A DNA stretch of 64,000 nucleotides from Amniculibacterium aquaticum. GTDB lineage: Bacteria > Bacteroidota > Bacteroidia > Flavobacteriales > Weeksellaceae. The position numbers and the translations under genes are program-made. Under the pieces are notes generated by a model. It saw only the letters and a program-made list of their open reading frames with translations, did not search any database and was not told where the DNA came from. How positions within the stretch are numbered: the first letter of the stretch is position 1; each line of letters begins with the position of its first letter. The stretch spans positions 62,001-126,000 of the forward strand of contig NZ_REFA01000001.1 of assembly GCF_003852705.1 (NCBI RefSeq), in the 5' to 3' direction. Below are positions 1-64,000 of this stretch, in pieces.

Positions 1-2020
1 TCATCCCACGGGTGTATCGAAGGATTAGCGTAGGTTGGTACACATTGTCTTTTAGGCTTACTTGCTTATTATTTCCGGATTCCAAATGTTGTCTTCCCGG
101 TTTCCAACTGGTCTCAGCAATAATTTCTGTTGTGTTAAAAGTTTTTATAATTTCAGTATTAGGATTTTCTTGGTAAGAAAAAGGAAATACAGGATCAAAA
201 GTATCGTGTTTTAGAATGATTTTCCCTGTAATGCTTTTGCTGATGTCTGCTTGAAGGTAACCCTGGTAGCTGTCTTGCCAAAAAGGCTTTCTCAAATTCA
301 TTCTGCCATTTTTGGTGAAAGCATCGAAAATTGCATTTCTTCTGGATGAAAAATCTTCATACTGAAAAGCAACTTGTCCCAGATCATGACTGTAAGAGAT
401 GCCTCCTTGTATCCAAGGATCTCTGGAAAAAATGTAATCGACTTTTGCACCGTATTTTATGGCCTGATCCTGAAATCCATAACTGACATAACCTCCCAAA
501 ATCCATTTTTTACTAAAGAATTTGTTGGTCAGAAAACCCATTCTCAACCGTGTGCCTTCATAATCGTTGTATCCAACGGTGTATAAAAGAGGACCCAGGC
601 CAACCTTGCCCACTTTGTAATACCCGTTGATAAGGAGGTCGATGACATCCAAATACGACTTTACCGATGGTAGTTTTTTTATTTTGCTTATGGTTGCCAG
701 CATTGTTTTTTCAGAAACACTCAAAGAATCGGGTCTGTTTTCGTTCCAAAAAACATCACTTTCGGTTTCAGCATCGTTTAGAATGACGATCTTTTCATCA
801 AAAATTTTAGGTTCTATTTCAATATCGGTTTCAATGTTTTTGGTAGATGCATAGTATTTAAGATAGACGGCCAAGCTTTCTTTTCCCGGTTTTGCAGTTT
901 CCAGAATAACTCGAGTTTTCCCCGGAAACCATTGGTCGTTGGAGTCCAGTTTGGTCATTTCTTGTTGAATTTTCAAACTGTGGATGAAGTTGATATTTGC
1001 CTTGGGGCTAATTTCAGCATCGATTTTAAACAAGGCATAAGAACCGTGAGCAATGTAGACCGTCCCTTCAAAAGCCAGATCCGATTCTCGAAACGGCTTG
1101 AATTTTAGTACATAGTATTTTTCTCCATCCACGACAGCATGTTTGTCAACCAATTCATAATCGTATTGAATTTTGAAATTGTCGTTGAGCGGTGAGATGA
1201 AGTCTTTTCCTAAAATCCTGATGTAATTGTTGTAAAAATTATACTTGATGAAAGTGGATGACATCAACTGTGAAAATAAGGTCCCGTCGTCGATGCCAAT
1301 GCCGTTGGTTTTTGTTTTTTTGATGATTTCCGATTTGTTTTCCGGTTCTTTTTGGAAGTAGATGTCTGAGATGTTTTCTGAAGCAAAAATGGGAATGGAC
1401 AGTTTGTTTTTTTCAATTTCGTTGGAGTCGATTTGGTTTTCAATTAAATTTTTTATGTCTTTGTAAACCTTTTTTTTCTTGATTTTTTCTCCAAAATCCG
1501 ACATGGAAATTTCCATTCGGCTGTAGTTTTCATAACGATAACTTTTATACTTATCCGGATTGTTATTTACCTTTCTTTCAACAAATTTTTCAAGAATTTC
1601 ATAAGCAGGATTGCTGTATTTTTTTCTTTTCATTTTCAGAGTGATGCCCTCAATATTTTTCTCTCGGTCTATTAACTTTTTTTGTCTTCTTGTTAACTTG
1701 GGGCTGTTTGATTTTGGAATGAGATGCAACTCTAATTTTAAAGCTTGATCATATCCTAAAGCCAATCTTTCAAAACCCGTCTTTTCCACAATTATAGAAT
1801 CTAAATTAATCGTGTTTTCAATTAGGAATTTCCCGTCAACATCGGTTTCTGTAAAATGTAAATTACCGTCTTTCGATTTTAATGCCACTCGGGTGTATGG
1901 CAATAGCTCGCCGGTCTCAGAGTTTGTAGCCCTTCCTTGCGCAATTTTATTTTGTGCAAAAGCCGTTTGAGAAATGAAAAGGAAAATAAAAATAAAGTAA
2001 AGTTGTGTTTTTTTTAGCAT
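1..2020 (-). CDS. DUF5686-type outer-membrane protein with carboxypeptidase-regulatory-like N-terminus, 3' end cut by window
   Basis: Read on the minus strand from ATG at 2020, the frame stays open for about 673 codons and runs off the left edge, so the C-terminus is missing. The protein opens with a signal peptide (hydrophobic stretch ending TAFAQN). A CarboxypepD_reg-like beta-sandwich of about 85 residues follows (GELLPYTRVALKS, then TDVDGKFLIEN). After a Lys-rich region comes a long segment typical of the DUF5686 family (YENYSRMEISM; GLGPLLYTVGYND; GYVSYGFQDQAIKYGAKVDYIFS) and outer-membrane beta-strands. In Bacteroidota these proteins are thought to form outer-membrane barrels; their substrate is unknown. 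It diverges from the mutase gene at 2145. The family call is by recognition of the architecture, not a search. Confidence 0.8.
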   Translation of the reverse strand, partial: MLKKTQLYFIFIFLFISQTAFAQNKIAQGRATNSETGELLPYTRVALKSKDGNLHFTETDVDGKFLIENTINLDSIIVEKTGFERLALGYDQALKLELHLIPKSNSPKLTRRQKKLIDREKNIEGITLKMKRKKYSNPAYEILEKFVERKVNNNPDKYKSYRYENYSRMEISMSDFGEKIKKKKVYKDIKNLIENQIDSNEIEKNKLSIPIFASENISDIYFQKEPENKSEIIKKTKTNGIGIDDGTLFSQLMSSTFIKYNFYNNYIRILGKDFISPLNDNFKIQYDYELVDKHAVVDGEKYYVLKFKPFRESDLAFEGTVYIAHGSYALFKIDAEISPKANINFIHSLKIQQEMTKLDSNDQWFPGKTRVILETAKPGKESLAVYLKYYASTKNIETDIEIEPKIFDEKIVILNDAETESDVFWNENRPDSLSVSEKTMLATISKIKKLPSVKSYLDVIDLLINGYYKVGKVGLGPLLYTVGYNDYEGTRLRMGFLTNKFFSKKWILGGYVSYGFQDQAIKYGAKVDYIFSRDPWIQGGISYSHDLGQVAFQYEDFSSRRNAIFDAFTKNGRMNLRKPFWQDSYQGYLQADISKSITGKIILKHDTFDPVFPFSYQENPNTEIIKTFNTTEIIAETSWKPGRQHLESGNNKQVSLKDNVYQPTLILRYTRGM

Positions 2021-2144
2021 TATTGCGTTTTGTAAAGCTAAGCTAACGAAAAAATATGATTTTAACATCTATTTAACTTAAAAATTCTAAGAAGTCATTT
2101 CCCAAAAAAAAGCTATTTTTACCGATGATTAATCAAAGCATAGA

Positions 2145-4265
2145 ATGAGACATCCCATCAAAGATAAAAATCCAGACTTTCAAGAAGTTACAAAATCGAC
2201 CTCGGAATTGTATCACTTTGAAAAAGACGGATTGCAACTGAAATCCAGTTATTCAGCAGAAGATTCCGCACCATTAACCCAAAATTCTTGGACTGCCGGC
2301 ATTGCTCCTTATTTGCGCGGGCCGTATTCTACGATGTATGTTCAGAAACCATGGACCATCCGACAATATGCCGGATTTTCCACCGCTGAAGAGTCCAATG
2401 CTTTTTACAGAAGAAATTTGGCTGCTGGACAAAAAGGACTTTCCGTGGCATTCGATTTGGCAACCCACCGCGGTTACGACTCGGATCACTCCAGGGTGGT
2501 AGGCGATGTCGGAAAAGCCGGAGTTGCTATTGACTCGGTTGAGGATATGAAAATTTTATTCAACGAAATCCCTTTGTATCAGATTTCCGTTTCCATGACC
2601 ATGAACGGTGCCGTATTGCCCATCTTGTCCTTTTATATCGTAGCTGCTGAAGAGCAAGGTGTTGCACAAAATCTACTTTCAGGAACCATTCAAAATGATA
2701 TTCTGAAAGAATTTATGGTACGAAATACCTACATCTATCCACCAACACCATCCATGAAAATCATTGCGGATATATTTGAATACACTTCCAAAAATATCCC
2801 TAAGTTCAATTCCATTTCCATCTCGGGATACCACATGCAAGAAGCTGGAGCAACACCGGTTTTGGAGATGGCTTATACCCTTGCCGACGGATTGGAATAT
2901 GTAAGAACCGGAATAAAAGCCGGGATGAATGTCGATGATTTTGCACCTCGTTTGTCCTTTTTCTGGGCCATCGGGATGAATCATTTTATGGAAATTGCCA
3001 AGATGAGAGCCGCAAGAACCATTTGGGCAAATTTACTGACCCAGTTCAATCCGCAGAATCAAAAATCTCTCGCACTTAGAACGCACTCCCAAACTTCGGG
3101 TTGGTCACTTACCGAGCAAGAACCTTTCAATAACATCACCAGAACAGCGATAGAAGCTCTATCTTCGGCTCTGGGTGGCACACAATCTTTACACACCAAC
3201 GCATTGGACGAAGCCATTGCTTTGCCAACCGATTATTCTGCGAAAATTGCAAGAAATACCCAGATTATTCTTCAGCAAGAAAGCGGTATTTGTGATGTGG
3301 TCGATCCTATGGGAGGCAGTCATTTGGTAGAAGCCCTTACCCAACAGATGATTACCGAAGCCATGAAGTACATCGACGAGGTGGAGCAAGAAGGCGGTAT
3401 GACCAAAGCCATCGAGGCCGGAATTCCTAAAATGAGAATTGAAGAAGCTGCCGCTAAAAAACAAGCCAAAATTGACAGCGGCGAAGAGTTCATCATCGGA
3501 GTCAATTCCTTCAAATCCAAACTGAAACAACAAGAGTTTGATATTTTGGACATCGACAATACCGAGGTGAGAAGAAAACAAATCGAAAGATTGCAAAAAA
3601 TAAAATCCGAAAGAAACGAAGTTTCAGTTAATGAAATTTTAGACCAACTGAGAGCTGCTGCCAAAACAGGTCAAGGAAATCTTTTGGAAATCTGCATAGA
3701 AGCCGCAAGAAGACGAGTGACCCTTGGTGAAATGAGCGATGCCATGGAAGAAAGCTTCGGTAGATACAAAGCCAACATTAAAACCATTTCTGGAGTATAC
3801 GCCATGAATGCACAAAAAAATGAATTTTTCGAAAAGGCCCTAACGCTTACCCAACAGTTTGAAGATGCTGAAGGCAGAAGACCAAGATTGATGGTCGCTA
3901 AAATGGGACAAGACGGACACGACAGAGGAGCGAAAGTAGTGGCAACAGCCTTTGCCGATATGGGCTTCGATGTCGATGTAGCACCACTTTTCCAAACACC
4001 TGAAGAGGTAGCCAAGCAGGCTGTAGAAAACGACATTCATATTCTAGGAGTTTCCTCACTCGCTGCCGGACACAAAACCTTGGTGCCACAAGTGGTAGAA
4101 GAACTGAAAAAATTAGGAGCCGATGACATTACCATTGTTGTGGGCGGTGTGATACCGCAGCAAGATTACGAATTTTTGTACAACAACGGCGCCGATTTCA
4201 TCTTTGGGCCAGGAACCAATATCCCAGAATCTGCAGTGGAAATCTTAAAACGATTTTTAAAATAA
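2145..4265 (+). CDS. scpA: methylmalonyl-CoA mutase, large-subunit/homodimer type
   Basis: Adenosylcobalamin-dependent interconversion of (R)-methylmalonyl-CoA and succinyl-CoA, in the cytoplasm. At 706 residues it matches the E. coli ScpA/Sbm type: an N-terminal (beta/alpha)8 barrel and a C-terminal B12-binding domain. The barrel carries the methylmalonyl-specific residues Tyr75 ([11 protein letters not shown]) and Arg193 ([11 protein letters not shown]). The B12 domain has the DxHxxG motif in GQDGHDRG with the lower-ligand His at about 592, plus [12 protein letters not shown] and GGVIPQQDY. No small subunit gene (mutA) lies next to it, so a homodimer is likely. The next gene downstream on the same strand is HMG-CoA lyase, after a terminator and a repeat region. 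Apparent full length. Confidence 0.95.
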
Positions 4266-4284
4266 ATTTACAGAAGTAATTTGA

Positions 4285-4316
4285 AAAAGATGGGTACTGT
4301 TGTGCTCATCTTTTTT
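4285..4316 (+). terminator. Rho-independent terminator after scpA
   Basis: A 13-bp stem (with G-U pairs) closes on a TGTT loop and is followed by a run of T. It starts 19 bp after the scpA stop codon. Confidence 0.7.
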
Positions 4317-4320
4317 ATTT

Positions 4321-4449
4321 GGGCACCTGAGCTTCGCTCGCAATCGTGAATAAAAGCAGTGCTTTTCTTTCGATTGTGCCCTCCGTTCCCGCTTTTTTGG
4401 TTTTTGGTTTCCTTCGACGATGCTCAGAAAACCAAAAACCAAAAAGAGC
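4321..4449. repeat. palindromic intergenic repeat region (three nested inverted repeats)
   Basis: The gap between scpA and the HMG-CoA lyase start (4266-4612) holds the terminator and then stacked inverted repeats: GGGCAC (4321-4326) with GTGCCC (4376-4381); CAATCG (4341-4346) with CGATTG (4371-4376); AAAAGC/GCTTTT around 4352-4366; and a long stem of about 20 bp between 4391-4410 and 4428-4449 with one unpaired base and an 18-nt loop containing CTTCGACGATGCTCAG. The last motif looks like the flavobacterial extragenic palindromes that occur in many copies per genome. Short open frames here (for example 4346-4531) have no protein character. Confidence 0.6.
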
Positions 4450-4583
4450 TCCACTCAGGTCGGGGTGCAGCTCAGAGATTATGGATAGATCCGTTTGTTT
4501 TTTTTCAACCTTTGCGGATTTTGCGTGGTAGTTGAGAGTTGTTGGTATTCATTATCAAGATTTTAACTCGAAAAAAAATAGCT

Positions 4584-4591
4584 TATATTTG
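4584..4591 (+). promoter_or_regulatory. -7 promoter element for HMG-CoA lyase
   Basis: TATATTTG matches the Bacteroidota TAnnTTTG element, 21 bp before ATG 4613. It lies inside the frame if translation began at 4532, which argues for the 4613 start. No clear -33 TTTG. Confidence 0.5.
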
Positions 4592-4612
4592 AGAAATTCA
4601 AAAAAAACAACC

Positions 4613-5461
4613 ATGTTTCTTACCGAATGTCCTAGAGATGCCATGCAAGGTTGGGGCGAAATGATCCCCACACAAAAGAAAATCGACTACATCAATGCCT
4701 TGATGGCAGTGGGTTTTGATGTGTTGGATTGCGCAAGTTTTGTCTCACCAAAAGCCATCCCGCAAATGGCCGATTCTGCCGAAGTTGTAGAAAATATCGA
4801 CAAATCCATTTCCAATACTCAACTCTCGGTCATTGTTGCCAACATTTCCGGCGCCGAAAAAGCGTTGAAGCACGACCCCGTTGATATTTTAGGCTTTCCT
4901 TTTTCCATCTCAGAAGTTTTTCAACACCGCAATACCAATAAAAGTAGAGAACTTGCGTTGGGCGAAATTCAAAAAATAAAAGAACTAACCGAAAGTGCAG
5001 GTAAGCAATTGCACTTGTACTTTTCCATGGCTTTTGGCAATCCTTATGGCGAAGCCTGGTCTTGGGAAGAAGTCGATTTCTGGGCCAATCGGTTTTCGGA
5101 AATGGGAGTAAAATCCATTCAACTGTCCGATACAACGGGCGTTGCCACTCCGGAAATCATCTCGGAATTGTTTGCAAAAGTTCCTTCCAAATATCCGCAC
5201 ATCAACTTTGGAGCACATTTCCATAACCGTTATGACGAGTCGTATGTCAAGCTAAAAGCAGCTTACGACCAAGGTTGCCGTAGGTTCGACTCGGCAATTA
5301 AAGGCATTGGCGGTTGCCCTATGGCAAAAGATGATTTGATTGGGAACACACCTACCGAGCAAGTTTTCAATTTTATGCATGTTGAAAAAATAGATATTCA
5401 GCAAAATTTATTGCATTTTGAAAGTGCTTATAACCAAGCAAAAGATATTTTTCATTTTTAA
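4613..5461 (+). CDS. mvaB: hydroxymethylglutaryl-CoA lyase
   Basis: Cleaves HMG-CoA to acetyl-CoA and acetoacetate, the last step of leucine breakdown. The 282-residue protein is a TIM barrel of the HMGL-like family: substrate/metal motif ECPRDAMQGW near the N-terminus, FGAHFHNRY with the two metal-binding His, and the catalytic-Cys signature IKGIGGCPMAKD near residue 245. The open frame extends to 4532, but family proteins begin at the MFLTECPRD segment and a promoter element lies just upstream, so ATG 4613 is chosen. It lies downstream of methylmalonyl-CoA mutase and 24 bp before the sulfurtransferase, so these last two may be cotranscribed. Confidence 0.92.
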   Translation: MFLTECPRDAMQGWGEMIPTQKKIDYINALMAVGFDVLDCASFVSPKAIPQMADSAEVVENIDKSISNTQLSVIVANISGAEKALKHDPVDILGFPFSISEVFQHRNTNKSRELALGEIQKIKELTESAGKQLHLYFSMAFGNPYGEAWSWEEVDFWANRFSEMGVKSIQLSDTTGVATPEIISELFAKVPSKYPHINFGAHFHNRYDESYVKLKAAYDQGCRRFDSAIKGIGGCPMAKDDLIGNTPTEQVFNFMHVEKIDIQQNLLHFESAYNQAKDIFHF

Positions 5462-5485
5462 TCAAAAGTTTTAAAACTAAAAATC

Positions 5486-6328
5486 ATGTCCAAATTGCCC
5501 TCCATCATTCAGGCTTATGAATTAAAAGAGAATCTTAACGATCCTCATCTGGTTATATTAGATGCCAGAGCAGGAATGGGTTCTCGGGATCTTTACTTGA
5601 AGTCTCATGTAAAAGGTGCCCGATATATTGATTTGGATTGCGATTTGGCAGCTCCTGTCACCAATGCATCTCGTGGTGGCCGACATCCTTTGCCGGATTT
5701 TTTTGATTTTGCCAAAACACTTTCGGTTTTAGGCATTAAAGAAGACAGCAGGGTGGTGATCTACGACGATAAAGGAGGTGCCAATGCTGCGGCTCGATGT
5801 TGGTGGATGCTGAAATCGTTTGGGTTGGAGCAAGTTCAGGTGGTGAGTGGTGGCTATCAAGCCTTGGGAGATTTTGAAATGAAATCTGGTGAAGAGCACA
5901 TCCATCAGTCCATCATAAAAATTCCCGATCATTGGACATTGCCAACCGTGGAAATTAACGATGTCGAACTTTTGTTAAACGAAAATAAAGCCGTAGTGAT
6001 TGATGTTCGAGATGCGTATCGATATCTAGGCGAGTCAGAACCAATTGATCCGGTTGCAGGGCATATCCCGGGAGCGATCAATATTCCACTCACAGAAAAT
6101 CTGGATGCAAGTGGATTGTTTTTGTCCGCTGAAGATCTGAAAGAAAAATATAAATCGGTTTTCGAAGATGCTTCAAAGCAGGTGATTGTACATTGTGGTT
6201 CTGGAGTTACAGCTTGCCATACCCTTTTGGCACTGGATTATGCAGGATTTAAAATGCCATCGCTGTTCGTAGGGTCGTGGAGCGAATGGTGTCGAAGTGG
6301 GAAAACCATTGCTGTTGGAGAGAATTAA
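5486..6328 (+). CDS. sseA: thiosulfate/3-mercaptopyruvate sulfurtransferase
   Basis: Two tandem rhodanese domains in 280 residues. The N-terminal one (about 10-130; VILDARAGMGSRDLYLKSHVKG) lacks a catalytic Cys, and the C-terminal one (about 155-275) has the active loop HCGSGVTACH. A CGSGVT loop is typical of 3-mercaptopyruvate sulfurtransferases, while thiosulfate enzymes have CRxGxT, so mercaptopyruvate is the favoured donor (inference). It transfers sulfane sulfur to cyanide or thiols. The stop codon overlaps the end of the convergent YkgJ-family gene by 4 bp. The start codon is 24 bp after the lyase gene. Confidence 0.9.
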   Translation: MSKLPSIIQAYELKENLNDPHLVILDARAGMGSRDLYLKSHVKGARYIDLDCDLAAPVTNASRGGRHPLPDFFDFAKTLSVLGIKEDSRVVIYDDKGGANAAARCWWMLKSFGLEQVQVVSGGYQALGDFEMKSGEEHIHQSIIKIPDHWTLPTVEINDVELLLNENKAVVIDVRDAYRYLGESEPIDPVAGHIPGAINIPLTENLDASGLFLSAEDLKEKYKSVFEDASKQVIVHCGSGVTACHTLLALDYAGFKMPSLFVGSWSEWCRSGKTIAVGEN

Positions 6329-6813
6329 TTTTTCAGTCTTTTCATCATTTTTTCGACCCAAGTATAAGCAGCTGGGCAAATGATCGTGTTTTTAACCATT
6401 AAATTGTTGATCTGATAAATCTTTTTTCTGTCGGTATGCGGGTATTCACGACAGGCTTTCGGTCGTACTTCGTAGATGGAGCAGGTGTTGTCCTCATTTA
6501 GAAAATAACAAGGTAGATTTTGCAAAACTTTATCACCATCTTCGTCTGTTCTTAAGAATTTGGCTTCAAAATCGGCAACTTTCATTCGGAGGTGCTTGGC
6601 AATCCTTTCAATGTCTTTTTCGGTGTACAATGGACCTGTGGTTTTGCAACAGTTGGCACAAGAAAGACAGACGATTTCTTCAAAAACCTCTTCGTGAATT
6701 TCCTCTACGATATAGTCCAAATTTTTGGGTGTTTTTTTCTTTAGCCCTTCCAAAAACTTTTTGTGTTCCTTGCTTTTTTGCTCTGCAAGTTTTTTGTATT
6801 CACTAAGATTCAT
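6325..6813 (-). CDS. YkgJ-family cysteine cluster protein
   Basis: A 162-residue protein with the Cys pattern of the YkgJ/UPF0153 zinc/iron-chelating family: CLSCANCCKTTG (about 49-60), then LPCYFLNEDNTCSIYEVRPKACREYP (positions about 100-125). The N-terminal 40 residues are a Lys-rich helix. The family is thought to bind a metal through these Cys; the substrate is unknown. The last codons overlap the 3' end of the convergent sulfurtransferase gene. No membrane segment or signal peptide. Confidence 0.85.
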   Translation of the reverse strand: MNLSEYKKLAEQKSKEHKKFLEGLKKKTPKNLDYIVEEIHEEVFEEIVCLSCANCCKTTGPLYTEKDIERIAKHLRMKVADFEAKFLRTDEDGDKVLQNLPCYFLNEDNTCSIYEVRPKACREYPHTDRKKIYQINNLMVKNTIICPAAYTWVEKMMKRLKN

Positions 6814-6941
6814 TCTATGAATTCATTCTGCTGATTGTGGAGGGCAAAGTTAAGGATTTATACAAGTAAGATCTTGACGGTATGATGAAAAATCATTGAA
6901 AAAATTATAAAAAAAAATATTTTTCCATTCAATCAATTTTA

Positions 6942-6949
6942 TATCTTTG
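6942..6949 (+). promoter_or_regulatory. -7 promoter element for the 6995 gene
   Basis: TATCTTTG, a TAnnTTTG match, lies 45 bp before the ATG at 6995 in an A/T-rich stretch. No clear -33 TTTG at the expected spacing. Confidence 0.5.
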
Positions 6950-6994
6950 TTTTTAACAATAAAAAATTAAACATTTACCATTATTCTGCTTGAA

Positions 6995-7453
6995 ATGAAA
7001 GGGATTTTAAAAATTTACCATCCTGATGAAACTTTAAAATACAACATCAAAAGCTCTTATTGCAAGGCCATTTATGCCAACGAACAGCATTTTCTGGAAG
7101 TCGAGATCATTACCGACGATTCCTTAGATCATGTGGACGACGACTCGTTGCAGTATCAATTTCCTCAACTGTCTTTTTCCGTTACCAATTTTCCTATCGA
7201 AAGTAGTGAATTGATTGGCAAATCATTTACAATTATCGACACCGATGAGGAGGTCTTTACCGAAGTGAATTTGTACGATGATGAAGACGCCTACCTCTAC
7301 AACAACAAACTCCAATTTTTACAAAACGAAAAGGAAGAATTGAACTTGATCTGGGAGGGAGAAATTGATGATTTTTACACCGGTACTGATGAAGTAATTC
7401 CATTTAAACTAAAATGTCATTTTAATGTAGATGACATCGAAGTTGATGACTAA
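6995..7453 (+). CDS. acidic hypothetical protein
   Basis: A 152-residue soluble protein that I do not recognise. It is strongly acidic (many Asp/Glu, with DDDSLQYQFPQ and ending DDIEVDD), predicted beta-rich, with no signal peptide, membrane segment or Cys cluster beyond two single Cys. A promoter element lies just upstream and the codon use looks like that of the neighbours, so it is probably a real gene. It is alone, separated from the exb operon by 227 bp that contain an 8-bp inverted repeat (ATTACTTT/AAAGTAAT, near 7502-7526) and no obvious gene. Confidence 0.7.
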   Translation: MKGILKIYHPDETLKYNIKSSYCKAIYANEQHFLEVEIITDDSLDHVDDDSLQYQFPQLSFSVTNFPIESSELIGKSFTIIDTDEEVFTEVNLYDDEDAYLYNNKLQFLQNEKEELNLIWEGEIDDFYTGTDEVIPFKLKCHFNVDDIEVDD

Positions 7454-7680
7454 GTGCAAAAAGTTTTCAAACTCAATCAACAATTCTTTTCATTTTTTTG
7501 TATTACTTTTACGAATTGAAAGTAATCGGCAAGGTATTTGCCTCGTATTTTAAGCCCAATAAGGTTCTGTTTTTTGTGTAAAATAGACTTAGATGCCGAA
7601 ATTTATTTCTGTTGTATGGGGTTTTATTGAAAATAAATTTTTACTTTCATCGTTCAATTGATAACATAAAAAAATAGTCC

Positions 7681-8349
7681 ATGTTTCTACAAGCTGCTGT
7701 TGCACCCGCTCAGGAAAAAGTATTTTCTTTTTGGAACATCATGTTCCACGGTAATGTATTTGCCAATGTCGTTATGATAACCGTTTTGGTTCTTGGTGTT
7801 TTCTCTTTGTACCTGTTTTTGGAACGATTATTCTACATCAACAGACAGATAAAAGCTACCGACATGAATTTGATCAACAATCTAAATGACTTGTTGAGGG
7901 ATGGAAAGGTGCAGAGTGCCGTAGATTATTGCGAAAGACAAAATACACCAGAAGCTCGGATTATTGAAAAAGGGATAACCCGTGTTGGTAGGCCGGTTTC
8001 GGATATTGTAAGTGCTATGGAAAGCCAAGGACAGATCGAAGTGTCCAAATTAGAAAAAAACTTAAATCTTTTGGCAGCTGTACCCAGTATTGCTCCCATG
8101 TTGGGGCTTTTGGGAACGGTAATCGGGATTATCATGGCGTTTTTCAATATGGCCAATATGGAAGGCTCTTTCTCACCAAAAACCCTGTCCGAAGGGATTT
8201 ACACAGCGTTGGGGCAGACGGCAACCGGTTTGGCAGTTGCTATTCCGGCAAACTTTTTTTATAATTTGTTGTTGACCAGAATTGATAAATTCGTTCTGAA
8301 AACCCAACAACTGTCCACAGATTTCTTAGACATCATCAACAAACCATAA
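7681..8349 (+). CDS. exbB: MotA/TolQ/ExbB proton channel family protein
   Basis: Inner-membrane subunit that uses the proton gradient to energise a TonB-like protein. The 222 residues have three membrane helices (about 28-48, 125-150, 170-195). The conserved core LNLLAAVPSIAPMLGLLGTVIGIIMAF and the third-helix segment LGQTATGLAVAIPANFFYN are typical of ExbB/TolQ. The gene is followed after 1 bp by exbD and then by a TonB-like gene, a standard three-gene unit in Flavobacteriia. No clear promoter match was found upstream; a TTTTACTTTC stretch near 7639 is a weak candidate. Confidence 0.92.
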   Translation: MFLQAAVAPAQEKVFSFWNIMFHGNVFANVVMITVLVLGVFSLYLFLERLFYINRQIKATDMNLINNLNDLLRDGKVQSAVDYCERQNTPEARIIEKGITRVGRPVSDIVSAMESQGQIEVSKLEKNLNLLAAVPSIAPMLGLLGTVIGIIMAFFNMANMEGSFSPKTLSEGIYTALGQTATGLAVAIPANFFYNLLLTRIDKFVLKTQQLSTDFLDIINKP

Positions 8350-8350
8350 T

Positions 8351-8752
8351 ATGAAAATTAAAAGAAGGAATAAAGCAAATCCAGATTTTAGCTTAGCGGC
8401 TATGGTGGATGTGATCCTGCTTTTGCTCATCTTTTTTATGGTGACTTCTGCAGCGTCTAACATCTCTGCGGTTAATGTTAATTTGCCAAAAGGAAGCGTG
8501 GACAATCCGAATATTCCGGATGAGGTTACGGTGAGTATAAAGCCTGATGGGACATTTTATGTCAATGATGTGCAAACACCAAAAGAAGCATTGGAGTCGT
8601 CCATTACCGAAAAAATGAAAGGGAGAACGACACCTTCATTCACGGTGAGAGCCGATGAAAACACCTTGCACAAAGATTTTGTATATGTGATGGAAATTGC
8701 CGAAAAGCACCACTTCAATATCGCCATAGCAACCATCAAAGAAAGTAATTAA
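8351..8752 (+). CDS. exbD: ExbD/TolR-family biopolymer transporter
   Basis: A 133-residue single-pass protein with a short basic cytoplasmic tail, one membrane helix (about 19-40) and a periplasmic domain. The helix contains the essential Asp in AMVDVILLLLIFFMV. The partner ExbB ends 1 bp upstream, and the TonB-like gene starts 14 bp downstream. The periplasmic part (NLPKGSVDNPNIPDEVTVSI) matches the ExbD fold. Confidence 0.92.
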   Translation: MKIKRRNKANPDFSLAAMVDVILLLLIFFMVTSAASNISAVNVNLPKGSVDNPNIPDEVTVSIKPDGTFYVNDVQTPKEALESSITEKMKGRTTPSFTVRADENTLHKDFVYVMEIAEKHHFNIAIATIKESN

Positions 8753-8766
8753 TCATTTAAGATTAG

Positions 8767-9684
8767 ATGATGCGTCTAAATTCCATAGAAAATAAAGAAG
8801 ACAACAGCGACAGACTAAAAAGCGGAATTATAACTGCGGTGATTTGGTCTGCCATTTTGCTTTTTTTATTTTGGTATAAAATTATTGAAAAAACACCTCC
8901 TCGGCATGAAGTGGTTACCCGAATGCTTATAAATTTTGGGGATAACAGAAACGGAAATGGTACCGATGAGCCAGCACCACAAGAAGGCTCTTTAGCAGGA
9001 GAAACGACTACCGTTCCTATAGAAGAAATGGTGAGTGACAAGAAAAAAACAGATGTACAAAATGCCACTCCGGTTGTGAACACAAAAGCGACAAAAGATG
9101 TTGGTTCTGAAAAAATATTTACGGGGAATAGCGATAAAAAAATAGTAAAAACAGTTGCCAAGACGGATGAAAAAAAAGAGAACAGTGCGAAAGCGAATGC
9201 TAAAAATCCGTCAACAACTTCCCAAAATGCAAAATCTAAACAGGGAGGAAAATCCAATGCGGTAGCCAATGCCAAATCCGGAAGCGGTGATGGAAAAGGG
9301 AGTCAAGCCATTGGAAATCTAATCGCTGGTCGTGGGAAAAACCCCGGTTCTCAAGGTTCGGGACAAGGCATAGGTAATGCAGGCGATCCTTTGGGAGGAG
9401 ACGGAAATGGCGATAGTAAAATAGGCATCGATAGAAAATTAACAGGCTTTATCCCGGGTACTATGGGAAGAGGCGGGGCACAACCTTCACACAATTGTTC
9501 GGCAAGTGGGACTATAGTTATCGCCTACACGGTTGATAAATCCGGAAATGTAACCTCTGCAAAAAGGAATTCTGGAATTTCTGATCCTTGTGCGGTTTCA
9601 ACAACAATTTCTTGGGTGAAAAAATATGTGAAAGCCGAAAAAGCCAGTGTTTCCTCAACAGGGACTTATTCCATTTCTTTTTAA
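8767..9684 (+). CDS. TonB-like energy transducer with long low-complexity linker
   Basis: The third gene of the exb operon, 305 residues. It has a cytoplasmic N-terminus, one membrane helix (about 19-36, SGIITAVIWSAILLFLFWY), then about 180 residues of Lys/Asn/Gly/Ser-rich linker (with the run GKNPGSQGSGQGIGNAGDPL) and a C-terminal TonB-type domain (SGTIVIAYTVDKSGNVTSAK...DPCAVSTTIS). The two Cys in this last domain (NCSASG and DPCAV) could form a disulfide (inference). By analogy it spans the periplasm and energises outer-membrane receptors; the partner could be any receptor, including the barrel at 22152. ATG 8767 or 8770 could both serve. Confidence 0.75.
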   Translation: MMRLNSIENKEDNSDRLKSGIITAVIWSAILLFLFWYKIIEKTPPRHEVVTRMLINFGDNRNGNGTDEPAPQEGSLAGETTTVPIEEMVSDKKKTDVQNATPVVNTKATKDVGSEKIFTGNSDKKIVKTVAKTDEKKENSAKANAKNPSTTSQNAKSKQGGKSNAVANAKSGSGDGKGSQAIGNLIAGRGKNPGSQGSGQGIGNAGDPLGGDGNGDSKIGIDRKLTGFIPGTMGRGGAQPSHNCSASGTIVIAYTVDKSGNVTSAKRNSGISDPCAVSTTISWVKKYVKAEKASVSSTGTYSISF

Positions 9685-9725
9685 GGATTTCAAGATTTAA
9701 TAGAAAATTTCACTAAAATTTTAAC

Positions 9726-9762
9726 ATAAAAAAAGTGCATAAATAGAAAATCTATATTATGC
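9726..9762 (-). terminator. terminator-like hairpin, minus strand
   Basis: GTGCATAA/TTATGCAC and ATAGA/TCTAT form a 13-bp stem with one bulge. The T-run lies on the minus-strand side (poly-A 9726-9732 on the plus strand), so it would stop leftward transcription. Confidence 0.55.
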
Positions 9763-9898
9763 ACTCAACTAAACTAAAAACCATTTTTCATCATTTGTGT
9801 TTTAGTTTCATCTATTTGTGTGTTTTTTCCTTTGTGTAATTGGAACTCCAAATAACGACTTTCATCACTTGTGTTACTTGTTTTTTCTTGTCGTTATC
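9726..9898 (-). ncRNA. candidate small RNA
   Basis: A minus-strand TAAATTTG element (9905-9912) would start a transcript near 9898. It would begin with a hairpin formed by ATAACGAC and GTCGTTAT and end at the U-tailed hairpin 9726-9762, giving about 170 nt. The only internal frame is 17 codons (from ATG on the minus strand). No -33 TTTG is seen and no known family is recognised, so this is only a candidate. Confidence 0.25.
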
Positions 9899-9983
9899 TA
9901 TGTGCAAATTTACTTCAACTGGAGATTAAATACAGTATCGAATCGGTCGATAGAATTCGATGCGCTTGTAGATTTTATTCTAC

Positions 9984-10021
9984 AAAAAACCTTCGCAAGT
10001 TATTCCTGCGAAGGTTTTTTT
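9984..10021. terminator. bidirectional terminator
   Basis: A 13-14 bp stem (AAAAACCTTCGCA with TGCGAAGGTTTTT) has A-runs and T-runs on both sides. It sits 20 bp past the msrB stop and 300 bp past the tonB-like gene. Confidence 0.75.
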
Positions 10022-10040
10022 TATTTTGAATTTTGCTTTT

Positions 10041-10559
10041 TTATTTTTCAGCTTCAAAGTCCAAGCTAATTGAGTTCATGCAAAATCGAACTCCGGTAGG
10101 TTCTGGCCCGTCATTAAAGACATGGCCAAGATGCGAGTCGCATCTCTTGCACAAAACCTCAATCCTGTCCATTCCGTGAGAGATGTCTTTTCTGTATTTT
10201 ACCCCATTTTTATCGGCTTCGTAGAAGCTTGGCCAACCGCAAGTAGAGGCAAATTTAGCCGTGCTTTTGAAAAGATGATTGCCACAGGCAGCACAATAGT
10301 AATCGCCTTTTTCATCAAAATTATTAAACTTTCCACTGTGTGGTCTTTCGGTTCCTGCTTCCCTGGCAATGTGGTAAAGCTCTGGCGAAAGCAAATGTTT
10401 CCAAACCGTGTTGGGTAATTTTACAATACCGGTATCGGTTCTGGAGAAATGAGGGTTTATGATTTTGTTTTCTTGCATGGTTTTACTTTTTATGGGTTGA
10501 TGATATTTGGTGCACGACAGGCTCATGAAAAGAGCGAAAGTTCTGAAAAGTGTTTTCAT
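10041..10559 (-). CDS. msrB: peptide-methionine (R)-S-oxide reductase, probable lipoprotein
   Basis: Reduces methionine-R-sulfoxide in proteins. The 172 residues include two zinc-binding CxxC pairs (YYCAACGNH, VLCKRCDSH), the core motif TCGWPSFY and the catalytic Cys in GVRFCMNS. The frame extends upstream to 10700 but that region has no MsrB character. ATG 10559 gives MKTLFRTFALFMSLSCTKY, a short signal with a lipobox-like LSC, so a membrane-anchored periplasmic form is likely (inference). A cytoplasmic start at the later MQENK is possible. It diverges from the DUF445 gene. Confidence 0.88.
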   Translation of the reverse strand: MKTLFRTFALFMSLSCTKYHQPIKSKTMQENKIINPHFSRTDTGIVKLPNTVWKHLLSPELYHIAREAGTERPHSGKFNNFDEKGDYYCAACGNHLFKSTAKFASTCGWPSFYEADKNGVKYRKDISHGMDRIEVLCKRCDSHLGHVFNDGPEPTGVRFCMNSISLDFEAEK

Positions 10560-10607
10560 AAGGAGTCTGTTTTCATATTTCTTGTTCAAGTCGCGGTTTT
10601 TCGTTTT

Positions 10608-10615
10608 CAAAATTA
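10608..10615 (-). promoter_or_regulatory. -7 promoter element for msrB
   Basis: TAATTTTG on the minus strand, 49 bp before the msrB ATG. It lies 1 bp from the opposed element of the DUF445 gene. Confidence 0.45.
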
Positions 10616-10616
10616 C

Positions 10617-10624
10617 TAAATTTG
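10617..10624 (+). promoter_or_regulatory. -7 promoter element for the DUF445 gene
   Basis: TAAATTTG, with G only 5 bp before the ATG at 10630. If used, the transcript would be nearly leaderless. Confidence 0.4.
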
Positions 10625-10629
10625 AATTG

Positions 10630-11880
10630 ATGAATACGAGAATTAAAGAAAAACAACTGCAGAGGCATAAATATTTGGCAACGGGACTCTTTCTTGTCAT
10701 GATGGTGGTTTTTGCATTTGCAACAATAATTGAGAAAAAAAGTCCAGTATGGTGGGTGGGTTATGTTCGCGCTTTTTCTGAAGCGGCTATGGTAGGTGCT
10801 TTAGCGGATTGGTTTGCTGTAACGGCGTTGTTTCACCATCCTTTTGGACTGAAAATTCCACACACCAACCTGATCGAAAAATCAAAAGAAAACATTGGTG
10901 ATAACCTAGGAACTTTTGTCGTTGATAATTTTTTGTCTCCAGATAACATCCGTCCTTACATTCAGAAAATTAAAGTTTCCACAATTTTAGGAGATTGGCT
11001 GGCTGTTGAAGCCAATAGGAAAAGGCTTTTAACAGAAACTTCAATTGTTATAAAAGATGTTGTCGAGAAGCTTAATGACGAAGATGTGGTAGAATTTATT
11101 TCCGCAAAATCCAATGAAATCACCGATAAAATAAAAGTCAATCAGCTCCTCTCTCAAGGCTTGCAGTATTTGTTGGAGCATAACGAGCATCAAAATTTAC
11201 TCACTTATTTGTCGTCCCAAATTCAATACTACATTCATAACAACAGGGAGATGATTCGTGAAAGGGTACAAGACAACAGTTATGCATTCATTCCTAAATT
11301 TTTTGACAATAAAATAGCCGGAAAAATTTCCGATGGGCTATTGGATTTTTTTATGGAGGTCGAAGGGAACGAGCATCATCCACTTCGGGATGAACTCACC
11401 CTGAGGTTAGAAAAATTTGCCAAAGAAATTCGTGATGGGCAGATATGGGAAGAAAAGTTCGATCATCTGAAAAAAGGATTTTTAACTGAAGAAAAACTAA
11501 AAGTGTATGCCAATGACATTTGGTTGTCCATAAAAACGACACTTCTTGCCGAGCTTTCTTCAGAAGACGGAAAGCTAAAACTGTATTTGGAAAAAAATCT
11601 TGTTTCGCTTGCCGATACCTTGCAAAACGATCTTGCGGTGCAGGAAAAAACGGATAAATTGGTTCGTAGCACCGCATATAAGTACATTCTAAGAAATAAA
11701 AATCGTTTTGGTGAACTGATTTCAGATACCGTTGGCAACTGGAAAGGCAATGAACTGAGCCAGAAATTGGAGTTGGAAGTGGGTAAAGATCTTCAATACA
11801 TTCGCATCAATGGGACTTTGGTGGGCGGATTGGTAGGTTTGCTCATCTATGCCATAACCCATTTCGTTGATTACATCTAG
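10630..11880 (+). CDS. DUF445 family membrane-associated protein
   Basis: A 416-residue protein of the DUF445 (YjiN-like) family. It has an N-terminal membrane helix (about 14-35, YLATGLFLVMMVVFAFATII), the family signature EAAMVGALADWFAVTALFHHPFGLKIPHTNLI, a long helical middle part with repeated IKVSTILGDWLA-like segments, and a C-terminal membrane helix (GTLVGGLVGLLIYAITHFVDY). The function is unknown. The frame could start at 10507, but that upstream part lies under msrB and carries no family sequence, so ATG 10630 (MNTRIKEKQLQRHKY) is preferred. Confidence 0.85.
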   Translation: MNTRIKEKQLQRHKYLATGLFLVMMVVFAFATIIEKKSPVWWVGYVRAFSEAAMVGALADWFAVTALFHHPFGLKIPHTNLIEKSKENIGDNLGTFVVDNFLSPDNIRPYIQKIKVSTILGDWLAVEANRKRLLTETSIVIKDVVEKLNDEDVVEFISAKSNEITDKIKVNQLLSQGLQYLLEHNEHQNLLTYLSSQIQYYIHNNREMIRERVQDNSYAFIPKFFDNKIAGKISDGLLDFFMEVEGNEHHPLRDELTLRLEKFAKEIRDGQIWEEKFDHLKKGFLTEEKLKVYANDIWLSIKTTLLAELSSEDGKLKLYLEKNLVSLADTLQNDLAVQEKTDKLVRSTAYKYILRNKNRFGELISDTVGNWKGNELSQKLELEVGKDLQYIRINGTLVGGLVGLLIYAITHFVDYI

Positions 11881-11921
11881 GAGCCATTATCATTTTCGCA
11901 GAATCGTAGTAGAGGCGATTT

Positions 11922-12443
11922 TTAATCCATATCGTCATCCAAATAGACCAATTCGGTATCAAAACTCTTTTGTCTGCTATTGATTTTTTTAGCCTTTTCT
12001 AATTTCTTGGTTAGGGCATCAATCAAAAATGAAGTTTCGAAAAACTGTCTGTGAATTCCGGGTAAAAGTTCAAAAAAAAGATCAATACCCACTTGGTTGT
12101 TGTGCAGATCCATTTTTTTTTCCAGATCGGTGTTTGGGAAAAGATCTTCGTGTAGGGAAGTCATTTTCAGGCTGAAATTTTTAGCTTTTTCAGGTGATGA
12201 AATTTTAGAACAATAGGAAAGGATTAGTGCCGACCACAATGCATGTCGAAAAGCATTTCCTTTGCCGTTTCCAGAGTTGCTGTTCGGGAATTTTTTCTGG
12301 ACAATCGCAAAGGCTTTCAGTGTAGCCCAAAAACCCATCATGCTGAACAATGGGTGCTTTATGGTGAGCGTTCCAAGTTTTAAAAGTTTAGAAATGGACA
12401 AGCTCCTGAGGGATCGAAAAAAAATAACGAAAGGTTTTCTCAT
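11922..12443 (-). CDS. conserved hypothetical protein, DUF6973-like
   Basis: A 173-residue basic protein. The segment GNGKGNAFRHALWSALI and later MTSLHEDLF and MDLHNNQVGIDLF give three well-placed His, as in DUF6973-type proteins, which suggests a metal-dependent enzyme of unknown substrate (inference). The N-terminus is rich in basic and hydrophobic residues but is not a clear signal peptide. It converges on the DUF445 gene (41 bp apart) and lies downstream of tnaA on the same strand, 78 bp away. Confidence 0.6.
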   Translation of the reverse strand: MRKPFVIFFRSLRSLSISKLLKLGTLTIKHPLFSMMGFWATLKAFAIVQKKFPNSNSGNGKGNAFRHALWSALILSYCSKISSPEKAKNFSLKMTSLHEDLFPNTDLEKKMDLHNNQVGIDLFFELLPGIHRQFFETSFLIDALTKKLEKAKKINSRQKSFDTELVYLDDDMD

Positions 12444-12521
12444 TCCGCACCAAAGATAGTGTATTCTTGGTTGACTAAAAAACTGGGTTTTACATTTCGT
12501 AAAACCCAGAAGATATTTGGT

Positions 12522-13898
12522 TTAAGCTTCTTTTAGCTTTACCGTAAAGTGTCTTAAGATCGGAGATTCCCAAGTGATTTCGTATCCTTTGGTAATTTCG
12601 TTTCTTCTTTCGAAGATGTTTTTAAGGGCTACAGCAACATAATACATGTGGTTGTTGGTGTAGGTTCTTCTCGGGATGGCCAATCGTAAAAGTTCCATTT
12701 TAGGATAGCGGTTTTCTCTGGTTTCAGGATCTCTATCCGCCAAGATGGTTCCGATTTCAACCCCACGGATTCCTGCTTCTTTGTACAATTCAATTCCTAA
12801 AGTCTGAGCCGGAAATTCTTCTCTTTTCACATTCGGTAAAAATTTAACAGCATCTATAAAAATTGCGTGTCCACCGATGGGTCTTTGGATAGGGATTCCC
12901 CATTCGATCAGGAGATTTCCAAGGTATTCGATTTGTGAAATTCTGCTTTCCAAGTAGTCAAACTCGGTAGCTTCGTCCAAACCTACTGCCAAAGCAGCCA
13001 TGTCTCTACCGGCCATTCCTCCGTAGGTGATGAAGCCTTCGTAGATGATGGTGAAGTTGGATGCGGTTCTAAAGATTTCTTCGTCGTTCAGGGCAATAAA
13101 TCCGCCGATGTTTACCAAACCGTCTTTTTTAGACGACATGGTCATCCCGATTCCGTAAGAGAAGATTTCTTTACAAATTTCTTTTATGCTTCTGTTTTCT
13201 TGTCCTTTTTCTCTTTTTTTGATGAAGTATGCGTTTTCTGCAAATCTTGCCGAGTCGAAAATAATTGGAATTTCGTATTGGTCGGAAAGAGCTTTTACCG
13301 CTTTTACATTCTCGATAGAAACGGGTTGTCCGCCGGACGAATTGCAAGTGATGGTTACCAAACAGAAAGGGATTTTTTCTTTGCCGTATTGTTTGTAAAC
13401 TTCTTCCAATTTTACCAAATCCAAATTTCCTTTGAAGGGATGCTCCAGTTCAGTGTCGAAAGCCTCATCAATCGTACAATCGATGGCATGGGCTTTTCTA
13501 AATTCGATATGACCTTTGGTGGTGTCGAAGTGGGAGTTTCCTGGGATTACATCGCCTTCTTTTACTAGGGCAGAGAACAATACATTTTCTGCTGCACGAC
13601 CTTGGTGGGTAGGCAAAAGGTATTGGTATCCTGTAATGTTTTGTACGGCAGATTTTAGCTCTTCAAAAGATCTTGCGCCGGCATAACTTTCGTCTCCTCT
13701 CATCAGTGCTGCCCATTGTTTGTCGGACATGGCGCCGGTTCCGGAGTCGGTTAAGAAATCGATAAATACTTTTGAGCTGGATAGGTTGAAAAGGTTGAAG
13801 TCGGCTTCTTTAATCCATTGTGCTCTTTCTTCTGATGTAGATTGCCCGATAGGTTCTACCATTTTTATTCTGTACGGTTCTGCGTAAGGTAATTTCAT
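12522..13898 (-). CDS. tnaA: tryptophanase
   Basis: PLP-dependent beta-elimination of L-tryptophan to indole, pyruvate and ammonia. The 458 residues align along their length with E. coli TnaA. Landmarks are LTDSGTGAMSDKQW, PTHQGRAAEN, TITCNSSGGQPVS, FDSARFAENAYFIK and the Schiff-base Lys pair at about 257-258 in MTMSSKKDG. The C-terminal LRHFTVKLKEA keeps the His (about 450) found in tryptophanases; the related tyrosine phenol-lyases have Phe there. The gene stands alone with a leader of about 140 nt (separate entry). Indole production is expected if it is expressed. Confidence 0.95.
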   Translation of the reverse strand: MKLPYAEPYRIKMVEPIGQSTSEERAQWIKEADFNLFNLSSSKVFIDFLTDSGTGAMSDKQWAALMRGDESYAGARSFEELKSAVQNITGYQYLLPTHQGRAAENVLFSALVKEGDVIPGNSHFDTTKGHIEFRKAHAIDCTIDEAFDTELEHPFKGNLDLVKLEEVYKQYGKEKIPFCLVTITCNSSGGQPVSIENVKAVKALSDQYEIPIIFDSARFAENAYFIKKREKGQENRSIKEICKEIFSYGIGMTMSSKKDGLVNIGGFIALNDEEIFRTASNFTIIYEGFITYGGMAGRDMAALAVGLDEATEFDYLESRISQIEYLGNLLIEWGIPIQRPIGGHAIFIDAVKFLPNVKREEFPAQTLGIELYKEAGIRGVEIGTILADRDPETRENRYPKMELLRLAIPRRTYTNNHMYYVAVALKNIFERRNEITKGYEITWESPILRHFTVKLKEA

Positions 13899-14036
13899 TT
13901 TTATAGAATGTTTTAAGTTGATTGTTTTTAATTAAATAAATTGAGAATGAACATTCTATAATCATTCCGGTGCTTTGAAGATGCAGCGGTCACTATGAGA
14001 TTTTACAGTCATGTACTGAAATTGAGTTTGATATTA
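13899..14036 (-). promoter_or_regulatory. candidate tnaA leader with small upstream ORF and inverted repeat
   Basis: This occupies most of the 325-bp gap between tnaA and rplU. If transcription starts about 6 nt past the -7 element at 14042-14049, the leader is about 140 nt. It contains a 16-codon frame (MTVKSHSDRCIFKAPE, about 13952-14003) and, just before the start codon, an 11-bp perfect inverted repeat: AACATTCTATA (13950-13960) with TATAGAATGTT (13902-13912). E. coli tna is controlled through the TnaC leader peptide; this frame has no Trp, so the mechanism here is open. Confidence 0.35.
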
Positions 14037-14041
14037 TTCGC

Positions 14042-14049
14042 CAAAGATA
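14042..14049 (-). promoter_or_regulatory. -7 promoter element for tnaA
   Basis: TATCTTTG on the minus strand, about 145 bp before tnaA. No -33 TTTG at the usual spacing. Confidence 0.5.
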
Positions 14050-14150
14050 AATAATTTTAAGAAATATTTAACATAATTATGATCGTAGTTGCTTTTACTA
14101 AAAATTAGGTAATGTGGTTTAGGATTAAATAAAAAAAAGAATGGTTATTG

Positions 14151-14180
14151 TTTGTAATTCAAAATATTTCATTACTTTTG
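14151..14180 (+). promoter_or_regulatory. promoter of rplU-rpmA
   Basis: TTTG (14151-14154), 18 bp, then TACTTTTG (14173-14180). This is a full Bacteroidota-type -33/-7 pair, 43 bp before the rplU ATG. Confidence 0.75.
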
Positions 14181-14223
14181 CAGACCAAAATAAGATTAAT
14201 TATTAACCTAAAAATTATAAACA

Positions 14224-14535
14224 ATGTTTGCAATTGTAGAGATAGCAGGGCTTCAATACAGAGTTGAAAAAGACCAAAAGTTGTTTGTGAACCGTTTGAA
14301 AGGAGATAAAGGAGCTTCTGTATCTTTTGATAAAGTACTTCTTACTTCTAACGGATCCATCACTGTGGGCGCCCCAGCTGTAAGCGGAGTTTCAGTAGCT
14401 GCTGAAATCCTAGACCATGTAAAAGCTGATAAAGTAATCGTTTTCAAAAAGAAAAGAAGAAAAGGTTACGAAAAGAAAAATGGTCACAGACAGTCTTTGA
14501 CACAAATCAAGATTACATCAATCACTGGTTTCTAA
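14224..14535 (+). CDS. rplU: 50S ribosomal protein L21
   Basis: A 103-residue ribosomal protein of the large subunit. The N-terminal MFAIVEIAGLQYRVEKDQKLFVNRL and the basic C-terminal region FKKKRRKGYEKKNGHRQSLTQIKI are diagnostic of L21. It forms the usual pair with rpmA 47 bp downstream. Both genes are preceded by the same TTAATTATTAAC (14196-14207 and 14550-14561). Confidence 0.97.
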   Translation: MFAIVEIAGLQYRVEKDQKLFVNRLKGDKGASVSFDKVLLTSNGSITVGAPAVSGVSVAAEILDHVKADKVIVFKKKRRKGYEKKNGHRQSLTQIKITSITGF

Positions 14536-14582
14536 TCAAGACAAAATAATTAATTATTAACATCCCAAAACCATAAAATAAA

Positions 14583-14840
14583 ATGGCACATAAGAAAGGA
14601 GTCGGTAGTTCCAAGAACGGTAGAGAATCTCACTCTAAAAGATTAGGAGTTAAGATTTTTGGAGGACAAGAAGCTATTGCTGGTAACATCATCGTAAGAC
14701 AAAGAGGTACACAGCACCACCCAGGAACGAATGTAGGTATTGGTAAAGACCATACTTTGTTCGCACTTGTAGATGGTAAAGTAGTTTTCAGAAAGAAAGC
14801 AAACAACAGATCTTTTGTATCTGTAGAGCCTAACGCATAA
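14583..14840 (+). CDS. rpmA: 50S ribosomal protein L27
   Basis: An 85-residue protein near the peptidyl-transferase centre. [28 protein letters not shown] and the [13 protein letters not shown] segment are the L27 signatures. The N-terminus begins directly with AHKKG and has no cleavable extension of the Firmicutes type. A terminator follows the stop. Confidence 0.97.
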
Positions 14841-14865
14841 TTTTAGCGTTTATACAATTTAAAGA

Positions 14866-14894
14866 AGCTGTCCAGATCGGATGGCTTTTTTTTT
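14866..14894 (+). terminator. terminator after rpmA
   Basis: The stem AGCTGTCC/GGATGGCT (with G-U pairs) is followed by a T-run. Confidence 0.7.
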
Positions 14895-14908
14895 GACTTT
14901 AGAATTTA

Positions 14909-14954
14909 AAACCCGAAACCCGAAACCTGAAACTTGAAACCTGAAACTTTAAAC
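14909..14954. repeat. heptanucleotide tandem repeat
   Basis: About six and a half copies of a 7-bp unit AAACCTG/AAACCCG/AAACTTG, in the gap between the two convergent terminators of rpmA and trpS. Units differ at two positions. Confidence 0.8.
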
Positions 14955-14979
14955 AAAAAAACCATCCCAAAGGATGGCT
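14955..14979 (-). terminator. terminator after trpS
   Basis: On the minus strand, CCATCC-TTT-GGGATGG is followed by a T-run, 30-50 bp past the trpS stop. Confidence 0.7.
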
Positions 14980-15007
14980 GTATTGAGTAAAGATGATTGT
15001 CCCAGGT

Positions 15008-15976
15008 TTACATTCCCAAGCTTAATCGTACCCTTTTCATGGTTTCTGTAGCTACTGCTTTGGTTTTGGCAGCACCTTCTTGCAGCTTGGCTTCCAATTC
15101 TGGAAGATTATTCATGTAATAGTCAAACTTTTCTCTTTCGGTTTTAAAATGAGTTAAAATCAGATTCAACAATTCCGTTTTGGCATGTCCGTAGCCGAAG
15201 TTTCCGCCCAAATATTTTGCTCTTAGTTCTTCGGTTTGCACTTCGTTGGCAATCAAACTAAAGATGGCAAACACTTTACAAGTATTGGGATCCTTAGGCT
15301 CTTCCAGAGGGGTAGAGTCCGTTTCTATACTCATAATTTGTTTCTTCAGTTGTTTTTCCGGTAAGAAGATGTTGATGATGTTTCCCCTGGATTTCGACAT
15401 TTTATTTCCGTCAGTTCCAGGAACATATTTGGTTTCTTTTTGCAATTCGGCTTGAGGCAATATAAAAACCTCACCCATTTGATGGTTAAATCTGGATCCT
15501 ACATCTCTAGCCATTTCCAAATGTTGTAGCTGGTCTTTGCCTACGGGAACCACCTCGGCATCGTACAACAAGATGTCGGCAGCCATCAGCATGGGATAGG
15601 TAAAAAGACCGGCGTTTACATCTTGCAAGCGATCGGCTTTGTCCTTGAAAGAATGGGCAAGTTGTAGCCTTTGGAAAGGGAAAAAACATTCCAAATACCA
15701 AGCCAGTTCGCAAGTTTCTGGTATGTCACTCTGTCTATAAAAATAGGTTTTTTCGGTATCTAAGCCACAGGCAAGCCAAGCGGCAGCAATCTCGTATGTA
15801 TTTTGTTTTAATTCTTCGGCATTCTTTATTTGGGTTAAAGAATGCATGTTGGCGATGAAAAGAAAGGATTCATTTTCTTTTTGTTGGGACAGTTCGATTG
15901 CGGGGATTATCGCACCCAAAAGGTTTCCCAAATGTGGCGTACCGGTTGCTTGGATGCCGGTAAGAATTCTGGACAT
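15008..15976 (-). CDS. trpS: tryptophan--tRNA ligase
   Basis: Class I synthetase, 322 residues, charging tRNA-Trp. The HIGH-like motif is in TGTPHLGNLLGAI (about 11-21), the LLYDAEVVPVGKDQLQHLEMARD segment is typical, and the KMSKS loop is in GNKMSKSRGN. It is the last of a minus-strand run (ileS, DksA-like, DUF6576-like, lspA, trpS). The terminator at 14955-14979 ends it. Confidence 0.96.
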   Translation of the reverse strand: MSRILTGIQATGTPHLGNLLGAIIPAIELSQQKENESFLFIANMHSLTQIKNAEELKQNTYEIAAAWLACGLDTEKTYFYRQSDIPETCELAWYLECFFPFQRLQLAHSFKDKADRLQDVNAGLFTYPMLMAADILLYDAEVVPVGKDQLQHLEMARDVGSRFNHQMGEVFILPQAELQKETKYVPGTDGNKMSKSRGNIINIFLPEKQLKKQIMSIETDSTPLEEPKDPNTCKVFAIFSLIANEVQTEELRAKYLGGNFGYGHAKTELLNLILTHFKTEREKFDYYMNNLPELEAKLQEGAAKTKAVATETMKRVRLSLGM

Positions 15977-16013
15977 AAAATTTTTATTTTAGTTAAATGA
16001 ATTTTTTTGTTAA

Positions 16014-16655
16014 TTAAAGTTCAAACCCGTGTGGGAATGCTTTTTTTCTGAATACATACAGAAGTGCGGCACCAACGGTGATGGCAGAATCCGCAATGTT
16101 GAAAATGTATTTGAAGAACTCGATGTGTTTTCCACCAATGATGGGCCAACTTTCCGGTACCCACCAATCGACAAGTGGAAAGTGAAGCATATCGACCACG
16201 CAGCCTTTCATAAAGGTAGAATAGCCATGACCAAAAGCAGTAAGTTGAGAAGTGCCTCCGTATTCTATCCATCGGTTAACACTTTCGTCAAAAATGGAAC
16301 CGCTGTCGAAGATCATTCCGTAAAACATTCCGTCGATTAAATTTCCAATGGCTCCACCAAAAATCATGGCCATAGGAAGGAGAAGGTAATTGCTGGTTCT
16401 GCCTTCGCTGATCCATTTTTTAAACAAATAGACCATGCCACCAATCAGGGCAATTCTTAGGATGACCAAAGCGTATTTTCCCAACAGTCCACCAAAATGA
16501 AAACCGTAAGCCATGCCGGGATTTTCAACAAAAGTCAGTTTGAAACCCGGGAAAACATCAATGCTTTCGCCCAAGTTGAAGTGGGTTTTGATGTATATTT
16601 TTGATATTTGATCAATTAACAAGATGATTACGGTGATGAATGCTATTTTTTTCAT
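16014..16655 (-). CDS. lspA: lipoprotein signal peptidase (signal peptidase II)
   Basis: Inner-membrane aspartyl protease that cleaves prolipoproteins. It has 213 residues, longer than E. coli LspA (164) as is common in flavobacteria; the extra part is a loop between helices 3 and 4. The catalytic-site motifs are GGAIGNLIDGMFYGMIFDSGS and FNIADSAITVGA, with four hydrophobic helices. It is close to ileS, as in many bacteria, with two small genes between. Its substrates include the predicted lipoproteins in this window. Confidence 0.95.
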   Translation of the reverse strand: MKKIAFITVIILLIDQISKIYIKTHFNLGESIDVFPGFKLTFVENPGMAYGFHFGGLLGKYALVILRIALIGGMVYLFKKWISEGRTSNYLLLPMAMIFGGAIGNLIDGMFYGMIFDSGSIFDESVNRWIEYGGTSQLTAFGHGYSTFMKGCVVDMLHFPLVDWWVPESWPIIGGKHIEFFKYIFNIADSAITVGAALLYVFRKKAFPHGFEL

Positions 16656-16702
16656 AGATATTTCGAGGATTGTACACCCTTTTATTTTACAATTGGTCTA
16701 GG

Positions 16703-16945
16703 TTACTTTAAATTTTTTGAAAGTTCGTCGAGTCTTTTTCTGTCTTTTTCAGAAAGATCATCAATTCCGTTTTTTCCCATTTTACTCAAAAGATGATCAA
16801 TCTCTTTTTGTTGGTTGATTTTTCTTTCGTTGTATTCATCGTCTAGGGTATAGGCCGAATTTTTATGAGAAGAGGATGAGGTGTTTTTCCTTCTGAAAAA
16901 ATAAAAGGCAAAAATAACAATAATTAAGATAAGGACTAAGGTCAT
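16703..16945 (-). CDS. small membrane-anchored protein with DUF6576-like tail
   Basis: An 80-residue protein: one N-terminal membrane helix (TLVLILIIVIFAFYFF), a basic RRK anchor, then a cytoplasmic tail with ERKINQQKEIDHLLSKM and GIDDLSEKDRKRLDELS. This tail resembles the DUF6576 motif found at the C-terminus of some flavobacterial rhomboid proteases. It lies 47 bp upstream of lspA and 70 bp downstream of the DksA-like gene. The function is unknown. Confidence 0.65.
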   Translation of the reverse strand: MTLVLILIIVIFAFYFFRRKNTSSSSHKNSAYTLDDEYNERKINQQKEIDHLLSKMGKNGIDDLSEKDRKRLDELSKNLK

Positions 16946-17015
16946 AGGAATAAAAAAGGTTTATAATGCTCATGAAAGTCATTATAAACCTTAGGTTTTT
17001 TATAGTTGAACTGTT

Positions 17016-17393
17016 TTAGCGTTGCATATTTTTAGCTTCGATACTCAAAGTAGCATGCGGAACGGCCATCAATCTCTCTTTAGGGATTAGTTTTCCTGTA
17101 ACGCGACATATTCCGTAGGTTTTGTTTTCGATGCGGATGAGTGCGTGTTTCAGATCACGGATGAACTTTTCTTGTCTTCCTGCCAAGATCGCATTTTGTT
17201 CTTTGCTCAGGGTTTCTGCACCTTCTTCAAAAGCTTTAAAGGTGGGTGCAGTATCGTCAGTTCCGTTGTTGTGATCGTTCAAGAAACTTTCATTGATCAT
17301 AACCAAATCCTTTTCTGCTTTTGCTATTTTCTCCAGTATAATTTTTCTAAATTCTTGCAAATCGCTTTCATTGTAGCGTACTCTCTCGTCCAT
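17016..17393 (-). CDS. TraR/DksA-family protein with degenerate zinc finger
   Basis: A 125-residue protein with a coiled-coil N-terminal half and a C-terminal DksA-type finger (YGICRVTGKLIPKERLMAVPHATLSIEAK). Of the four zinc-binding Cys only the first (in YGICRV) remains; the second is Thr, and the later pair is replaced. The fold may therefore be metal-free. DksA-like proteins bind RNA polymerase through the secondary channel; whether this one does is not known. Located between ileS and the DUF6576-like gene. Confidence 0.8.
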   Translation of the reverse strand: MDERVRYNESDLQEFRKIILEKIAKAEKDLVMINESFLNDHNNGTDDTAPTFKAFEEGAETLSKEQNAILAGRQEKFIRDLKHALIRIENKTYGICRVTGKLIPKERLMAVPHATLSIEAKNMQR

Positions 17394-17452
17394 GTCTTTT
17401 GTTTTTCAGATGTTAGTTTGTAGCACAATATGATTTCTAAAATGATATCGTA

Positions 17453-20400
17453 CTATTGTTTGTCCACTTTTACTTTGAAAAGAACTTCGTCTATTTCTAT
17501 TTCATCGTAATTATTGAGTGAATATACAAATTCTATTTTATCCGACAATACCTCATTGATAATATATTGATGATTGTTGGTAAGTTCTGTTTTGAACGGA
17601 CAATTTTCTTCTAATTGTAATGAAATTCTATCCGTAAGATCAAAATCTTTGTCTTTTCTTAAATTTTGAATTCTATTGACAAACTCTCTCGAAATTCCTT
17701 CAGACTTTAATTCATCGGTGATGGTAAGATCCAAGGCTACGGTTACCTTACCCTCGCTGATTACCGTCCATCCAGGAATGTCTTTGGTGGTGATTTCGGC
17801 ATCGTCTAAGGTAATTTCATAACCCGAAACTTCAATTTTTCCTTCTTTTTCTAATAAGGAAATCTGCTCTGAGGAGAAATTTTGAATCTCAGCACCAACC
17901 GTTTTCATGTCTTTGCCCAATTTAGGTCCCAAAGCTTTAAAGTTTGGTTTGATTTGTTTCACGATAAGGTGGCTGGCTTCTTCGGCATTGATCAATTGAA
18001 GTTCTTTTACATTAACTTCTTGCTTAATCAGGTCGCTAACCGCCAGTAATTGAGTTTCTGTTTTTGTGTCCAAAACAGGGATCATTACTTTTTGAAGAGG
18101 CTGTCTTACTTTTATGTTCTCCTTCTTTCTCAAAGAGAAAACCATGGAGGTAACTTGTTGTGCAAGATGGGTTTTCTCTACCAAATCCAATTCGATTTTG
18201 TTTTCGTCAACCGTTGGGAAATTGGTTAGGTGTACACTTTCTGCACGGTCTTTGCCGGTAATGCTGTTCAAATCTCTGTACAATTGATCCATGAAAAATG
18301 GTGCAATTGGAGCGGCAATTTTTGCAATCGACTCTAGGCAGGTGTATAAAGTTTGGTAAGCGGAGATTTTATCTTCCGAATAATCGCCTTTCCAGAATCT
18401 TCTTCTGCAGAGTCTTACATACCAATTAGAAAGGTTGTCGTTCACAAAAGTATTGATGGCTCTAGCTACTTTTGTAGGTTCGTAATCGTTGTAATTTTCA
18501 GTAACTTCTTTTATCAAGAGGTGCAGTTCTGATAAGATCCAACGGTCGATTTCAGGACGGTTTTCAATTTCTTTTTCGCTGTATTTAAAACCATCAACAT
18601 TGGCATAAAGAGCGAAGAATGAATAGGTGTTGTATAGTGTTCCGAAGAATTTTCTTCTTACCTCGTCTATGCCTTCCAGGTCAAATTTTAGATTCTCCCA
18701 AGGATTGGCATTGGAGATCATGTACCAACGGGTAGCATCGGGACCGTATTTTTTCAAAGTCTCGAAAGGGTCTATGGCATTGCCCAATCTTTTGGACATT
18801 TTTTGCCCGTTTTTATCCAAAACCAAACCGTTTGACACCACATTTTTATATGCAATTCCGTCAAAAACTGTGGTTGCAATGGCGTGTAAGGTATAGAACC
18901 AACCACGAGTTTGGTCCACACCTTCGGCGATGAAATCTGCAGGGAAAGCTTTGTTGTTGTCGATGAGTTCTTTGTTTTCGAACGGATAATGCAATTGTGC
19001 ATAAGGCATTGCTCCGGAATCAAACCATACATCGATCAGGTCGCTCTCTCTTTTCATTGGTTTGCCATTTTCGGAAACCAAAACAATTCCATCAACAATA
19101 TTTTTATGCAAATCAATTTTAGCATAATTTTCCTCGTTCATGTTCCCGATTTCAAATCCTTTGAATGGGTTTTCGGTCATGAAACCTAGGGATACGGATT
19201 TTTCAATTTCTGTATAAAGTTCTTCAACAGAACCGATGATGATTTCCTCTTTAGAATCTTCTGTTCTCCAGATGGGCAATGGGATTCCCCAATATCTTGA
19301 GCGGGAAAGGTTCCAGTCGTTTACATTTTCTAACCAATTGGCAAATCGGCCTTCTCCGGTCGATTTTGGTTTCCAATTGATGTCTTCATTCAGTTCTACC
19401 AATCGGTTTTTGACTTGAGACATTTTCACAAACCAAGAGTCGAGAGGATAGTACAAAACCGGCTTGTCTGTTCTCCAGCAATGCGGATAGCTGTGTGCAT
19501 ATTTTTCAACTTTGAAAGCTTTGTTCTCGGTTTTTAGTAAAATAGCGAGTTCTACATCCCAAGATTTTTCAGGAGCAGTACCTTCGTCGTAATATTCGTT
19601 TTTGATGAATTTTCCTGAGAAAATTTCAGGGACATTTTCGCCTTTCAAAAATCGTCCTGTAAGATCCACCAAAGGGACAAGGTTGTCGTTTTCGTCTTTC
19701 ACCAGCATTGGTGGGACTCCAGCGTCTTTAGCTACTTTAGCATCGTCGGCACCAAAAGTAGGAGCGGTGTGTACAATACCCGTACCGTCTTCGGTGGTAA
19801 CAAAGTCTCCGGGAATTACTACAAATGCTTTTTCCGGATTTTCTGATGGTAAAAACCAAGGAACCAATTGCTCGTAGGTCGTGCCACAAAGGTCTGAACC
19901 TTTGAATTCGGTTATGACTTGATAAGGGATGGTTTTGTTTTCCGAAGAATAATTGGTGAAATCTTCATCCGAACCTTCCGCATATTTTTTGCCAAATTGT
20001 TTTGCTACCAATGCTTTAGCAAGTATTATGTTGATGGGCTCAAAAGTATATTGGTTGAAGGTTTTTATCAAAACATAATCGATGTCATTACCTACGGTAA
20101 GTGCCGTGTTGGAAGGCAAAGTCCAAGGAGTTGTGGTCCAAGCCAGAATGTGGATGTTGTCCTGTACCGATGCTAAGATGGGTTGTAATTTTTCTGATAG
20201 ATTTTTTACTTTAAACTGTGCAACAACCGTGGTGTCCGAAACATCACGATATGTTCCGGGTTGGTTAAGTTCGTGAGAAGACAGTCCGGTACCTGCTTTT
20301 GGCGAGTACGGTTGTATGGTGTACCCTTTGTACAAAAGATTTTTGTTGTACAATTGTTTCAAAAGCCACCAAACGGTTTCCATATATTTGGGTTGATAGG

Positions 20401-20851
20401 TGATGTATGGGTTTTCCAAATCGACCCAGTAACCGATTTTTTCGGTAAGGTCGTTCCAAACATCGGTGTATTTCATCACGGCGTTTCTACACGCTTGGTT
20501 GTACTCTTCGATGGTGATTTTTTTTCCGATATCTTCTTTGGTAATTTCCAATTCTTTCTCTACGCCCAATTCTACAGGGAGCCCGTGGGTGTCCCAACCG
20601 GCTTTACGAAATACCTGTTTTCCGTTTTGGGTTTGGAAACGACAAAAAATATCTTTAATTGCTCTTGCCATCACATGGTGTATGCCGGGAAGTCCGTTTG
20701 CGGAAGGAGGTCCTTCGTAGAAAACAAATTCCGGTTGTCCTTTTCTAATCTCTACCGATTTTTTGAAGGTATCTTCTTGTTTCCATGATGCAGCTACGCC
20801 GTCTGCAACTGCTATTAAATCTAATTTTTTATATTCGTTGAATTTCGTCAT
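17453..20851 (-). CDS. ileS: isoleucine--tRNA ligase
   Basis: Class I synthetase, 1132 residues. The HIGH motif is in SANGLPGIHHVMAR (about 50-63), and the KMSKS-equivalent is NGQKMSKRLGN near residue 690. The editing domain lies between, and the C-terminal third is the anticodon-binding part plus an extra tail. The length and lack of a terminal zinc-finger Cys cluster fit the eukaryote-like type 2 IleRS, which is often resistant to mupirocin (inference from family). It begins the minus-strand run toward lspA and trpS. Confidence 0.96.
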   Translation of the reverse strand: MTKFNEYKKLDLIAVADGVAASWKQEDTFKKSVEIRKGQPEFVFYEGPPSANGLPGIHHVMARAIKDIFCRFQTQNGKQVFRKAGWDTHGLPVELGVEKELEITKEDIGKKITIEEYNQACRNAVMKYTDVWNDLTEKIGYWVDLENPYITYQPKYMETVWWLLKQLYNKNLLYKGYTIQPYSPKAGTGLSSHELNQPGTYRDVSDTTVVAQFKVKNLSEKLQPILASVQDNIHILAWTTTPWTLPSNTALTVGNDIDYVLIKTFNQYTFEPINIILAKALVAKQFGKKYAEGSDEDFTNYSSENKTIPYQVITEFKGSDLCGTTYEQLVPWFLPSENPEKAFVVIPGDFVTTEDGTGIVHTAPTFGADDAKVAKDAGVPPMLVKDENDNLVPLVDLTGRFLKGENVPEIFSGKFIKNEYYDEGTAPEKSWDVELAILLKTENKAFKVEKYAHSYPHCWRTDKPVLYYPLDSWFVKMSQVKNRLVELNEDINWKPKSTGEGRFANWLENVNDWNLSRSRYWGIPLPIWRTEDSKEEIIIGSVEELYTEIEKSVSLGFMTENPFKGFEIGNMNEENYAKIDLHKNIVDGIVLVSENGKPMKRESDLIDVWFDSGAMPYAQLHYPFENKELIDNNKAFPADFIAEGVDQTRGWFYTLHAIATTVFDGIAYKNVVSNGLVLDKNGQKMSKRLGNAIDPFETLKKYGPDATRWYMISNANPWENLKFDLEGIDEVRRKFFGTLYNTYSFFALYANVDGFKYSEKEIENRPEIDRWILSELHLLIKEVTENYNDYEPTKVARAINTFVNDNLSNWYVRLCRRRFWKGDYSEDKISAYQTLYTCLESIAKIAAPIAPFFMDQLYRDLNSITGKDRAESVHLTNFPTVDENKIELDLVEKTHLAQQVTSMVFSLRKKENIKVRQPLQKVMIPVLDTKTETQLLAVSDLIKQEVNVKELQLINAEEASHLIVKQIKPNFKALGPKLGKDMKTVGAEIQNFSSEQISLLEKEGKIEVSGYEITLDDAEITTKDIPGWTVISEGKVTVALDLTITDELKSEGISREFVNRIQNLRKDKDFDLTDRISLQLEENCPFKTELTNNHQYIINEVLSDKIEFVYSLNNYDEIEIDEVLFKVKVDKQ

Positions 20852-20981
20852 TGTAACTTCTTTCGCTTAAGATTTTTAATCGTGCGAATATAATGATTTT
20901 TAACGAAAAAATGGAGTGTAATTGTTCAATAATTGTTGGTTTTTAATCGTTTAGAAAGAAGAATTTGAAGTTTTTTCGATT

Positions 20982-21974
20982 TTAGATTAATGAAATCCCC
21001 AAGCCGGGTTTTTCGGAGATTTTTATTTTACCCTCTTTTACGAAACTTCCTTGGGCATAGTCGTTGGCGATAAGGTTGGCACCGTCCAGATCTGCAAAGT
21101 CCAACAGCGGTGCTAATGCACATGCTGCGGAAATCCCAACACTGGATTCCGTCATGCAACCGAGCATGATTTTAAAGTCGTTGTCTTTCGCTTTTTGTAT
21201 TAATTCTAGCGCGGGAGTCAGTCCACCGCATTTCATCAGTTTGATGTTGATGCTTTTGTAATGTGGTTTTAATTTTTCTAAATCTTCCAGGTGTTGCGCA
21301 TCTTCATCGGCCATCCAGTTGGCGAATTTGTTTTTATCAAGAGTGTTAAACTTTTCAATAGGCATGGGCTGTTCGATGTAGGTGAAGTGTTCAGAAATTG
21401 GACAATTCTGAAGCCAAATGCAATCGTCTTTGGTGAAGCTGGCGTTGGCATCCAAGGCGATGTTTTTCTCAGTTTGTAAGAGTTTTTCTAAATTATTTTT
21501 ATCCAAACTGCTGCATTTTACTTTGAATTTTGACCACGAGCTTTCATTAATTTTTTTTAATTGAACCTCGATAGGAGCTATGGAAATGGTGATGGAGCTT
21601 TCGGTTGAAACGGTGTTAGATAAACGATTGAGTTCGGCAAAAGATTTATTTTCCAATTTTCCGTACAAATCCCAATACGCACAATCCAAAGCCGATTGTA
21701 GAAAAGAGGGCAGATCTAAGGATTTTAGTTTCAAATTAAATTCAAAGGGATGTGAGATTGATGGGGTTTCAATTTCTTTTTCAATAGATTTTAACTTTAC
21801 GATAAAATCGTCCAAACGAATGCCGTAATAGTCGATTTCTACACATTCGCCATAGCCTTTCTTTTCATGATGAGAAAGTTCTATAAGCAATGCGTTTCGG
21901 TGTTGATATTTCCCGTAGGCAATTGAAAAAGTTTCCTTCATTTTCAATTGGGCTTTGTAGAATTTCAGTTTCAT
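20982..21974 (-). CDS. dipeptide epimerase, probable L-Ala-D/L-Glu epimerase
   Basis: Enolase superfamily, muconate-lactonizing type, 330 residues. The catalytic Lys pair is in KFKVK (about 151-155) and INIKLMKCGG; metal ligands are Asp in ALDANAS, Glu in YIEQPM and Asp in ADEDA. A DxD motif in FADLDGANL is typical of dipeptide epimerases and binds the substrate ammonium. Such enzymes act in murein peptide recycling. Substrate specificity needs testing. Confidence 0.85.
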   Translation of the reverse strand: MKLKFYKAQLKMKETFSIAYGKYQHRNALLIELSHHEKKGYGECVEIDYYGIRLDDFIVKLKSIEKEIETPSISHPFEFNLKLKSLDLPSFLQSALDCAYWDLYGKLENKSFAELNRLSNTVSTESSITISIAPIEVQLKKINESSWSKFKVKCSSLDKNNLEKLLQTEKNIALDANASFTKDDCIWLQNCPISEHFTYIEQPMPIEKFNTLDKNKFANWMADEDAQHLEDLEKLKPHYKSINIKLMKCGGLTPALELIQKAKDNDFKIMLGCMTESSVGISAACALAPLLDFADLDGANLIANDYAQGSFVKEGKIKISEKPGLGISLI

Positions 21975-22151
21975 ACTTTAAAGATATAAAATCAATTTTG
22001 AAAAGAATAAAAAATTTTTTAGCAACAAAATAAAATTAAATACCCAGAGAATCAGGCTGTTAAGACTTGTTAGTACAATGCAATACAAAGTAGTGTAACA
22101 AAAATACAGGTTTATAATACCTATTAGGAAAACAATAAAAAATCTTTGGTC

Positions 22152-24383
22152 ATGAAAATTTATTATGCAATCCCATACTTATTTTTAGGTAACTTAATAT
22201 GGGCACAACAGGTACAAAAAGACACGGTAAAAAGTACAGAAATAAAAGAAGTGGTTTTGAAGAAGAAAACACTTCAAAAAAAATCGGATCGCATGGTGTA
22301 TGATGTAGGCAACTCTCCGGTAGCTAAAGGAAACAATGGTTTTGAACTTTTGAAACAAACTCCGATGTTGTCTTCTACGGATGACAAATCTTTGAAAGTT
22401 TTAGGAAAAGGAAGTACCAAAATATACATCAACGGAAAAGCGCAAACTATGGATGCAGATGCGATAGTGGATATGTTGAAAAGTATGCCGGCAGAAAATA
22501 TTTCTAAAATAGAAGTGTTCACCGTGCCTTCTAGTGAATTTCAGGTGGAAGGAAATGAAGCCATTGTGAATGTTATTCTCAAGAAAAAATCTTCGGATGG
22601 GATCAACGGGAATGTAAAAATTGAAGATCAAATTGCCAAAAGCAATAGTGCAACCCTTTCAACATCTTTCAATTACAGAAAAGGGAAGTTCGGACTTCAA
22701 GCCAATGTTAACGGGGGCAAAATTGTACGGGATCAGTATTATATTTTGACCAACGGAAACGATGGCGGAGCACAGCCGTTCAGCTTAAAATCTGAAGGAG
22801 ATGTGGTGTCCAAGTTCGGGCAATGGGGTGGTTATCTAAATATGGATTACCAGTTAACCGATCGACAAAAATTGGATTTTTCTTTTCAGCACAGGGATAA
22901 AGAGGAGAAGCCTTCTACCACTAATTTTATTAACGAATTAAGAAATTCCGGAAGCTTATTCGAGATCACTCAAACATTGAATACCACCAACTCTAAAGTT
23001 TCCAATCAGTCCTATAATTTAGGTTACGAATGGCTGACCGACGACAAAGGTAGCAAACTGAACGCCAATGCATCTTATATGTATTTTGATAAAACAGGGG
23101 TGAATAACAACAGTACAGTATTGCTCAATACCCAACAGCAACCGGTATCAATCTTGAAACAATTTAACCAATCTACACCGCTTAGGATTAACAATTGGGC
23201 ATTGAAAGCGGATTATGTTCAGCAACTTAAAAGCGGCCATGTTTTGAGTGCTGGCTTGGCATACAACAATACATTGACGGATAGCGATACCCGGTTTGAA
23301 AACATATTGCCTCCTACAGGTTTGGATGGGAATCAGTCCAATCATTTCGCCTATGAAGAAAAAATTTACGGCATCTACGGGACTTGGGAAAAGAAATGGT
23401 CGGATCGCACCAACACCAAACTTGGGTTAAGGTACGAACGCACAAATGCCGAAGGGAATGTCTTGGATAAAAACATTCAAATCGAGAGAAAGGATGGAGA
23501 TTGGTTGCCTTTTGCAAGTTTTAATTATAACATGAATGAAGATCATCAGTTTTCTACAAGTTTTAGCAGTCGAGTGAGAAGACCTTCTTTCTGGGCTCTT
23601 AATCCGGTAAAAATTTATCTAACAGCCAATAATTACATTCAGAACAACCCTTTTACGCAGTCAGAATTGGTGTACAATACCGAGTTGCAGTATATTTTTA
23701 AGAGCTCTTATTTCATAACAGCTTCCTATGGCTTTACGGATCGTGCTTTGGAGCAGGTACCTCTGTCCGGGATGAAGAATGACGGTTCTGGAGAGAGTGT
23801 ACTGGCATACATTTCTACCAATTACGGAACTAAGAAAGAATTCAGCCTTTCTTTTGGTATGCAAAAACAATATTTTAAAGGAATTTGGCAAATGAACAAT
23901 TCATTGGTTTTGGGGTACAACCAATACAAAGGAACCGTGTACGGAGATCCTACAGACACCCAAAATTTGGTTGCTTTTCAGAAATACGAACTGGATAGAC
24001 AGTCTCAATTCGTGCAATTGCAACTCAACAATACGATACGATTGTCTCCACAAAAAGACTGGTATTTGGGTGTTAATTATTTTTATCTCTCCCCAATAGA
24101 ATTGGTTGTAGGAAAGATGAATACCTTGCACAGCTTGGATCTGTCTTTGAAAAAAATGCATAAAAATTGGACTTTTTCTTTGGAAGCAAAAGATGTTTTT
24201 GGGACCAACAAAAATTATATTAAAGGCAGTGATGGTTTTGGAAATTACAATATTGTTGACCAAAACCAATACAATAGAAAATTGGTTTTAGGATTGACCT
24301 ATAATTTCGGAAACCAAAAAGTTCAGAAGGTGAAAAAATCGGAGTCCGCCAATGACGATGTGAGAAGCAGAACAGGAAGTTAG
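22152..24383 (+). CDS. outer membrane beta-barrel receptor-like protein
   Basis: 743 residues. A signal peptide ends at NLIWAQQ, then a TonB-dependent-receptor-type plug (about 40-140: LLKQTPMLSSTDDKSLKVLGKGSTKIYINGK, ENISKIEVFTVPSSEFQVEGNEAIVNVILKKK) and a long C-terminal barrel of the outer-membrane protein beta-barrel family (YNLGYEWLTDDKGSK; LNYNMNEDHQFSTSFSSR). There is no CarboxypepD_reg N-domain. The frame also allows a TTG at 22146; ATG 22152 is chosen. The ligand is unknown. The neighbours do not suggest a substrate. The exb/tonB-like operon at 7.7-9.7 kb could energise it, but this is only inference. Confidence 0.85.
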   Translation: MKIYYAIPYLFLGNLIWAQQVQKDTVKSTEIKEVVLKKKTLQKKSDRMVYDVGNSPVAKGNNGFELLKQTPMLSSTDDKSLKVLGKGSTKIYINGKAQTMDADAIVDMLKSMPAENISKIEVFTVPSSEFQVEGNEAIVNVILKKKSSDGINGNVKIEDQIAKSNSATLSTSFNYRKGKFGLQANVNGGKIVRDQYYILTNGNDGGAQPFSLKSEGDVVSKFGQWGGYLNMDYQLTDRQKLDFSFQHRDKEEKPSTTNFINELRNSGSLFEITQTLNTTNSKVSNQSYNLGYEWLTDDKGSKLNANASYMYFDKTGVNNNSTVLLNTQQQPVSILKQFNQSTPLRINNWALKADYVQQLKSGHVLSAGLAYNNTLTDSDTRFENILPPTGLDGNQSNHFAYEEKIYGIYGTWEKKWSDRTNTKLGLRYERTNAEGNVLDKNIQIERKDGDWLPFASFNYNMNEDHQFSTSFSSRVRRPSFWALNPVKIYLTANNYIQNNPFTQSELVYNTELQYIFKSSYFITASYGFTDRALEQVPLSGMKNDGSGESVLAYISTNYGTKKEFSLSFGMQKQYFKGIWQMNNSLVLGYNQYKGTVYGDPTDTQNLVAFQKYELDRQSQFVQLQLNNTIRLSPQKDWYLGVNYFYLSPIELVVGKMNTLHSLDLSLKKMHKNWTFSLEAKDVFGTNKNYIKGSDGFGNYNIVDQNQYNRKLVLGLTYNFGNQKVQKVKKSESANDDVRSRTGS

Positions 24384-24438
24384 TCCTAATTTCGCATCAA
24401 ATCATCCACGAATTGACAACCAATTGTAGATAAAAGAC

Positions 24439-24446
24439 TACCTTTG
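24439..24446 (+). promoter_or_regulatory. -7 promoter element for pepT
   Basis: TACCTTTG, 26 bp before the pepT ATG. Confidence 0.55.
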
Positions 24447-24472
24447 TTTTTCTAAAAAAATAATCTTATACA

Positions 24473-25735
24473 ATGCAGACGATAGATTTTACTTTGGATT
24501 GGAAACTTAAGCTCCAAAACCGTTTTATCAATTATGTAAAAATATTTTCAACCAGCGATCCGGAAAGCGAGACCACCCCATCTTCGCCACAGCAGTGGGA
24601 CATGGCAAATTTTCTTTTCGAAGAGCTAAAGCAATTGGGACTTTCCGATGTAAGTATAGACGACAAAGGCTATATCTACGCCTATGTCCCTTCTAATTTG
24701 GAAAACGATAACGAGCCGACAGTAGGTTTTATTTCTCACTACGACTCAACACCGGATTTTAACGGGAAAGATATCAAACCCATTATCTGGGACGATTACG
24801 ACGGTGGCGATTTGTTGTTGAACAAAGAAACGGGCTTCACACTTTCTCCATCTAAATTCGAAAGCATGAAAGACTATGTGGGGCAAACTTTAATCACAAC
24901 AGACGGAACAACCCTCCTAAGTGCCGATGATAAAGCCGGAATTGCAGAAATTGTAACTGCTGCAGAATTTTTATTGGCACACCCGGAAATTAAACACGGA
25001 AGAATCGCTTTGGGCTTCACACCGGACGAGGAAATCGGTAGAGGAGCTCACCATTTTGATGTAGAAAAATTCGGTGCAGAATGGGCGTATACCATGGATG
25101 GCGGAGAAGTTGGTGAACTGGAGTATGAAAATTTTAACGCTGCAGGTGCCGTGGTAAAAATCCATGGACTTAGCGTTCATCCGGGATATGCTTTTGGTAA
25201 AATGGTGAATGCAGGACTTTTGGCTGCCGAATTTGCACAAATGTTACCGGCAAACGAAACCCCGGCAACAACAAAAGGTTTTGATGGTTTCTTCCACCTA
25301 ACCGATATTAATGCAGATGTCTCTGAAGCCAAGCTTCAATACATTATCCGCGATCACGATGCTGAAAAATTTGAGGCTAGAAAATCTTTGATGGAAACAA
25401 AGGTGAAAGAATTTAACCAAAAATACGGCGAGGGAACAGCCGAGGTTGAAATTAAAGAGCAGTACAGGAACATGAAACAGCAGTTTGAAGGCAAAATGCA
25501 CATCGTGGACATCGCTGCACAAGCCATGAAAGATGCCAACATCGAACCGAAAATAAAAGCCATCCGAGGTGGTACCGACGGAGCGCAACTTTCCTACATG
25601 GGATTGCCTTGTCCTAATATTTTTGCAGGTGGACTTAACTTCCACGGACCGTATGAATATGTACCGTTGGAAAGCATGGAAAAAGCCGTAAAAGTAATTG
25701 TAAACATTGCCAAAGCGGTAAAAAAACAAGCATAA
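24473..25735 (+). CDS. pepT: peptidase T (tripeptide aminopeptidase)
   Basis: M20-family zinc aminopeptidase that frees the N-terminal residue of tripeptides. The 420 residues carry the metal-site motifs GFISHYDSTPD (about 81-91), TLLSADDKAGIAE and GFTPDEEIGRGAHHF, and the C-terminal IRGGTDGAQLSYMG with GGLNFHGPYEYVPLESME. No signal peptide, so it is cytoplasmic. It converges on surE with a shared terminator between them. Confidence 0.95.
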   Translation: MQTIDFTLDWKLKLQNRFINYVKIFSTSDPESETTPSSPQQWDMANFLFEELKQLGLSDVSIDDKGYIYAYVPSNLENDNEPTVGFISHYDSTPDFNGKDIKPIIWDDYDGGDLLLNKETGFTLSPSKFESMKDYVGQTLITTDGTTLLSADDKAGIAEIVTAAEFLLAHPEIKHGRIALGFTPDEEIGRGAHHFDVEKFGAEWAYTMDGGEVGELEYENFNAAGAVVKIHGLSVHPGYAFGKMVNAGLLAAEFAQMLPANETPATTKGFDGFFHLTDINADVSEAKLQYIIRDHDAEKFEARKSLMETKVKEFNQKYGEGTAEVEIKEQYRNMKQQFEGKMHIVDIAAQAMKDANIEPKIKAIRGGTDGAQLSYMGLPCPNIFAGGLNFHGPYEYVPLESMEKAVKVIVNIAKAVKKQA

Positions 25736-25754
25736 TCTGCTTCACTAAAAACAT

Positions 25755-25790
25755 AAAAAAAGCCTTTCAATTTTTTTTGAAAGGCTTTTT
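25755..25790. terminator. bidirectional terminator between pepT and surE
   Basis: A 14-bp stem (AAAAAGCCTTTCAA with TTGAAAGGCTTTTT) has A- and T-runs on both sides. Confidence 0.8.
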
Positions 25791-25804
25791 AGTTTGAATG
25801 TATT

Positions 25805-26572
25805 TTAAATTGAATAATGCCTCTCCAGCTCTTTCATATACTCGTGAGCGGTAAGATCAAATTTTACAGGAACAATGGAAATGTACCCGTTAGAAAGTGC
25901 CGTTTCGTCGGCATCGTCACCATCGTCCATATTGTTGAAGTATCCGGTTAGCCAATAGTATTTTTTACCGTGAGGATTAATTCTTTCATCAAAACTTTCT
26001 TCCCATTTGGCATGGGCTTGTCTGCAAATTTTTATTCCTTTTATTTCGCTTTTGTTTAGTTTTGGAATGTTTACATTCAGTACAACTCCTTTAGGCATAG
26101 GGTTTTCCAAAGCGTTTAAGGTAATTTTTTTGATGAAGTCTTCGGCTTGTGAAAAATCGGCTTCATAGGCCAAGTCGCAAAGTGAAAAACCAATCGCTGG
26201 CAAACCTTCTACACCGGCCTCTACCGCTGCCGACATGGTTCCGGAATAGATGACATTGATGGACGAGTTGGCTCCGTGGTTAATGCCGGATACCACAAGA
26301 TCGGGCTTTCGGGTCAGTACTTTGTCCAAGGCAATTTTAATACAATCTACTGGGGTTCCGCTGCAAGAAAAATCGCGCTGAGGTCCTTCCAATTGTATTT
26401 CTTCTAAAGTTAAGGTCGAGTTGATGGTGATGGCATGGCCTTTGCCACTCTGTGGAGAGTTGGGGGCAACCACGATTACTTCGCCTATGGTATTCATAAT
26501 TTCTATTAATTTACGAATCCCTGGAGCGGTTATTCCATCGTCATTGGTAACCAATATCAGTGGTTTTTGCAT
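25805..26572 (-). CDS. surE: 5'/3'-nucleotidase SurE
   Basis: Metal-dependent nucleoside monophosphatase, 255 residues. The N-terminal LVTNDDGITAPGIRKL has the metal-binding Asp pair; NSPQSGKGHAITI and VSGINHGANSS are the other signature segments, and GTMSAAVEAG completes the active site. Monocistronic; its -7 element is at 26591-26598. Confidence 0.95.
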   Translation of the reverse strand: MQKPLILVTNDDGITAPGIRKLIEIMNTIGEVIVVAPNSPQSGKGHAITINSTLTLEEIQLEGPQRDFSCSGTPVDCIKIALDKVLTRKPDLVVSGINHGANSSINVIYSGTMSAAVEAGVEGLPAIGFSLCDLAYEADFSQAEDFIKKITLNALENPMPKGVVLNVNIPKLNKSEIKGIKICRQAHAKWEESFDERINPHGKKYYWLTGYFNNMDDGDDADETALSNGYISIVPVKFDLTAHEYMKELERHYSI

Positions 26573-26590
26573 ATTCTAAAATTTAGTTAG

Positions 26591-26598
26591 CAAATTTA
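26591..26598 (-). promoter_or_regulatory. -7 promoter element for surE
   Basis: TAAATTTG on the minus strand, 19 bp before the surE ATG. Confidence 0.5.
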
Positions 26599-26632
26599 GA
26601 TAAAAAAAATCGCCTTAATCTTTTATAAATAT

Positions 26633-26640
26633 TAAATTTG
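26633..26640 (+). promoter_or_regulatory. -7 promoter element for the processing protease
   Basis: TAAATTTG, 52 bp before ATG 26692. It would overlap a TTG-started reading frame at 26638, which is why that start is rejected. Confidence 0.5.
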
Positions 26641-26691
26641 ACAATTCAATTGATAACTTTAATCATTAATTTCAAAACTTACACAAACAAT

Positions 26692-28812
26692 ATGTTCAAA
26701 AAAATGAAACTCAATACTTTGTTTCTTTTTCTTCCACTGATGAGCTTGATGTTCTGCTTCAACGCTCCAAAGAACGATGATGAGAAAATGACAACCATCA
26801 TGGTTAGTGTAAAAAACACACTTTCCTATTTGCACTATAGTCCCAAACCGATCAATGATGCCTATTCCAAAGAAGTGTACAAGCATTATTTTGAAATGGT
26901 CGATCCTGCAAAACGCTATTTCTTGCAGACCGATATGGACGAATTTGCCAAATACGAAACCAAACTGGATGATTATCTTTCTGGTGGGGATTTAACTTTT
27001 TTCAAACTGACCACAGACAGGCTTTTGCAAAGAGCTGATGAAATTGATGCAATGACCCAAGAAATCTTTAAGTCACCCATCAATTTAGATCAGGACGAAA
27101 CTTTTATTCTGGATGCGAAAAATAAAAAATATCCTAAAGACAAAGCTGAGCTTTTGACGGAATGGAAAAAGTATGTAAAATACAACATTCTTCAAGAAAT
27201 GGAATCGCTAAATGCTAAGGAAAAAAGCCAAAAAGAATTGAAAGATTCTCTGCAAAGAAACAAACTGAAAGACACCGTAAATCTTAAAATCTTAACGCCT
27301 GAACAAAAAAGAGCAAAGGCTACAGATGAAGTAAAGGACTTGCTGAGCGACTCGTTCCGAAGATTCAAAAGGGTGAAAAGAATGGAATGGTTTTCTCGTT
27401 ATATGAATGCTTATACGGAAGTTTTTGACCCGCATTCCAATTATTTTTCACCACAAGACAAAGACGATTTCGACACCAGCTTTAAAGGGAAGATTATAGG
27501 GATTGGAGCGATGATTCAAGAGAAAAAAGGCTACTTGTATCTGGGAGCTTTAACCGTTGGTGCTCCTGCTTGGAAGTCCAAACAACTATCAGATGGTGAT
27601 AAAATCTTAAAAATAAAATCAAAACCAAAAGAGGATGCTGTGAATGCCGTAGGCTTATTGGCAAATGAAGCGGTGAAATTAATTCGAGGCGAAAAAGGCA
27701 CCCCTGTCACTCTTACGGTTCAGAAGAAAGACCAATCCATAAAAGAAGTTACCCTGATCCGTGAAGAGGTAGAAATTGAAGATACTTTTGCCAAAAGTGT
27801 GGTCATCACCGATGCCAATGGAAAAAAATGGGGCTTCATCAATCTGCCAGGCTTCAATGCCGATTTTGAAGATAGCAAAGGTAGAAATGCCTCTGATGAT
27901 GTGAAAAACGAAATCATAAAATTAAAAGAACTGGGAATACAAGGAATTGTATTGGATCTAAGAAACAACGGTGGCGGATCTTTGACAGAGGTTGGCGATA
28001 TGATGGGATTGTTTATGAATGCAGGCCCTTTTGTGCAAGTAAAGGACGGGAATGGGAAAATAAACACCTTGAAAAGCAAATTCAATTCACCATTATGGAC
28101 CGGTCCTTTGGTGGTGATGCAAAATGAACTTTCGGCTTCGGCTTCTGAGATTTTTGCGGGTGTGGTTCAGGATTACGGCCGTGGAATTGTTATCGGATCG
28201 CCACAATCGTTCGGAAAAGGTACGGTGCAAACTTTTGTTGAGCTGAACCGTTTCTTAAGCTCATCCGATGATTTTGGTGCCCTAAAACTGACCATACAAA
28301 AATTCTACAGAGTGACCGGAGAATCGACCCAAAGAAAAGGGATCGAATCGGATATCAAACTGAAAGACTTCTTTACCTATGCCGAAGTGGGTGAACGATT
28401 TGATGAATATGCACTGGCTTGGGACAAGATTGCTCCAACTCCATTTACTAAAATGGCAAATACGGATTTTGCAAAGATAGAAGCTGCATCTGCGGCTAGA
28501 ATGGCAACCAATAAAATGTACCAGTTGATGCAAGAATCTGCAGAATGGAAAAAGACTTTGGATAAAGAAGAAGTGATTACTCTGAACCAGACAAAGTTTT
28601 TTGACTTGATGAATACCCGCAAAGCACAGATTGAAAAATTCAAATCTTTGGACAAATTCAATAACAAATTGGTATTCACTTTCAATACGGACGAGCAAAC
28701 CCGAATGAAAACCGACGACATCTTTAAGAAGAAAAAAGAAAATTGGAAGAAGAACCTTCAGAAAGATTTTTATCTTCAAGAAGCCATCAATGTAATTTCA
28801 GAAATAAAATAA
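26692..28812 (+). CDS. carboxy-terminal processing protease (S41, Prc-type)
   Basis: A 706-residue periplasmic serine protease. The signal peptide is KMKLNTLFLFLPLMSLMFCF; a Cys at its end could be a lipobox (MFCF), but this is uncertain. An N-terminal helical domain (about 50-240) is followed by a PDZ domain (about 250-340: IGAMIQEKKGYLYLGALTVGAPAWKS). The S41 catalytic part has Ser in ELSASASEIFAG and Lys in SFGKGTVQ. A Prc-type C-terminal DUF3340-like domain ends the protein. It is expected to trim or degrade envelope proteins from their C-termini. The frame extends upstream to 26638; ATG 26692 fits the signal peptide. Confidence 0.93.
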   Translation: MFKKMKLNTLFLFLPLMSLMFCFNAPKNDDEKMTTIMVSVKNTLSYLHYSPKPINDAYSKEVYKHYFEMVDPAKRYFLQTDMDEFAKYETKLDDYLSGGDLTFFKLTTDRLLQRADEIDAMTQEIFKSPINLDQDETFILDAKNKKYPKDKAELLTEWKKYVKYNILQEMESLNAKEKSQKELKDSLQRNKLKDTVNLKILTPEQKRAKATDEVKDLLSDSFRRFKRVKRMEWFSRYMNAYTEVFDPHSNYFSPQDKDDFDTSFKGKIIGIGAMIQEKKGYLYLGALTVGAPAWKSKQLSDGDKILKIKSKPKEDAVNAVGLLANEAVKLIRGEKGTPVTLTVQKKDQSIKEVTLIREEVEIEDTFAKSVVITDANGKKWGFINLPGFNADFEDSKGRNASDDVKNEIIKLKELGIQGIVLDLRNNGGGSLTEVGDMMGLFMNAGPFVQVKDGNGKINTLKSKFNSPLWTGPLVVMQNELSASASEIFAGVVQDYGRGIVIGSPQSFGKGTVQTFVELNRFLSSSDDFGALKLTIQKFYRVTGESTQRKGIESDIKLKDFFTYAEVGERFDEYALAWDKIAPTPFTKMANTDFAKIEAASAARMATNKMYQLMQESAEWKKTLDKEEVITLNQTKFFDLMNTRKAQIEKFKSLDKFNNKLVFTFNTDEQTRMKTDDIFKKKKENWKKNLQKDFYLQEAINVISEIK

Positions 28813-28828
28813 AAACCAATATCAATCG

Positions 28829-28867
28829 AAAAGGCTGTCCAAGAAAATTGGGCAGCCTTTTGTTTTT
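28829..28867 (+). terminator. terminator after the processing protease
   Basis: The stem AAAAGGCTGTCC with GGGCAGCCTTTT is followed by T-rich sequence, 17 bp after the stop codon. Confidence 0.75.
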
Positions 28868-28931
28868 GGTGAAAGAATCAGACTAAGATTGTGTAAGTTT
28901 TATTGTGGAAAATTGGTTTGTTGGAAAAATC

Positions 28932-28964
28932 AAAAAATCCTTGCCTTAGAAATGGGCAAGGATT
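28932..28964 (-). terminator. terminator after guaB
   Basis: On the minus strand, AATCCTTGCC and GGCAAGGATT form a 10-bp stem followed by TTTTTT. Confidence 0.75.
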
Positions 28965-28986
28965 GAATATCGTTAATTTTAAGCGT

Positions 28987-30447
28987 TTACAATGAGTAAT
29001 TTGGAGCTTCTTGGGTGATGATGACATCGTGAGGGTGAGATTCTTTCAAACCGCTACCGGTAATCTTCACCATTTTGCTGTCTTTTTGAAGTGCAACAAT
29101 GTCTTTGGTTCCGCAATAACCCATTCCGGCACGGATGCCTCCTGTCAATTGGAAAATAACATCTTCCAATCGGCCTTTGTGTGGCACTCTTCCTTCGATA
29201 CCTTCCGGTACAAATTTTTTCGCTTCGGATTGGAAGTATCTTTCCTTTCCACCTCTCTTCATCGCGGCTAGAGAGCCCATTCCTTGGTAAGATTTGAATT
29301 TTCTACCTTGGAAAATAATCTCCTCGCCCGGAGCTTCGTCAGTGCCCGCCAAAAGAGAACCCAACATAACAGCACCTGCACCAGAAGCCAAAGCTTTTAC
29401 AATATCACCGGAAAGTTTGATCCCTCCATCTCCAATAACGGTTACATTTTTGGTTTGCGCATACTCATAAACATTGTAGATGGCAGAAAGTTGAGGTACC
29501 CCAACACCGGCTACCACACGAGTTGTACAGATGGATCCTGGACCTACCCCTACTTTTAGAACATTGGCACCTGCTTCTATCAAATCTTTTGCAGCTTCTG
29601 CAGTTACGATGTTTCCACCAACGATATCCAGATTTGGAAAAGCTTTTCTGATTTCAGAAATTTTATCCAACACCCCTTTGGAATGTCCGTGTGCCGAATC
29701 GATGGCTACAATGTCCACACCAGCAGCTACCAATGCATTCACACGATCCATGGTATCTACACCTACACCAACTCCGGCTCCAACAATAAGTCTTCCGTTT
29801 TGGTCTTTGTTGGCATTGGGATATTCCAATTGGTTATCGATGTCTTTGATGGTGATTAGTCCGATCAGTTTGTTTTCAGCATCAACGATGGGTAATTTTT
29901 CTACACGATTTTCGAGCAATATTTTTTTCGCCTCATCCAGATTGGTATTTTTTCCTGAAGTTACCAAATTGTCTTTGGTCATCAGGGTTTCTACTTTGGC
30001 GTCCAAGTTTTCTTGATATTTTACATCTCTATTGGTGATAATCCCAATTAATTTATTGTCTGCATCCACCACGGGAAGTCCGGAGATTTTGAACTGTGCC
30101 ATTAGATCTTTGGCTTCGCCCAAGGTATGGTCTTTGGAAAGGGTAACCGGATCGGAAATCATTCCATTTTCGGATCTTTTCACACGGTTAACTTGAGCAG
30201 CTTGCTCTTCTACCGTCATGTTTTTATGAATGAAGCCCAAGCCTCCCACTCTTGCCAATGCAATAGCCATTTCTGCCTCGGTTACGGTGTCCATAGCCGC
30301 AGAAACAATAGGTACATTAAGGGTTATTTTGTCGGTAAGTCTGGATTTTAGGGAAACCTGATTGGGTAAAACTTCTGAATAAGAAGGAACTAAAAGTACA
30401 TCATCGAAAGTGATGGCGCTTTCTACAATTTTGTTATGAATAGACAT
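28987..30447 (-). CDS. guaB: IMP dehydrogenase
   Basis: Oxidises IMP to XMP, the first committed step of GMP synthesis. It has 486 residues: a TIM barrel with a two-CBS Bateman insert (about 95-210: [44 protein letters not shown]). Catalytic-site segments are [18 protein letters not shown] (with the active Cys) and the flap [10 protein letters not shown]. Monocistronic, with a -7 element at 30462-30469. Confidence 0.97.
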
Positions 30448-30461
30448 CTTTACTTTCTTTG

Positions 30462-30469
30462 CAAAATTA
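30462..30469 (-). promoter_or_regulatory. -7 promoter element for guaB
   Basis: TAATTTTG on the minus strand, 15 bp before the guaB ATG, giving a very short leader. Confidence 0.5.
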
Positions 30470-30527
30470 AATCTTTCTGACCAATCGTGAAAGATTTTTT
30501 TATTTTTTAACAGAAATTTAATTTTAA

Positions 30528-30717
30528 GAGCCTGTTTAAATTTTATATCTAGATTTTTTGTATAGATATTTGGATGGATTTTGGGTTTTAAAATTGAAGT
30601 TTTGCAGGCTAAAACAAAAATTTAAAATGCAAAATACGCTAAATTGAATGCAAAAAGGCAGATAAGAAAGATTGGAAATAGTCGGAATATTATTTCGGTA
30701 AAATTTTAAACGGGCTC
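30528..30717. mobile_element. MITE-like element with inverted terminal repeats, 190 bp
   Basis: The left end reads GAGCCTGTTTAAATTTTA and the reverse complement of the right end reads GAGCCCGTTTAAAATTTTA: 18-19 bp terminal repeats with one mismatch and one indel. TAA flanks both ends (30525-30527 and 30718-30720) as a 3-bp target duplication. The inside encodes nothing. A GAGCC end and a TNA duplication are what I know from IS5-family (IS1031-group) insertion sequences, so it may be mobilised by such a transposase encoded elsewhere. It fills most of the 292-bp gap between guaB and the membrane protein gene. Confidence 0.75.
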
Positions 30718-30739
30718 TAAGTTTGAATTTAATTTAAAC

Positions 30740-31447
30740 TTAATTCAGCTGATGCGTTAAAATAAAAGCTTCTACTTTTTTGATCTGAACCAAATAACGA
30801 TTGAGAGAAAGCCATGTGAAAAGGCAGATTGTTGCAAGGACCAAATAAATGAATAAAATTCCAAAAACCTGCCATTCCAAAGTGGAAACATGTAAAAAAG
30901 CATCTACAAAAACTTTGTAATCCGATACAGATTTAAACAAAAAGTAGGCCATGGAAAGGTGAATCATGACATAGTTTTGATACAAAGTGAGTGTGAATTT
31001 AGAATGTTTTTTCGGTAAATTGACTGCTTTCCAATTTCGTATAATTTTGATGATGGGTGCAAAAACCATGATCACGATCAATAATAGAATAAGATATTGA
31101 AAAATTTCTTTTGGAAATAATAACGATAAAACGAACGATGCCAATACGATGATTCCTGCATATTTCACACTTTCAAAAAATACCGATTTCAACATGGTTT
31201 TTTCAAAATTCCTGACCAAATCGCTTCGGTTTTCCAACTCCCAGCCTCCGTTCCAATACGGAGTGAGGTCGTTGCACCAGGAGTCTTTGGTTTTTTGAAA
31301 AGCATCATCAAAACATAAGTTATGACGCGCTTGCAAATCGTGTATTTGGGATATAAAATGATCGTAAACCTCTATCAACATGTCTATGGGAAGTTTTTTT
31401 ACCGAGAGATAGGATAGGATTTCTTGTTGTTGGGCTTCGGTTATCAT
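30740..31447 (-). CDS. multi-pass membrane protein partnered with PadR regulator
   Basis: A 235-residue protein. The first 85 residues are soluble (YDHFISQIHDLQARHNLCFDDAFQKTKDSW), reminiscent of the short helical domain found beside PadR regulators. Four to five membrane helices follow. The start codon overlaps the PadR stop by 4 bp (ATGA), so the two are translationally coupled. Function unknown; PadR-linked membrane proteins are usually controlled by their regulator. The MITE lies immediately downstream. Confidence 0.75.
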   Translation of the reverse strand: MITEAQQQEILSYLSVKKLPIDMLIEVYDHFISQIHDLQARHNLCFDDAFQKTKDSWCNDLTPYWNGGWELENRSDLVRNFEKTMLKSVFFESVKYAGIIVLASFVLSLLFPKEIFQYLILLLIVIMVFAPIIKIIRNWKAVNLPKKHSKFTLTLYQNYVMIHLSMAYFLFKSVSDYKVFVDAFLHVSTLEWQVFGILFIYLVLATICLFTWLSLNRYLVQIKKVEAFILTHQLN

Positions 31448-31767
31448 GGTTTAAAAATATTTTGAAGAGATAAAATATAAGCATTCATTTCATTTTCCAA
31501 AACGGATTGTTGTTTCAGTCCTTTGTCGGTTAATTTATAATACTTGCGGTCTCTCCCGTTGATGGTTTGCACCTCTGTCACGACCAATCCTTGGACTTCT
31601 AATTTGTGAAGTATCGGATACAAAGCGCCTTCGGTGATTTCCAAGTGGCCTTCAGTTTGTTGTTTTGCCAATTGCGTCATTTGGTAGCCGTACATTTTTC
31701 GCTCCACGCTCAGCATTTTCAAAATGATGCTTTGTAGGGTTCCTTTATAATAAGATTTGGCCGACAT
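31444..31767 (-). CDS. PadR family transcriptional regulator
   Basis: A 107-residue winged-helix repressor. SAKSYYKGTLQSIILKMLSVERKMYGYQMTQL and EGALYPILHKLEVQGLV are the PadR DNA-binding motifs; a short C-terminal helix follows. The frame can be extended to a GTG at 31782, but ATG 31767 fits the promoter element at 31793-31800. It is coupled to the membrane protein gene. The palindrome TTGTTAGTAACAA at 31783-31795 is a likely operator. Confidence 0.88.
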   Translation of the reverse strand: MSAKSYYKGTLQSIILKMLSVERKMYGYQMTQLAKQQTEGHLEITEGALYPILHKLEVQGLVVTEVQTINGRDRKYYKLTDKGLKQQSVLENEMNAYILSLQNIFKP

Positions 31768-31782
31768 GAATTTTGATTTCAC

Positions 31783-31800
31783 TTGTTAGTAACAAATGTA
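31783..31800 (-). promoter_or_regulatory. PadR promoter with candidate operator palindrome
   Basis: Minus-strand TACATTTG (31793-31800), with CAAA (31821-31824) in plus-strand notation as a possible -33. The perfect palindrome TTGTTAGTAACAA (31783-31795) overlaps the -7 element and the start region, a good place for autorepression. Confidence 0.5.
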
Positions 31801-31879
31801 TGCATAATTTTCTTATGTATCAAATGGATGTCAAGATTCTTTGTTTTTCATAATATTTTTTCATTTCGAAAAATATTCA

Positions 31880-31887
31880 TACCTTTG
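31880..31887 (+). promoter_or_regulatory. -7 promoter element for rplM-rpsI
   Basis: TACCTTTG, 47 bp before the GTG start of rplM. A leader with two small hairpins follows (31892-31902 and 31911-31925). Confidence 0.6.
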
Positions 31888-31933
31888 CACACCCTTATTG
31901 GGAAAATTATGTTTAATCATTAAACGAAAAAGT

Positions 31934-32389
31934 GTGAATACATTAAGTTACAAAACAGTATCAGCGAACAAGGCTACCGCTAAAAAAGAATGGGTTGTGG
32001 TAGACGCTGAAGGACAGCCTTTAGGAAGACTAGCTTCTAAGGTTGCCAAGATTTTGAGAGGTAAGCACAAAACGAACTTTACTCCGCATGTTGATTGTGG
32101 TGATAATGTTATCGTTTTGAACGCAGGAAAGATTAGTCTTTCTGGGAACAAGTGGGCAGATAAGACCTATATTTGGCATACAGGATACCCTGGTGGTCAA
32201 AAGTCTATGACGGCGACTGAGTTGTTGGAAAAACATCCGATGAGAGTTTTGGAAAAATCCGTAAAAGGTATGCTTCCTAAAAACAAATTGGGTGCAGCTA
32301 TCTACAAAAATCTTTACCTATACGAAGGTACAGAACATAAGCATGAAGCTCAGCAACCTAAAACTATTAATATTAACGAAATTAAATAA
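31934..32389 (+). CDS. rplM: 50S ribosomal protein L13
   Basis: 151 residues with the L13 features [49 protein letters not shown] and [14 protein letters not shown]. The open frame starts at 31841, but that region contains the promoter element and a leader; the GTG at 31934 ([14 protein letters not shown]) gives the normal length. It forms an operon with rpsI (5-bp gap). Confidence 0.95.
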
Positions 32390-32394
32390 TAGAA

Positions 32395-32781
32395 ATGTCA
32401 ACAGTTCATAAAATAGGAAGAAGAAAAACTTCTGTAGCTAGAGTTTATGTAAAACCAGGAACCGGAGTGATCAAAATCAACGGTAAAGAAGCTAAAGAAT
32501 ATTTTTCTACAGATGTATTGGTTTATAAAGTAAACCAACCGTTTGCACTTACTGAAACTACTGCTCAATACGATGTTACTGTAAATGTTTTCGGAGGTGG
32601 TATCACAGGTCAAGCAGAGGCTATCCGTTTGGGTATCTCTAGAGCAATGTGTGAGATCAATGCTGAATTTAGATTGGTTCTTAAGCCTGCAGGTCTTTTG
32701 ACAAGAGATGCAAGAATGGTGGAAAGAAAAAAACCAGGTCAGAAAAAAGCAAGAAAGAGATTCCAATTCTCCAAGCGTTAA
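32395..32781 (+). CDS. rpsI: 30S ribosomal protein S9
   Basis: A 128-residue protein: [19 protein letters not shown] at the start, [18 protein letters not shown] in the middle and the basic tail [19 protein letters not shown] that reaches the decoding site. It follows rplM directly and is separated from rpsB by 190 bp. Confidence 0.97.
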
Positions 32782-32971
32782 GATTTGCTGTTGGCAGATG
32801 GCTTATGGTCATTGGCTACAGAAAATTGTTAAAATTTATTTAAACTTAATTTTGGTGAAACTGCGCATGCACAACACCAATTGCCCGTTAGCTTAGCATC
32901 CAAACTTTACTCCCTTCTATCGTAAAGTTGATTGCCAAAAAGCGGAAAGTAAACTAACAAAAAACAAAAAC
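32782..32971 (+). promoter_or_regulatory. spacer before rpsB with hairpin, possible leader
   Basis: 190 bp with no gene. A hairpin AACTTTAC/GTAAAGTT (32903-32929) lies 42 bp before the rpsB start; such a position would suit control of ribosomal-protein synthesis, but I do not recognise a known family. No strong promoter match seen. Confidence 0.35.
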
Positions 32972-33733
32972 ATGGCAAAAGTAAATGTTAAAGACCTCCT
33001 AGAGGCAGGAGTACACTTCGGTCACATGACCAGAAAGTGGAATCCAAATATGGCTCCATACATTTTCATGGAGAAAAACGGTATTCACATCGTAGATTTA
33101 CATAAAACAGCTGTAAAATTGGAAGAAGCTTGTGGAGCTTTGGAAAAAATTACTTCTGCAGGTAAGAAAGTTTTGTTCGTAGCAACTAAAAAACAAGCTA
33201 AAGAGGTTGTGGCTAAGTATGCTTCTGAACTGAATATGCCTTACATTACTGAAAGATGGCCAGGTGGTATGCTTACCAACTTCGTAACCATCCGTAAAGC
33301 AGTAAAGAAAATGAATGCGATCGACAAAATGAAAAAAGACGGTACATTCGAAACTTTATCTAAAAAAGAAAGATTGCAAGTGGACAGACAAAGAGCCAAT
33401 CTAGAGAAGAACTTAGGTTCTATCGCTGACATGGTGCGTCTTCCTTCTGCTGTTTTCGTGGTAGATATCATGAAAGAACACATCGCTGTTACTGAAGCTA
33501 AAAAATTGGGTATCCCAGTTTTCGGTATCGTTGATACCAACTCTGATCCAAGAAAAGTTGACTTCGTAATTCCAGGAAACGATGATGCTTCTAAATCTAT
33601 CGACATGATCTTGAGCATTGTTTCTGATTCTATCAAGGAAGGTCAATCTCAAAGAAAAGCAGATAAAGAAAAATCTAAAGAAGAAGAAGGTAACAAAGCT
33701 ACAGCTGAGGCTGACAAAGACTTTGAAGCTTAA
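32972..33733 (+). CDS. rpsB: 30S ribosomal protein S2
   Basis: 253 residues. LLEAGVHFGHMTRKWNPNMAPYIFMEKNG, ERWPGGMLTNF and FGIVDTNSDPRKVDFVIPGNDDA are S2 signatures. The Lys/Glu-rich tail is longer than in E. coli. In most bacteria tsf (EF-Ts) follows; here a terminator follows instead. Confidence 0.97.
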   Translation: MAKVNVKDLLEAGVHFGHMTRKWNPNMAPYIFMEKNGIHIVDLHKTAVKLEEACGALEKITSAGKKVLFVATKKQAKEVVAKYASELNMPYITERWPGGMLTNFVTIRKAVKKMNAIDKMKKDGTFETLSKKERLQVDRQRANLEKNLGSIADMVRLPSAVFVVDIMKEHIAVTEAKKLGIPVFGIVDTNSDPRKVDFVIPGNDDASKSIDMILSIVSDSIKEGQSQRKADKEKSKEEEGNKATAEADKDFEA

Positions 33734-33759
33734 TCTAAAAATAGTTTCTTTAAACACAG

Positions 33760-33789
33760 AATCCGTCTCTCTCGAGGCGGATTTTTTTT
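33760..33789 (+). terminator. terminator after rpsB
   Basis: The stem AATCCGTCTC/GAGGCGGATT (one G-U pair) has a TCTC loop and is followed by a T-run. Confidence 0.8.
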
Positions 33790-33833
33790 GTACACATCCG
33801 TTATCACGAATGGCTTTTGTCACGAGTGAAGGC

Positions 33834-33865
33834 AAAAAAATATCCGTCCCAATCAGGAACGGATA
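33834..33865 (-). terminator. terminator after the 602-residue gene
   Basis: On the minus strand, TATCCGTTCC and GGGACGGATA form a stem, followed by TTTTTTT. Confidence 0.75.
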
Positions 33866-33889
33866 ATTGCTATAAATAAGTTTTTATAT

Positions 33890-35698
33890 CTAACCCAATT
33901 GAGGGATTTCAATCGATTTAATCTTGTTTTGATATTCTTTCAACTGTTGGTTGATCTTGGTGAAATTGGATTTGAAATACGAGGTCTTATCAAACAGATC
34001 TTCGTAATACGAAACGCCATTTAGCAAATTGTCTTTGAAAGCCTGCCATTTTTTTACCTGATTTTTGGTCAAATCATCCGTAAATTCAGTGATTTCCTTA
34101 GACAAATAATCCACATACAGTTTCAATTCGTTGATGAAGACATTCGGTCGTCTATCGTCTGGCAAGACATTTTTGGTGCCGTAAATATGACCTACCATAT
34201 CCTTCAAAGAAACTTCTTTGTCGAAGTAAGCCAAGTTAGGTCCAGGGCAAACCACTACACCTTGTTTTTCGCCTTTAATTTTAAGGTCGTGATCCATATA
34301 AGAAGCGTTGGCCAAACCTACACAAAGACATGCTTTTTCGGTGATTTTATCTTTTTTCTTTTGATAAAGTTCTGGCGAAAGATGTTCTTTTTCTTTCTCA
34401 AGATCGTGCAGTTTCACTTTTTGAAACTTAGATGAAGCGGTACAAATTCCTTCAGGGCCAAATTCTTTACTCAGAGCCAATAATTTTTTAGGGCAAGAGC
34501 TTCCGTACTTTCCGTTGTCATTTTTCTCTTTATTCAGCAGTTCATTAGAGCTTCCTTTTACGGTGTTGAAGGGTACACCCAACGGAGAAATATTACTCAA
34601 GTAAAAATCTCCTTCTTTGGACTTTCTTAGCAGCTCTCTGGTTTCTAGATCAACAGAAGTTGCCTCGGGTACCAATAAAAATGGAGACCCCCAACCAATG
34701 CTGTCCACAGCGTAATTGTCCAATAAAAATTCATGTTCTTCGGCAGTACCTACACCGCCTTGAACGGAAATCTTAATGTTTAATTTTTCCGAAGGTACAG
34801 GCTTTCCTTTTTGTTCTAAAGCAGCCGCCATCAAAGGAAAAGCAGAATTGATAATCTCTTCTTTCTTTTGTTTGAATTCTTCCAAAATAGGCCCCATCAA
34901 CAAGCCTTCGGTAGCAAATGCATGTCCACCACAGTTCAGTCCAGATTCTATTCTGTATTCAGAAACCCAAAGTCCTTTTTTAGCCAAAAAATTCCCCTGA
35001 ATTATGGCCGAACGATAATCGCTAACTTTTAAGATGATTTTCTTTTTGATGTTTCCATCCGCATCGGGATAGAAATCTTCAAACTCTTCCATGTAGCTGT
35101 ACAATCTCGGATTCATTCCAGCAGAAAGCACAAGAGAAGATCTTAGGTTGGAATTTCCAAAGCCTCGTAAAGCAGAATGGGCATCGTTGTGAATCACAGG
35201 AAGTTGCACTCCCTTTTCAAAATTATCCTTATCCACTTTGGTCATGATGTTCACATCAATCTCTCCAGGATGCATGTGCTTGTCCACAAAAGATTTGATG
35301 CTTTCAGCAAGATCTTCTTTGGTTTCATGTAGAAGTTGTTGCAAACCGTCTTTCAAGTCGGATGTACTCGGAAGCATGGATATGAAATCTTGCAATGCCG
35401 CTTTATTTTTAGAGATATCTTCTTTGAAGGTTTCGAATTTTGTTTTCACAATTTCGTCCATCATGTCCAGATATGCCGTAATTCTTTTGGCTCTGTAATC
35501 TTCAATCTTTCGGGTGATGTGGTGGTAGTGGAAATGGAATTTCTTACTGTACACCTCACTCATCCTATCCAATATTTCGTCATCGATAATGGAAACTACC
35601 GACGATATTCCGTATTGAGCCACACGAATAGGGCTGTCGATGGTGTACGATAACCCCATCACCGGAATATGAAAATTGTGAATTTGTTTTTTATTCAT
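33890..35698 (-). CDS. large conserved protein with a possible TIM-barrel core
   Basis: A 602-residue cytoplasmic protein that I cannot assign. It opens with NFHIPVMGLSYTIDSPIRVAQYGI, resembling the start of nitronate-monooxygenase/FMN-type barrels, and later has SVQGGVGTAEEHEFLLDNYAVDSIGWG with a barrel-like phosphate-binding Gly stretch. A helical insert occupies about 45-150. Cys residues occur in SGLNCGGHAF, GSSCPKKL, EGICTAS, KACLCVGLA and VVVCPGPN, suggesting a metal or Fe-S site (inference). The C-terminal 100 residues are helical. Monocistronic, with a -7 element at 35730-35737 and its own terminator. Confidence 0.7.
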   Translation of the reverse strand: MNKKQIHNFHIPVMGLSYTIDSPIRVAQYGISSVVSIIDDEILDRMSEVYSKKFHFHYHHITRKIEDYRAKRITAYLDMMDEIVKTKFETFKEDISKNKAALQDFISMLPSTSDLKDGLQQLLHETKEDLAESIKSFVDKHMHPGEIDVNIMTKVDKDNFEKGVQLPVIHNDAHSALRGFGNSNLRSSLVLSAGMNPRLYSYMEEFEDFYPDADGNIKKKIILKVSDYRSAIIQGNFLAKKGLWVSEYRIESGLNCGGHAFATEGLLMGPILEEFKQKKEEIINSAFPLMAAALEQKGKPVPSEKLNIKISVQGGVGTAEEHEFLLDNYAVDSIGWGSPFLLVPEATSVDLETRELLRKSKEGDFYLSNISPLGVPFNTVKGSSNELLNKEKNDNGKYGSSCPKKLLALSKEFGPEGICTASSKFQKVKLHDLEKEKEHLSPELYQKKKDKITEKACLCVGLANASYMDHDLKIKGEKQGVVVCPGPNLAYFDKEVSLKDMVGHIYGTKNVLPDDRRPNVFINELKLYVDYLSKEITEFTDDLTKNQVKKWQAFKDNLLNGVSYYEDLFDKTSYFKSNFTKINQQLKEYQNKIKSIEIPQLG

Positions 35699-35729
35699 TT
35701 TTAAGGTATTCTATAATTTAAAAATCGCA

Positions 35730-35737
35730 CAAAATTA
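35730..35737 (-). promoter_or_regulatory. -7 promoter element for the 602-residue gene
   Basis: TAATTTTG on the minus strand, 32 bp before the ATG at 35698. Confidence 0.5.
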
Positions 35738-35901
35738 GGGCTTTTAATCCTTTAAACCATGTTTAATTTTGAAATTTAACACCTATTTTATGATTTAATC
35801 AATATTTAAACGGTTCATATTGTTTAAATTCAAATAAACTATGCTATAAGCAGTTGAAATTAGCCATTTAATAAAACAACGGATAAATGAACCGTGAAGT
35901 G

Positions 35902-37506
35902 TTAAAATTTGCTCAGTATTCCCCAATGGATTTTGGTATCGCTAAATTTCATTGGATTTCCTACCGGATTTCCATTGGAAATTTGGAAACTCATCAAGCC
36001 AATTTTTATAAAGAAATTGAAGCCCAATCCCAAACTGTACACTTTGGTATTTGTGCTCAATGCATCGTTTGTGATTTGTCCATATTGTCCAAATACATCG
36101 AAAAATGCTTGTTCGCCGATTAAATAACGATATTCTGCTGTTCCAAAATAGTAAAAATTAGACAACAAAGAGCTTTCATTAAAGCCCCGGAATGAATTCC
36201 ATCCGCCCAAACGAAGCAGCTCATTGGTTGAAAGCGGAAGTTTGGATTTTATCCCGGCAACCTCACCACGAAGATTTATGAAATGATTTCCTTTCAACCC
36301 AAAATTTCTCTCGGCTGAAAGAAAGTAATTGCTTTGTGTAGAACTAAGATCATCAGCCTGATAAAAAACCGATGCATAAGAAGCTTCTGCAGCGATGTGG
36401 GTTTTGTGTCTGAACAATTCGATCTCTGTGGGTTCCGTAAATTCGTACCACAAACCGATGCCGCTTTTGTTGAAATCTTTTCCTTCTAAAAAAGCAGAAT
36501 TGCTCACGGTGGAGGTTTCCAGACTGCCTCTTAGTCCTAGTTTTTGTCTGTTGCTCAGGTGATAGTACACCGAGGGTCTGAACTTGAAATTGGCAAAAGT
36601 AGAGTCTTGTTTGTAAATATTGGTCTGTATGTTCAGTCCGACATTGGAGCCCAAAACGAAAGGAACATCGACTTTCAAATCAAAATTTTGACCGCTATCC
36701 GGGTTTCTTTGCCAAAAAACATTGACCGTTTCAAATCCGTTGAACAGGTTTCTGAACTGTACATCCAAAGTGCCGTTGATGGTAAACTTCTCGGATTTGT
36801 CATTGCCAAAACCAAGAACGCCATCAAAAGAATTGGATTTTTTTTTCTTTAAAAACAAATAAATGTCGGTCGTGTCTTTGGTGAACAAAGTCTGTGGAGG
36901 CTTCTCTAACTGTACAAAAGGATGGTTTTGTAATGATTTTTGTATTGAAAGCAAATTCATCGTGCCGTACACCGATCCTTTGTATTCTTTCTCCAGGTTT
37001 TTTAGAAATCTTTTCGGAACTTTTTCATAGCCTTTCACGACGAAACCGTTTATTTTTCTTTTATCTTGCTGTAAAATACTCAGTTCAACCTCTGGAGTTT
37101 TGTTTTTCAAGCCGAGATATTTGGTTTTGACACGAGAGAAAACAAATCCTTGATCGAAGATTTTATTGTGAATTTTCTGTCGAAGAGAATCCAGATTTTG
37201 CGTTTCAAATTCCGGTTTCAAGTTCAGTTCAGCGGCCAATTCGGGATTTATTTTAACAAAAACTCGATTGTAATTTTCGCCTTTATCAAACAAAATGGTA
37301 GTGGATTCTCCTTCTTTTTTAACCGAAATAACTTTGGCGAAATAGTATTTGTGCTCTGCTAAAGAATCCAAGAATTTCACTGCAGAAAGAGAGTCTTTTT
37401 TTAGGTATTGCTTTTGATTTTGGACATCAATCAAAACAAAACGGTTCTGTTGACCGAACAACAAAAACATCCAAAACAAGTTGATAAAAAGCAATAACCG
37501 TTTCAA
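35902..37506 (-). CDS. Omp85-superfamily outer membrane protein
   Basis: 534 residues. A signal peptide (LLLFINLFWMFLLFGQQ) is followed by a region with POTRA-like features (about 30-200, KINGFVVKGYEKVPKRFLKNLEKEY) and a C-terminal beta-barrel. The Omp85 hallmark is seen in LLRLGGWNSFRGFNESSL, the (V/I)RGF-type motif of the BamA/TamA/FhaC superfamily. The role in envelope assembly or protein translocation is unknown. It is too short for BamA; the order SDR, aroA upstream gives no hint. Monocistronic. Confidence 0.8.
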   Translation of the reverse strand: MKRLLLFINLFWMFLLFGQQNRFVLIDVQNQKQYLKKDSLSAVKFLDSLAEHKYYFAKVISVKKEGESTTILFDKGENYNRVFVKINPELAAELNLKPEFETQNLDSLRQKIHNKIFDQGFVFSRVKTKYLGLKNKTPEVELSILQQDKRKINGFVVKGYEKVPKRFLKNLEKEYKGSVYGTMNLLSIQKSLQNHPFVQLEKPPQTLFTKDTTDIYLFLKKKKSNSFDGVLGFGNDKSEKFTINGTLDVQFRNLFNGFETVNVFWQRNPDSGQNFDLKVDVPFVLGSNVGLNIQTNIYKQDSTFANFKFRPSVYYHLSNRQKLGLRGSLETSTVSNSAFLEGKDFNKSGIGLWYEFTEPTEIELFRHKTHIAAEASYASVFYQADDLSSTQSNYFLSAERNFGLKGNHFINLRGEVAGIKSKLPLSTNELLRLGGWNSFRGFNESSLLSNFYYFGTAEYRYLIGEQAFFDVFGQYGQITNDALSTNTKVYSLGLGFNFFIKIGLMSFQISNGNPVGNPMKFSDTKIHWGILSKF

Positions 37507-37520
37507 TATAAATTAATTTT

Positions 37521-38333
37521 TTAATCCATTTGACTGTACTTCCTCATCAGTTTTTCATAGAATTTTTGTGGTAAAATCCATTTGAGAGGCACTCCAATTT
37601 TCTGACCAAATTTACCAAAATAATAATGAGCTTTCCATGATTTTTTCATCAGCAAGGCATCAATAAAATGTGCCACTTCCAAAGGTTCATTGCCAGTATC
37701 GACATGGGCGTTCATTAAAGAATATACTTTGTTGTAAATGGTTTTATAAGGTTCCGAAACTTTTGTTTGCACTCTGTTTTCGGCAATTTTGGTTTTAATA
37801 TCTCCCAAGTGTAAAGAGCAAACTTCTATATCCCAAGCTGCAACTTCGTAACGAACGGCTTCTGTTACTTTGTCCAATGCCGATTTGGAAGCCGAATAAA
37901 ATCCACGAAACGGCAAGCCCATTTCTGAACCGATACTGGAAATGTTGATGATCTGACCCGATTTTTGATTTCTCATTTCTGGAAGTACTGCCGACATCAT
38001 TTGTACAGCGCCCACCAAATTCAGGTTGAACAATTTCCAAATGTCTTCTTTGCGGGTGTCTTCCACAGGACCCACCATTCCCATTCCGGCATTGTTAATC
38101 AAAACATCAATACGACCTTGTGATTTTGTAATTTCATCAACGGCTTTTGTAATTTTATCGTTGTCGGTTATGTCCACGGAAATGCTGGTAAAATATGGGC
38201 TTTCGGAAATTTTCCTACTAAAGCCATAGACTTTATGTCCTTTTTTTCCAAAATATTCAGCGAGTGTAAATCCAATTCCGGAAGAGGCTCCAGTTATGAT
38301 GATGGTTTTATTCTGTTTCATTAATGCATTCAT
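37521..38333 (-). CDS. short-chain dehydrogenase/reductase family protein
   Basis: 270 residues. The NAD(P)-binding TGASSGIG (about 15-22), NNAGMGMVGPVE and the catalytic YSASK motif make this a classical SDR; a Ser in INISSIGS completes the triad. An Arg after the second beta-strand (FSRK) suggests NADP preference (inference). The C-terminal part is hydrophobic/basic and the substrate is unknown. It lies 4 bp downstream of aroA on the same strand. A second ATG 12 bp later could be the real start. Confidence 0.88.
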   Translation of the reverse strand: MNALMKQNKTIIITGASSGIGFTLAEYFGKKGHKVYGFSRKISESPYFTSISVDITDNDKITKAVDEITKSQGRIDVLINNAGMGMVGPVEDTRKEDIWKLFNLNLVGAVQMMSAVLPEMRNQKSGQIINISSIGSEMGLPFRGFYSASKSALDKVTEAVRYEVAAWDIEVCSLHLGDIKTKIAENRVQTKVSEPYKTIYNKVYSLMNAHVDTGNEPLEVAHFIDALLMKKSWKAHYYFGKFGQKIGVPLKWILPQKFYEKLMRKYSQMD

Positions 38334-38337
38334 TTAT

Positions 38338-39567
38338 TTATAGAGGGTTCAATACTCTAGACAGGTCAGTCCAAAAATTAGGATACGACTTTTGTACGAC
38401 CGATGGATCTTGAATTTCAATGTCACCAACCAAGGCAAAAGGTGCAAAACTCATGGCCATGCGATGATCCTGATAGGTTGCTATTGAACTGTTTTTTTCG
38501 GGTTTAAAATAAGAATTAGATGCGATGGATTGGTCATCAATGTTGGCATTGCATCCAATTTTTTTAAGCTCATTTTTCAATGCTACCAAACGATCGGTTT
38601 CTTTTATTTTTAATGTTTTAAGTCCTTTGAAATGGAATGGAATGCCAAGGGCAGTTGTTGTTACACAGAGCGTTTGAGCGATATCCGGACAGTCGTTCAG
38701 ATCCAAGTCTATGCTTTTTGGAAAAGAAAAATCCGCATTTGGTTTTAAAATAATATGATGATTCTCAATGTCAAAATGAGTGTTGATTCCAAAGTGGTTT
38801 TTATAAATTTCGACCAATCTCGAATCTCCCTGCAAAGAATTTGGTTTGAAATTTCCCAATCTAATTTCTTTTCTCCCAATGGCTGCCAAAGAATAAAAAT
38901 AACTTGCAGACGACCAATCGCTCTCTACCACCATTTTATATACGGTATCCGATGGGATTTTTGGGCTGATTTTTATACTATTTCCCGACCAATCTACAGA
39001 AATTCCAATGGATTTTAGCAGATCTACGGTCATTTGCAAATACGGTCTAGAAGTAAGTGCTCCCACCAATTCTAGGGTTAGCCCTTTTTGCAATTTACCG
39101 GCAACCAGCAGTAGAGAACTGATGAATTGCGACGAAATGTTTGCGTTTATTTTAACACGGTTTTTTTCTAGGTTTTTTCCAAAGATTTTCAAAGGCGGAG
39201 ATCCTTTTTTGTCCGTATATTGGATGTCGGCACCCAAGGTTTTCAATGCATCAACAAGGTCTTTAATGGGTCTTTGTATTAGTCGTTCGGATCCCGTTAG
39301 TACCACTTCTGCGTTTTCTAAACTTGCAAAATAGGAGGTCAAAAAGCGCATGGCAGTACCGGCATGATGCACATCGATTACTTTGCAGTCGTTGTCCAGG
39401 GCTTTTTTTAACAGCATGGTATCTTCGGAGTCGGATAAATTATCGATGTCGATATTTCCAAAGCAGGATTGAAGAATTAACAATCGGTTGGATTCGCTCT
39501 TGGATCCATTAATTCGAATAAATTGATTGGCAAGGAGTTTTGATTTTTTAATGCGTTTGTATTCCAT
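38338..39567 (-). CDS. aroA: 3-phosphoshikimate 1-carboxyvinyltransferase (EPSP synthase)
   Basis: Sixth step of the shikimate pathway, 409 residues. Landmarks: INGSKSESNRLLIL, HAGTAMRFLTSYFA, GSERLIQRPIKDLVDAL, KETDRLVALKNELKKIG and YQDHRMAMSFAPFAL. The length is slightly below E. coli AroA (427). The SDR gene follows. A minus-strand -7 element is at 39601-39608. Confidence 0.95.
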   Translation of the reverse strand: MEYKRIKKSKLLANQFIRINGSKSESNRLLILQSCFGNIDIDNLSDSEDTMLLKKALDNDCKVIDVHHAGTAMRFLTSYFASLENAEVVLTGSERLIQRPIKDLVDALKTLGADIQYTDKKGSPPLKIFGKNLEKNRVKINANISSQFISSLLLVAGKLQKGLTLELVGALTSRPYLQMTVDLLKSIGISVDWSGNSIKISPKIPSDTVYKMVVESDWSSASYFYSLAAIGRKEIRLGNFKPNSLQGDSRLVEIYKNHFGINTHFDIENHHIILKPNADFSFPKSIDLDLNDCPDIAQTLCVTTTALGIPFHFKGLKTLKIKETDRLVALKNELKKIGCNANIDDQSIASNSYFKPEKNSSIATYQDHRMAMSFAPFALVGDIEIQDPSVVQKSYPNFWTDLSRVLNPL

Positions 39568-39600
39568 GGAATCCTTTTGTATTTCGAATTAACAATTTTA

Positions 39601-39608
39601 CAAATCTA
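39601..39608 (-). promoter_or_regulatory. -7 promoter element for aroA
   Basis: TAGATTTG on the minus strand, 34 bp before the aroA ATG. No -33 TTTG. Confidence 0.45.
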
Positions 39609-39616
39609 CAAAAAAA

Positions 39617-39647
39617 CAAAAAAAGCACCCTGTGTTAGAGGGTGCTT
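39617..39647 (-). terminator. terminator after the Ala-rich lipoprotein gene
   Basis: On the minus strand, AGCACCC and GGGTGCT form the stem, with a long T-rich tail. It also lies just upstream of the aroA promoter. Confidence 0.7.
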
Positions 39648-39670
39648 GAACTGTTTTACTAAAAGTAGAA

Positions 39671-40006
39671 TTATTTTGTTACCGATTTTGCAGCGTCTTT
39701 CACTTCTTTAGCAGCGTCTTTTACTTCGTTAGCTGCACCTTTAGCTGCATCTTTTACATCTGCAGTTGCATCTTTAGCAGCATCTTTTACATCGGTTACT
39801 GCAGTTTTAGCAGCATCGGATACGGTACCTGCAGCCTCGTTAATAGGTGCTGCTACTGAATCTGCAGCTGCAGAAATTGTAGAATCTACTGCTGGTGTTA
39901 CAACGGTAGCTGAGTCTGTAGCTGATGGAGTTTCTACAGCTTCGGATTTTTTACATGCTACTAGAGCCAATGCAGCAACGGCTGCTACGAACAATGATTT
40001 TTTCAT
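39671..40006 (-). CDS. Ala-rich lipoprotein with 11-residue repeats
   Basis: A 111-residue protein with a lipobox (LALVACKK, Cys at about 18) after a short signal, so it should be membrane-anchored through signal peptidase II (lspA in this window). The rest is Ala/Lys/Asp/Val-rich, and from about residue 62 contains tandem units with the pattern DAAKxxxxxVK repeated three times plus partial copies. This resembles the amphipathic 11-mer of LEA-type stress proteins. The frame extends to 40051, but ATG 40006 fits the signal peptide and the promoter element at 40062-40069. Confidence 0.8.
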   Translation of the reverse strand: MKKSLFVAAVAALALVACKKSEAVETPSATDSATVVTPAVDSTISAAADSVAAPINEAAGTVSDAAKTAVTDVKDAAKDATADVKDAAKGAANEVKDAAKEVKDAAKSVTK

Positions 40007-40061
40007 AATAATTGAATTTGTTTTTAAATGTTGTTTTAATTTTGGGTTCATTTGAACAAGA

Positions 40062-40069
40062 CAAATGTA
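40062..40069 (-). promoter_or_regulatory. -7 promoter element for the Ala-rich lipoprotein
   Basis: TACATTTG on the minus strand, 56 bp before ATG 40006. Confidence 0.5.
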
Positions 40070-40203
40070 GATCCACTTTCAAAATTCGTGTTGAAAATGA
40101 CTTGTAATTTGATTGTAAAATACTTTACAAATATAAGTATTGTAAATCAGATAGTTAGGGTGATTGAAGACTTGGGTGACTTTTGTTTTTTCTTTTTTTA
40201 CAA

Positions 40204-40241
40204 CAAAAAAAGAAATGCTTTGTTCATTTTCAAAGCATTTC
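40204..40241 (-). terminator. terminator after the MazG-like gene
   Basis: On the minus strand, GAAATGCTTTG and CAAAGCATTTC make an 11-bp stem followed by a T-rich tail. Confidence 0.7.
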
Positions 40242-40260
40242 AAGGTGTATTCAAGAATAG

Positions 40261-40587
40261 TTATTTTAATTTACTATTGTTTTTGTGTCTATTTTGATCT
40301 CTTTCGGTTTTCAATTTCATTTTATGATCAAAAGCTTCCTGAAGATTGGTGCCGGTCTGATTGGCCAAACAAAGGGTGACAAATAAAACATCGGCAAGCT
40401 CTTCGCCCAAATCTTTTGCTTTATCGCTTTCCTTTTCGCTTTGCTCGCCGTATCTTCTGGCAATAATTCTAGCAACTTCACCAACTTCTTCGGTGAGCAT
40501 CGCCATGTTGGTCAATTCGTTAAAGTATCGGACACCAACAGTTTTTATCCATTCATCAACTTGATTTTGCAAATGTGTAATTTCCAT
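40261..40587 (-). CDS. MazG-like nucleotide pyrophosphohydrolase
   Basis: A 108-residue all-alpha NTP pyrophosphohydrolase of the MazG superfamily. Metal-binding acidic residues appear in LTEEVGEVARIIARRYG and LGEELADVLFVTLCLANQTG, the EExxE...ExxD pattern. It would hydrolyse NTPs or dNTPs to monophosphates for house-cleaning; the substrate is unknown. It is 15 bp downstream of the beta-helix lipoprotein gene on the same strand. Confidence 0.85.
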   Translation of the reverse strand: MEITHLQNQVDEWIKTVGVRYFNELTNMAMLTEEVGEVARIIARRYGEQSEKESDKAKDLGEELADVLFVTLCLANQTGTNLQEAFDHKMKLKTERDQNRHKNNSKLK

Positions 40588-40602
40588 ATTTTATAAAGAT
40601 CA

Positions 40603-42003
40603 TTATTGGTATGCTCCCAAAGTAGGATTGGATAAACGAGAATTTCCTACTAAATCCAAAGGTACGGAAGCAGCAACCGTTAGATTTCCTTTGTTTCGAG
40701 CGGGTGAAGTGGGTTTTACCCTAAAATTCATTTTCTCGATGTATGAATTTATAAATTCTGGATCTTGATTTTTTAATGAACCGACGATGAAAGGATTGGC
40801 ATCGAAACCAAAACCTGCAGTATCGCTGTATTTCAAAAGAGAATTGGTGATGGAATAATTGAAAGTCTGTCCAGAAATAGCGTTGAATTGCACGGCATTA
40901 TTTTGTATTCCGTACAGAATTGAGTTTTTTATATCCAAATTTAATGCTCCGTATTCAATTTGGCCGGAAGGATTTTTCCATTCGTTACTGGCATAAAGAG
41001 AATAGGCATTTGTGGACGAGTTGAGTTCCCAATAATTGACAAGAGTACTGTGGGTAATGTCCAAGAAACCACCTTTGAACATTCCGATAGCGGCGTCTCC
41101 AAAATTGTTCATGACCAAATTTTTAGCAGCGATAACCGAGCTAACAGCGTGTATCCCGTATTCTTGAAAAGTATGGATGATGGTGTTACTGATGTTGGCC
41201 GTTGTTTGTTTCATGTCCAAACCTCTTGTGCCGCCAAAAATTCGAGCATAGTTCATGTTTAGGCTGGAGTTGGCATCAAAAGAAATGGAGTTCCAATTTT
41301 TAGGTATGGTATCGTACTTCGTATCGTTTCTGTCGCCTCGGAAAACGACTTCATGGCCTAAAGTTCCGTTCACATTTAGCTGAGCCGAATTGGAGATTTT
41401 CAACCCGGAATTTTTATGAAAATACACTTTGGTGCCGGCTTGGATGTCCAATTTTACACCGGGTTCAACTTGGAGGTTTCCGTAGATTATTTTGGCTTTA
41501 TCATTGGTCCAAACGGTATTGCTGGTGATTTTTACCGGATTGGCAGTGGTTTGTACAAAAAACTCGGCATCCTGAACTACAGAAAACAGAGTGACATGCT
41601 GCGTTGCTGCTCCAGAAGTAAAAATGATTTGATCTTCTGCAATGGCTTCTGGTCCGTTGGCTTTCGGTGCTATTTCTACAAAGATGTAAAGCGAATCCTT
41701 CTTTCTAAGTGGGATGTTTTGAAACTCAAATCCCGATTTTCCATCCACATTTATTCGGTACAAAGATCCTGCGCCTCTTCCCAATTCAATCTTAGGAATG
41801 ACGATGTCCTTGTCCTCGTCGTTGTACACTTTTACCGCATAGGTTTCTGAGCGCACCTGGTTGTACACCGTGTCACAAAATACGGTATCTCTGGAAAAAC
41901 GGAGTTCTTGGTTGGGAGTGTCGAATTCGATTTCGTCCCGATTGCAAGAAAACAAAATCAAGCCTGTCCAAAATAATAGTGCAGCAATAAGTTTCGAGTT
42001 CAT
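40603..42003 (-). CDS. beta-helix lipoprotein of unknown function
   Basis: 466 residues. The N-terminal segment LIAALLFWTGLILFSCNRDE has a lipobox-like FSC, so it is a likely surface or periplasmic lipoprotein. The first 150 residues look like a beta-sandwich (FSRDTVFCDTVYNQVRSETYAVKVYNDEDKD), and the remainder has a run of short turns (ISNSAQLNVNGTLG; DMKQTTANISNTII; LVNYWELNSSTNAYS) suggesting a right-handed parallel beta-helix. Substrate or partner unknown. Confidence 0.7.
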   Translation of the reverse strand: MNSKLIAALLFWTGLILFSCNRDEIEFDTPNQELRFSRDTVFCDTVYNQVRSETYAVKVYNDEDKDIVIPKIELGRGAGSLYRINVDGKSGFEFQNIPLRKKDSLYIFVEIAPKANGPEAIAEDQIIFTSGAATQHVTLFSVVQDAEFFVQTTANPVKITSNTVWTNDKAKIIYGNLQVEPGVKLDIQAGTKVYFHKNSGLKISNSAQLNVNGTLGHEVVFRGDRNDTKYDTIPKNWNSISFDANSSLNMNYARIFGGTRGLDMKQTTANISNTIIHTFQEYGIHAVSSVIAAKNLVMNNFGDAAIGMFKGGFLDITHSTLVNYWELNSSTNAYSLYASNEWKNPSGQIEYGALNLDIKNSILYGIQNNAVQFNAISGQTFNYSITNSLLKYSDTAGFGFDANPFIVGSLKNQDPEFINSYIEKMNFRVKPTSPARNKGNLTVAASVPLDLVGNSRLSNPTLGAYQ

Positions 42004-42160
42004 ATCATTTAAGTATTAGCGTGTGATGAATACGGATTTTATGAATTGGAAAACCATAGACATACAAAGTCCAAAGATAAACTTTTCTGAAAATAAAGAT
42101 TAAAGGTTGGGGATAAATTTACAGATGCAAAAAATATAATGTGAAAATTTGTGAAAAAGT

Positions 42161-42191
42161 TTTGCATAAATAAAAAATATGGTTACTTTTG
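42161..42191 (+). promoter_or_regulatory. promoter of rpmE2
   Basis: TTTG (42161-42164), 19 bp, TACTTTTG (42184-42191). This is one of the two best -33/-7 pairs of the window. Confidence 0.8.
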
Positions 42192-42266
42192 CAACCTGAA
42201 ATTAAGCAGAGAAATATCCATTACTATTTCAAAGCCATTTATTTTAATCTTTTAAATTAATTAGTT

Positions 42267-42518
42267 ATGAAAAACGGAATCCATCCAGAAAATTATAGAC
42301 TTGTAGTTTTCAAAGACATGAGTAACGACGAGATGTTTCTTTGCAAATCTACTGCAGAAACAAAAGACACCATCGAGTTCGAAGGAGCAACATATCCATT
42401 GATCAAAATGGAAATCTCATCTACCTCTCACCCTTTTTACACGGGTAAAGTGAAATTGGTTGATACAGCAGGTAGAGTTGACAAATTCATGAACAAGTAC
42501 AAAAAATTCGCTAAGTAA
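42267..42518 (+). CDS. rpmE2: 50S ribosomal protein L31 type B
   Basis: 83 residues of the zinc-free type B L31. [19 protein letters not shown] and [23 protein letters not shown] are typical. Only one Cys is present (FLCKSTAE), no CxxC pair. A terminator follows at 42547-42578. Confidence 0.95.
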
Positions 42519-42546
42519 TTTAGAGAAATTTTTAGAAAATATTAAA

Positions 42547-42578
42547 ATCTTTCGACCTTGTCGAGAGATTTTTTTTTT
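42547..42578 (+). terminator. terminator after rpmE2
   Basis: The stem ATCTTTCGA/TCGAGAGAT (one G-U pair) is followed by a run of T. The next promoter element lies 3 bp away. Confidence 0.75.
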
Positions 42579-42580
42579 GT

Positions 42581-42588
42581 TATTTTTG
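42581..42588 (+). promoter_or_regulatory. -7 promoter element for the GlmU-like gene
   Basis: TATTTTTG, directly after the rpmE2 terminator, 71 bp before the ATG. Confidence 0.5.
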
Positions 42589-42658
42589 CCTCAAAACACA
42601 TAATCAACAGCTGTGTTTCGTCAACCAACAACCCATAACCATCAACCAACTACAAAAC

Positions 42659-43825
42659 ATGCAAATCGTATTTTCTGACGCACAATATTGGAACAATTTC
42701 TTACCATTAACTTATACCCGACCGGTTGCCGAGTTGCGATGTGGTATTTTAACATTTTCTGAAAGATGGAAAACCCTTCTAGAAATCGAAAATTGTTCTT
42801 ACATCACAGAAGATTATTTGCAAAATAAATATCCTGCTCCCAAAAAAGAAGAAGCTTTGTTTATTGTGCCTAATTTCTTGCCTACCGAAGGGGTTTTAGA
42901 GCAAATAAAAGATCTTAAGTTTGGCGAAGCTTTGGTGTATAAAGACGAGCTTTTGGCAGCCAGAATCAACATGGATAATTTTTCGTTGAATCAAATTGAG
43001 AAAATGACCGACATCCATGAAGACTTGTTTTTTTTCGAAAAACATACGGATCTTTTTTCAAAAAACAATGCAGCCATTGAGTTTGATTTTGATCTGATCA
43101 CCAAAAACAGAACCTCGCAACCATTGTCCGAGACCAATGGATTTTTGGGAGAAAAGTCCAATCTTTTTATCGAAGAGGGTGCCGTGGTGGAGTACAGTAC
43201 ACTAAACTGCAAAACCGGAAAAATATACATCGGAAAAAATGCTGAAATCATGGAAGGATGCCATGTTCGTGGCAGTCTGGCTCTATGCGAGGGTTCCATC
43301 ATCAATATGGGGGCGAAAATCTATGGGGCAACAACGATTGGTCCAAAGTCTAAAGTGGGTGGTGAGGTCAACAATATTGTCATCCTTGGATATTCCAACA
43401 AAGGGCACGATGGTTTCTTGGGCAACTCCATCTTAGGTGAGTGGTGCAATTTGGGTGCGGATACCAATTCGTCTAACCTGAAGAACAATTATTCGGAAGT
43501 GAAACTTTGGAGTTACCAAAGTGAGAAATTTGAAAAAACCGGGCTTCAGTTTTGTGGAGTTATTATGGGAGATCATAGTAAAACTGCCATCAATATTCAG
43601 CTGAATACGGGTACTGTTGTTGGTGTAGCGGCCAATATTTTCAAATCCGGATTTCCACCAAATGTGGTTGAGCATTTCTCTTGGGGAGGCATGAAGGGAG
43701 ACGAAAAATTCACCATCAATAAAGCTTTCGAGGTTGCAGAGATTGCCATGTCTAGACGAAAGGTCACTTTGGAAGAAAATGACAAAAAAATCTTGACCTA
43801 TATTTTCAATAATTTCGTGTCGTAG
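42659..43825 (+). CDS. GlmU-family two-domain sugar nucleotidyltransferase/acyltransferase
   Basis: 388 residues, matching the Bacteroidota alternative GlmU family (UDP-GlcNAc diphosphorylase/GlcN-1-P N-acetyltransferase). The N-terminal part has MQIVFSDAQYWNNFLPLTYTRPVAELRCG. The C-terminal half (about 180-380) is a left-handed beta-helix with hexapeptide turns (KIYIGKNAEIMEGCHVRGS, GAKIYGATTIGPKSKVGGEV). A role in UDP-GlcNAc supply for peptidoglycan or LPS is likely. Confidence 0.88.
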   Translation: MQIVFSDAQYWNNFLPLTYTRPVAELRCGILTFSERWKTLLEIENCSYITEDYLQNKYPAPKKEEALFIVPNFLPTEGVLEQIKDLKFGEALVYKDELLAARINMDNFSLNQIEKMTDIHEDLFFFEKHTDLFSKNNAAIEFDFDLITKNRTSQPLSETNGFLGEKSNLFIEEGAVVEYSTLNCKTGKIYIGKNAEIMEGCHVRGSLALCEGSIINMGAKIYGATTIGPKSKVGGEVNNIVILGYSNKGHDGFLGNSILGEWCNLGADTNSSNLKNNYSEVKLWSYQSEKFEKTGLQFCGVIMGDHSKTAINIQLNTGTVVGVAANIFKSGFPPNVVEHFSWGGMKGDEKFTINKAFEVAEIAMSRRKVTLEENDKKILTYIFNNFVS

Positions 43826-43912
43826 AAAATCTTTAAGATTTTTTATCAAACTTTAATATAAATTTAACGCCATTAGGACTTTGCACGGTGTTTAATCCCA
43901 AGAAAATGTCTG

Positions 43913-43920
43913 TATTTTTG
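43913..43920 (+). promoter_or_regulatory. -7 promoter element for the 43928 gene
   Basis: TATTTTTG, 7 bp before the ATG at 43928, so the leader would be almost absent. Confidence 0.4.
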
Positions 43921-43927
43921 TCACCTT

Positions 43928-44719
43928 ATGAAGAAAATACTCGTTTTTTGGCTGACCTTAATGGTGTTGGGCATAAAAGCTCAAATCGTACAAGGAGAAC
44001 TGTATCTGAAAGACCATTCCGTGTTGTACCTTAATCAAGTGTATGTTACCAACATCAACACCATGAAAACGGTGCTTTCCGATTATAATGGTAGGTTTAG
44101 TATCGAAGGAAAACTAGGGGAGACGCTTCGTTTTACTTCCATGGTTACCGAAAGAAAAGATCTGAAAATTAGTCAAGAAATCCTGAATAATTCTAAAAAT
44201 TTTATTGAACTCAAAGTCGATTATTACGATATAGAAGAAGTAAAACTCAGAAGCTTTAGGCCCAGTGGTAATCTTAGAAAAGATGTGCTCAGTCTAAAAA
44301 AGAAGGATCACAATGAAGAGATTCAACGGACGATTGGCTTGCCGAGACCTAAAGGCAATGGACTCTCGCCTCAGCTTCCTGTAGCTTCATTTGCCAATGG
44401 AGGTCTAAGCTTTAGTTTGGAGAGTATTTACGATATTATTTCTGGTGAAAGAAAAAAGAAAGAGCGCTACCAAGAATATGTAAAGATGAATGCTGCCATC
44501 CAAAATATTCAGAGTTATTTAGGCGAAGATTATTTCATCAAACTAAAAATTCCAAAAGAGTTCATCAACAATTTTTTACAATTTGTTTACAGTTCGGAAA
44601 ATCTACAGCCTTTTGTACAAAAAGGAAATTATGAAGGGGTAAAATTCTATATAGAAAAGTACCATCCCATCTATCAAAAGCGATTAAAATCTTCAAATTT
44701 GATGAAATTGGTGGAATAA
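43928..44719 (+). CDS. secreted protein with CarboxypepD_reg-like N-domain
   Basis: 263 residues. The signal peptide ends around GIKAQ. Residues about 20-90 form a carboxypeptidase-regulatory-like beta-sandwich (QGELYLKDHSVLYLNQVYVTNINTMKTVLSDYNGRFSIEG, split by turns). The rest is helical and basic, with no known domain. It pairs with the next gene on the same strand, also secreted (72-bp gap). Confidence 0.65.
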   Translation: MKKILVFWLTLMVLGIKAQIVQGELYLKDHSVLYLNQVYVTNINTMKTVLSDYNGRFSIEGKLGETLRFTSMVTERKDLKISQEILNNSKNFIELKVDYYDIEEVKLRSFRPSGNLRKDVLSLKKKDHNEEIQRTIGLPRPKGNGLSPQLPVASFANGGLSFSLESIYDIISGERKKKERYQEYVKMNAAIQNIQSYLGEDYFIKLKIPKEFINNFLQFVYSSENLQPFVQKGNYEGVKFYIEKYHPIYQKRLKSSNLMKLVE

Positions 44720-44734
44720 TTCTTGAAAGAAAAG

Positions 44735-44742
44735 TATCTTTG
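44735..44742 (+). promoter_or_regulatory. -7 promoter element for the 44792 gene
   Basis: TATCTTTG, 50 bp before the ATG. Confidence 0.5.
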
Positions 44743-44791
44743 TGACTTTATTTGAGAAATCAAATTTTTAATCGTTAACCTTAGAATTTCA

Positions 44792-45709
44792 ATGAAGAAA
44801 ATAGTGCTTCTTATTGCTTTGGGAATGGGATTGTCCCTATCTGCGCAGCAAAAAATGAAAGATTACAGTCGAATATTATACAGCAAAAGCATCTATGAAA
44901 TTGATGCGTTCCTTAGGGATGCGCATCCGGACGATCCTAAACGATCAGTCATGAAACCACGATTGATCAACCTTATCAACGATTATCTGAAAAAAGCAAG
45001 TCCAGAGGATCAAAGGGTTCCTGATTTGCAGGAGAAATTAGCGATGTTGAAAAGACGACCATCAACAAAAATCTCATTTGAAGAGATGAATGCCAACATC
45101 AAAAAGAAACAGATTGAATATTATCAGAAAAAATTGGCTGAGATTGAAAGTGGGAAATACAACCAGTCCATAAAAGGTGAAACATTGGCGAAAATAGAAA
45201 AAGCCGATAAAGATCTAAAATCTATAGAAAATTCTGAAGCCTACAAAGCAACCCTCGCCGCTGCTAAAGAAGATTTTAATAGGAAAAGTTCTTCAGCGTA
45301 TGTCCCTTCTGTTCAACCTAATGTGGCTTCCAAAAGTTCAGTAAACACATCAACATCAACAGCCATGATGAGCAGTTCCGAAGCCGAAGAATTTAAAATG
45401 TTGATGAACGAGTCTCCAGAAGAGCACAAAAGAAAAACCGTAGGCTTGTTGAATAAATTATTCGACAACGATCCCAGTAGCAAAGAAGTTATTGTAATGA
45501 TCGAAAACAAGTCCGACTGCGATATGATCATGAGAATAGAAGGTGTAGGGTACACCAAATACAGGCTTCCCATTGCTGCACATAGCGAAAACTCCATCGT
45601 GATCCCGAAAGGGAGCTACTTGTTCTCCAGTTTGTTGTGCGGTGCCCAGTATTCTTCACAAAAAACCATTCAAAAAAATATTATAGTCAGCTTGAGCAAT
45701 CCCAAATAA
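44792..45709 (+). CDS. secreted protein with DUF6759-like C-terminus
   Basis: 305 residues. The signal peptide is KKIVLLIALGMGLSLSAQQ; a helical, Lys-rich stretch (about 25-190) follows, with coiled-coil character. The C-terminal 70 residues (KEVIVMIENKSDCDMIMRI, GSYLFSSLLCGAQYSSQKT) resemble DUF6759 of Chryseobacterium-group proteins, with two Cys. The function is unknown. The next terminator is the hairpin at 45735. Confidence 0.6.
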   Translation: MKKIVLLIALGMGLSLSAQQKMKDYSRILYSKSIYEIDAFLRDAHPDDPKRSVMKPRLINLINDYLKKASPEDQRVPDLQEKLAMLKRRPSTKISFEEMNANIKKKQIEYYQKKLAEIESGKYNQSIKGETLAKIEKADKDLKSIENSEAYKATLAAAKEDFNRKSSSAYVPSVQPNVASKSSVNTSTSTAMMSSSEAEEFKMLMNESPEEHKRKTVGLLNKLFDNDPSSKEVIVMIENKSDCDMIMRIEGVGYTKYRLPIAAHSENSIVIPKGSYLFSSLLCGAQYSSQKTIQKNIIVSLSNPK

Positions 45710-45734
45710 ACGGACAATGCGAATGATAAACGCC

Positions 45735-45763
45735 ATCCAAGAAGAATTCTTCTTGGATTTTTT
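45735..45763 (+). terminator. perfect-palindrome terminator after the 44792 gene
   Basis: A 24-bp perfect palindrome, 45735-45758, is followed by T-rich sequence. Confidence 0.75.
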
Positions 45764-45815
45764 ATTTATTTTATGCCGAGTAGGGTCAAATGAAATTCAA
45801 CCCGTATAAAATTCT

Positions 45816-45823
45816 TACTTTTG
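45816..45823 (+). promoter_or_regulatory. -7 promoter element for trmB
   Basis: TACTTTTG, 21 bp before the trmB ATG. No -33 TTTG. Confidence 0.5.
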
Positions 45824-45843
45824 CAGCGTTTTTAAAATAAGTT

Positions 45844-46518
45844 ATGGGAAAAAATAAAATAGCACGATTCGAGGAAAATAAAACTTTACCCAATGTATTT
45901 CAGCCAACAAGAGACGAAGCACTTGGCGACTATGAACTGAAAGGAAAATGGAGAGAGAAGGTTTTTAAAAACGATAATCCCATAGTCTTAGAGCTTGGTT
46001 GTGGAAAAGGCGAATACACCGTTGGGTTGGCAAAGGCTTTTCCTGAAAAAAATTTTATAGGAATAGACATCAAAGGAGCACGATTTTGGTTCGGAGCCAA
46101 AGAAGCGCATACCCGTAACATGGGCAATGCGTGTTTCCTGAGAACACAAATAGAATTGGTCGATTGTTTCTTTGCGGAAAATGAAGTGGACGAAATCTGG
46201 ATTACCTTCCCGGATCCACAAATAAAATACAAAAGAACCAAGCACCGACTGACCCATCCGGATTTCCTAAACCGTTATAAAAAATTTCTAAAACCTGGCG
46301 GAACCATACATTTAAAAACGGATTCCGAATTTTTGCACGGCTACACACTTGGCCTGTTACAAGGTTTGGGCTATGAAATTATCACTGCACATCACGACAT
46401 CTATGGAGCTCCGGAATATGAGCCGGGAACCCCGTTGTTGCGAGACATACAGACCTATTACGAAGGACTTTTCTCGGCAAAAGGAAAAACCATTACCTAC
46501 ATCAAATTCAAAATTTAG
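45844..46518 (+). CDS. trmB: tRNA (guanine-N7-)-methyltransferase
   Basis: SAM-dependent methylation of G46 in the tRNA variable loop. 224 residues: the SAM motif ELGCGKGEYTVGLAKAFPEK, GIDIKGARFWFGAKEA, the ITFPDPQIKYKRTKHRLTHP segment unique to TrmB, and TDSEFLHGYTLGLLQ. Cytoplasmic. It converges on the DUF4407 gene with a shared terminator. Confidence 0.96.
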   Translation: MGKNKIARFEENKTLPNVFQPTRDEALGDYELKGKWREKVFKNDNPIVLELGCGKGEYTVGLAKAFPEKNFIGIDIKGARFWFGAKEAHTRNMGNACFLRTQIELVDCFFAENEVDEIWITFPDPQIKYKRTKHRLTHPDFLNRYKKFLKPGGTIHLKTDSEFLHGYTLGLLQGLGYEIITAHHDIYGAPEYEPGTPLLRDIQTYYEGLFSAKGKTITYIKFKI

Positions 46519-46546
46519 ATTTCTCGGGTTCGGGTAAGATTTACAC

Positions 46547-46576
46547 AAAAGGCTTGGTGCAAAAACCAAGCCTTTT
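46547..46576. terminator. bidirectional terminator between trmB and the DUF4407 gene
   Basis: A 12-bp stem (AAAAGGCTTGGT with ACCAAGCCTTTT) between two converging genes. Confidence 0.8.
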
Positions 46577-46583
46577 GTTGTAT

Positions 46584-47639
46584 TTAAAACTTGGACTTGT
46601 AGTCCTCAATTCTTTTGTCGGTTGCAAAATTTCCTTTCTCTATTTTTTCTTTCGAATACAAACGGTAGTCGTTTTCGGTCTTTTCCAAAAGATAATCGTA
46701 AGGACCCACCGATGAAATTAATTTTATCAGCACCGGCGAAATCTCCAAAGTGATGAAGAGTCCCATGATGAACATTGCAGCTACAGCCATGATTTTTGAG
46801 TTTTTGCCCAACTCGTCCAAAGCTTGCAGTCGAGCTGCAAAACCGTTGAAGCGATCTTCAGTTTTGTCGGTTTTCGTCCTTTCGGTTTCAATGTTGGTAT
46901 AGACTTTCGATATTTCTTTGTCCAAATATTCCAATCGAGGAGCCGTTTGTTTTTGATAATTTTCGAGATCTTGTTTTCTTTTTTCTTTCAGTTCTTCCTT
47001 TCTTTTGGCATTGGATCCATAACCGATTTTACCAGAAGTAAGCCCTGTTTTTGTACCTAAAATTTCTTTTTCCAGTTCTACAGCTGCAGAGTCGTACGAC
47101 TTTTGATAATCCGCTACTTTTTGTTGAATTTGTTTTTTTTCGGTTTCAAAAGGTCCGGATTGTTGCAGGATTCTTCCATTCATCTCGGTTTGCAACTGTT
47201 TCTTATTCCTTTCGATGATGGTGTTGAGCTGTTTGTTAATTTCCTTTTCAAAAATTTTTAACTCCAGAGGTTTAGAAATTACGATTCCTAGAAATCCCGC
47301 CAATATAAATCTCGGGATGGTCATCAGTATTTGATTCCAGAAACTTCCTGTTTTTTTGATGGACGAAACAATGTACCGATCCAGATTAAAAATCATTAAA
47401 CCCCAAAGAAGGGCAAAGCCAAGGGAAATCCATAAGTCATCGAAAATGGTGAAAATGGCATAAAAAGAGGAGAGTGCTGCAAATACCGCTGTGAACAGGA
47501 CGATGCCGCCAATTCCGGCAAACTTGTTCCATTCGCTGGGTGTTTTCTTTAAAATATGGATATTGCCACCGGAACAGATCAAAAGACTGTGCTGAAACCA
47601 ATTCATCCGATTTTGTGTTTTGTTGGTGTTGCTTTTCAT
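46584..47639 (-). CDS. DUF4407 domain membrane protein
   Basis: 351 residues. The N-terminal half has three to four membrane helices (about 38-60, 65-85, 105-125) with the DUF4407 segments NWFQHSLLICSGGN and GLMIFNLDRYIVSSI. A long coiled coil (about 140-265) with Lys/Glu repeats follows, then another helix near the C-terminus. Function unknown; no functional partner is visible. Confidence 0.85.
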   Translation of the reverse strand: MKSNTNKTQNRMNWFQHSLLICSGGNIHILKKTPSEWNKFAGIGGIVLFTAVFAALSSFYAIFTIFDDLWISLGFALLWGLMIFNLDRYIVSSIKKTGSFWNQILMTIPRFILAGFLGIVISKPLELKIFEKEINKQLNTIIERNKKQLQTEMNGRILQQSGPFETEKKQIQQKVADYQKSYDSAAVELEKEILGTKTGLTSGKIGYGSNAKRKEELKEKRKQDLENYQKQTAPRLEYLDKEISKVYTNIETERTKTDKTEDRFNGFAARLQALDELGKNSKIMAVAAMFIMGLFITLEISPVLIKLISSVGPYDYLLEKTENDYRLYSKEKIEKGNFATDKRIEDYKSKF

Positions 47640-47867
47640 GGCTTGCTTTTAGGTTGATGATTTTTAGTCTTGCATAAATTAGACCAAAGTAAAGTGCGGT
47701 ACTATGTTTTACCATGTACAGCGGTGAATTATATGTAAATTATTGAGGATCAGTTGTTAAAATTTTGAATTGATTGTTATGAACCCCTCGCGTATCCATA
47801 AACAATAAGAATTGAGTAGAAAGCATAAATTCAAAAGAGAAAGGCGGAGCAAATTTTATTAGTTTTG

Positions 47868-48422
47868 CTACTTCACCCGATCGGGGTTGTCTTTCAAAAA
47901 GCTTTCCCAACCGGTATATTTTTTATCCGTCAGCGTGTTGGACAAATTGAAATGGTGGCAAACCGCCACCGCCAAGCCGTCGGAAGCATCCAAATATTTT
48001 GTGGGAAATTCTTTCAGATTCAGAAGGTTTTTCAGCATTCCCGCAACTTGCTCTTTACTGGCATTTCCGTTGCCGGTAATGGCCATTTTTATTTTCTTTG
48101 GCGAGTATTCGGTTATTGGGACATCGCGATACAAGCTGGCCGCCATAGCAACTCCCTGTGCACGGCCCAACTTTAACATCGACTGGACATTTTTGCCGAA
48201 AAAGGGCGCCTCCAAAGCCACTTCATCCGGGTGGTACTCGTCGATTAATGCTAGGGTTTTATCAAAAATATATTTTAGCTTGGTTTCGTGATTGGGGTAT
48301 TTTTTCAAAATCAATTCGTGGATGGATACCAGATCCATTTTATTTTTTTTTACAGAAATTATCCCAAAACCCATTACGGTTGTCCCGGGGTCTATGCCCA
48401 ATATTATTCTCTCTACCTCCAT
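47868..48422 (-). CDS. ruvC: crossover junction endodeoxyribonuclease RuvC
   Basis: Holliday-junction resolvase, 184 residues. The catalytic acidic residues lie in ILGIDPGTTVMGFG, ALEAPFFGKN and YLDASDGLAVAVCHH. The frame could begin at a TTG at 48434, but ATG 48422 gives the normal MEVERIILGIDPGT start. It begins 15 bp after the membrane protein gene, in the same direction. ruvA/ruvB are not nearby. Confidence 0.95.
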   Translation of the reverse strand: MEVERIILGIDPGTTVMGFGIISVKKNKMDLVSIHELILKKYPNHETKLKYIFDKTLALIDEYHPDEVALEAPFFGKNVQSMLKLGRAQGVAMAASLYRDVPITEYSPKKIKMAITGNGNASKEQVAGMLKNLLNLKEFPTKYLDASDGLAVAVCHHFNLSNTLTDKKYTGWESFLKDNPDRVK

Positions 48423-48437
48423 GGATACAATCAAAAA

Positions 48438-48770
48438 TTACTGTCTCAGCGATTTGCTTTCCTTGAAACTGGCTATAAGATAGTATGCCACAAAAACGGT
48501 GGAAAATTTGATGATCGCCGGTACGGCCAATACAAAATCAAAAAGGATCAATCCGATCGTTACCAAAAGACCTATTCCTATGAAAGATATTCCTAATTTT
48601 TTTGACAAAGGCCATTCGGGGTGATCAACAAAATAGGACAATCCCCAACCCAATCCGAAAGCAGCGCCATAATACAAGTCCAAAAGCCACCCTTGGCTTC
48701 CAAAATAATAAAAATTGAGCATGAAACTGCCCACCGTCCCAATGATGAAAAACAATATCGCTTTTTGCAT
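48438..48770 (-). CDS. small four-helix membrane protein
   Basis: 110 residues, mostly hydrophobic, four predicted helices (MQKAILFFIIGTVGSFML; LYYGAAFGLGWGLSYFV; LGISFIGIGLLVTIGLI; IIKFSTVFVAYYLI). Not recognised. Placed just upstream of ruvC on the same strand. The function is unknown. Confidence 0.65.
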   Translation of the reverse strand: MQKAILFFIIGTVGSFMLNFYYFGSQGWLLDLYYGAAFGLGWGLSYFVDHPEWPLSKKLGISFIGIGLLVTIGLILFDFVLAVPAIIKFSTVFVAYYLIASFKESKSLRQ

Positions 48771-48916
48771 TATTCTAAATTTTTACAAATTTACCCAAAT
48801 ATTCAAGTTAAAGTCATGCGCAAAGCATAATTTGTTGTTTTAATAAAAAGAAAGTTATCGCTAATGTATTGATATGCAGTGAGTAGCATCCGATTAAATA
48901 TTATTTTTTAAATAAT

Positions 48917-48924
48917 TATATTTG
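48917..48924 (+). promoter_or_regulatory. -7 promoter element for icmF
   Basis: TATATTTG, 29 bp before the icmF ATG. Confidence 0.5.
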
Positions 48925-48952
48925 GCAAATTCTCAATTTTATAATATCATTT

Positions 48953-51900
48953 ATGGAAACTACAAAATACGATCCTAAAAATAAAGTGAGAGTGGTAACT
49001 GCCGCTGCACTTTTCGACGGTCACGATGCCGCCATCAACATCATGAGAAGAATGGTGCAAGCTACAGGTTGCGAAGTCATCCACTTGGGGCACGATAAGT
49101 CTGCCGAAGAAGTGGTGAATACCGCCATCCAAGAAGATGCCAACGCCATTGCTCTAACTTCTTATCAAGGGGGACACAACGAATATTTTAAATACATCTA
49201 CGATCTTTTAAAAGAAAGAAACTCGTCACAAATAAAAATCTTCGGCGGTGGAGGCGGAGTAATCCTACCGGAAGAAATCAGAGACTTGATGGATTACGGG
49301 ATTGATAGAATTTATTCTCCCGACGATGGTAGAGAACTCGGCCTGCAAGGCATGATCAACGATTTGGTGCAAAAATCCGATTTTGCAACAGGAGAATCAA
49401 TTTCTGTAGCCGACTTGGATGCCATTTCTTTTGACAATGCCAAATCCATTTCCCAAGTCATTTCTGCAGTTGAAAATTTTTCCGAAGAAAAACCGGAATT
49501 GGTTGCCGCATTAAAAGAAAAAACAAAAAATTCCAAAATCCCAATCATCGGAATTACCGGTACGGGTGGCGCAGGAAAATCGTCACTAACCGATGAGGTC
49601 GTAAGAAGATTTTTAAGATCCAATCCGGATAAGAATATTGCCATTATTTCTGTAGATCCATCCAAAAAGAAAACCGGTGGAGCCTTGTTGGGCGACAGAA
49701 TCCGCATGAACTCCATCAACGATGCAAGGGTCTATATGCGCTCTATGGCAACCAGAGAGAATAATGTTTCGGTATCGCCACACATTCATTCGGCTTTGGA
49801 TGTTTTAAAATTGGCACATCCGGACATCATTATTTTAGAAACTTCCGGTATTGGACAAAGCGGTTCGGAAATTACCGAAATTGCCGATGTCTCTGTTTAT
49901 GTAATGACTCCGGAATACGGTGCATCTACCCAATTGGAAAAAATCGACATGTTGGATTATGCCGATCTTGTTGTGCTGAACAAGTCCGACAAAAGAGGTG
50001 CCCTAGATGCATTGCAAGCAGTGAGGAAACAATTCCAAAGAAATCATACTTTGTTTGATAAAAAGTTGGATGAGATGCCGGTCTTTGCAACCAAAGCTTC
50101 GCAGTTCAACGATTGGGGGACAACGGATATGTACAATTCTTTGGTGGTGAAAATTAACGAGACCATCAAGGCGAAATATGGAGATGATGCCGTGTCTTTT
50201 GGCGAATATGTTGAACAAAATGTGTCGGACGACTCAACCATTATCCCACCAAAAAGGGTGAGATACCTTTCTGAAATTGTAGAAAATAACCGTATCTACG
50301 ATGCAGAGGTGGAGAACCAAGCGCTAATCGCTAAGAAAATGTATTTGATCGATGGGGCTAAAGTCTTGATCGATGACGACTTGCCAACTCAAGAAAAATT
50401 AGAAAAAGTTTTCATCAAAACCAAAAAAGATCTTTCAGAAGAAAATACAGCTTTCCTAAAAGGTTGGAAAAACTTTAAAGAAGAAATGTCCGGAGACGCA
50501 TACTCTTATTTTGTGAGAGGAAAAGAGATTAAGGTTGAAACCAAATACGAATCGCTTTCGCACCTGAAAATTCCTAAAATTTCCTTGCCAAAATTCCAAG
50601 ATTGGGGAGACCTTATCCGTTGGAAAGGGCAAGAAAATGTTCCGGGTCAATTTCCATTTACCGCAGGAATTTACCCCTTCAAAAGAACGGGCGAAGATCC
50701 TACAAGGATGTTTGCCGGAGAAGGTGGACCGGAAAGGACCAACCGTAGGTTCCATTATGTTTCTGCAGAAATGCCTGCCAAAAGACTTTCGACAGCATTT
50801 GACTCCGTAACTTTATACGGTCAAGATCCAGCTTTACCGCCGGATATCTATGGGAAAATTGGTAATGCCGGAGTGTCCATCGCAACGATAGACGATGCCA
50901 AAAAATTGTATTCCGGTTTTGATTTGGTAAATGCGCTTACTTCGGTTTCCATGACCATTAACGGACCGGCTCCCATGTTGTTGGCATTTTTCATGAATGC
51001 TGCTATTGATCAAAATGTCGAAAAATACATAGCTCAAGCTGAAAATAAAGCCGAATTAGAAGCGAAGATTGAAGCCAAACTTAAAGAAAAATACGACGAC
51101 AAAGGTCTGAAAAGACCGGTGTACAACGGAGAGCTTCCTGCATCCAACAACGGATTGGGTCTTAAATTGTTAGGATTGACCGGTAACGAAATCTTGGATG
51201 AAGAAACCTACAACCAAATAAAATATCAAACCATAGCAACGGTTAGGGGTACGGTTCAAGCCGATATTCTAAAGGAGGACCAAGCTCAGAATACTTGTAT
51301 TTTTTCCACAGAATTTGCCCTTCGTTTGATGGGGGATGTTCAGCAATATTTTATCGAGAATAAAGTGAGAAACTTCTACTCGGTTTCCATTTCCGGTTAC
51401 CACATTGCCGAGGCAGGTGCTAACCCGATTTCTCAATTGGCATTTACTTTGGCAAACGGATTTACCTATGTCGAATATTATTTAGCCAGAGGGATGGACA
51501 TTAACGATTTTGCACCGAACTTGTCCTTTTTCTTCTCCAACGGAATTGATCCGGAATATGCCGTAATCGGAAGGGTAGCAAGGAGAATTTGGGCAAAAGC
51601 CATGAAACTGAAATACGGAGCCGATGAAAGAAGTCAGATGCTGAAATACCACATTCAAACTTCAGGTCGATCCCTTCATGCTCAAGAAATTGATTTCAAC
51701 GATATTAGAACGACCCTTCAGGCTTTGTATGCAATCTACGACAACTGTAACTCTTTGCATACCAATGCGTACGACGAGGCAATTACGACCCCAACCGAAG
51801 AATCGGTAAGAAGGGCGATGGCGATACAGTTGATCATCAACAAAGAATTGGGCTTGGCGAAAAATGAAAATCCTCTTCAAGGTTCCTTCATCATCGAAGA

Positions 51901-52345
51901 ATTAACCAATTTGGTGGAAGAAGCGGTTTATGCAGAGTTTGATAGAATTACCGAAAGAGGCGGAGTTTTGGGAGCCATGGAAACCATGTATCAAAGATCC
52001 AAAATCCAAGAAGAATCTATGCATTACGAAATGCTGAAACATACCGGCGAATATCCGATTATTGGGGTGAATACTTTCTTAGGCAAAGATGGCTCTCCAA
52101 CGGTGCTTCCGGGAGAAGTTATCCGATCTACAGAAGAGGAAAAACAACAGCAAATCGAGAGTTTGACCAATTTCCAACAGTCCAACGATGCACTGACAAC
52201 CCAATGGTTACGAGAATTGCAATTGGCAGCCATCAACCAAAAAAATCTTTTTGAAGTCATGATGGAAGCCGTGAAATTCTGTTCTTTAGGACAAATTACC
52301 AACGCACTTTTCGAAGTAGGAGGTAAGTACAGAAGAAATATGTAA
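48953..52345 (+). CDS. icmF: fused isobutyryl-CoA mutase (IcmF)
   Basis: Adenosylcobalamin-dependent rearrangement of isobutyryl-CoA and n-butyryl-CoA. 1130 residues in the IcmF order: an N-terminal B12 domain (about 10-150; lower-ligand His24 in [10 protein letters not shown]), a MeaB-like GTPase chaperone (about 195-510; P-loop [12 protein letters not shown]) and the mutase barrel (about 560-1130). The residues that set specificity are Phe587 ([10 protein letters not shown]) and Gln779 ([11 protein letters not shown]), the isobutyryl type; methylmalonyl mutases have Tyr and Arg there. A Lys/Glu-rich insert of roughly 50 residues sits between them (about 685-745). Apparent full length. Confidence 0.93.
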
Positions 52346-52371
52346 TTTCTAAAAATGTATAAATAACTGAG

Positions 52372-52398
52372 AGGGACAATTTTGTTGTCCCTTTTTTT
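52372..52398 (+). terminator. terminator after icmF
   Basis: The stem AGGGACAA/TTGTCCCT is followed by a run of T, 27 bp after the stop codon. Confidence 0.75.
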
Positions 52399-52475
52399 GT
52401 TGACCCTTTTCTGAATTGGTTTTTTAGAATTTAGTTTCTAATTTTTGGATTCTAAATAATTCGGATTAAAAACAG

Positions 52476-52483
52476 TACATTTG
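52476..52483 (+). promoter_or_regulatory. -7 promoter element for pdxA
   Basis: TACATTTG, 34 bp before the pdxA ATG. Confidence 0.5.
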
Positions 52484-52516
52484 TGAGATTTTTAATAGGT
52501 AAAACAATTCTGAACC

Positions 52517-53608
52517 ATGAGCGATCACAAGCAACATAAGGTAAAAGTAGGTATTTCTGTAGGCGATTTCAATGGAATAGGCCCAGAAATTATCATGAAA
52601 GCATTGAAGGATAAAGAGATTACAGATTTCTTCACACCCGTAATCTTTGCTTCAGGAAAATTGTTTACCTACCAAAAGAATATTTTCAAACTCAACCTGA
52701 ATTTTCATTATATTACCGAAGCTGGACAGGCCCAACATGGAAAACTGAATATGGTGAACTTGTGGAAGGACAATGTGAATGTGGATCTGGGAAAACCTAC
52801 CGAAGAATCGACCAGAATGGCGATAGATTCTTTAGAAGCGGCCACTACAGCCTTAATGAACGGCGATATTGATGTATTGGTAACGGCGCCCATCAATAAA
52901 GATGAAATGATGAAGAACGGCTTCAAACATGCCGGACATACGGGTTTTCTGGAAGAGAAATTTGGAAAAAAAGGCTTGATGTTTTTGGTGACCGACGATC
53001 TGAAAGTAGCCGTTTCTACACACCACATCCCACTGTCTGAAGTGGCAGGAAATATCACCAAAGAAAAAATTAAGAAACAAGTTAAAGAACTTAACCGCTG
53101 TTTAATTGAAGATTTCTGCATACAAAAACCCAAAATCGCACTCTTGGGACTCAATCCACATGCTGGAGATGGCGGGGTAATTGGGAAAGAAGAGATAGAA
53201 GTGATAGAGCCGGCAATCAAAGAATTGTTCGAATCGGGAATTATGGCTTTTGGTCCCTATCCTGCAGACAGTTTCTTTCAGCCTGAAAAATATAAAAATT
53301 TCGATGCTGTTTTGGCCATGTATCACGATCAGGGTTTGGCTCCTTTCAAAACCTTAGCCTACAAAGAAGGTGTTAATTATACCGCCGGGTTGCCTTTCGT
53401 AAGAACTTCTCCGGATCATGGTGTGGCGTATGACATTGCCGGAAAAAATTTGGCCGATGAACAAAGTTTTTTGGAGGCTGTCTTTACCGGGATTTCTATT
53501 TTTAATAACAGAAAAGAATATCAAGACTTGTCCGAAGGACGATTGAGGGTGAAGAAAAACCAACAAGATTCCGGTGTTGATGAGGATTTGTCGGCATTGG
53601 ATAAGTAA
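52517..53608 (+). CDS. pdxA: 4-hydroxythreonine-4-phosphate dehydrogenase
   Basis: NAD-dependent step of pyridoxal phosphate synthesis, 363 residues. ISVGDFNGIGPEIIMKAL, VLVTAPINKDEM, GLNPHAGDGGVIGKEE and AMYHDQGLAPFKTL (with the metal-binding His) are PdxA signatures, as is LPFVRTSPDHGVAYDIAGK. A Lys/Glu tail of about 25 residues is added. PLP made here serves tryptophanase and the aminotransferases of this window. Confidence 0.95.
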   Translation: MSDHKQHKVKVGISVGDFNGIGPEIIMKALKDKEITDFFTPVIFASGKLFTYQKNIFKLNLNFHYITEAGQAQHGKLNMVNLWKDNVNVDLGKPTEESTRMAIDSLEAATTALMNGDIDVLVTAPINKDEMMKNGFKHAGHTGFLEEKFGKKGLMFLVTDDLKVAVSTHHIPLSEVAGNITKEKIKKQVKELNRCLIEDFCIQKPKIALLGLNPHAGDGGVIGKEEIEVIEPAIKELFESGIMAFGPYPADSFFQPEKYKNFDAVLAMYHDQGLAPFKTLAYKEGVNYTAGLPFVRTSPDHGVAYDIAGKNLADEQSFLEAVFTGISIFNNRKEYQDLSEGRLRVKKNQQDSGVDEDLSALDK

Positions 53609-53623
53609 CAGTTCAACAAGGAT

Positions 53624-53651
53624 TAAACCTTTTGCTGTAAGGTAAGGTTTA
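53624..53651 (+). terminator. weak terminator-like hairpin after pdxA
   Basis: TAAACCTT and AAGGTTTA form an 8-bp stem with a loose loop; the following T-run is broken (ATTTCTT). Its function is uncertain. Confidence 0.35.
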
Positions 53652-53677
53652 TTTCTTAGATAAAAAATATTAAAACA

Positions 53678-53708
53678 TTTGTTAAATTAAAAAAAAAGCG
53701 TAATTTTG
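53678..53708 (+). promoter_or_regulatory. promoter of yceD-rpmF
   Basis: TTTG (53678-53681), 19 bp, TAATTTTG (53701-53708). A full match, 12 bp before ATG 53721, so the leader is only a few bases. Confidence 0.75.
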
Positions 53709-53720
53709 CGCACTCATTTT

Positions 53721-54248
53721 ATGGACAAATTAAGAAACTATGAGGTGAGCTTTTCCGGGTTGAAAGAAGGAAAACACAACTTTCAATTCCAGATAGGAAC
53801 ATCGTTCTTTGAACTTTTTGATACTGAACAAGAATTTACAAATCCAAAGATTGTAGCAGATGTGCTGTTGGATAAACATTCTACCTTTTTAGAATTTTGG
53901 GTGAAAACCTCAGGGACGGTAGAGCTGGTTTGTGATATATCAAACGAATCGTTTGATTGCCCAATAGAAAATGAAGCAAAATTTTTGGTGAAATTTGGAG
54001 AAGAATACGACGATAGCAACGAAGAGGTGATCACCATTCCTCAGCACGATTTTGCCTTCAATATTTCGCAAGTGGTTTACGAAAATGTAACCCTTGCCAT
54101 TCCAATGAAGAAAATTTCTCCCAATCTGAGAGACGAAGATTTGGAAATTCTCAATAAGTTCAGTGTTAATGAAATTATAGAAGAAGAGCAACGAGAAGAA
54201 ATAGATCCTCGTTGGGAAGCATTGAAACAGTTTAAAAATAAAAATTAA
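53721..54248 (+). CDS. yceD: YceD/DUF177 family protein
   Basis: 175 residues. DUF177 proteins occur next to rpmF in most bacteria and are linked to 23S rRNA biogenesis. Here LVCDISNESFDCPIENEAKFLVKF carries two Cys and a beta-sheet core; the acidic C-terminus includes EEIDPRWEALKQF. The frame extends to 53706 (TTG), but ATG 53721 is chosen since the promoter overlaps the earlier start. rpmF starts 60 bp downstream. Confidence 0.85.
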   Translation: MDKLRNYEVSFSGLKEGKHNFQFQIGTSFFELFDTEQEFTNPKIVADVLLDKHSTFLEFWVKTSGTVELVCDISNESFDCPIENEAKFLVKFGEEYDDSNEEVITIPQHDFAFNISQVVYENVTLAIPMKKISPNLRDEDLEILNKFSVNEIIEEEQREEIDPRWEALKQFKNKN

Positions 54249-54308
54249 ATAGTTTAAAAATATGATGAGATGATGAATCTCATCGCTCATCAATTAAAAT
54301 TATTAGAC

Positions 54309-54509
54309 ATGGCACATCCAAAGAGAAGACAGTCATCTACAAGAAGAGACAAAAGAAGAACCCACTATAAGGCAGTGGCGCCACAATTGGCTAAAGATGC
54401 AACAACAGGTGAACTACACTTGTTCCACAGAGCGCATTGGCATGAAGGAAAACTTTACTACAAAGGTAAAGTAGTATTGGAAAAAGAGGTAGCATCTACT
54501 GAAGAGTAA
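54309..54509 (+). CDS. rpmF: 50S ribosomal protein L32
   Basis: 66 residues. [22 protein letters not shown] is the L32 start. The zinc-binding Cys of some L32 forms are absent ([16 protein letters not shown]), so it is the Cys-free type. The frame begins earlier (54270) but ATG 54309 gives the family N-terminus. Confidence 0.95.
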
Positions 54510-54537
54510 GAAAAGCGGTAAAACCCTTTATTTATAC

Positions 54538-54575
54538 AAAAACCACTCAAAATAATCATTTTTGAGTGGTTTTTT
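54538..54575 (+). terminator. terminator after rpmF
   Basis: AAAAACCACTCAAAA with TTTTTGAGTGGTTTTTT forms a 14-bp stem ending in T-rich sequence. Confidence 0.75.
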
Positions 54576-54597
54576 GTTGTTTTTTGTAAAAAAATGG

Positions 54598-54605
54598 TAT
54601 CTTTG
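54598..54605 (+). promoter_or_regulatory. -7 promoter element for accB
   Basis: TATCTTTG, 21 bp before ATG 54627, just after the rpmF terminator, with a TTG at 54577-54579 (18-bp spacing). Confidence 0.55.
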
Positions 54606-54626
54606 GGCATTAATAAAAACGACTAT

Positions 54627-55106
54627 ATGGACATTAAAGACATCCAAAACCTTATTAAATTTGTATCTAAAGCTGAAGTATCTGAAGTAAAATACAAAAC
54701 CAAAGATTTTGAAATAACCATCAAAACTCCACTTGGTGGGAACGAAGTGAGCTATGTGCCACAACCGACCGTGTACCAAACAGCACCACAAGCTGTAGCG
54801 CCGGTTGCAGCAACTGCTCCAGCAGCACCTTCGGCAACTGCAGACGCAACTGCCGATGACAGTAAATTTGTGACGATTAAATCACCAATGATTGGTACTT
54901 TCTATAGAAAGCCGTCTCCAGACAAAGATGTTTTTGTAAATGTAGGTGATGAAGTTTCTTCAGGAAAAGTGGTTTGCGTTATCGAAGCGATGAAGCTATT
55001 CAACCAAATTGAATCTGAAGTATCTGGAAAAATTGTGAAAATTTTGGTAGATGATGCAACTCCTGTAGAGTACGATCAACCATTATTCTTAGTAGATCCA
55101 TCATAG
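54627..55106 (+). CDS. accB: acetyl-CoA carboxylase biotin carboxyl carrier protein
   Basis: 159 residues. The biotin attachment motif is VCVIEAMKLFNQIESE in a C-terminal lipoyl-like domain (about 80-159), and an Ala/Pro/Thr-rich linker separates it from the N-terminal part (DIQNLIKFVSKAEVSEVKYKTKDFEITIK). The frame starts at 54594, but ATG 54627 gives MDIKDIQNL, the usual start. It carries CO2 from AccC to the carboxyltransferase. Confidence 0.95.
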   Translation: MDIKDIQNLIKFVSKAEVSEVKYKTKDFEITIKTPLGGNEVSYVPQPTVYQTAPQAVAPVAATAPAAPSATADATADDSKFVTIKSPMIGTFYRKPSPDKDVFVNVGDEVSSGKVVCVIEAMKLFNQIESEVSGKIVKILVDDATPVEYDQPLFLVDPS

Positions 55107-55198
55107 TAATTTTAGATTAAAGATTATAAATTTTAAATGAAGCTTTTTCGTTTAAAATAATTTAAAATTCAAAATTTATAATTTAAAATTTCTAATTG

Positions 55199-56554
55199 AT
55201 GTTCAAAAAAATATTAATAGCCAATCGTGGCGAAATTGCAATGCGTATCCTTCGTACTTGCAAGGAAATGGGAATAAAAACAGTTGCGGTTTACTCAACA
55301 GCAGATAAAGATTCTTTACATGTAAGATTTGCAGATGAAGCAGTTTGTATCGGACCTGCAATGAGCAAAGACTCGTATCTTAAAATTCCTAATATCATTT
55401 CTGCGGCAGAAATTACCAATGCCGATGCCATCCACCCGGGTTACGGTTTCTTGTCAGAAAATTCTAATTTCTCTAGAATTTGTCAGAAAAACGGAATAAA
55501 ATTTATTGGAGCAACGCCAGAGCAAATTGAAAGAATGGGCGATAAGGCAAACGCTAAGGCAACCATGAAAGAAGCTGGTGTGCCATGTGTACCGGGTTCT
55601 GATGGGTTGTTGGAGTCGTATGAAGATGCTCTTCAGACTGCTGAAAAGGTAGGATATCCTGTGATGATAAAAGCAACTGCCGGTGGTGGTGGTAAAGGGA
55701 TGCGTGCCGTTTGGAAAGCAGAAGACCTAAAAGATCATTGGGAGTCGGCAATCCAAGAAGCTGTTGCCGCATTTGGAAACGGCGGCATGTACATGGAAAA
55801 ACTGATTGAAGAGCCAAGACATATCGAAATTCAAGTTGCTGGAGACCAATTTGGTAAAGCGTGTCACCTTTCCGAAAGAGATTGCTCTGTACAAAGAAGA
55901 AATCAAAAACTTACCGAAGAAACTCCTTCACCTTTCATGACGGATGAATTGCGTGAGAAAATGGGGGCAGCTGCTGTAAAAGCTGCTGAATTTATTGGGT
56001 ACGAAGGTGTTGGGACTATCGAATTCTTGGTAGATAAGCATAGAAATTTCTATTTCATGGAAATGAATACCAGAATCCAAGTAGAGCATCCAATTACGGA
56101 ACAAGTGGTGGATTATGATTTGATTCGTGAGCAGATTTTATTGGCTGCCGGACATCCTATTTCTGGAAAAAATTATTATCCAAAATTGCATTCTATCGAG
56201 TGTAGAATCAATGCAGAAGATCCGTATGCCGATTTCCGTCCAAGCCCAGGGAAAATCACCAACCTGAACATTCCCGGAGGTCACGGAGTTCGTGTAGATA
56301 CGCATGTGTATTCAGGATATACAATTCCGTCCAATTACGATTCGATGATTGCAAAGTTGATTACAACGGCGCAAACTCGTGAAGAAGCCATTCTTAAAAT
56401 GAGAAGAGCTTTGGAAGAATTTTATATTGAAGGAGTGAAAACGACCATTCCGTTCCACAGACAATTGATGGAAAATCCAGATTATCTGGACGGAAATTAT
56501 ACCACCAAGTTTATGGAGGACTTCCAAATGGATAGAAAATACGAAAATCATTAA
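55199..56554 (+). CDS. accC: biotin carboxylase
   Basis: 451 residues of the ATP-grasp fold. [38 protein letters not shown] (ATP loop), [23 protein letters not shown] and [16 protein letters not shown] are diagnostic. It carboxylates the AccB biotin for fatty-acid synthesis. A TTG at 55196 precedes the ATG. The 92-bp spacer from accB is AT-rich with repeated AATTTAAAAT-like segments. A terminator follows at 56576. Confidence 0.95.
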
Positions 56555-56575
56555 GATATTTTAATGAATATATTT

Positions 56576-56604
56576 AACCGCCTTTGTTTTTAGGCGGTTT
56601 TTTT
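56576..56604 (+). terminator. terminator after accC
   Basis: AACCGCCT and AGGCGGTT form the stem, followed by TTTTT. Confidence 0.75.
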
Positions 56605-56629
56605 ATTTATATTTTGAAGGAAATTTCAC

Positions 56630-56637
56630 TAAATTTG
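56630..56637 (+). promoter_or_regulatory. -7 promoter element for rocD
   Basis: TAAATTTG, 17 bp before ATG 56655. It overlaps a GTG-started frame at 56637, which is therefore rejected. Confidence 0.5.
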
Positions 56638-56654
56638 TGCAAAATAAAACAAAA

Positions 56655-57905
56655 ATGTCAGCAACAGAAACCCAACATACATCAGCCTATTTCATAGATT
56701 TAGAAAATAAATACGGAGCACACAATTACCACCCTCTTCCAGTTGTTTTGGAAAAAGGCGAAGGTGTTTTTGTTTGGGATGTCGAAGGGAAAAGATATTA
56801 CGATTTTCTTTCGGCATATTCTGCAGTTAACCAAGGGCACTCACATCCAAAAATTGTGGAGGCCATGGTTGGTCAAGCACAAAAATTGTCATTAACTTCA
56901 AGAGCATTTTTCAATAATAAATTGGGCGAATACGAAAAGAAAATTACCGAAATGCTCGGTTTTGATAAAGTTCTCCCGATGAATTCTGGTGCCGAAGCGG
57001 TAGAAACGGCCGTAAAGCTAGCTAGAAAATGGAGCTACGAAGTGAAAGGGATCAACGAAAATGCCGCGAAAATTGTCGTTTGCGAAAATAATTTTCACGG
57101 AAGAACCACAACCATTGTATCTTTTTCCAACGACCCGGATGCCAATCAAAATTACGGGCCTTTCACTCCAGGATTTGAAAAAATTCCGTACAACGACCTT
57201 CCAGCTTTGGAAGAATTACTAAAAACAGATGCGCAAAATATTGCTGCTTTTTTAGCAGAACCCATTCAAGGTGAAGCCGGAGTCTATGTTCCGGATACCG
57301 GATATTTAAAGGATGCTGCCGAACTTTGTAAAAAGTACAATGTTCTTTTTATTGCCGATGAGGTACAAACAGGGATTGCCAGAACAGGAAAGATGATTGC
57401 TTGTCATCATGAAAATGTACAACCCGATATCTTGGTTTTAGGAAAAGCACTTTCGGGTGGGATGTATCCGGTGTCGGCCGTCTTGGCAAATGACGAAATC
57501 ATGAATGTGATAAAACCGGGACAGCACGGATCTACATTCGGAGGAAATCCTTTGGCTTGTGCAGTTGCAATCGCAGCCTTGGATGTTGTGGTTGATGAAA
57601 ACTTGGCAGAAAACGCAGAGGTTTTAGGTCAGAAATTCAGATCTGAAATTGAAAAATTAATTTCAGAAACCAACCTGATCACCAAAGTTCGTGGCAAAGG
57701 TCTGCTGAATGCCATTCTCATCAACGATACGCCAGAAAGCACTACTGCTTGGGAAATTTGCTTGAAACTAAGAGACAACGGACTGCTTGCAAAACCTACA
57801 CACGGAAATATCATTCGTTTTGCTCCGCCATTGGTGATGACCGAGGAGCAATTGATGGATTGTATCGCTATTATTAGGAAAACGATTTTAGAATATCAAG
57901 CTTAA
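56655..57905 (+). CDS. rocD: ornithine aminotransferase
   Basis: Class III PLP aminotransferase, 416 residues, converting ornithine and 2-oxoglutarate to glutamate semialdehyde and glutamate. The family-specific features are [49 protein letters not shown] and the PLP Lys in [15 protein letters not shown]. An N-terminal Tyr in [14 protein letters not shown] fits ornithine binding. It feeds arginine/ornithine carbon into glutamate and proline. The next gene starts 9 bp later but belongs to the polysaccharide cluster. Confidence 0.93.
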
Positions 57906-57914
57906 AATAGATTT

Positions 57915-58667
57915 TTGGAAAAGGTTAGTGGATTAATAATTACCTTCAACGAAGAAAAAAATATTCGTGAAGTGCTTTGTTGTTTTGATTTTTGTGATGA
58001 AATAATTATCGTAGATTCTTATAGTACAGATCAAACGATGAGCATTGCTCAGTCTTTTCCAAAGGTAAAAGTCTTTCAAAATAAATTCGAAGATTTTACA
58101 AAACAAAGAAACTTCGCATTGGATAATGCAACGAACGATTGGGTGCTTTTTTTGGATGGCGACGAGAGGATCACACCGGATCTGAAAAGCGAAATTGTGG
58201 AAGAGTTAGGGAAAGAGAATAAAAAAGATGCGTATTATTTTTACAGAAAATTCTTTTTTTGTGGAAAACCCATTCATTTCTCTGGGACACAAACCGATAA
58301 AAATTTTAGATTGTTTAGAAAATCTAAAACGAGATACAAAGCCGATAAAAAAGTGCACGAAACGCTTGAGGTAGGTGGGACAATTGGAGAATTAAAAAAT
58401 AAACTTTTGCATTTTTCGGTCACGGATTATTCTTCGTACAAAAAGAAAATGATGCATTATGGAGAACTGAAAGGCAAGGAGTTGGCAATGAAAGGGAAAA
58501 AGTACAGTTTCATGACTCATTGGTTAAAAACGATCTTTAAATTCTTTAAAACATACATCCTTCGATTGGGGATTTTGGATGGTGTAGAAGGATTTCAACT
58601 CTCTTATTTGCAAACTTTAAGCGTTTTTGTAACTTACCAATCTTTAAAAAGAAATACTAAAGCATGA
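57915..58667 (+). CDS. glycosyltransferase family 2 protein
   Basis: 250 residues. The N-terminal GT-A fold has LIITFNEEKNI, IIIVDSYSTDQT and WVLFLDGDERITPDL (the metal-binding DxD). It resembles LPS core glycosyltransferases of the WaaE/KdtX type (KVHETLEVGG). The C-terminal 60 residues are basic and helical, possibly membrane associated. The start is a TTG at 57915; no ATG is available before the family N-terminus. The stop overlaps the next gene by 4 bp. Confidence 0.88.
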   Translation: MEKVSGLIITFNEEKNIREVLCCFDFCDEIIIVDSYSTDQTMSIAQSFPKVKVFQNKFEDFTKQRNFALDNATNDWVLFLDGDERITPDLKSEIVEELGKENKKDAYYFYRKFFFCGKPIHFSGTQTDKNFRLFRKSKTRYKADKKVHETLEVGGTIGELKNKLLHFSVTDYSSYKKKMMHYGELKGKELAMKGKKYSFMTHWLKTIFKFFKTYILRLGILDGVEGFQLSYLQTLSVFVTYQSLKRNTKA

Positions 58668-59644
58668 AAATCTGTGTGGTAAGTTTTGATTTCTGGGATT
58701 ACGATCACTACATCGTGAAAGCCTTATCAAAAAAAGGCGTTGAGTCTCATCATATAAAGATTGGAGCTGTTTCTCATGCAGGACTACAAGAAAAAGTGCT
58801 TAATGCTTTGTCAAAAGTGGTTTTGAAGAAAAATTTAAAACACGAAAAAAGACAAAAATATGTAATCAGTTCCTTGGAAAAATTAGGTTTTCAAGATCAA
58901 ATATTGGTGCTCAATCCTGATGTTTTTACGCACGAAACCTTAGCGTACATTCGCTCTAAAACCAATAGATTGATAACTTTTTTGTACGATAATCTCCAAC
59001 GATTTCCGGTTCAAGACAAACTGCATTTTTTTGATAAAGTGTTCTCTTTTGATGATGCAGATGTTCAAAAATATGGCTTTGAAAAACTGTGCAATTATAA
59101 TTATCTAGACCTTCAGCCTCAAGCGGAAAACTCCTCGGACTTGGATCTTTTTTATGTCACTTCTTACGACAAAAGTAGAAATAAAATCATATATCCTCTG
59201 GTGCGTAAGTTGTTGCAAATCAATTCTGTATTTCAGATTGTGGTCGTAGGTAAAAAAGCTTGGGTGCCGAAGTTGAAATATTCTATTAATCCTCAAAAAA
59301 GCAGAGTTCCGGTCATTTTTAAAAGAAAAGCAATAGGTACCGGCATTATTCTCGACTTTTATAAAAGGACAAAATCCATTCTGGACTTAATGAGGTCTGG
59401 ACAAACAGGTCTCAGTTTCAGGGTATTCGAGGCCATGGCTTTTGAGAAAAAAATAATTACCAACAATCCAACGATCAAGAATTACGATTTTTATAATCCA
59501 AAAAATATTTTGATTCTTAACGAAGATTTTTCTAACTTAACTCCTGAATTTTTCAATTCACCTTATGAAAAAATTCCAGAAGATATTTACCAAAAATATA
59601 CACTGGACAGTTGGGTGAATTATGTATTTGATTTAAAAAAATAA
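58664..59644 (+). CDS. glycosyltransferase-like protein, CgeB-type
   Basis: 326 residues. MKICVVSFDFWDYDHYIVKALSKKGV and the C-terminal segments GLSFRVFEAMAFEKKIITNNP and YDFYNPKNILIL fit a GT-B fold similar to CgeB-type proteins. The domain is divided by a short basic insert (KRKAIGTGIILDF). The donor and acceptor are unknown. Overlap of 4 bp with the preceding gene and an in-frame stop 3 bp before the next CTG start suggest one operon. Confidence 0.7.
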   Translation: MKICVVSFDFWDYDHYIVKALSKKGVESHHIKIGAVSHAGLQEKVLNALSKVVLKKNLKHEKRQKYVISSLEKLGFQDQILVLNPDVFTHETLAYIRSKTNRLITFLYDNLQRFPVQDKLHFFDKVFSFDDADVQKYGFEKLCNYNYLDLQPQAENSSDLDLFYVTSYDKSRNKIIYPLVRKLLQINSVFQIVVVGKKAWVPKLKYSINPQKSRVPVIFKRKAIGTGIILDFYKRTKSILDLMRSGQTGLSFRVFEAMAFEKKIITNNPTIKNYDFYNPKNILILNEDFSNLTPEFFNSPYEKIPEDIYQKYTLDSWVNYVFDLKK

Positions 59645-59647
59645 ACC

Positions 59648-60835
59648 CTGAAACATTTACTTATTTTCACAAAAGAATACCATCATCCTAAGATTTCACA
59701 ATCCGGAGGGACGGGTGTTTTTTATAAAAATCTCGCAGAACATTTGGTGAGAAGAGGTTACCGAGTTACCGTTTTTGGGACATCAAAACATCCAATTGAG
59801 TTTTCGGAAAACGGAATCGATTTCAAATTTGTAAAAGAGTATTTCAAAAAATATAAAGTTAAAGACCTTCTTCGCTCAATAACCGGAAAAATTTCTTTTC
59901 TATCGGAGGCTCATCTGCAGTTTTTTGTTGATGAAAAAAAATATATGGTGGATGAGTTGAATGCTTTTTTACACGATAAAAACATAAAACCCGATGTGAT
60001 AGAAACGCATGATTGGGAAGGCGTTTCTCTGTTTTTGGACCGGTTGAATGTTCCTTATGTCGTTCGTTGTCATGGTTCTTGGACTGTTTTAGAAGGAGAG
60101 TTTGGTTACCAAAATGTAGCTGTAGGTAAAAAATATTGTGAGAAACTAGCGTTTCAAAAATCCAAAAATAACATTGTCATATCAGAGTTTTCTAAGAAAA
60201 TTAATATAAAATATTTTGATATTAACTCTCCTTGTTTGATCTATAACGGGATAGATACCCAGTTTTTTAAGCCGGATATCGATACGGGAAAACTTCCGGG
60301 ATCTGTTTTTTATTTTGGAAATACCTCTACAGAAAAAGGTGCCGATACCGCTCTGAAAGCGTTTAAAAAAATAAGAGAAGCCATCTCTTACGCAACCCTC
60401 CATTTTGTTGGTAATCCTCAGGATTTTCCATCAAGATTGTCGGAGTTTTTGGATGAAAAAGACCAGCCCTTCGTTGTGTTTCACGGGCAAAAAAGAGCGT
60501 ATGAAATAAAAGAATTATTAGCAAAAGCTGAGCTCTTATTGTTTCCTTCCAAAGGAGAAAATTTTAGTTTATCTTTGTTGGAAGCAATGGGAATGGCTAA
60601 GGTTGTAGTTTGCAACGCTATCCCAGCATTTACAGAAATCATAAAAAATGGTGAAAATGGATTTGTCGCAAATAATGAAGAAGGTTTTGCTGCAACTGCA
60701 ATACAATTGTTGCAAGATACAGAATTGCTGGATGCAATAGGACAACGAGCAAGAAAAACAGTGGTCAAGCATTTTGATGTGAATACTATGATTAACGAAA
60801 CCATAAAATATTACAAAGAAATACATGGAGAATAA
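59648..60835 (+). CDS. glycosyltransferase family 4 protein, probable CTG start
   Basis: A GT-B glycosyltransferase. From CTG 59648 the protein reads (M)KHLLIFTKEYHHPKISQ, SGGTGVFYKNLAEHLVRRGYRV, which is the N-terminal nucleotide-fold start of GT4 enzymes. Later landmarks are RCHGSWTVLEGEFG, NGIDTQFFKPD, FPSKGENFSLSLLEAMGMAKVVV and the last conserved Glu. Starting at the first later TTG (59744) would remove the glycine-rich loop. The previous gene stops at 59644 and CTG follows 3 bp later in the same frame. 395 residues in total. Confidence 0.8.
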   Translation: MKHLLIFTKEYHHPKISQSGGTGVFYKNLAEHLVRRGYRVTVFGTSKHPIEFSENGIDFKFVKEYFKKYKVKDLLRSITGKISFLSEAHLQFFVDEKKYMVDELNAFLHDKNIKPDVIETHDWEGVSLFLDRLNVPYVVRCHGSWTVLEGEFGYQNVAVGKKYCEKLAFQKSKNNIVISEFSKKINIKYFDINSPCLIYNGIDTQFFKPDIDTGKLPGSVFYFGNTSTEKGADTALKAFKKIREAISYATLHFVGNPQDFPSRLSEFLDEKDQPFVVFHGQKRAYEIKELLAKAELLLFPSKGENFSLSLLEAMGMAKVVVCNAIPAFTEIIKNGENGFVANNEEGFAATAIQLLQDTELLDAIGQRARKTVVKHFDVNTMINETIKYYKEIHGE

Positions 60836-61232
60836 TTATGACAAGCCATTTTTGATGGACTTTCCGAAAATAGGAAAACCCGAGTTGGGCTATATTTCTT
60901 TGGCAGAAAAAGAAAATCTTCCATTTGTTCCCAAAAGAATATATTGGACTTACTATACTCCGGAGGAGGTGGAAAGAGGCGGGCATTCTCACTATGATTT
61001 GCACCAGGTTTTGGTTGCAGTTGCAGGGAAGATCATCGTTACTACAGAATTGTTAAATGGCGATAAACAAGAATTTGTTTTGGAAAAACCCAATCAAGGA
61101 CTTTTTATCCCCAAAATGTGCTGGAGAACCATGAAATACTCACACAATGCCGTGCAAATGTGTATTGCGAGCATCGAGTATGATGAGAAAGATTACATCC
61201 GCGATTATGATGAATTCCTAAGTAAAAAATAG
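60825..61232 (+). CDS. FdtA/QdtA-type sugar 3,4-ketoisomerase-like cupin
   Basis: A 135-residue cupin. KRIYWTYYTPEEVERGGHSHYDLHQVLVAVAGKI and LFIPKMCWRTMKY resemble the WxcM-like/FdtA family that isomerises dTDP-4-keto-6-deoxyglucose to the 3-keto form. The signature RGxHAHxxxxQ of FdtA is here GGHSHYDLHQ; the two His and the Gln are kept. It overlaps the preceding gene by 11 bp. With the DegT aminotransferase at 62516 it could make a 3-amino-3,6-dideoxyhexose (inference); the dTDP-sugar genes rmlAB are not in view. Confidence 0.75.
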   Translation: MENNYDKPFLMDFPKIGKPELGYISLAEKENLPFVPKRIYWTYYTPEEVERGGHSHYDLHQVLVAVAGKIIVTTELLNGDKQEFVLEKPNQGLFIPKMCWRTMKYSHNAVQMCIASIEYDEKDYIRDYDEFLSKK

Positions 61233-61233
61233 G

Positions 61234-62448
61234 ATGAAAAAACAAAAAGATCTGGATAAGTACCTGTCTTTTCAAAGAAAAAAATATTATTTCAAATCGT
61301 TTTTCAGAAAGGCAAAAAGATTGATAGTGGATTTTATACCACTTCAACAAATAGATACTGGATATTGTTCGGAAAGACACACGCTAAGGGCACAAGAAGC
61401 CTCATCCGTGTTTTGTCCAAAAGATTTTAAGTCAGACATCGTCGAAAAACCCGTGTCTCTGCTTCCGGTAGAGGCGTTTTCACTTCGTGATGTGTATTTT
61501 TCTTTAGATTCTAATACCTTTCTCACAAAGAATTTGAAGACTGCTTATTATGAAGAAGTGGAGAAATTTTCTACCGAATATACACTGATGTACCATTCCA
61601 AAAATCTATTGTTTCATTCGGAAAAATTGGCGAAACTGAATAATTTACCGAAAATAGATTTGGGCAGAGAAGTTCTATTTTTAAGCGGTAATTTTTGTTT
61701 CAACTATTTTCATTTTCTAATCGAAATTCTTTCAAAAGTTGAGTTTTTAAAAAAGATACCCCACCACGAGCAACTCCTGGTGGTTACTCACCAAAAAGTG
61801 GAGGAAATTGAAAACATGAAAGTTTTGTTGTCTTTTTTCATCAAAGAAAATGAAATTCGCTTTTTATCTGAAGACCATTACTATACTGCACCAAAAGTTT
61901 GGCATATTTCTTACCCCAATGTTGCAGTACCCAACATCGGTGAAGGTGAGGAATATAAAGCTGAGTTTGCGAAATTTTCACCTCATTCCATCGATTATCT
62001 TCGGACGGTTTGTTTGTCTAATCTGGATATGAATGCCGTTAGAATAGATCCGATATCTAAAGTTTTTTTAGCTAGAAAATCTCAATTTAGAAAGTACAAC
62101 GAAGACGAGTTGTTGCAAGTGGCAGAAAAGTACGGTTTTCAAGCGGTTTATTTAGAAGACCTTAATATTCATGAACAAATGTACCTGATGCAAAATGCAG
62201 ATTGTATAATCGGACCCAGCGGAGCTGCTTGGACCAATGTACTGTTTGCTCAACCCGGCAAAACAAAAGGATTGCTTTGGTTGGCCAATGTGTGGAAGGA
62301 ATTTTCTATATTCTCAACTTTAGCCGAATTCTCAGGCTTTGATTTGTACCATTGGCGTTTTGGAGATGAAAGTTTAGGCTTTCATGAAGATTATGTTTTG
62401 GATACAAATGAATTTGAACTTCAATTGAATCGATTATTGGCTTTATAA
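61234..62448 (+). CDS. glycosyltransferase family 61 protein
   Basis: 404 residues. The N-terminus is basic with no signal peptide. GNFCFNYFHFLIEILSKVEF, VFLARKSQFRKYNEDEL, LEDLNIHEQMYLMQNADCIIGPSGAAWTNVLFAQPG and the late GFDLYHWRF are typical of GT61 (DUF563). The acceptor is unknown. It follows the ketoisomerase by 1 bp. A possible -7 element of the next gene is near its end. Confidence 0.85.
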   Translation: MKKQKDLDKYLSFQRKKYYFKSFFRKAKRLIVDFIPLQQIDTGYCSERHTLRAQEASSVFCPKDFKSDIVEKPVSLLPVEAFSLRDVYFSLDSNTFLTKNLKTAYYEEVEKFSTEYTLMYHSKNLLFHSEKLAKLNNLPKIDLGREVLFLSGNFCFNYFHFLIEILSKVEFLKKIPHHEQLLVVTHQKVEEIENMKVLLSFFIKENEIRFLSEDHYYTAPKVWHISYPNVAVPNIGEGEEYKAEFAKFSPHSIDYLRTVCLSNLDMNAVRIDPISKVFLARKSQFRKYNEDELLQVAEKYGFQAVYLEDLNIHEQMYLMQNADCIIGPSGAAWTNVLFAQPGKTKGLLWLANVWKEFSIFSTLAEFSGFDLYHWRFGDESLGFHEDYVLDTNEFELQLNRLLAL

Positions 62449-62474
62449 GGTGATTTAATTTTAAAAAATAATAG

Positions 62475-62482
62475 TATTTTTG
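62475..62482 (+). promoter_or_regulatory. -7 promoter element for the DegT gene
   Basis: TATTTTTG, 33 bp before ATG 62516, in the gap after the GT61 gene. It may give an internal promoter of the cluster. Confidence 0.45.
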
Positions 62483-62515
62483 TTGCTTATTCACGAAATA
62501 ATACAACAAGAAAAT

Positions 62516-63619
62516 ATGGAAATTAAATTCCTTGACCTTCAGAAAATAAACCTTCAACATCAAGAAGAAATTGAAAACCAAATAGTAGAAACTTTCCGTA
62601 GCGGTTGGTATCTTTTGGGTGATAAAACCAAAACTTTTGAAAAAAATCTTGCCGAATACATCGGTGCAAAACATGTAATTGGTGTTGCCAACGGTTTGGA
62701 TGCGCTTCGTTTGATCATTCGTGGTTATTTAGAATTGGGAATTTTCCAAAAAAATGACGAAATCATTGTCCCTGCCAATACCTACATTGCTTCGCTTTTG
62801 GCCATTTCGGACAACCAATTGATTCCGGTTTTGGTCGAGCCTAATCCAGAGAATCATAACATTGATGTGGATAAAATAGAAGCCGCCATCACCCCAAAAA
62901 CCAAAGCCATAATGACGGTTCATTTGTACGGTCAGGTTTCCTACAACGAGCAACTAAAAGAGATTGCAGAAAAACACAATCTGAAAATTATCGAGGACAA
63001 TGCACAAGCAATCGGAGCTGAATGCAAAGGCATAAAAACCGGTAATTTGGGTGATGCATCGGGGTTTTCTTTTTATCCCGGAAAAAACTTGGGAGCCTTA
63101 GGCGATGGTGGTGCAGTATCAACCAGCGACGATGTTTTGGCAGCAACCATTAGAGCTTTGGCAAATTACGGATCTACAAAAAAATATGTGAATGATTATC
63201 TGGGGCTTAACTCTAGATTGGATGAAATACAAGCTGCCATTTTAGATGCTAAACTAAAATATTTGGACCTGGACAATCAAAAAAGAAGAGAGATTGCCAA
63301 AAGATATTCATCTGAAATTTCCAATCCAAAAATTGAACTTCCAACTCTTCCTCAAAATGAAAAATCTCATGTTTGGCATCTTTTTGTAGTGAAAACCAAA
63401 GATAGAGAGGCTCTACAAAAACATTTGGAAGCTCATGCTATTCAATCCATCATCCATTACCCAATCCCACCTCACAAGCAAACTTGTTACTCGGAGTTGA
63501 ACGGTTTGACTTTCCCGATCACGGAAAATCTTTGTCAAGAAGTTCTGAGTATTCCTATTTCACAAGTTATGACAGAGGAAGAAGTTTCTTTCGTAATCCA
63601 AGCTCTTAATCAGTTTTAA
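62516..63619 (+). CDS. DegT/DnrJ/EryC1/StrS-family sugar aminotransferase
   Basis: PLP-dependent sugar aminotransferase, 367 residues. [68 protein letters not shown] and the PLP Lys in [18 protein letters not shown] are typical, as is [11 protein letters not shown]. It resembles FdtB-type 3-aminotransferases that follow an FdtA isomerase. The frame extends to 62480, but ATG 62516 fits the promoter and the family start. The next gene overlaps by 1 bp (TAATG). Confidence 0.92.
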
Positions 63620-64000
63620 TGCACAACAATCTTCCCTTAGTTAGTGTATTAATTCTGACAATGAATCATGAGAGATTCATTCAACAAGCTTGTGCATCGG
63701 CTTTGGCGCAGACCTATCCCAATTTGGAAATTATTTTGTTGGATAACTTGTCAGAAGACAAAACCTTTCAATTGGCAAAAGAATGCCTTTCTGATACCCA
63801 TAGAAAAACGGAAGTTTACCAAAATGCCGAACCGTTGGGTGTTGCCAAAAATCTCAATTTCTTGTTGTCCAAGGCTTCGGGGAAATACATTGGGATTCTT
63901 TCCGGTGATGATTGGTGGGACGAAAAGATGATCGCCGAAAAAGTGAAATTTTTAGAAGAGTCCAATTGTGATTTCGCTTTGTCTGATGGATACAAATTTA
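63619..64000 (+). CDS. glycosyltransferase family 2 protein, 3' end cut by window
   Basis: About 127 codons are visible from ATG 63619 and the frame is open at the right edge. LVSVLILTMNHERFIQQACAS, IILLDNLSEDKTFQLAKE and GKYIGILSGDDWWDEKMI (with the DxD) show a GT-A fold. The open frame at 63668-63931 is in a different phase and is only a shadow. It overlaps the DegT gene by 1 bp, in the same operon. The cluster continues outside the window. Confidence 0.88.
   Translation, partial: MHNNLPLVSVLILTMNHERFIQQACASALAQTYPNLEIILLDNLSEDKTFQLAKECLSDTHRKTEVYQNAEPLGVAKNLNFLLSKASGKYIGILSGDDWWDEKMIAEKVKFLEESNCDFALSDGYKF

Follow-up and report, generated by a model that had tools for sequence, protein, structure and literature searches.

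Between guaB and a PadR-linked gene, the window (the whole stretch of 64,000 nucleotides that was analysed) holds a short segment with inverted ends, and the question is whether this segment is a MITE and, if so, which transposase could have moved it. The preliminary description had proposed a MITE at this place with a partner from the IS5 family, and had suggested that it might change the expression or termination of the adjoining gene. We compared the segment with its copies in the host genome and in other Bacteroidota, with candidate partner insertion sequences (IS), and with its empty sites in a sister genome.

The element, its copies and its empty sites

The element spans 190 bp (30528-30717, + strand in canonical orientation). 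The left terminal inverted repeat, GAGCCTGTTTAAATTTTA, lies at 30528-30545 on the + strand and resembles the 3' end of an IS5-family IS of about 855 bp, whereas the right one, which reads GAGCCCGTTTAAAATTTTA inwards, lies at 30699-30717 on the - strand. The two ends are 18 and 19 bases long and differ by one mismatch and one extra A. A TAA stands immediately before the element (30525-30527) and another immediately after it (30718-30720), which would be the two halves of a 3-bp target duplication of the TNA pattern found over the copies. In the ORF list of the window, no ORF of at least 60 aa overlaps the element. The inverted ends, the TAA on either side and the non-coding interior given in the preliminary description were thus confirmed from the sequence and the ORF list, and the element is short, ends in terminal inverted repeats and lacks a transposase ORF, as a MITE does.

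A generic repeat finder run on the window returned no inverted pair at 30528-30717, presumably because the mismatch and the extra base interrupt its 9-base seed. This result would suit a chance inverted repeat, a reading with practically no probability left, since it is ruled out by the 22 loci of the host genome and by full-length relatives in other genera.

These loci came from a search of the host genome (2.55 Mb in 74 contigs) for further copies, the check that had been proposed for the element. At least 22 dispersed loci were found, merged by hand from at least 27 matches (40 of 68 candidates were scored). Thirteen of the 22 are near full length, six are internally deleted with both ends, and three are truncated. 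Besides the window copy, ten copies are 86-94% identical to it over nearly the full length. The six internally deleted copies measure 54-104 bp, with both ends kept and the middle gone. Genes around 25 copies (19 from the host genome and six from relatives) were called by a simple ORF rule, under which no ORF of at least 100 aa spans a copy (0 of 25). An ORF reaches up to the element in five host copies (L002, L007, L009, L016 and L025), where truncated genes are possible.

Five short host copies (L014, L016, L018, L019 and L020; 93-104 bp) consist of about 24-33 left-end and about 70 right-end bases, without the central palindrome. The breakpoint is common to L016 and L019 and different in L014, L018 and L020. 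Additionally, a 26-bp remnant at about 1488-1513 of L058, also in the host genome, corresponds to the bare two ends, GAGCCTTTTAAAATTTAAACAGACTC, with TAA on both sides.

The flanks of 19 host copies were sorted into 12 with identical TNA, five with TNA of different middle base, one with another pattern and one that has lost its left end. Usable flanks were available for 126 paired elements in total: the 3-base flanks are identical in 89, unlike at the middle base only in 19, at one outer base in nine and at more positions in nine. Identical TNA was found in 73 of 112 MITEs (37 TTA and 36 TAA) and in 8 of 14 IS. Empty sites were found in the sister genome G002. At the site of the window copy, its DNA is 78% identical up to the insertion point and holds no element, and its guaB protein is 94% identical. 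The flanking genes of 12 host copies were also sought there, and for six copies (L004, L005, L009, L016, L018 and L020) they are neighbours. Those of L003 lie on two contigs and those of L019 lie 58 kb apart, so that they were not seen as neighbours, and L002, L006, L008 and L010, undecidable in G002, were left out of the comparison. The element is absent at all six comparable further sites, and one alignment runs through the joined flanks. The comparison with a genome lacking the insertion, also called for earlier, therefore yielded an empty window site and six other empty syntenic sites, so that the target duplication of a MITE (TAA/TAA at the window) is accompanied by empty sites.

Flanks with mixed middle bases (TTA|TAA and TAA|TTA) occur in about one copy in seven, among them the host copies L004, L006, L008, L009 and L016, and do not agree with a simple 3-bp duplication. 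Eighteen of the 19 middle-base mismatches are complementary. Inversion between copies is an unlikely source for L004, L009 and L016, whose flanking genes still adjoin in G002. A 2- or 4-bp duplication at TTAA suits all TTA|TAA cases by construction but only one of eight TAA|TTA cases. Hairpin-templated correction of the flanks would agree with the complementary mismatches, yet the even split in genome G119 does not need correction, and the wider flanks examined for it gave no clear signal. In G119, the flanks are nine TTA|TTA, nine TAA|TAA, six TTA|TAA, nine TAA|TTA and five others, so that the combinations are about equally common. In the same genome, at least two flanks were each found with two different partner flanks (L188/L347 and L345/L243), which points to recombination or exchange, or to chimeric assembly.

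The partner insertion sequence

Of the 197 genomes searched in the family, 82 carry the exact end GAGCCTGTTTAAAW, against 11 matches in 10 of the 197 for a control, the pattern read backwards. We sorted 130 end pairs by length, counted on fetched loci of which many were chosen for holding an end, so that the counts are not frequencies: 12 pairs of up to 104 bp, 95 of 147-234 bp, five of 343-421 bp, two of 649-671 bp, 12 of 846-863 bp and four of 908-978 bp. The class of about 855 bp consists of insertion sequences, with a single ORF of 252-259 aa in the four examined. Three of their transposases matched the NCBIfam model NF033580 (transpos_IS5_3) at 177-187 bits (cut-off 110), and the same three matched Pfam PF13340 (DUF4096) and PF01609 (DDE_Tnp_1) above cut-off. 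This IS has the same 13-base ends as the MITE and also has TNA flanks. A 3-bp TNA duplication is a defining feature of the IS1031 group of the IS5 family, and an IS5-family partner with TNA flanks, as first supposed, is borne out by the NF033580 matches and by the flanks themselves.

In related genera, the IS (L110 and L118-L122) resembles the MITE in its 13-base ends, its TNA flanks and its 3' sub-terminal sequence. Unlike the MITE, it encodes the ORF of 252-259 aa, and nothing in it matches the interior of the window MITE. Against the 3' ends of the IS, the left end of this MITE aligned at 71-88% identity over 34-62 bp, and the outer 19 bases are 100% identical in two of them. Because this alignment runs over 34-62 bp, the IS and the MITE share more than the bare repeat. 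At E <= 0.01, neither the interior nor the right end of the window MITE matched the IS, whereas some relatives match at both ends. Altogether, we are highly confident that the 190-bp element is a MITE carrying the ends of the IS5-family insertion sequence of about 855 bp. The preliminary description had named the lack of other copies and of a related IS as grounds for giving up a mobile element; copies, IS, TNA flanks and empty sites were all found.

The partner was then located by its transposase. Among 15 further genomes, the intact IS is in G193, G197, G213 and G217; fragments only are in G179, G104 and G119; only distant relatives are in G026; and the transposase is absent from G011, G012, G014, G020, G025, G060 and G216. 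The host genome (G000) and sister G001 gave no match to the transposase, with five small host contigs reading as N and multi-copy contigs possibly missing from the assembly, and sister G002 holds only a 29% relative. No intact IS transposase was found in the eight genomes known by G number that contribute to an alignment of 29 MITE copies. The expected full IS with the same ends thus exists in related genera, but the host genome, where it might have been sought first, gave none. Since the transposase was not found there, the host copies look like orphans. Two PF01609 hits of the host genome, L037 and L038, which we take to be IS982-like and IS3/IS4-like, showed no GAGCC end pair with up to three mismatches allowed. 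In G104, L128 is a 174-bp GAGCC-ended element centred in a perfect inverted repeat with 21 bases per arm.

We propose that the DDE-type transposase of the IS would have recognised the MITE ends in trans, and that the MITE would have entered a TWA site, duplicating 3 bp. The IS may then have been lost from the host lineage, leaving orphan copies, and the spread between lineages would have occurred when the IS, the MITE or both were transferred horizontally. Against this mechanism stands the lack of a transposase match in the host genome and G001. The 19 of 126 elements with a middle-base mismatch speak against a simple 3-bp duplication, and the right end of the window copy is unmatched by the IS at the same E-value, unlike that of several relatives.

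Fourteen host contigs (L068-L081) run about 110-204 bp into a different IS, whose ends read GAACTTGTTTAAA, and stop there; this high-copy IS breaks the host assembly. Mobilisation of the host copies by this resident IS instead of the GAGCC-ended one was considered and is quite improbable. Three of the 14 contig ends were compared with L140, an IS5-type IS of G002, and share 78-82% identity with it; the L140 transposase matched NF033580 at 136.8 bits (cut-off 110). The ends of the resident IS differ from the MITE end at two of 13 bases, so that it could in principle act on the MITE, and some MITE ends read GAACC. However, the flanks of the complete G002 copy read AAT/AAT, not TNA, and the single flanks of the host copies, judged by eye, are off the TNA pattern, whereas the MITE flanks follow it.

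The hairpin and the spread among Bacteroidota

The + strand RNA of the window MITE folded into one end-to-end hairpin of -50.5 kcal/mol (z = -6.0 against shuffles), and the - strand gave -26.6 kcal/mol (z = -3.2). We aligned 29 hand-chosen full copies, nine of the 13 from the host genome, one from G001, four from G002, four from G011, three from G025, two from G012, one from G014, one from Soonwooa and four from G119, with a mean column identity of 75%. RNAalifold on these copies gave 35 pairs, of which 12 are changed on both sides. Pairing in the consensus hairpin reaches 95.6% of 1003 cells; column shuffles gave 87.5% and slid partners 36-58%, a comparison that favours the structure because it was derived from the same sequences. 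The covariation is 0.244, against 0.112 in shuffles. Further pair types are not raised (32 against 30.8 in shuffles, with 178 of 500 shuffles reaching the observed number).

The + strand is the more stable one in all 29 aligned copies and in 84 of 86 full copies, at least 38 of which come from G119. It holds 25-37 G and 14-22 C, and shuffles alone gave a mean strand difference of 6-13 kcal/mol. For six copies, 0, 11, 34, 0, 57 and 3 of 100 shuffles reached the observed strand difference, so that three of the six are not clearly above composition. The stability preference of the + strand is largely base composition.

A fixed regulatory or structural RNA, such as a terminator, a stabiliser or a small RNA, that merely resembles a mobile element would account for the compensatory changes across genera, the high share of paired cells and the more stable + strand. 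We nevertheless consider such an RNA very improbable. The sites are not conserved, as G002 is empty at the window site and at six others. Of the copies that lie between ORFs (51), those beside tandem genes number 23 in sense and 11 in antisense orientation (p = 0.058), nine are divergent and eight convergent; the window copy belongs to the antisense group. The scan for terminator-like sites found none, and the Rfam scan gave no family at the element, its sole match being SNORD58, beside the element, at 15.5 bits against a gathering threshold of 42. The further pair types do not exceed the shuffles, and composition alone yields the strand difference in three of the six copies. Additionally, the covariation need not mean RNA selection, because covariation would also arise in a DNA palindrome of which one arm served as template for repairing the other. 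At L011:1501-1691, the complement of the right arm stands in place of the left arm of the inner stem, which looks like repair templated by the opposite arm.

Among eight representative copies, the window copy shares 66-68% identity with the other seven, and the G002 copy shares 85-86% with its counterparts in Parapedobacter and Olivibacter, which belong to the Sphingobacteriales; Soonwooa belongs to the Flavobacteriales. Copies are also found in records named Dysgonomonas (Bacteroidales), so that the full-length relatives lie in scattered genera of three Bacteroidota orders. Because some of these non-coding copies are closer across orders than within the genus, horizontal transfer is the best explanation for the spread of the MITE. 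At least 40 copies in G119 are 94-100% identical to the query (40 of 242 candidates were scored), which is a recent burst, and this genome offers a setting to study the fate of long palindromes. With the Olivibacter copy as query, one of 395 genomes in a phylum sample matched, the host genome itself, a result that says little because two candidates per genome were scored; the same query gave no match in plasmid and phage records. One viral contig holds one MITE end. The distribution of the family is patchy. It is conceivable, if rather unlikely, that the MITE lineage has outlived its IS and crosses Bacteroidota orders as a unit of its own, with the hairpin kept by selection on DNA or RNA, or by a repair templated by the arms, which would also alter the middle base of the duplication.

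Known elements and the guaB-PadR neighbourhood

Correia/NEMIS, ERIC and RUP are, like the window MITE, short dispersed elements that fold into hairpins, but they differ from it in a TA duplication and in their ends.

For Bacteroidota, MITEs with IS5-type ends are described in Porphyromonas gingivalis, namely MITEPgRS/MITE464 and BrickBuilt, together with ISPg4, ISPg1 and ISPg9 of the IS5 family (PMC4596501). They resemble the window MITE in host phylum, in being non-coding and in IS5-family ends that start with GAG (PMC4596501). Their ends, with GAGACTGTTGCA as the left end of MITEPgRS and ISPg4, differ from those of the window MITE, GAGCCTGTTTAAA, and BrickBuilt differs further by a 23-nt minisatellite and by duplications of varying length (PMC4596501). 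The end-to-end hairpin belongs to the window MITE, and the available text of that paper gives none for the P. gingivalis MITEs (PMC4596501). The same source describes ATR of Neisseria meningitidis, which with ISNme1 (IS5 family) is likewise a MITE sharing its ends, GAGACCTTTGCAAAA, with an IS5 element, but lies in another phylum and has other ends (PMC4596501). MITECca01 of the Cardinium endosymbiont, with ISCca4, is also an IS-related Bacteroidota MITE, but its IS belongs to IS982 and not to IS5 (PMC9769881). Porphyromonas is named in a review of prokaryotic MITEs from 2024, whose main text contains no word that starts with 'flavobacter' (PMC10969869).

The 13-base end was not found in any paper of the open-access library searched. 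Within the open-access titles and abstract openings listed for MITEs with Chryseobacterium, with IS5 and Bacteroidetes, with Flavobacterium and with other Bacteroidota genera, the family is undescribed. It is thus a new family, as far as a description was found, of a known and ordinary kind. It provides a searchable IS/MITE pair for bacteria on whose MITEs little literature was found.

The genes around the window copy lie on the - strand. The guaB gene (IMP dehydrogenase, 28987-30447; PF00478, 533.8 bits) starts 80 bp from the element. On the other side, the stop of a gene for a 235-aa protein (30740-31447), called a PadR-linked membrane protein in the preliminary description and matching no Pfam or NCBIfam model, lies 22 bp from the element, which agrees with the position first given beside this gene. 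Its upstream partner encodes a PadR-family regulator (31444-31782; PF03551, 73.8 bits). A search with the neighbour protein gave no named orthologue. A putative promoter box upstream of guaB, TAATTTTG (30462-30469, - strand), lies in a stretch conserved in the G002 empty site and presumably fits the Bacteroidota -7 box TAnnTTTG. Along the operon strand, 22 bp separate the stop of the 235-aa gene from the start of the MITE, and 58 bp separate the end of the MITE from this likely box. The insertion thus leaves guaB, the 235-aa gene and the likely promoter box intact.

The PadR operon would transcribe the less stable strand of the MITE. A terminator or promoter carried by the MITE was rejected, as scanning the MITE gave no site resembling a terminator and a single one resembling a promoter, where chance alone would give 1.9. 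The changed expression or termination raised at the outset consequently gains no support, with the genes intact and no regulatory signal found in the MITE. The insertion has little consequence for the gene neighbourhood and is probably almost neutral for guaB and the PadR operon. In G002, the gap between guaB and the membrane gene (L310:1221-1485) is occupied by a different, G+C-richer stretch.
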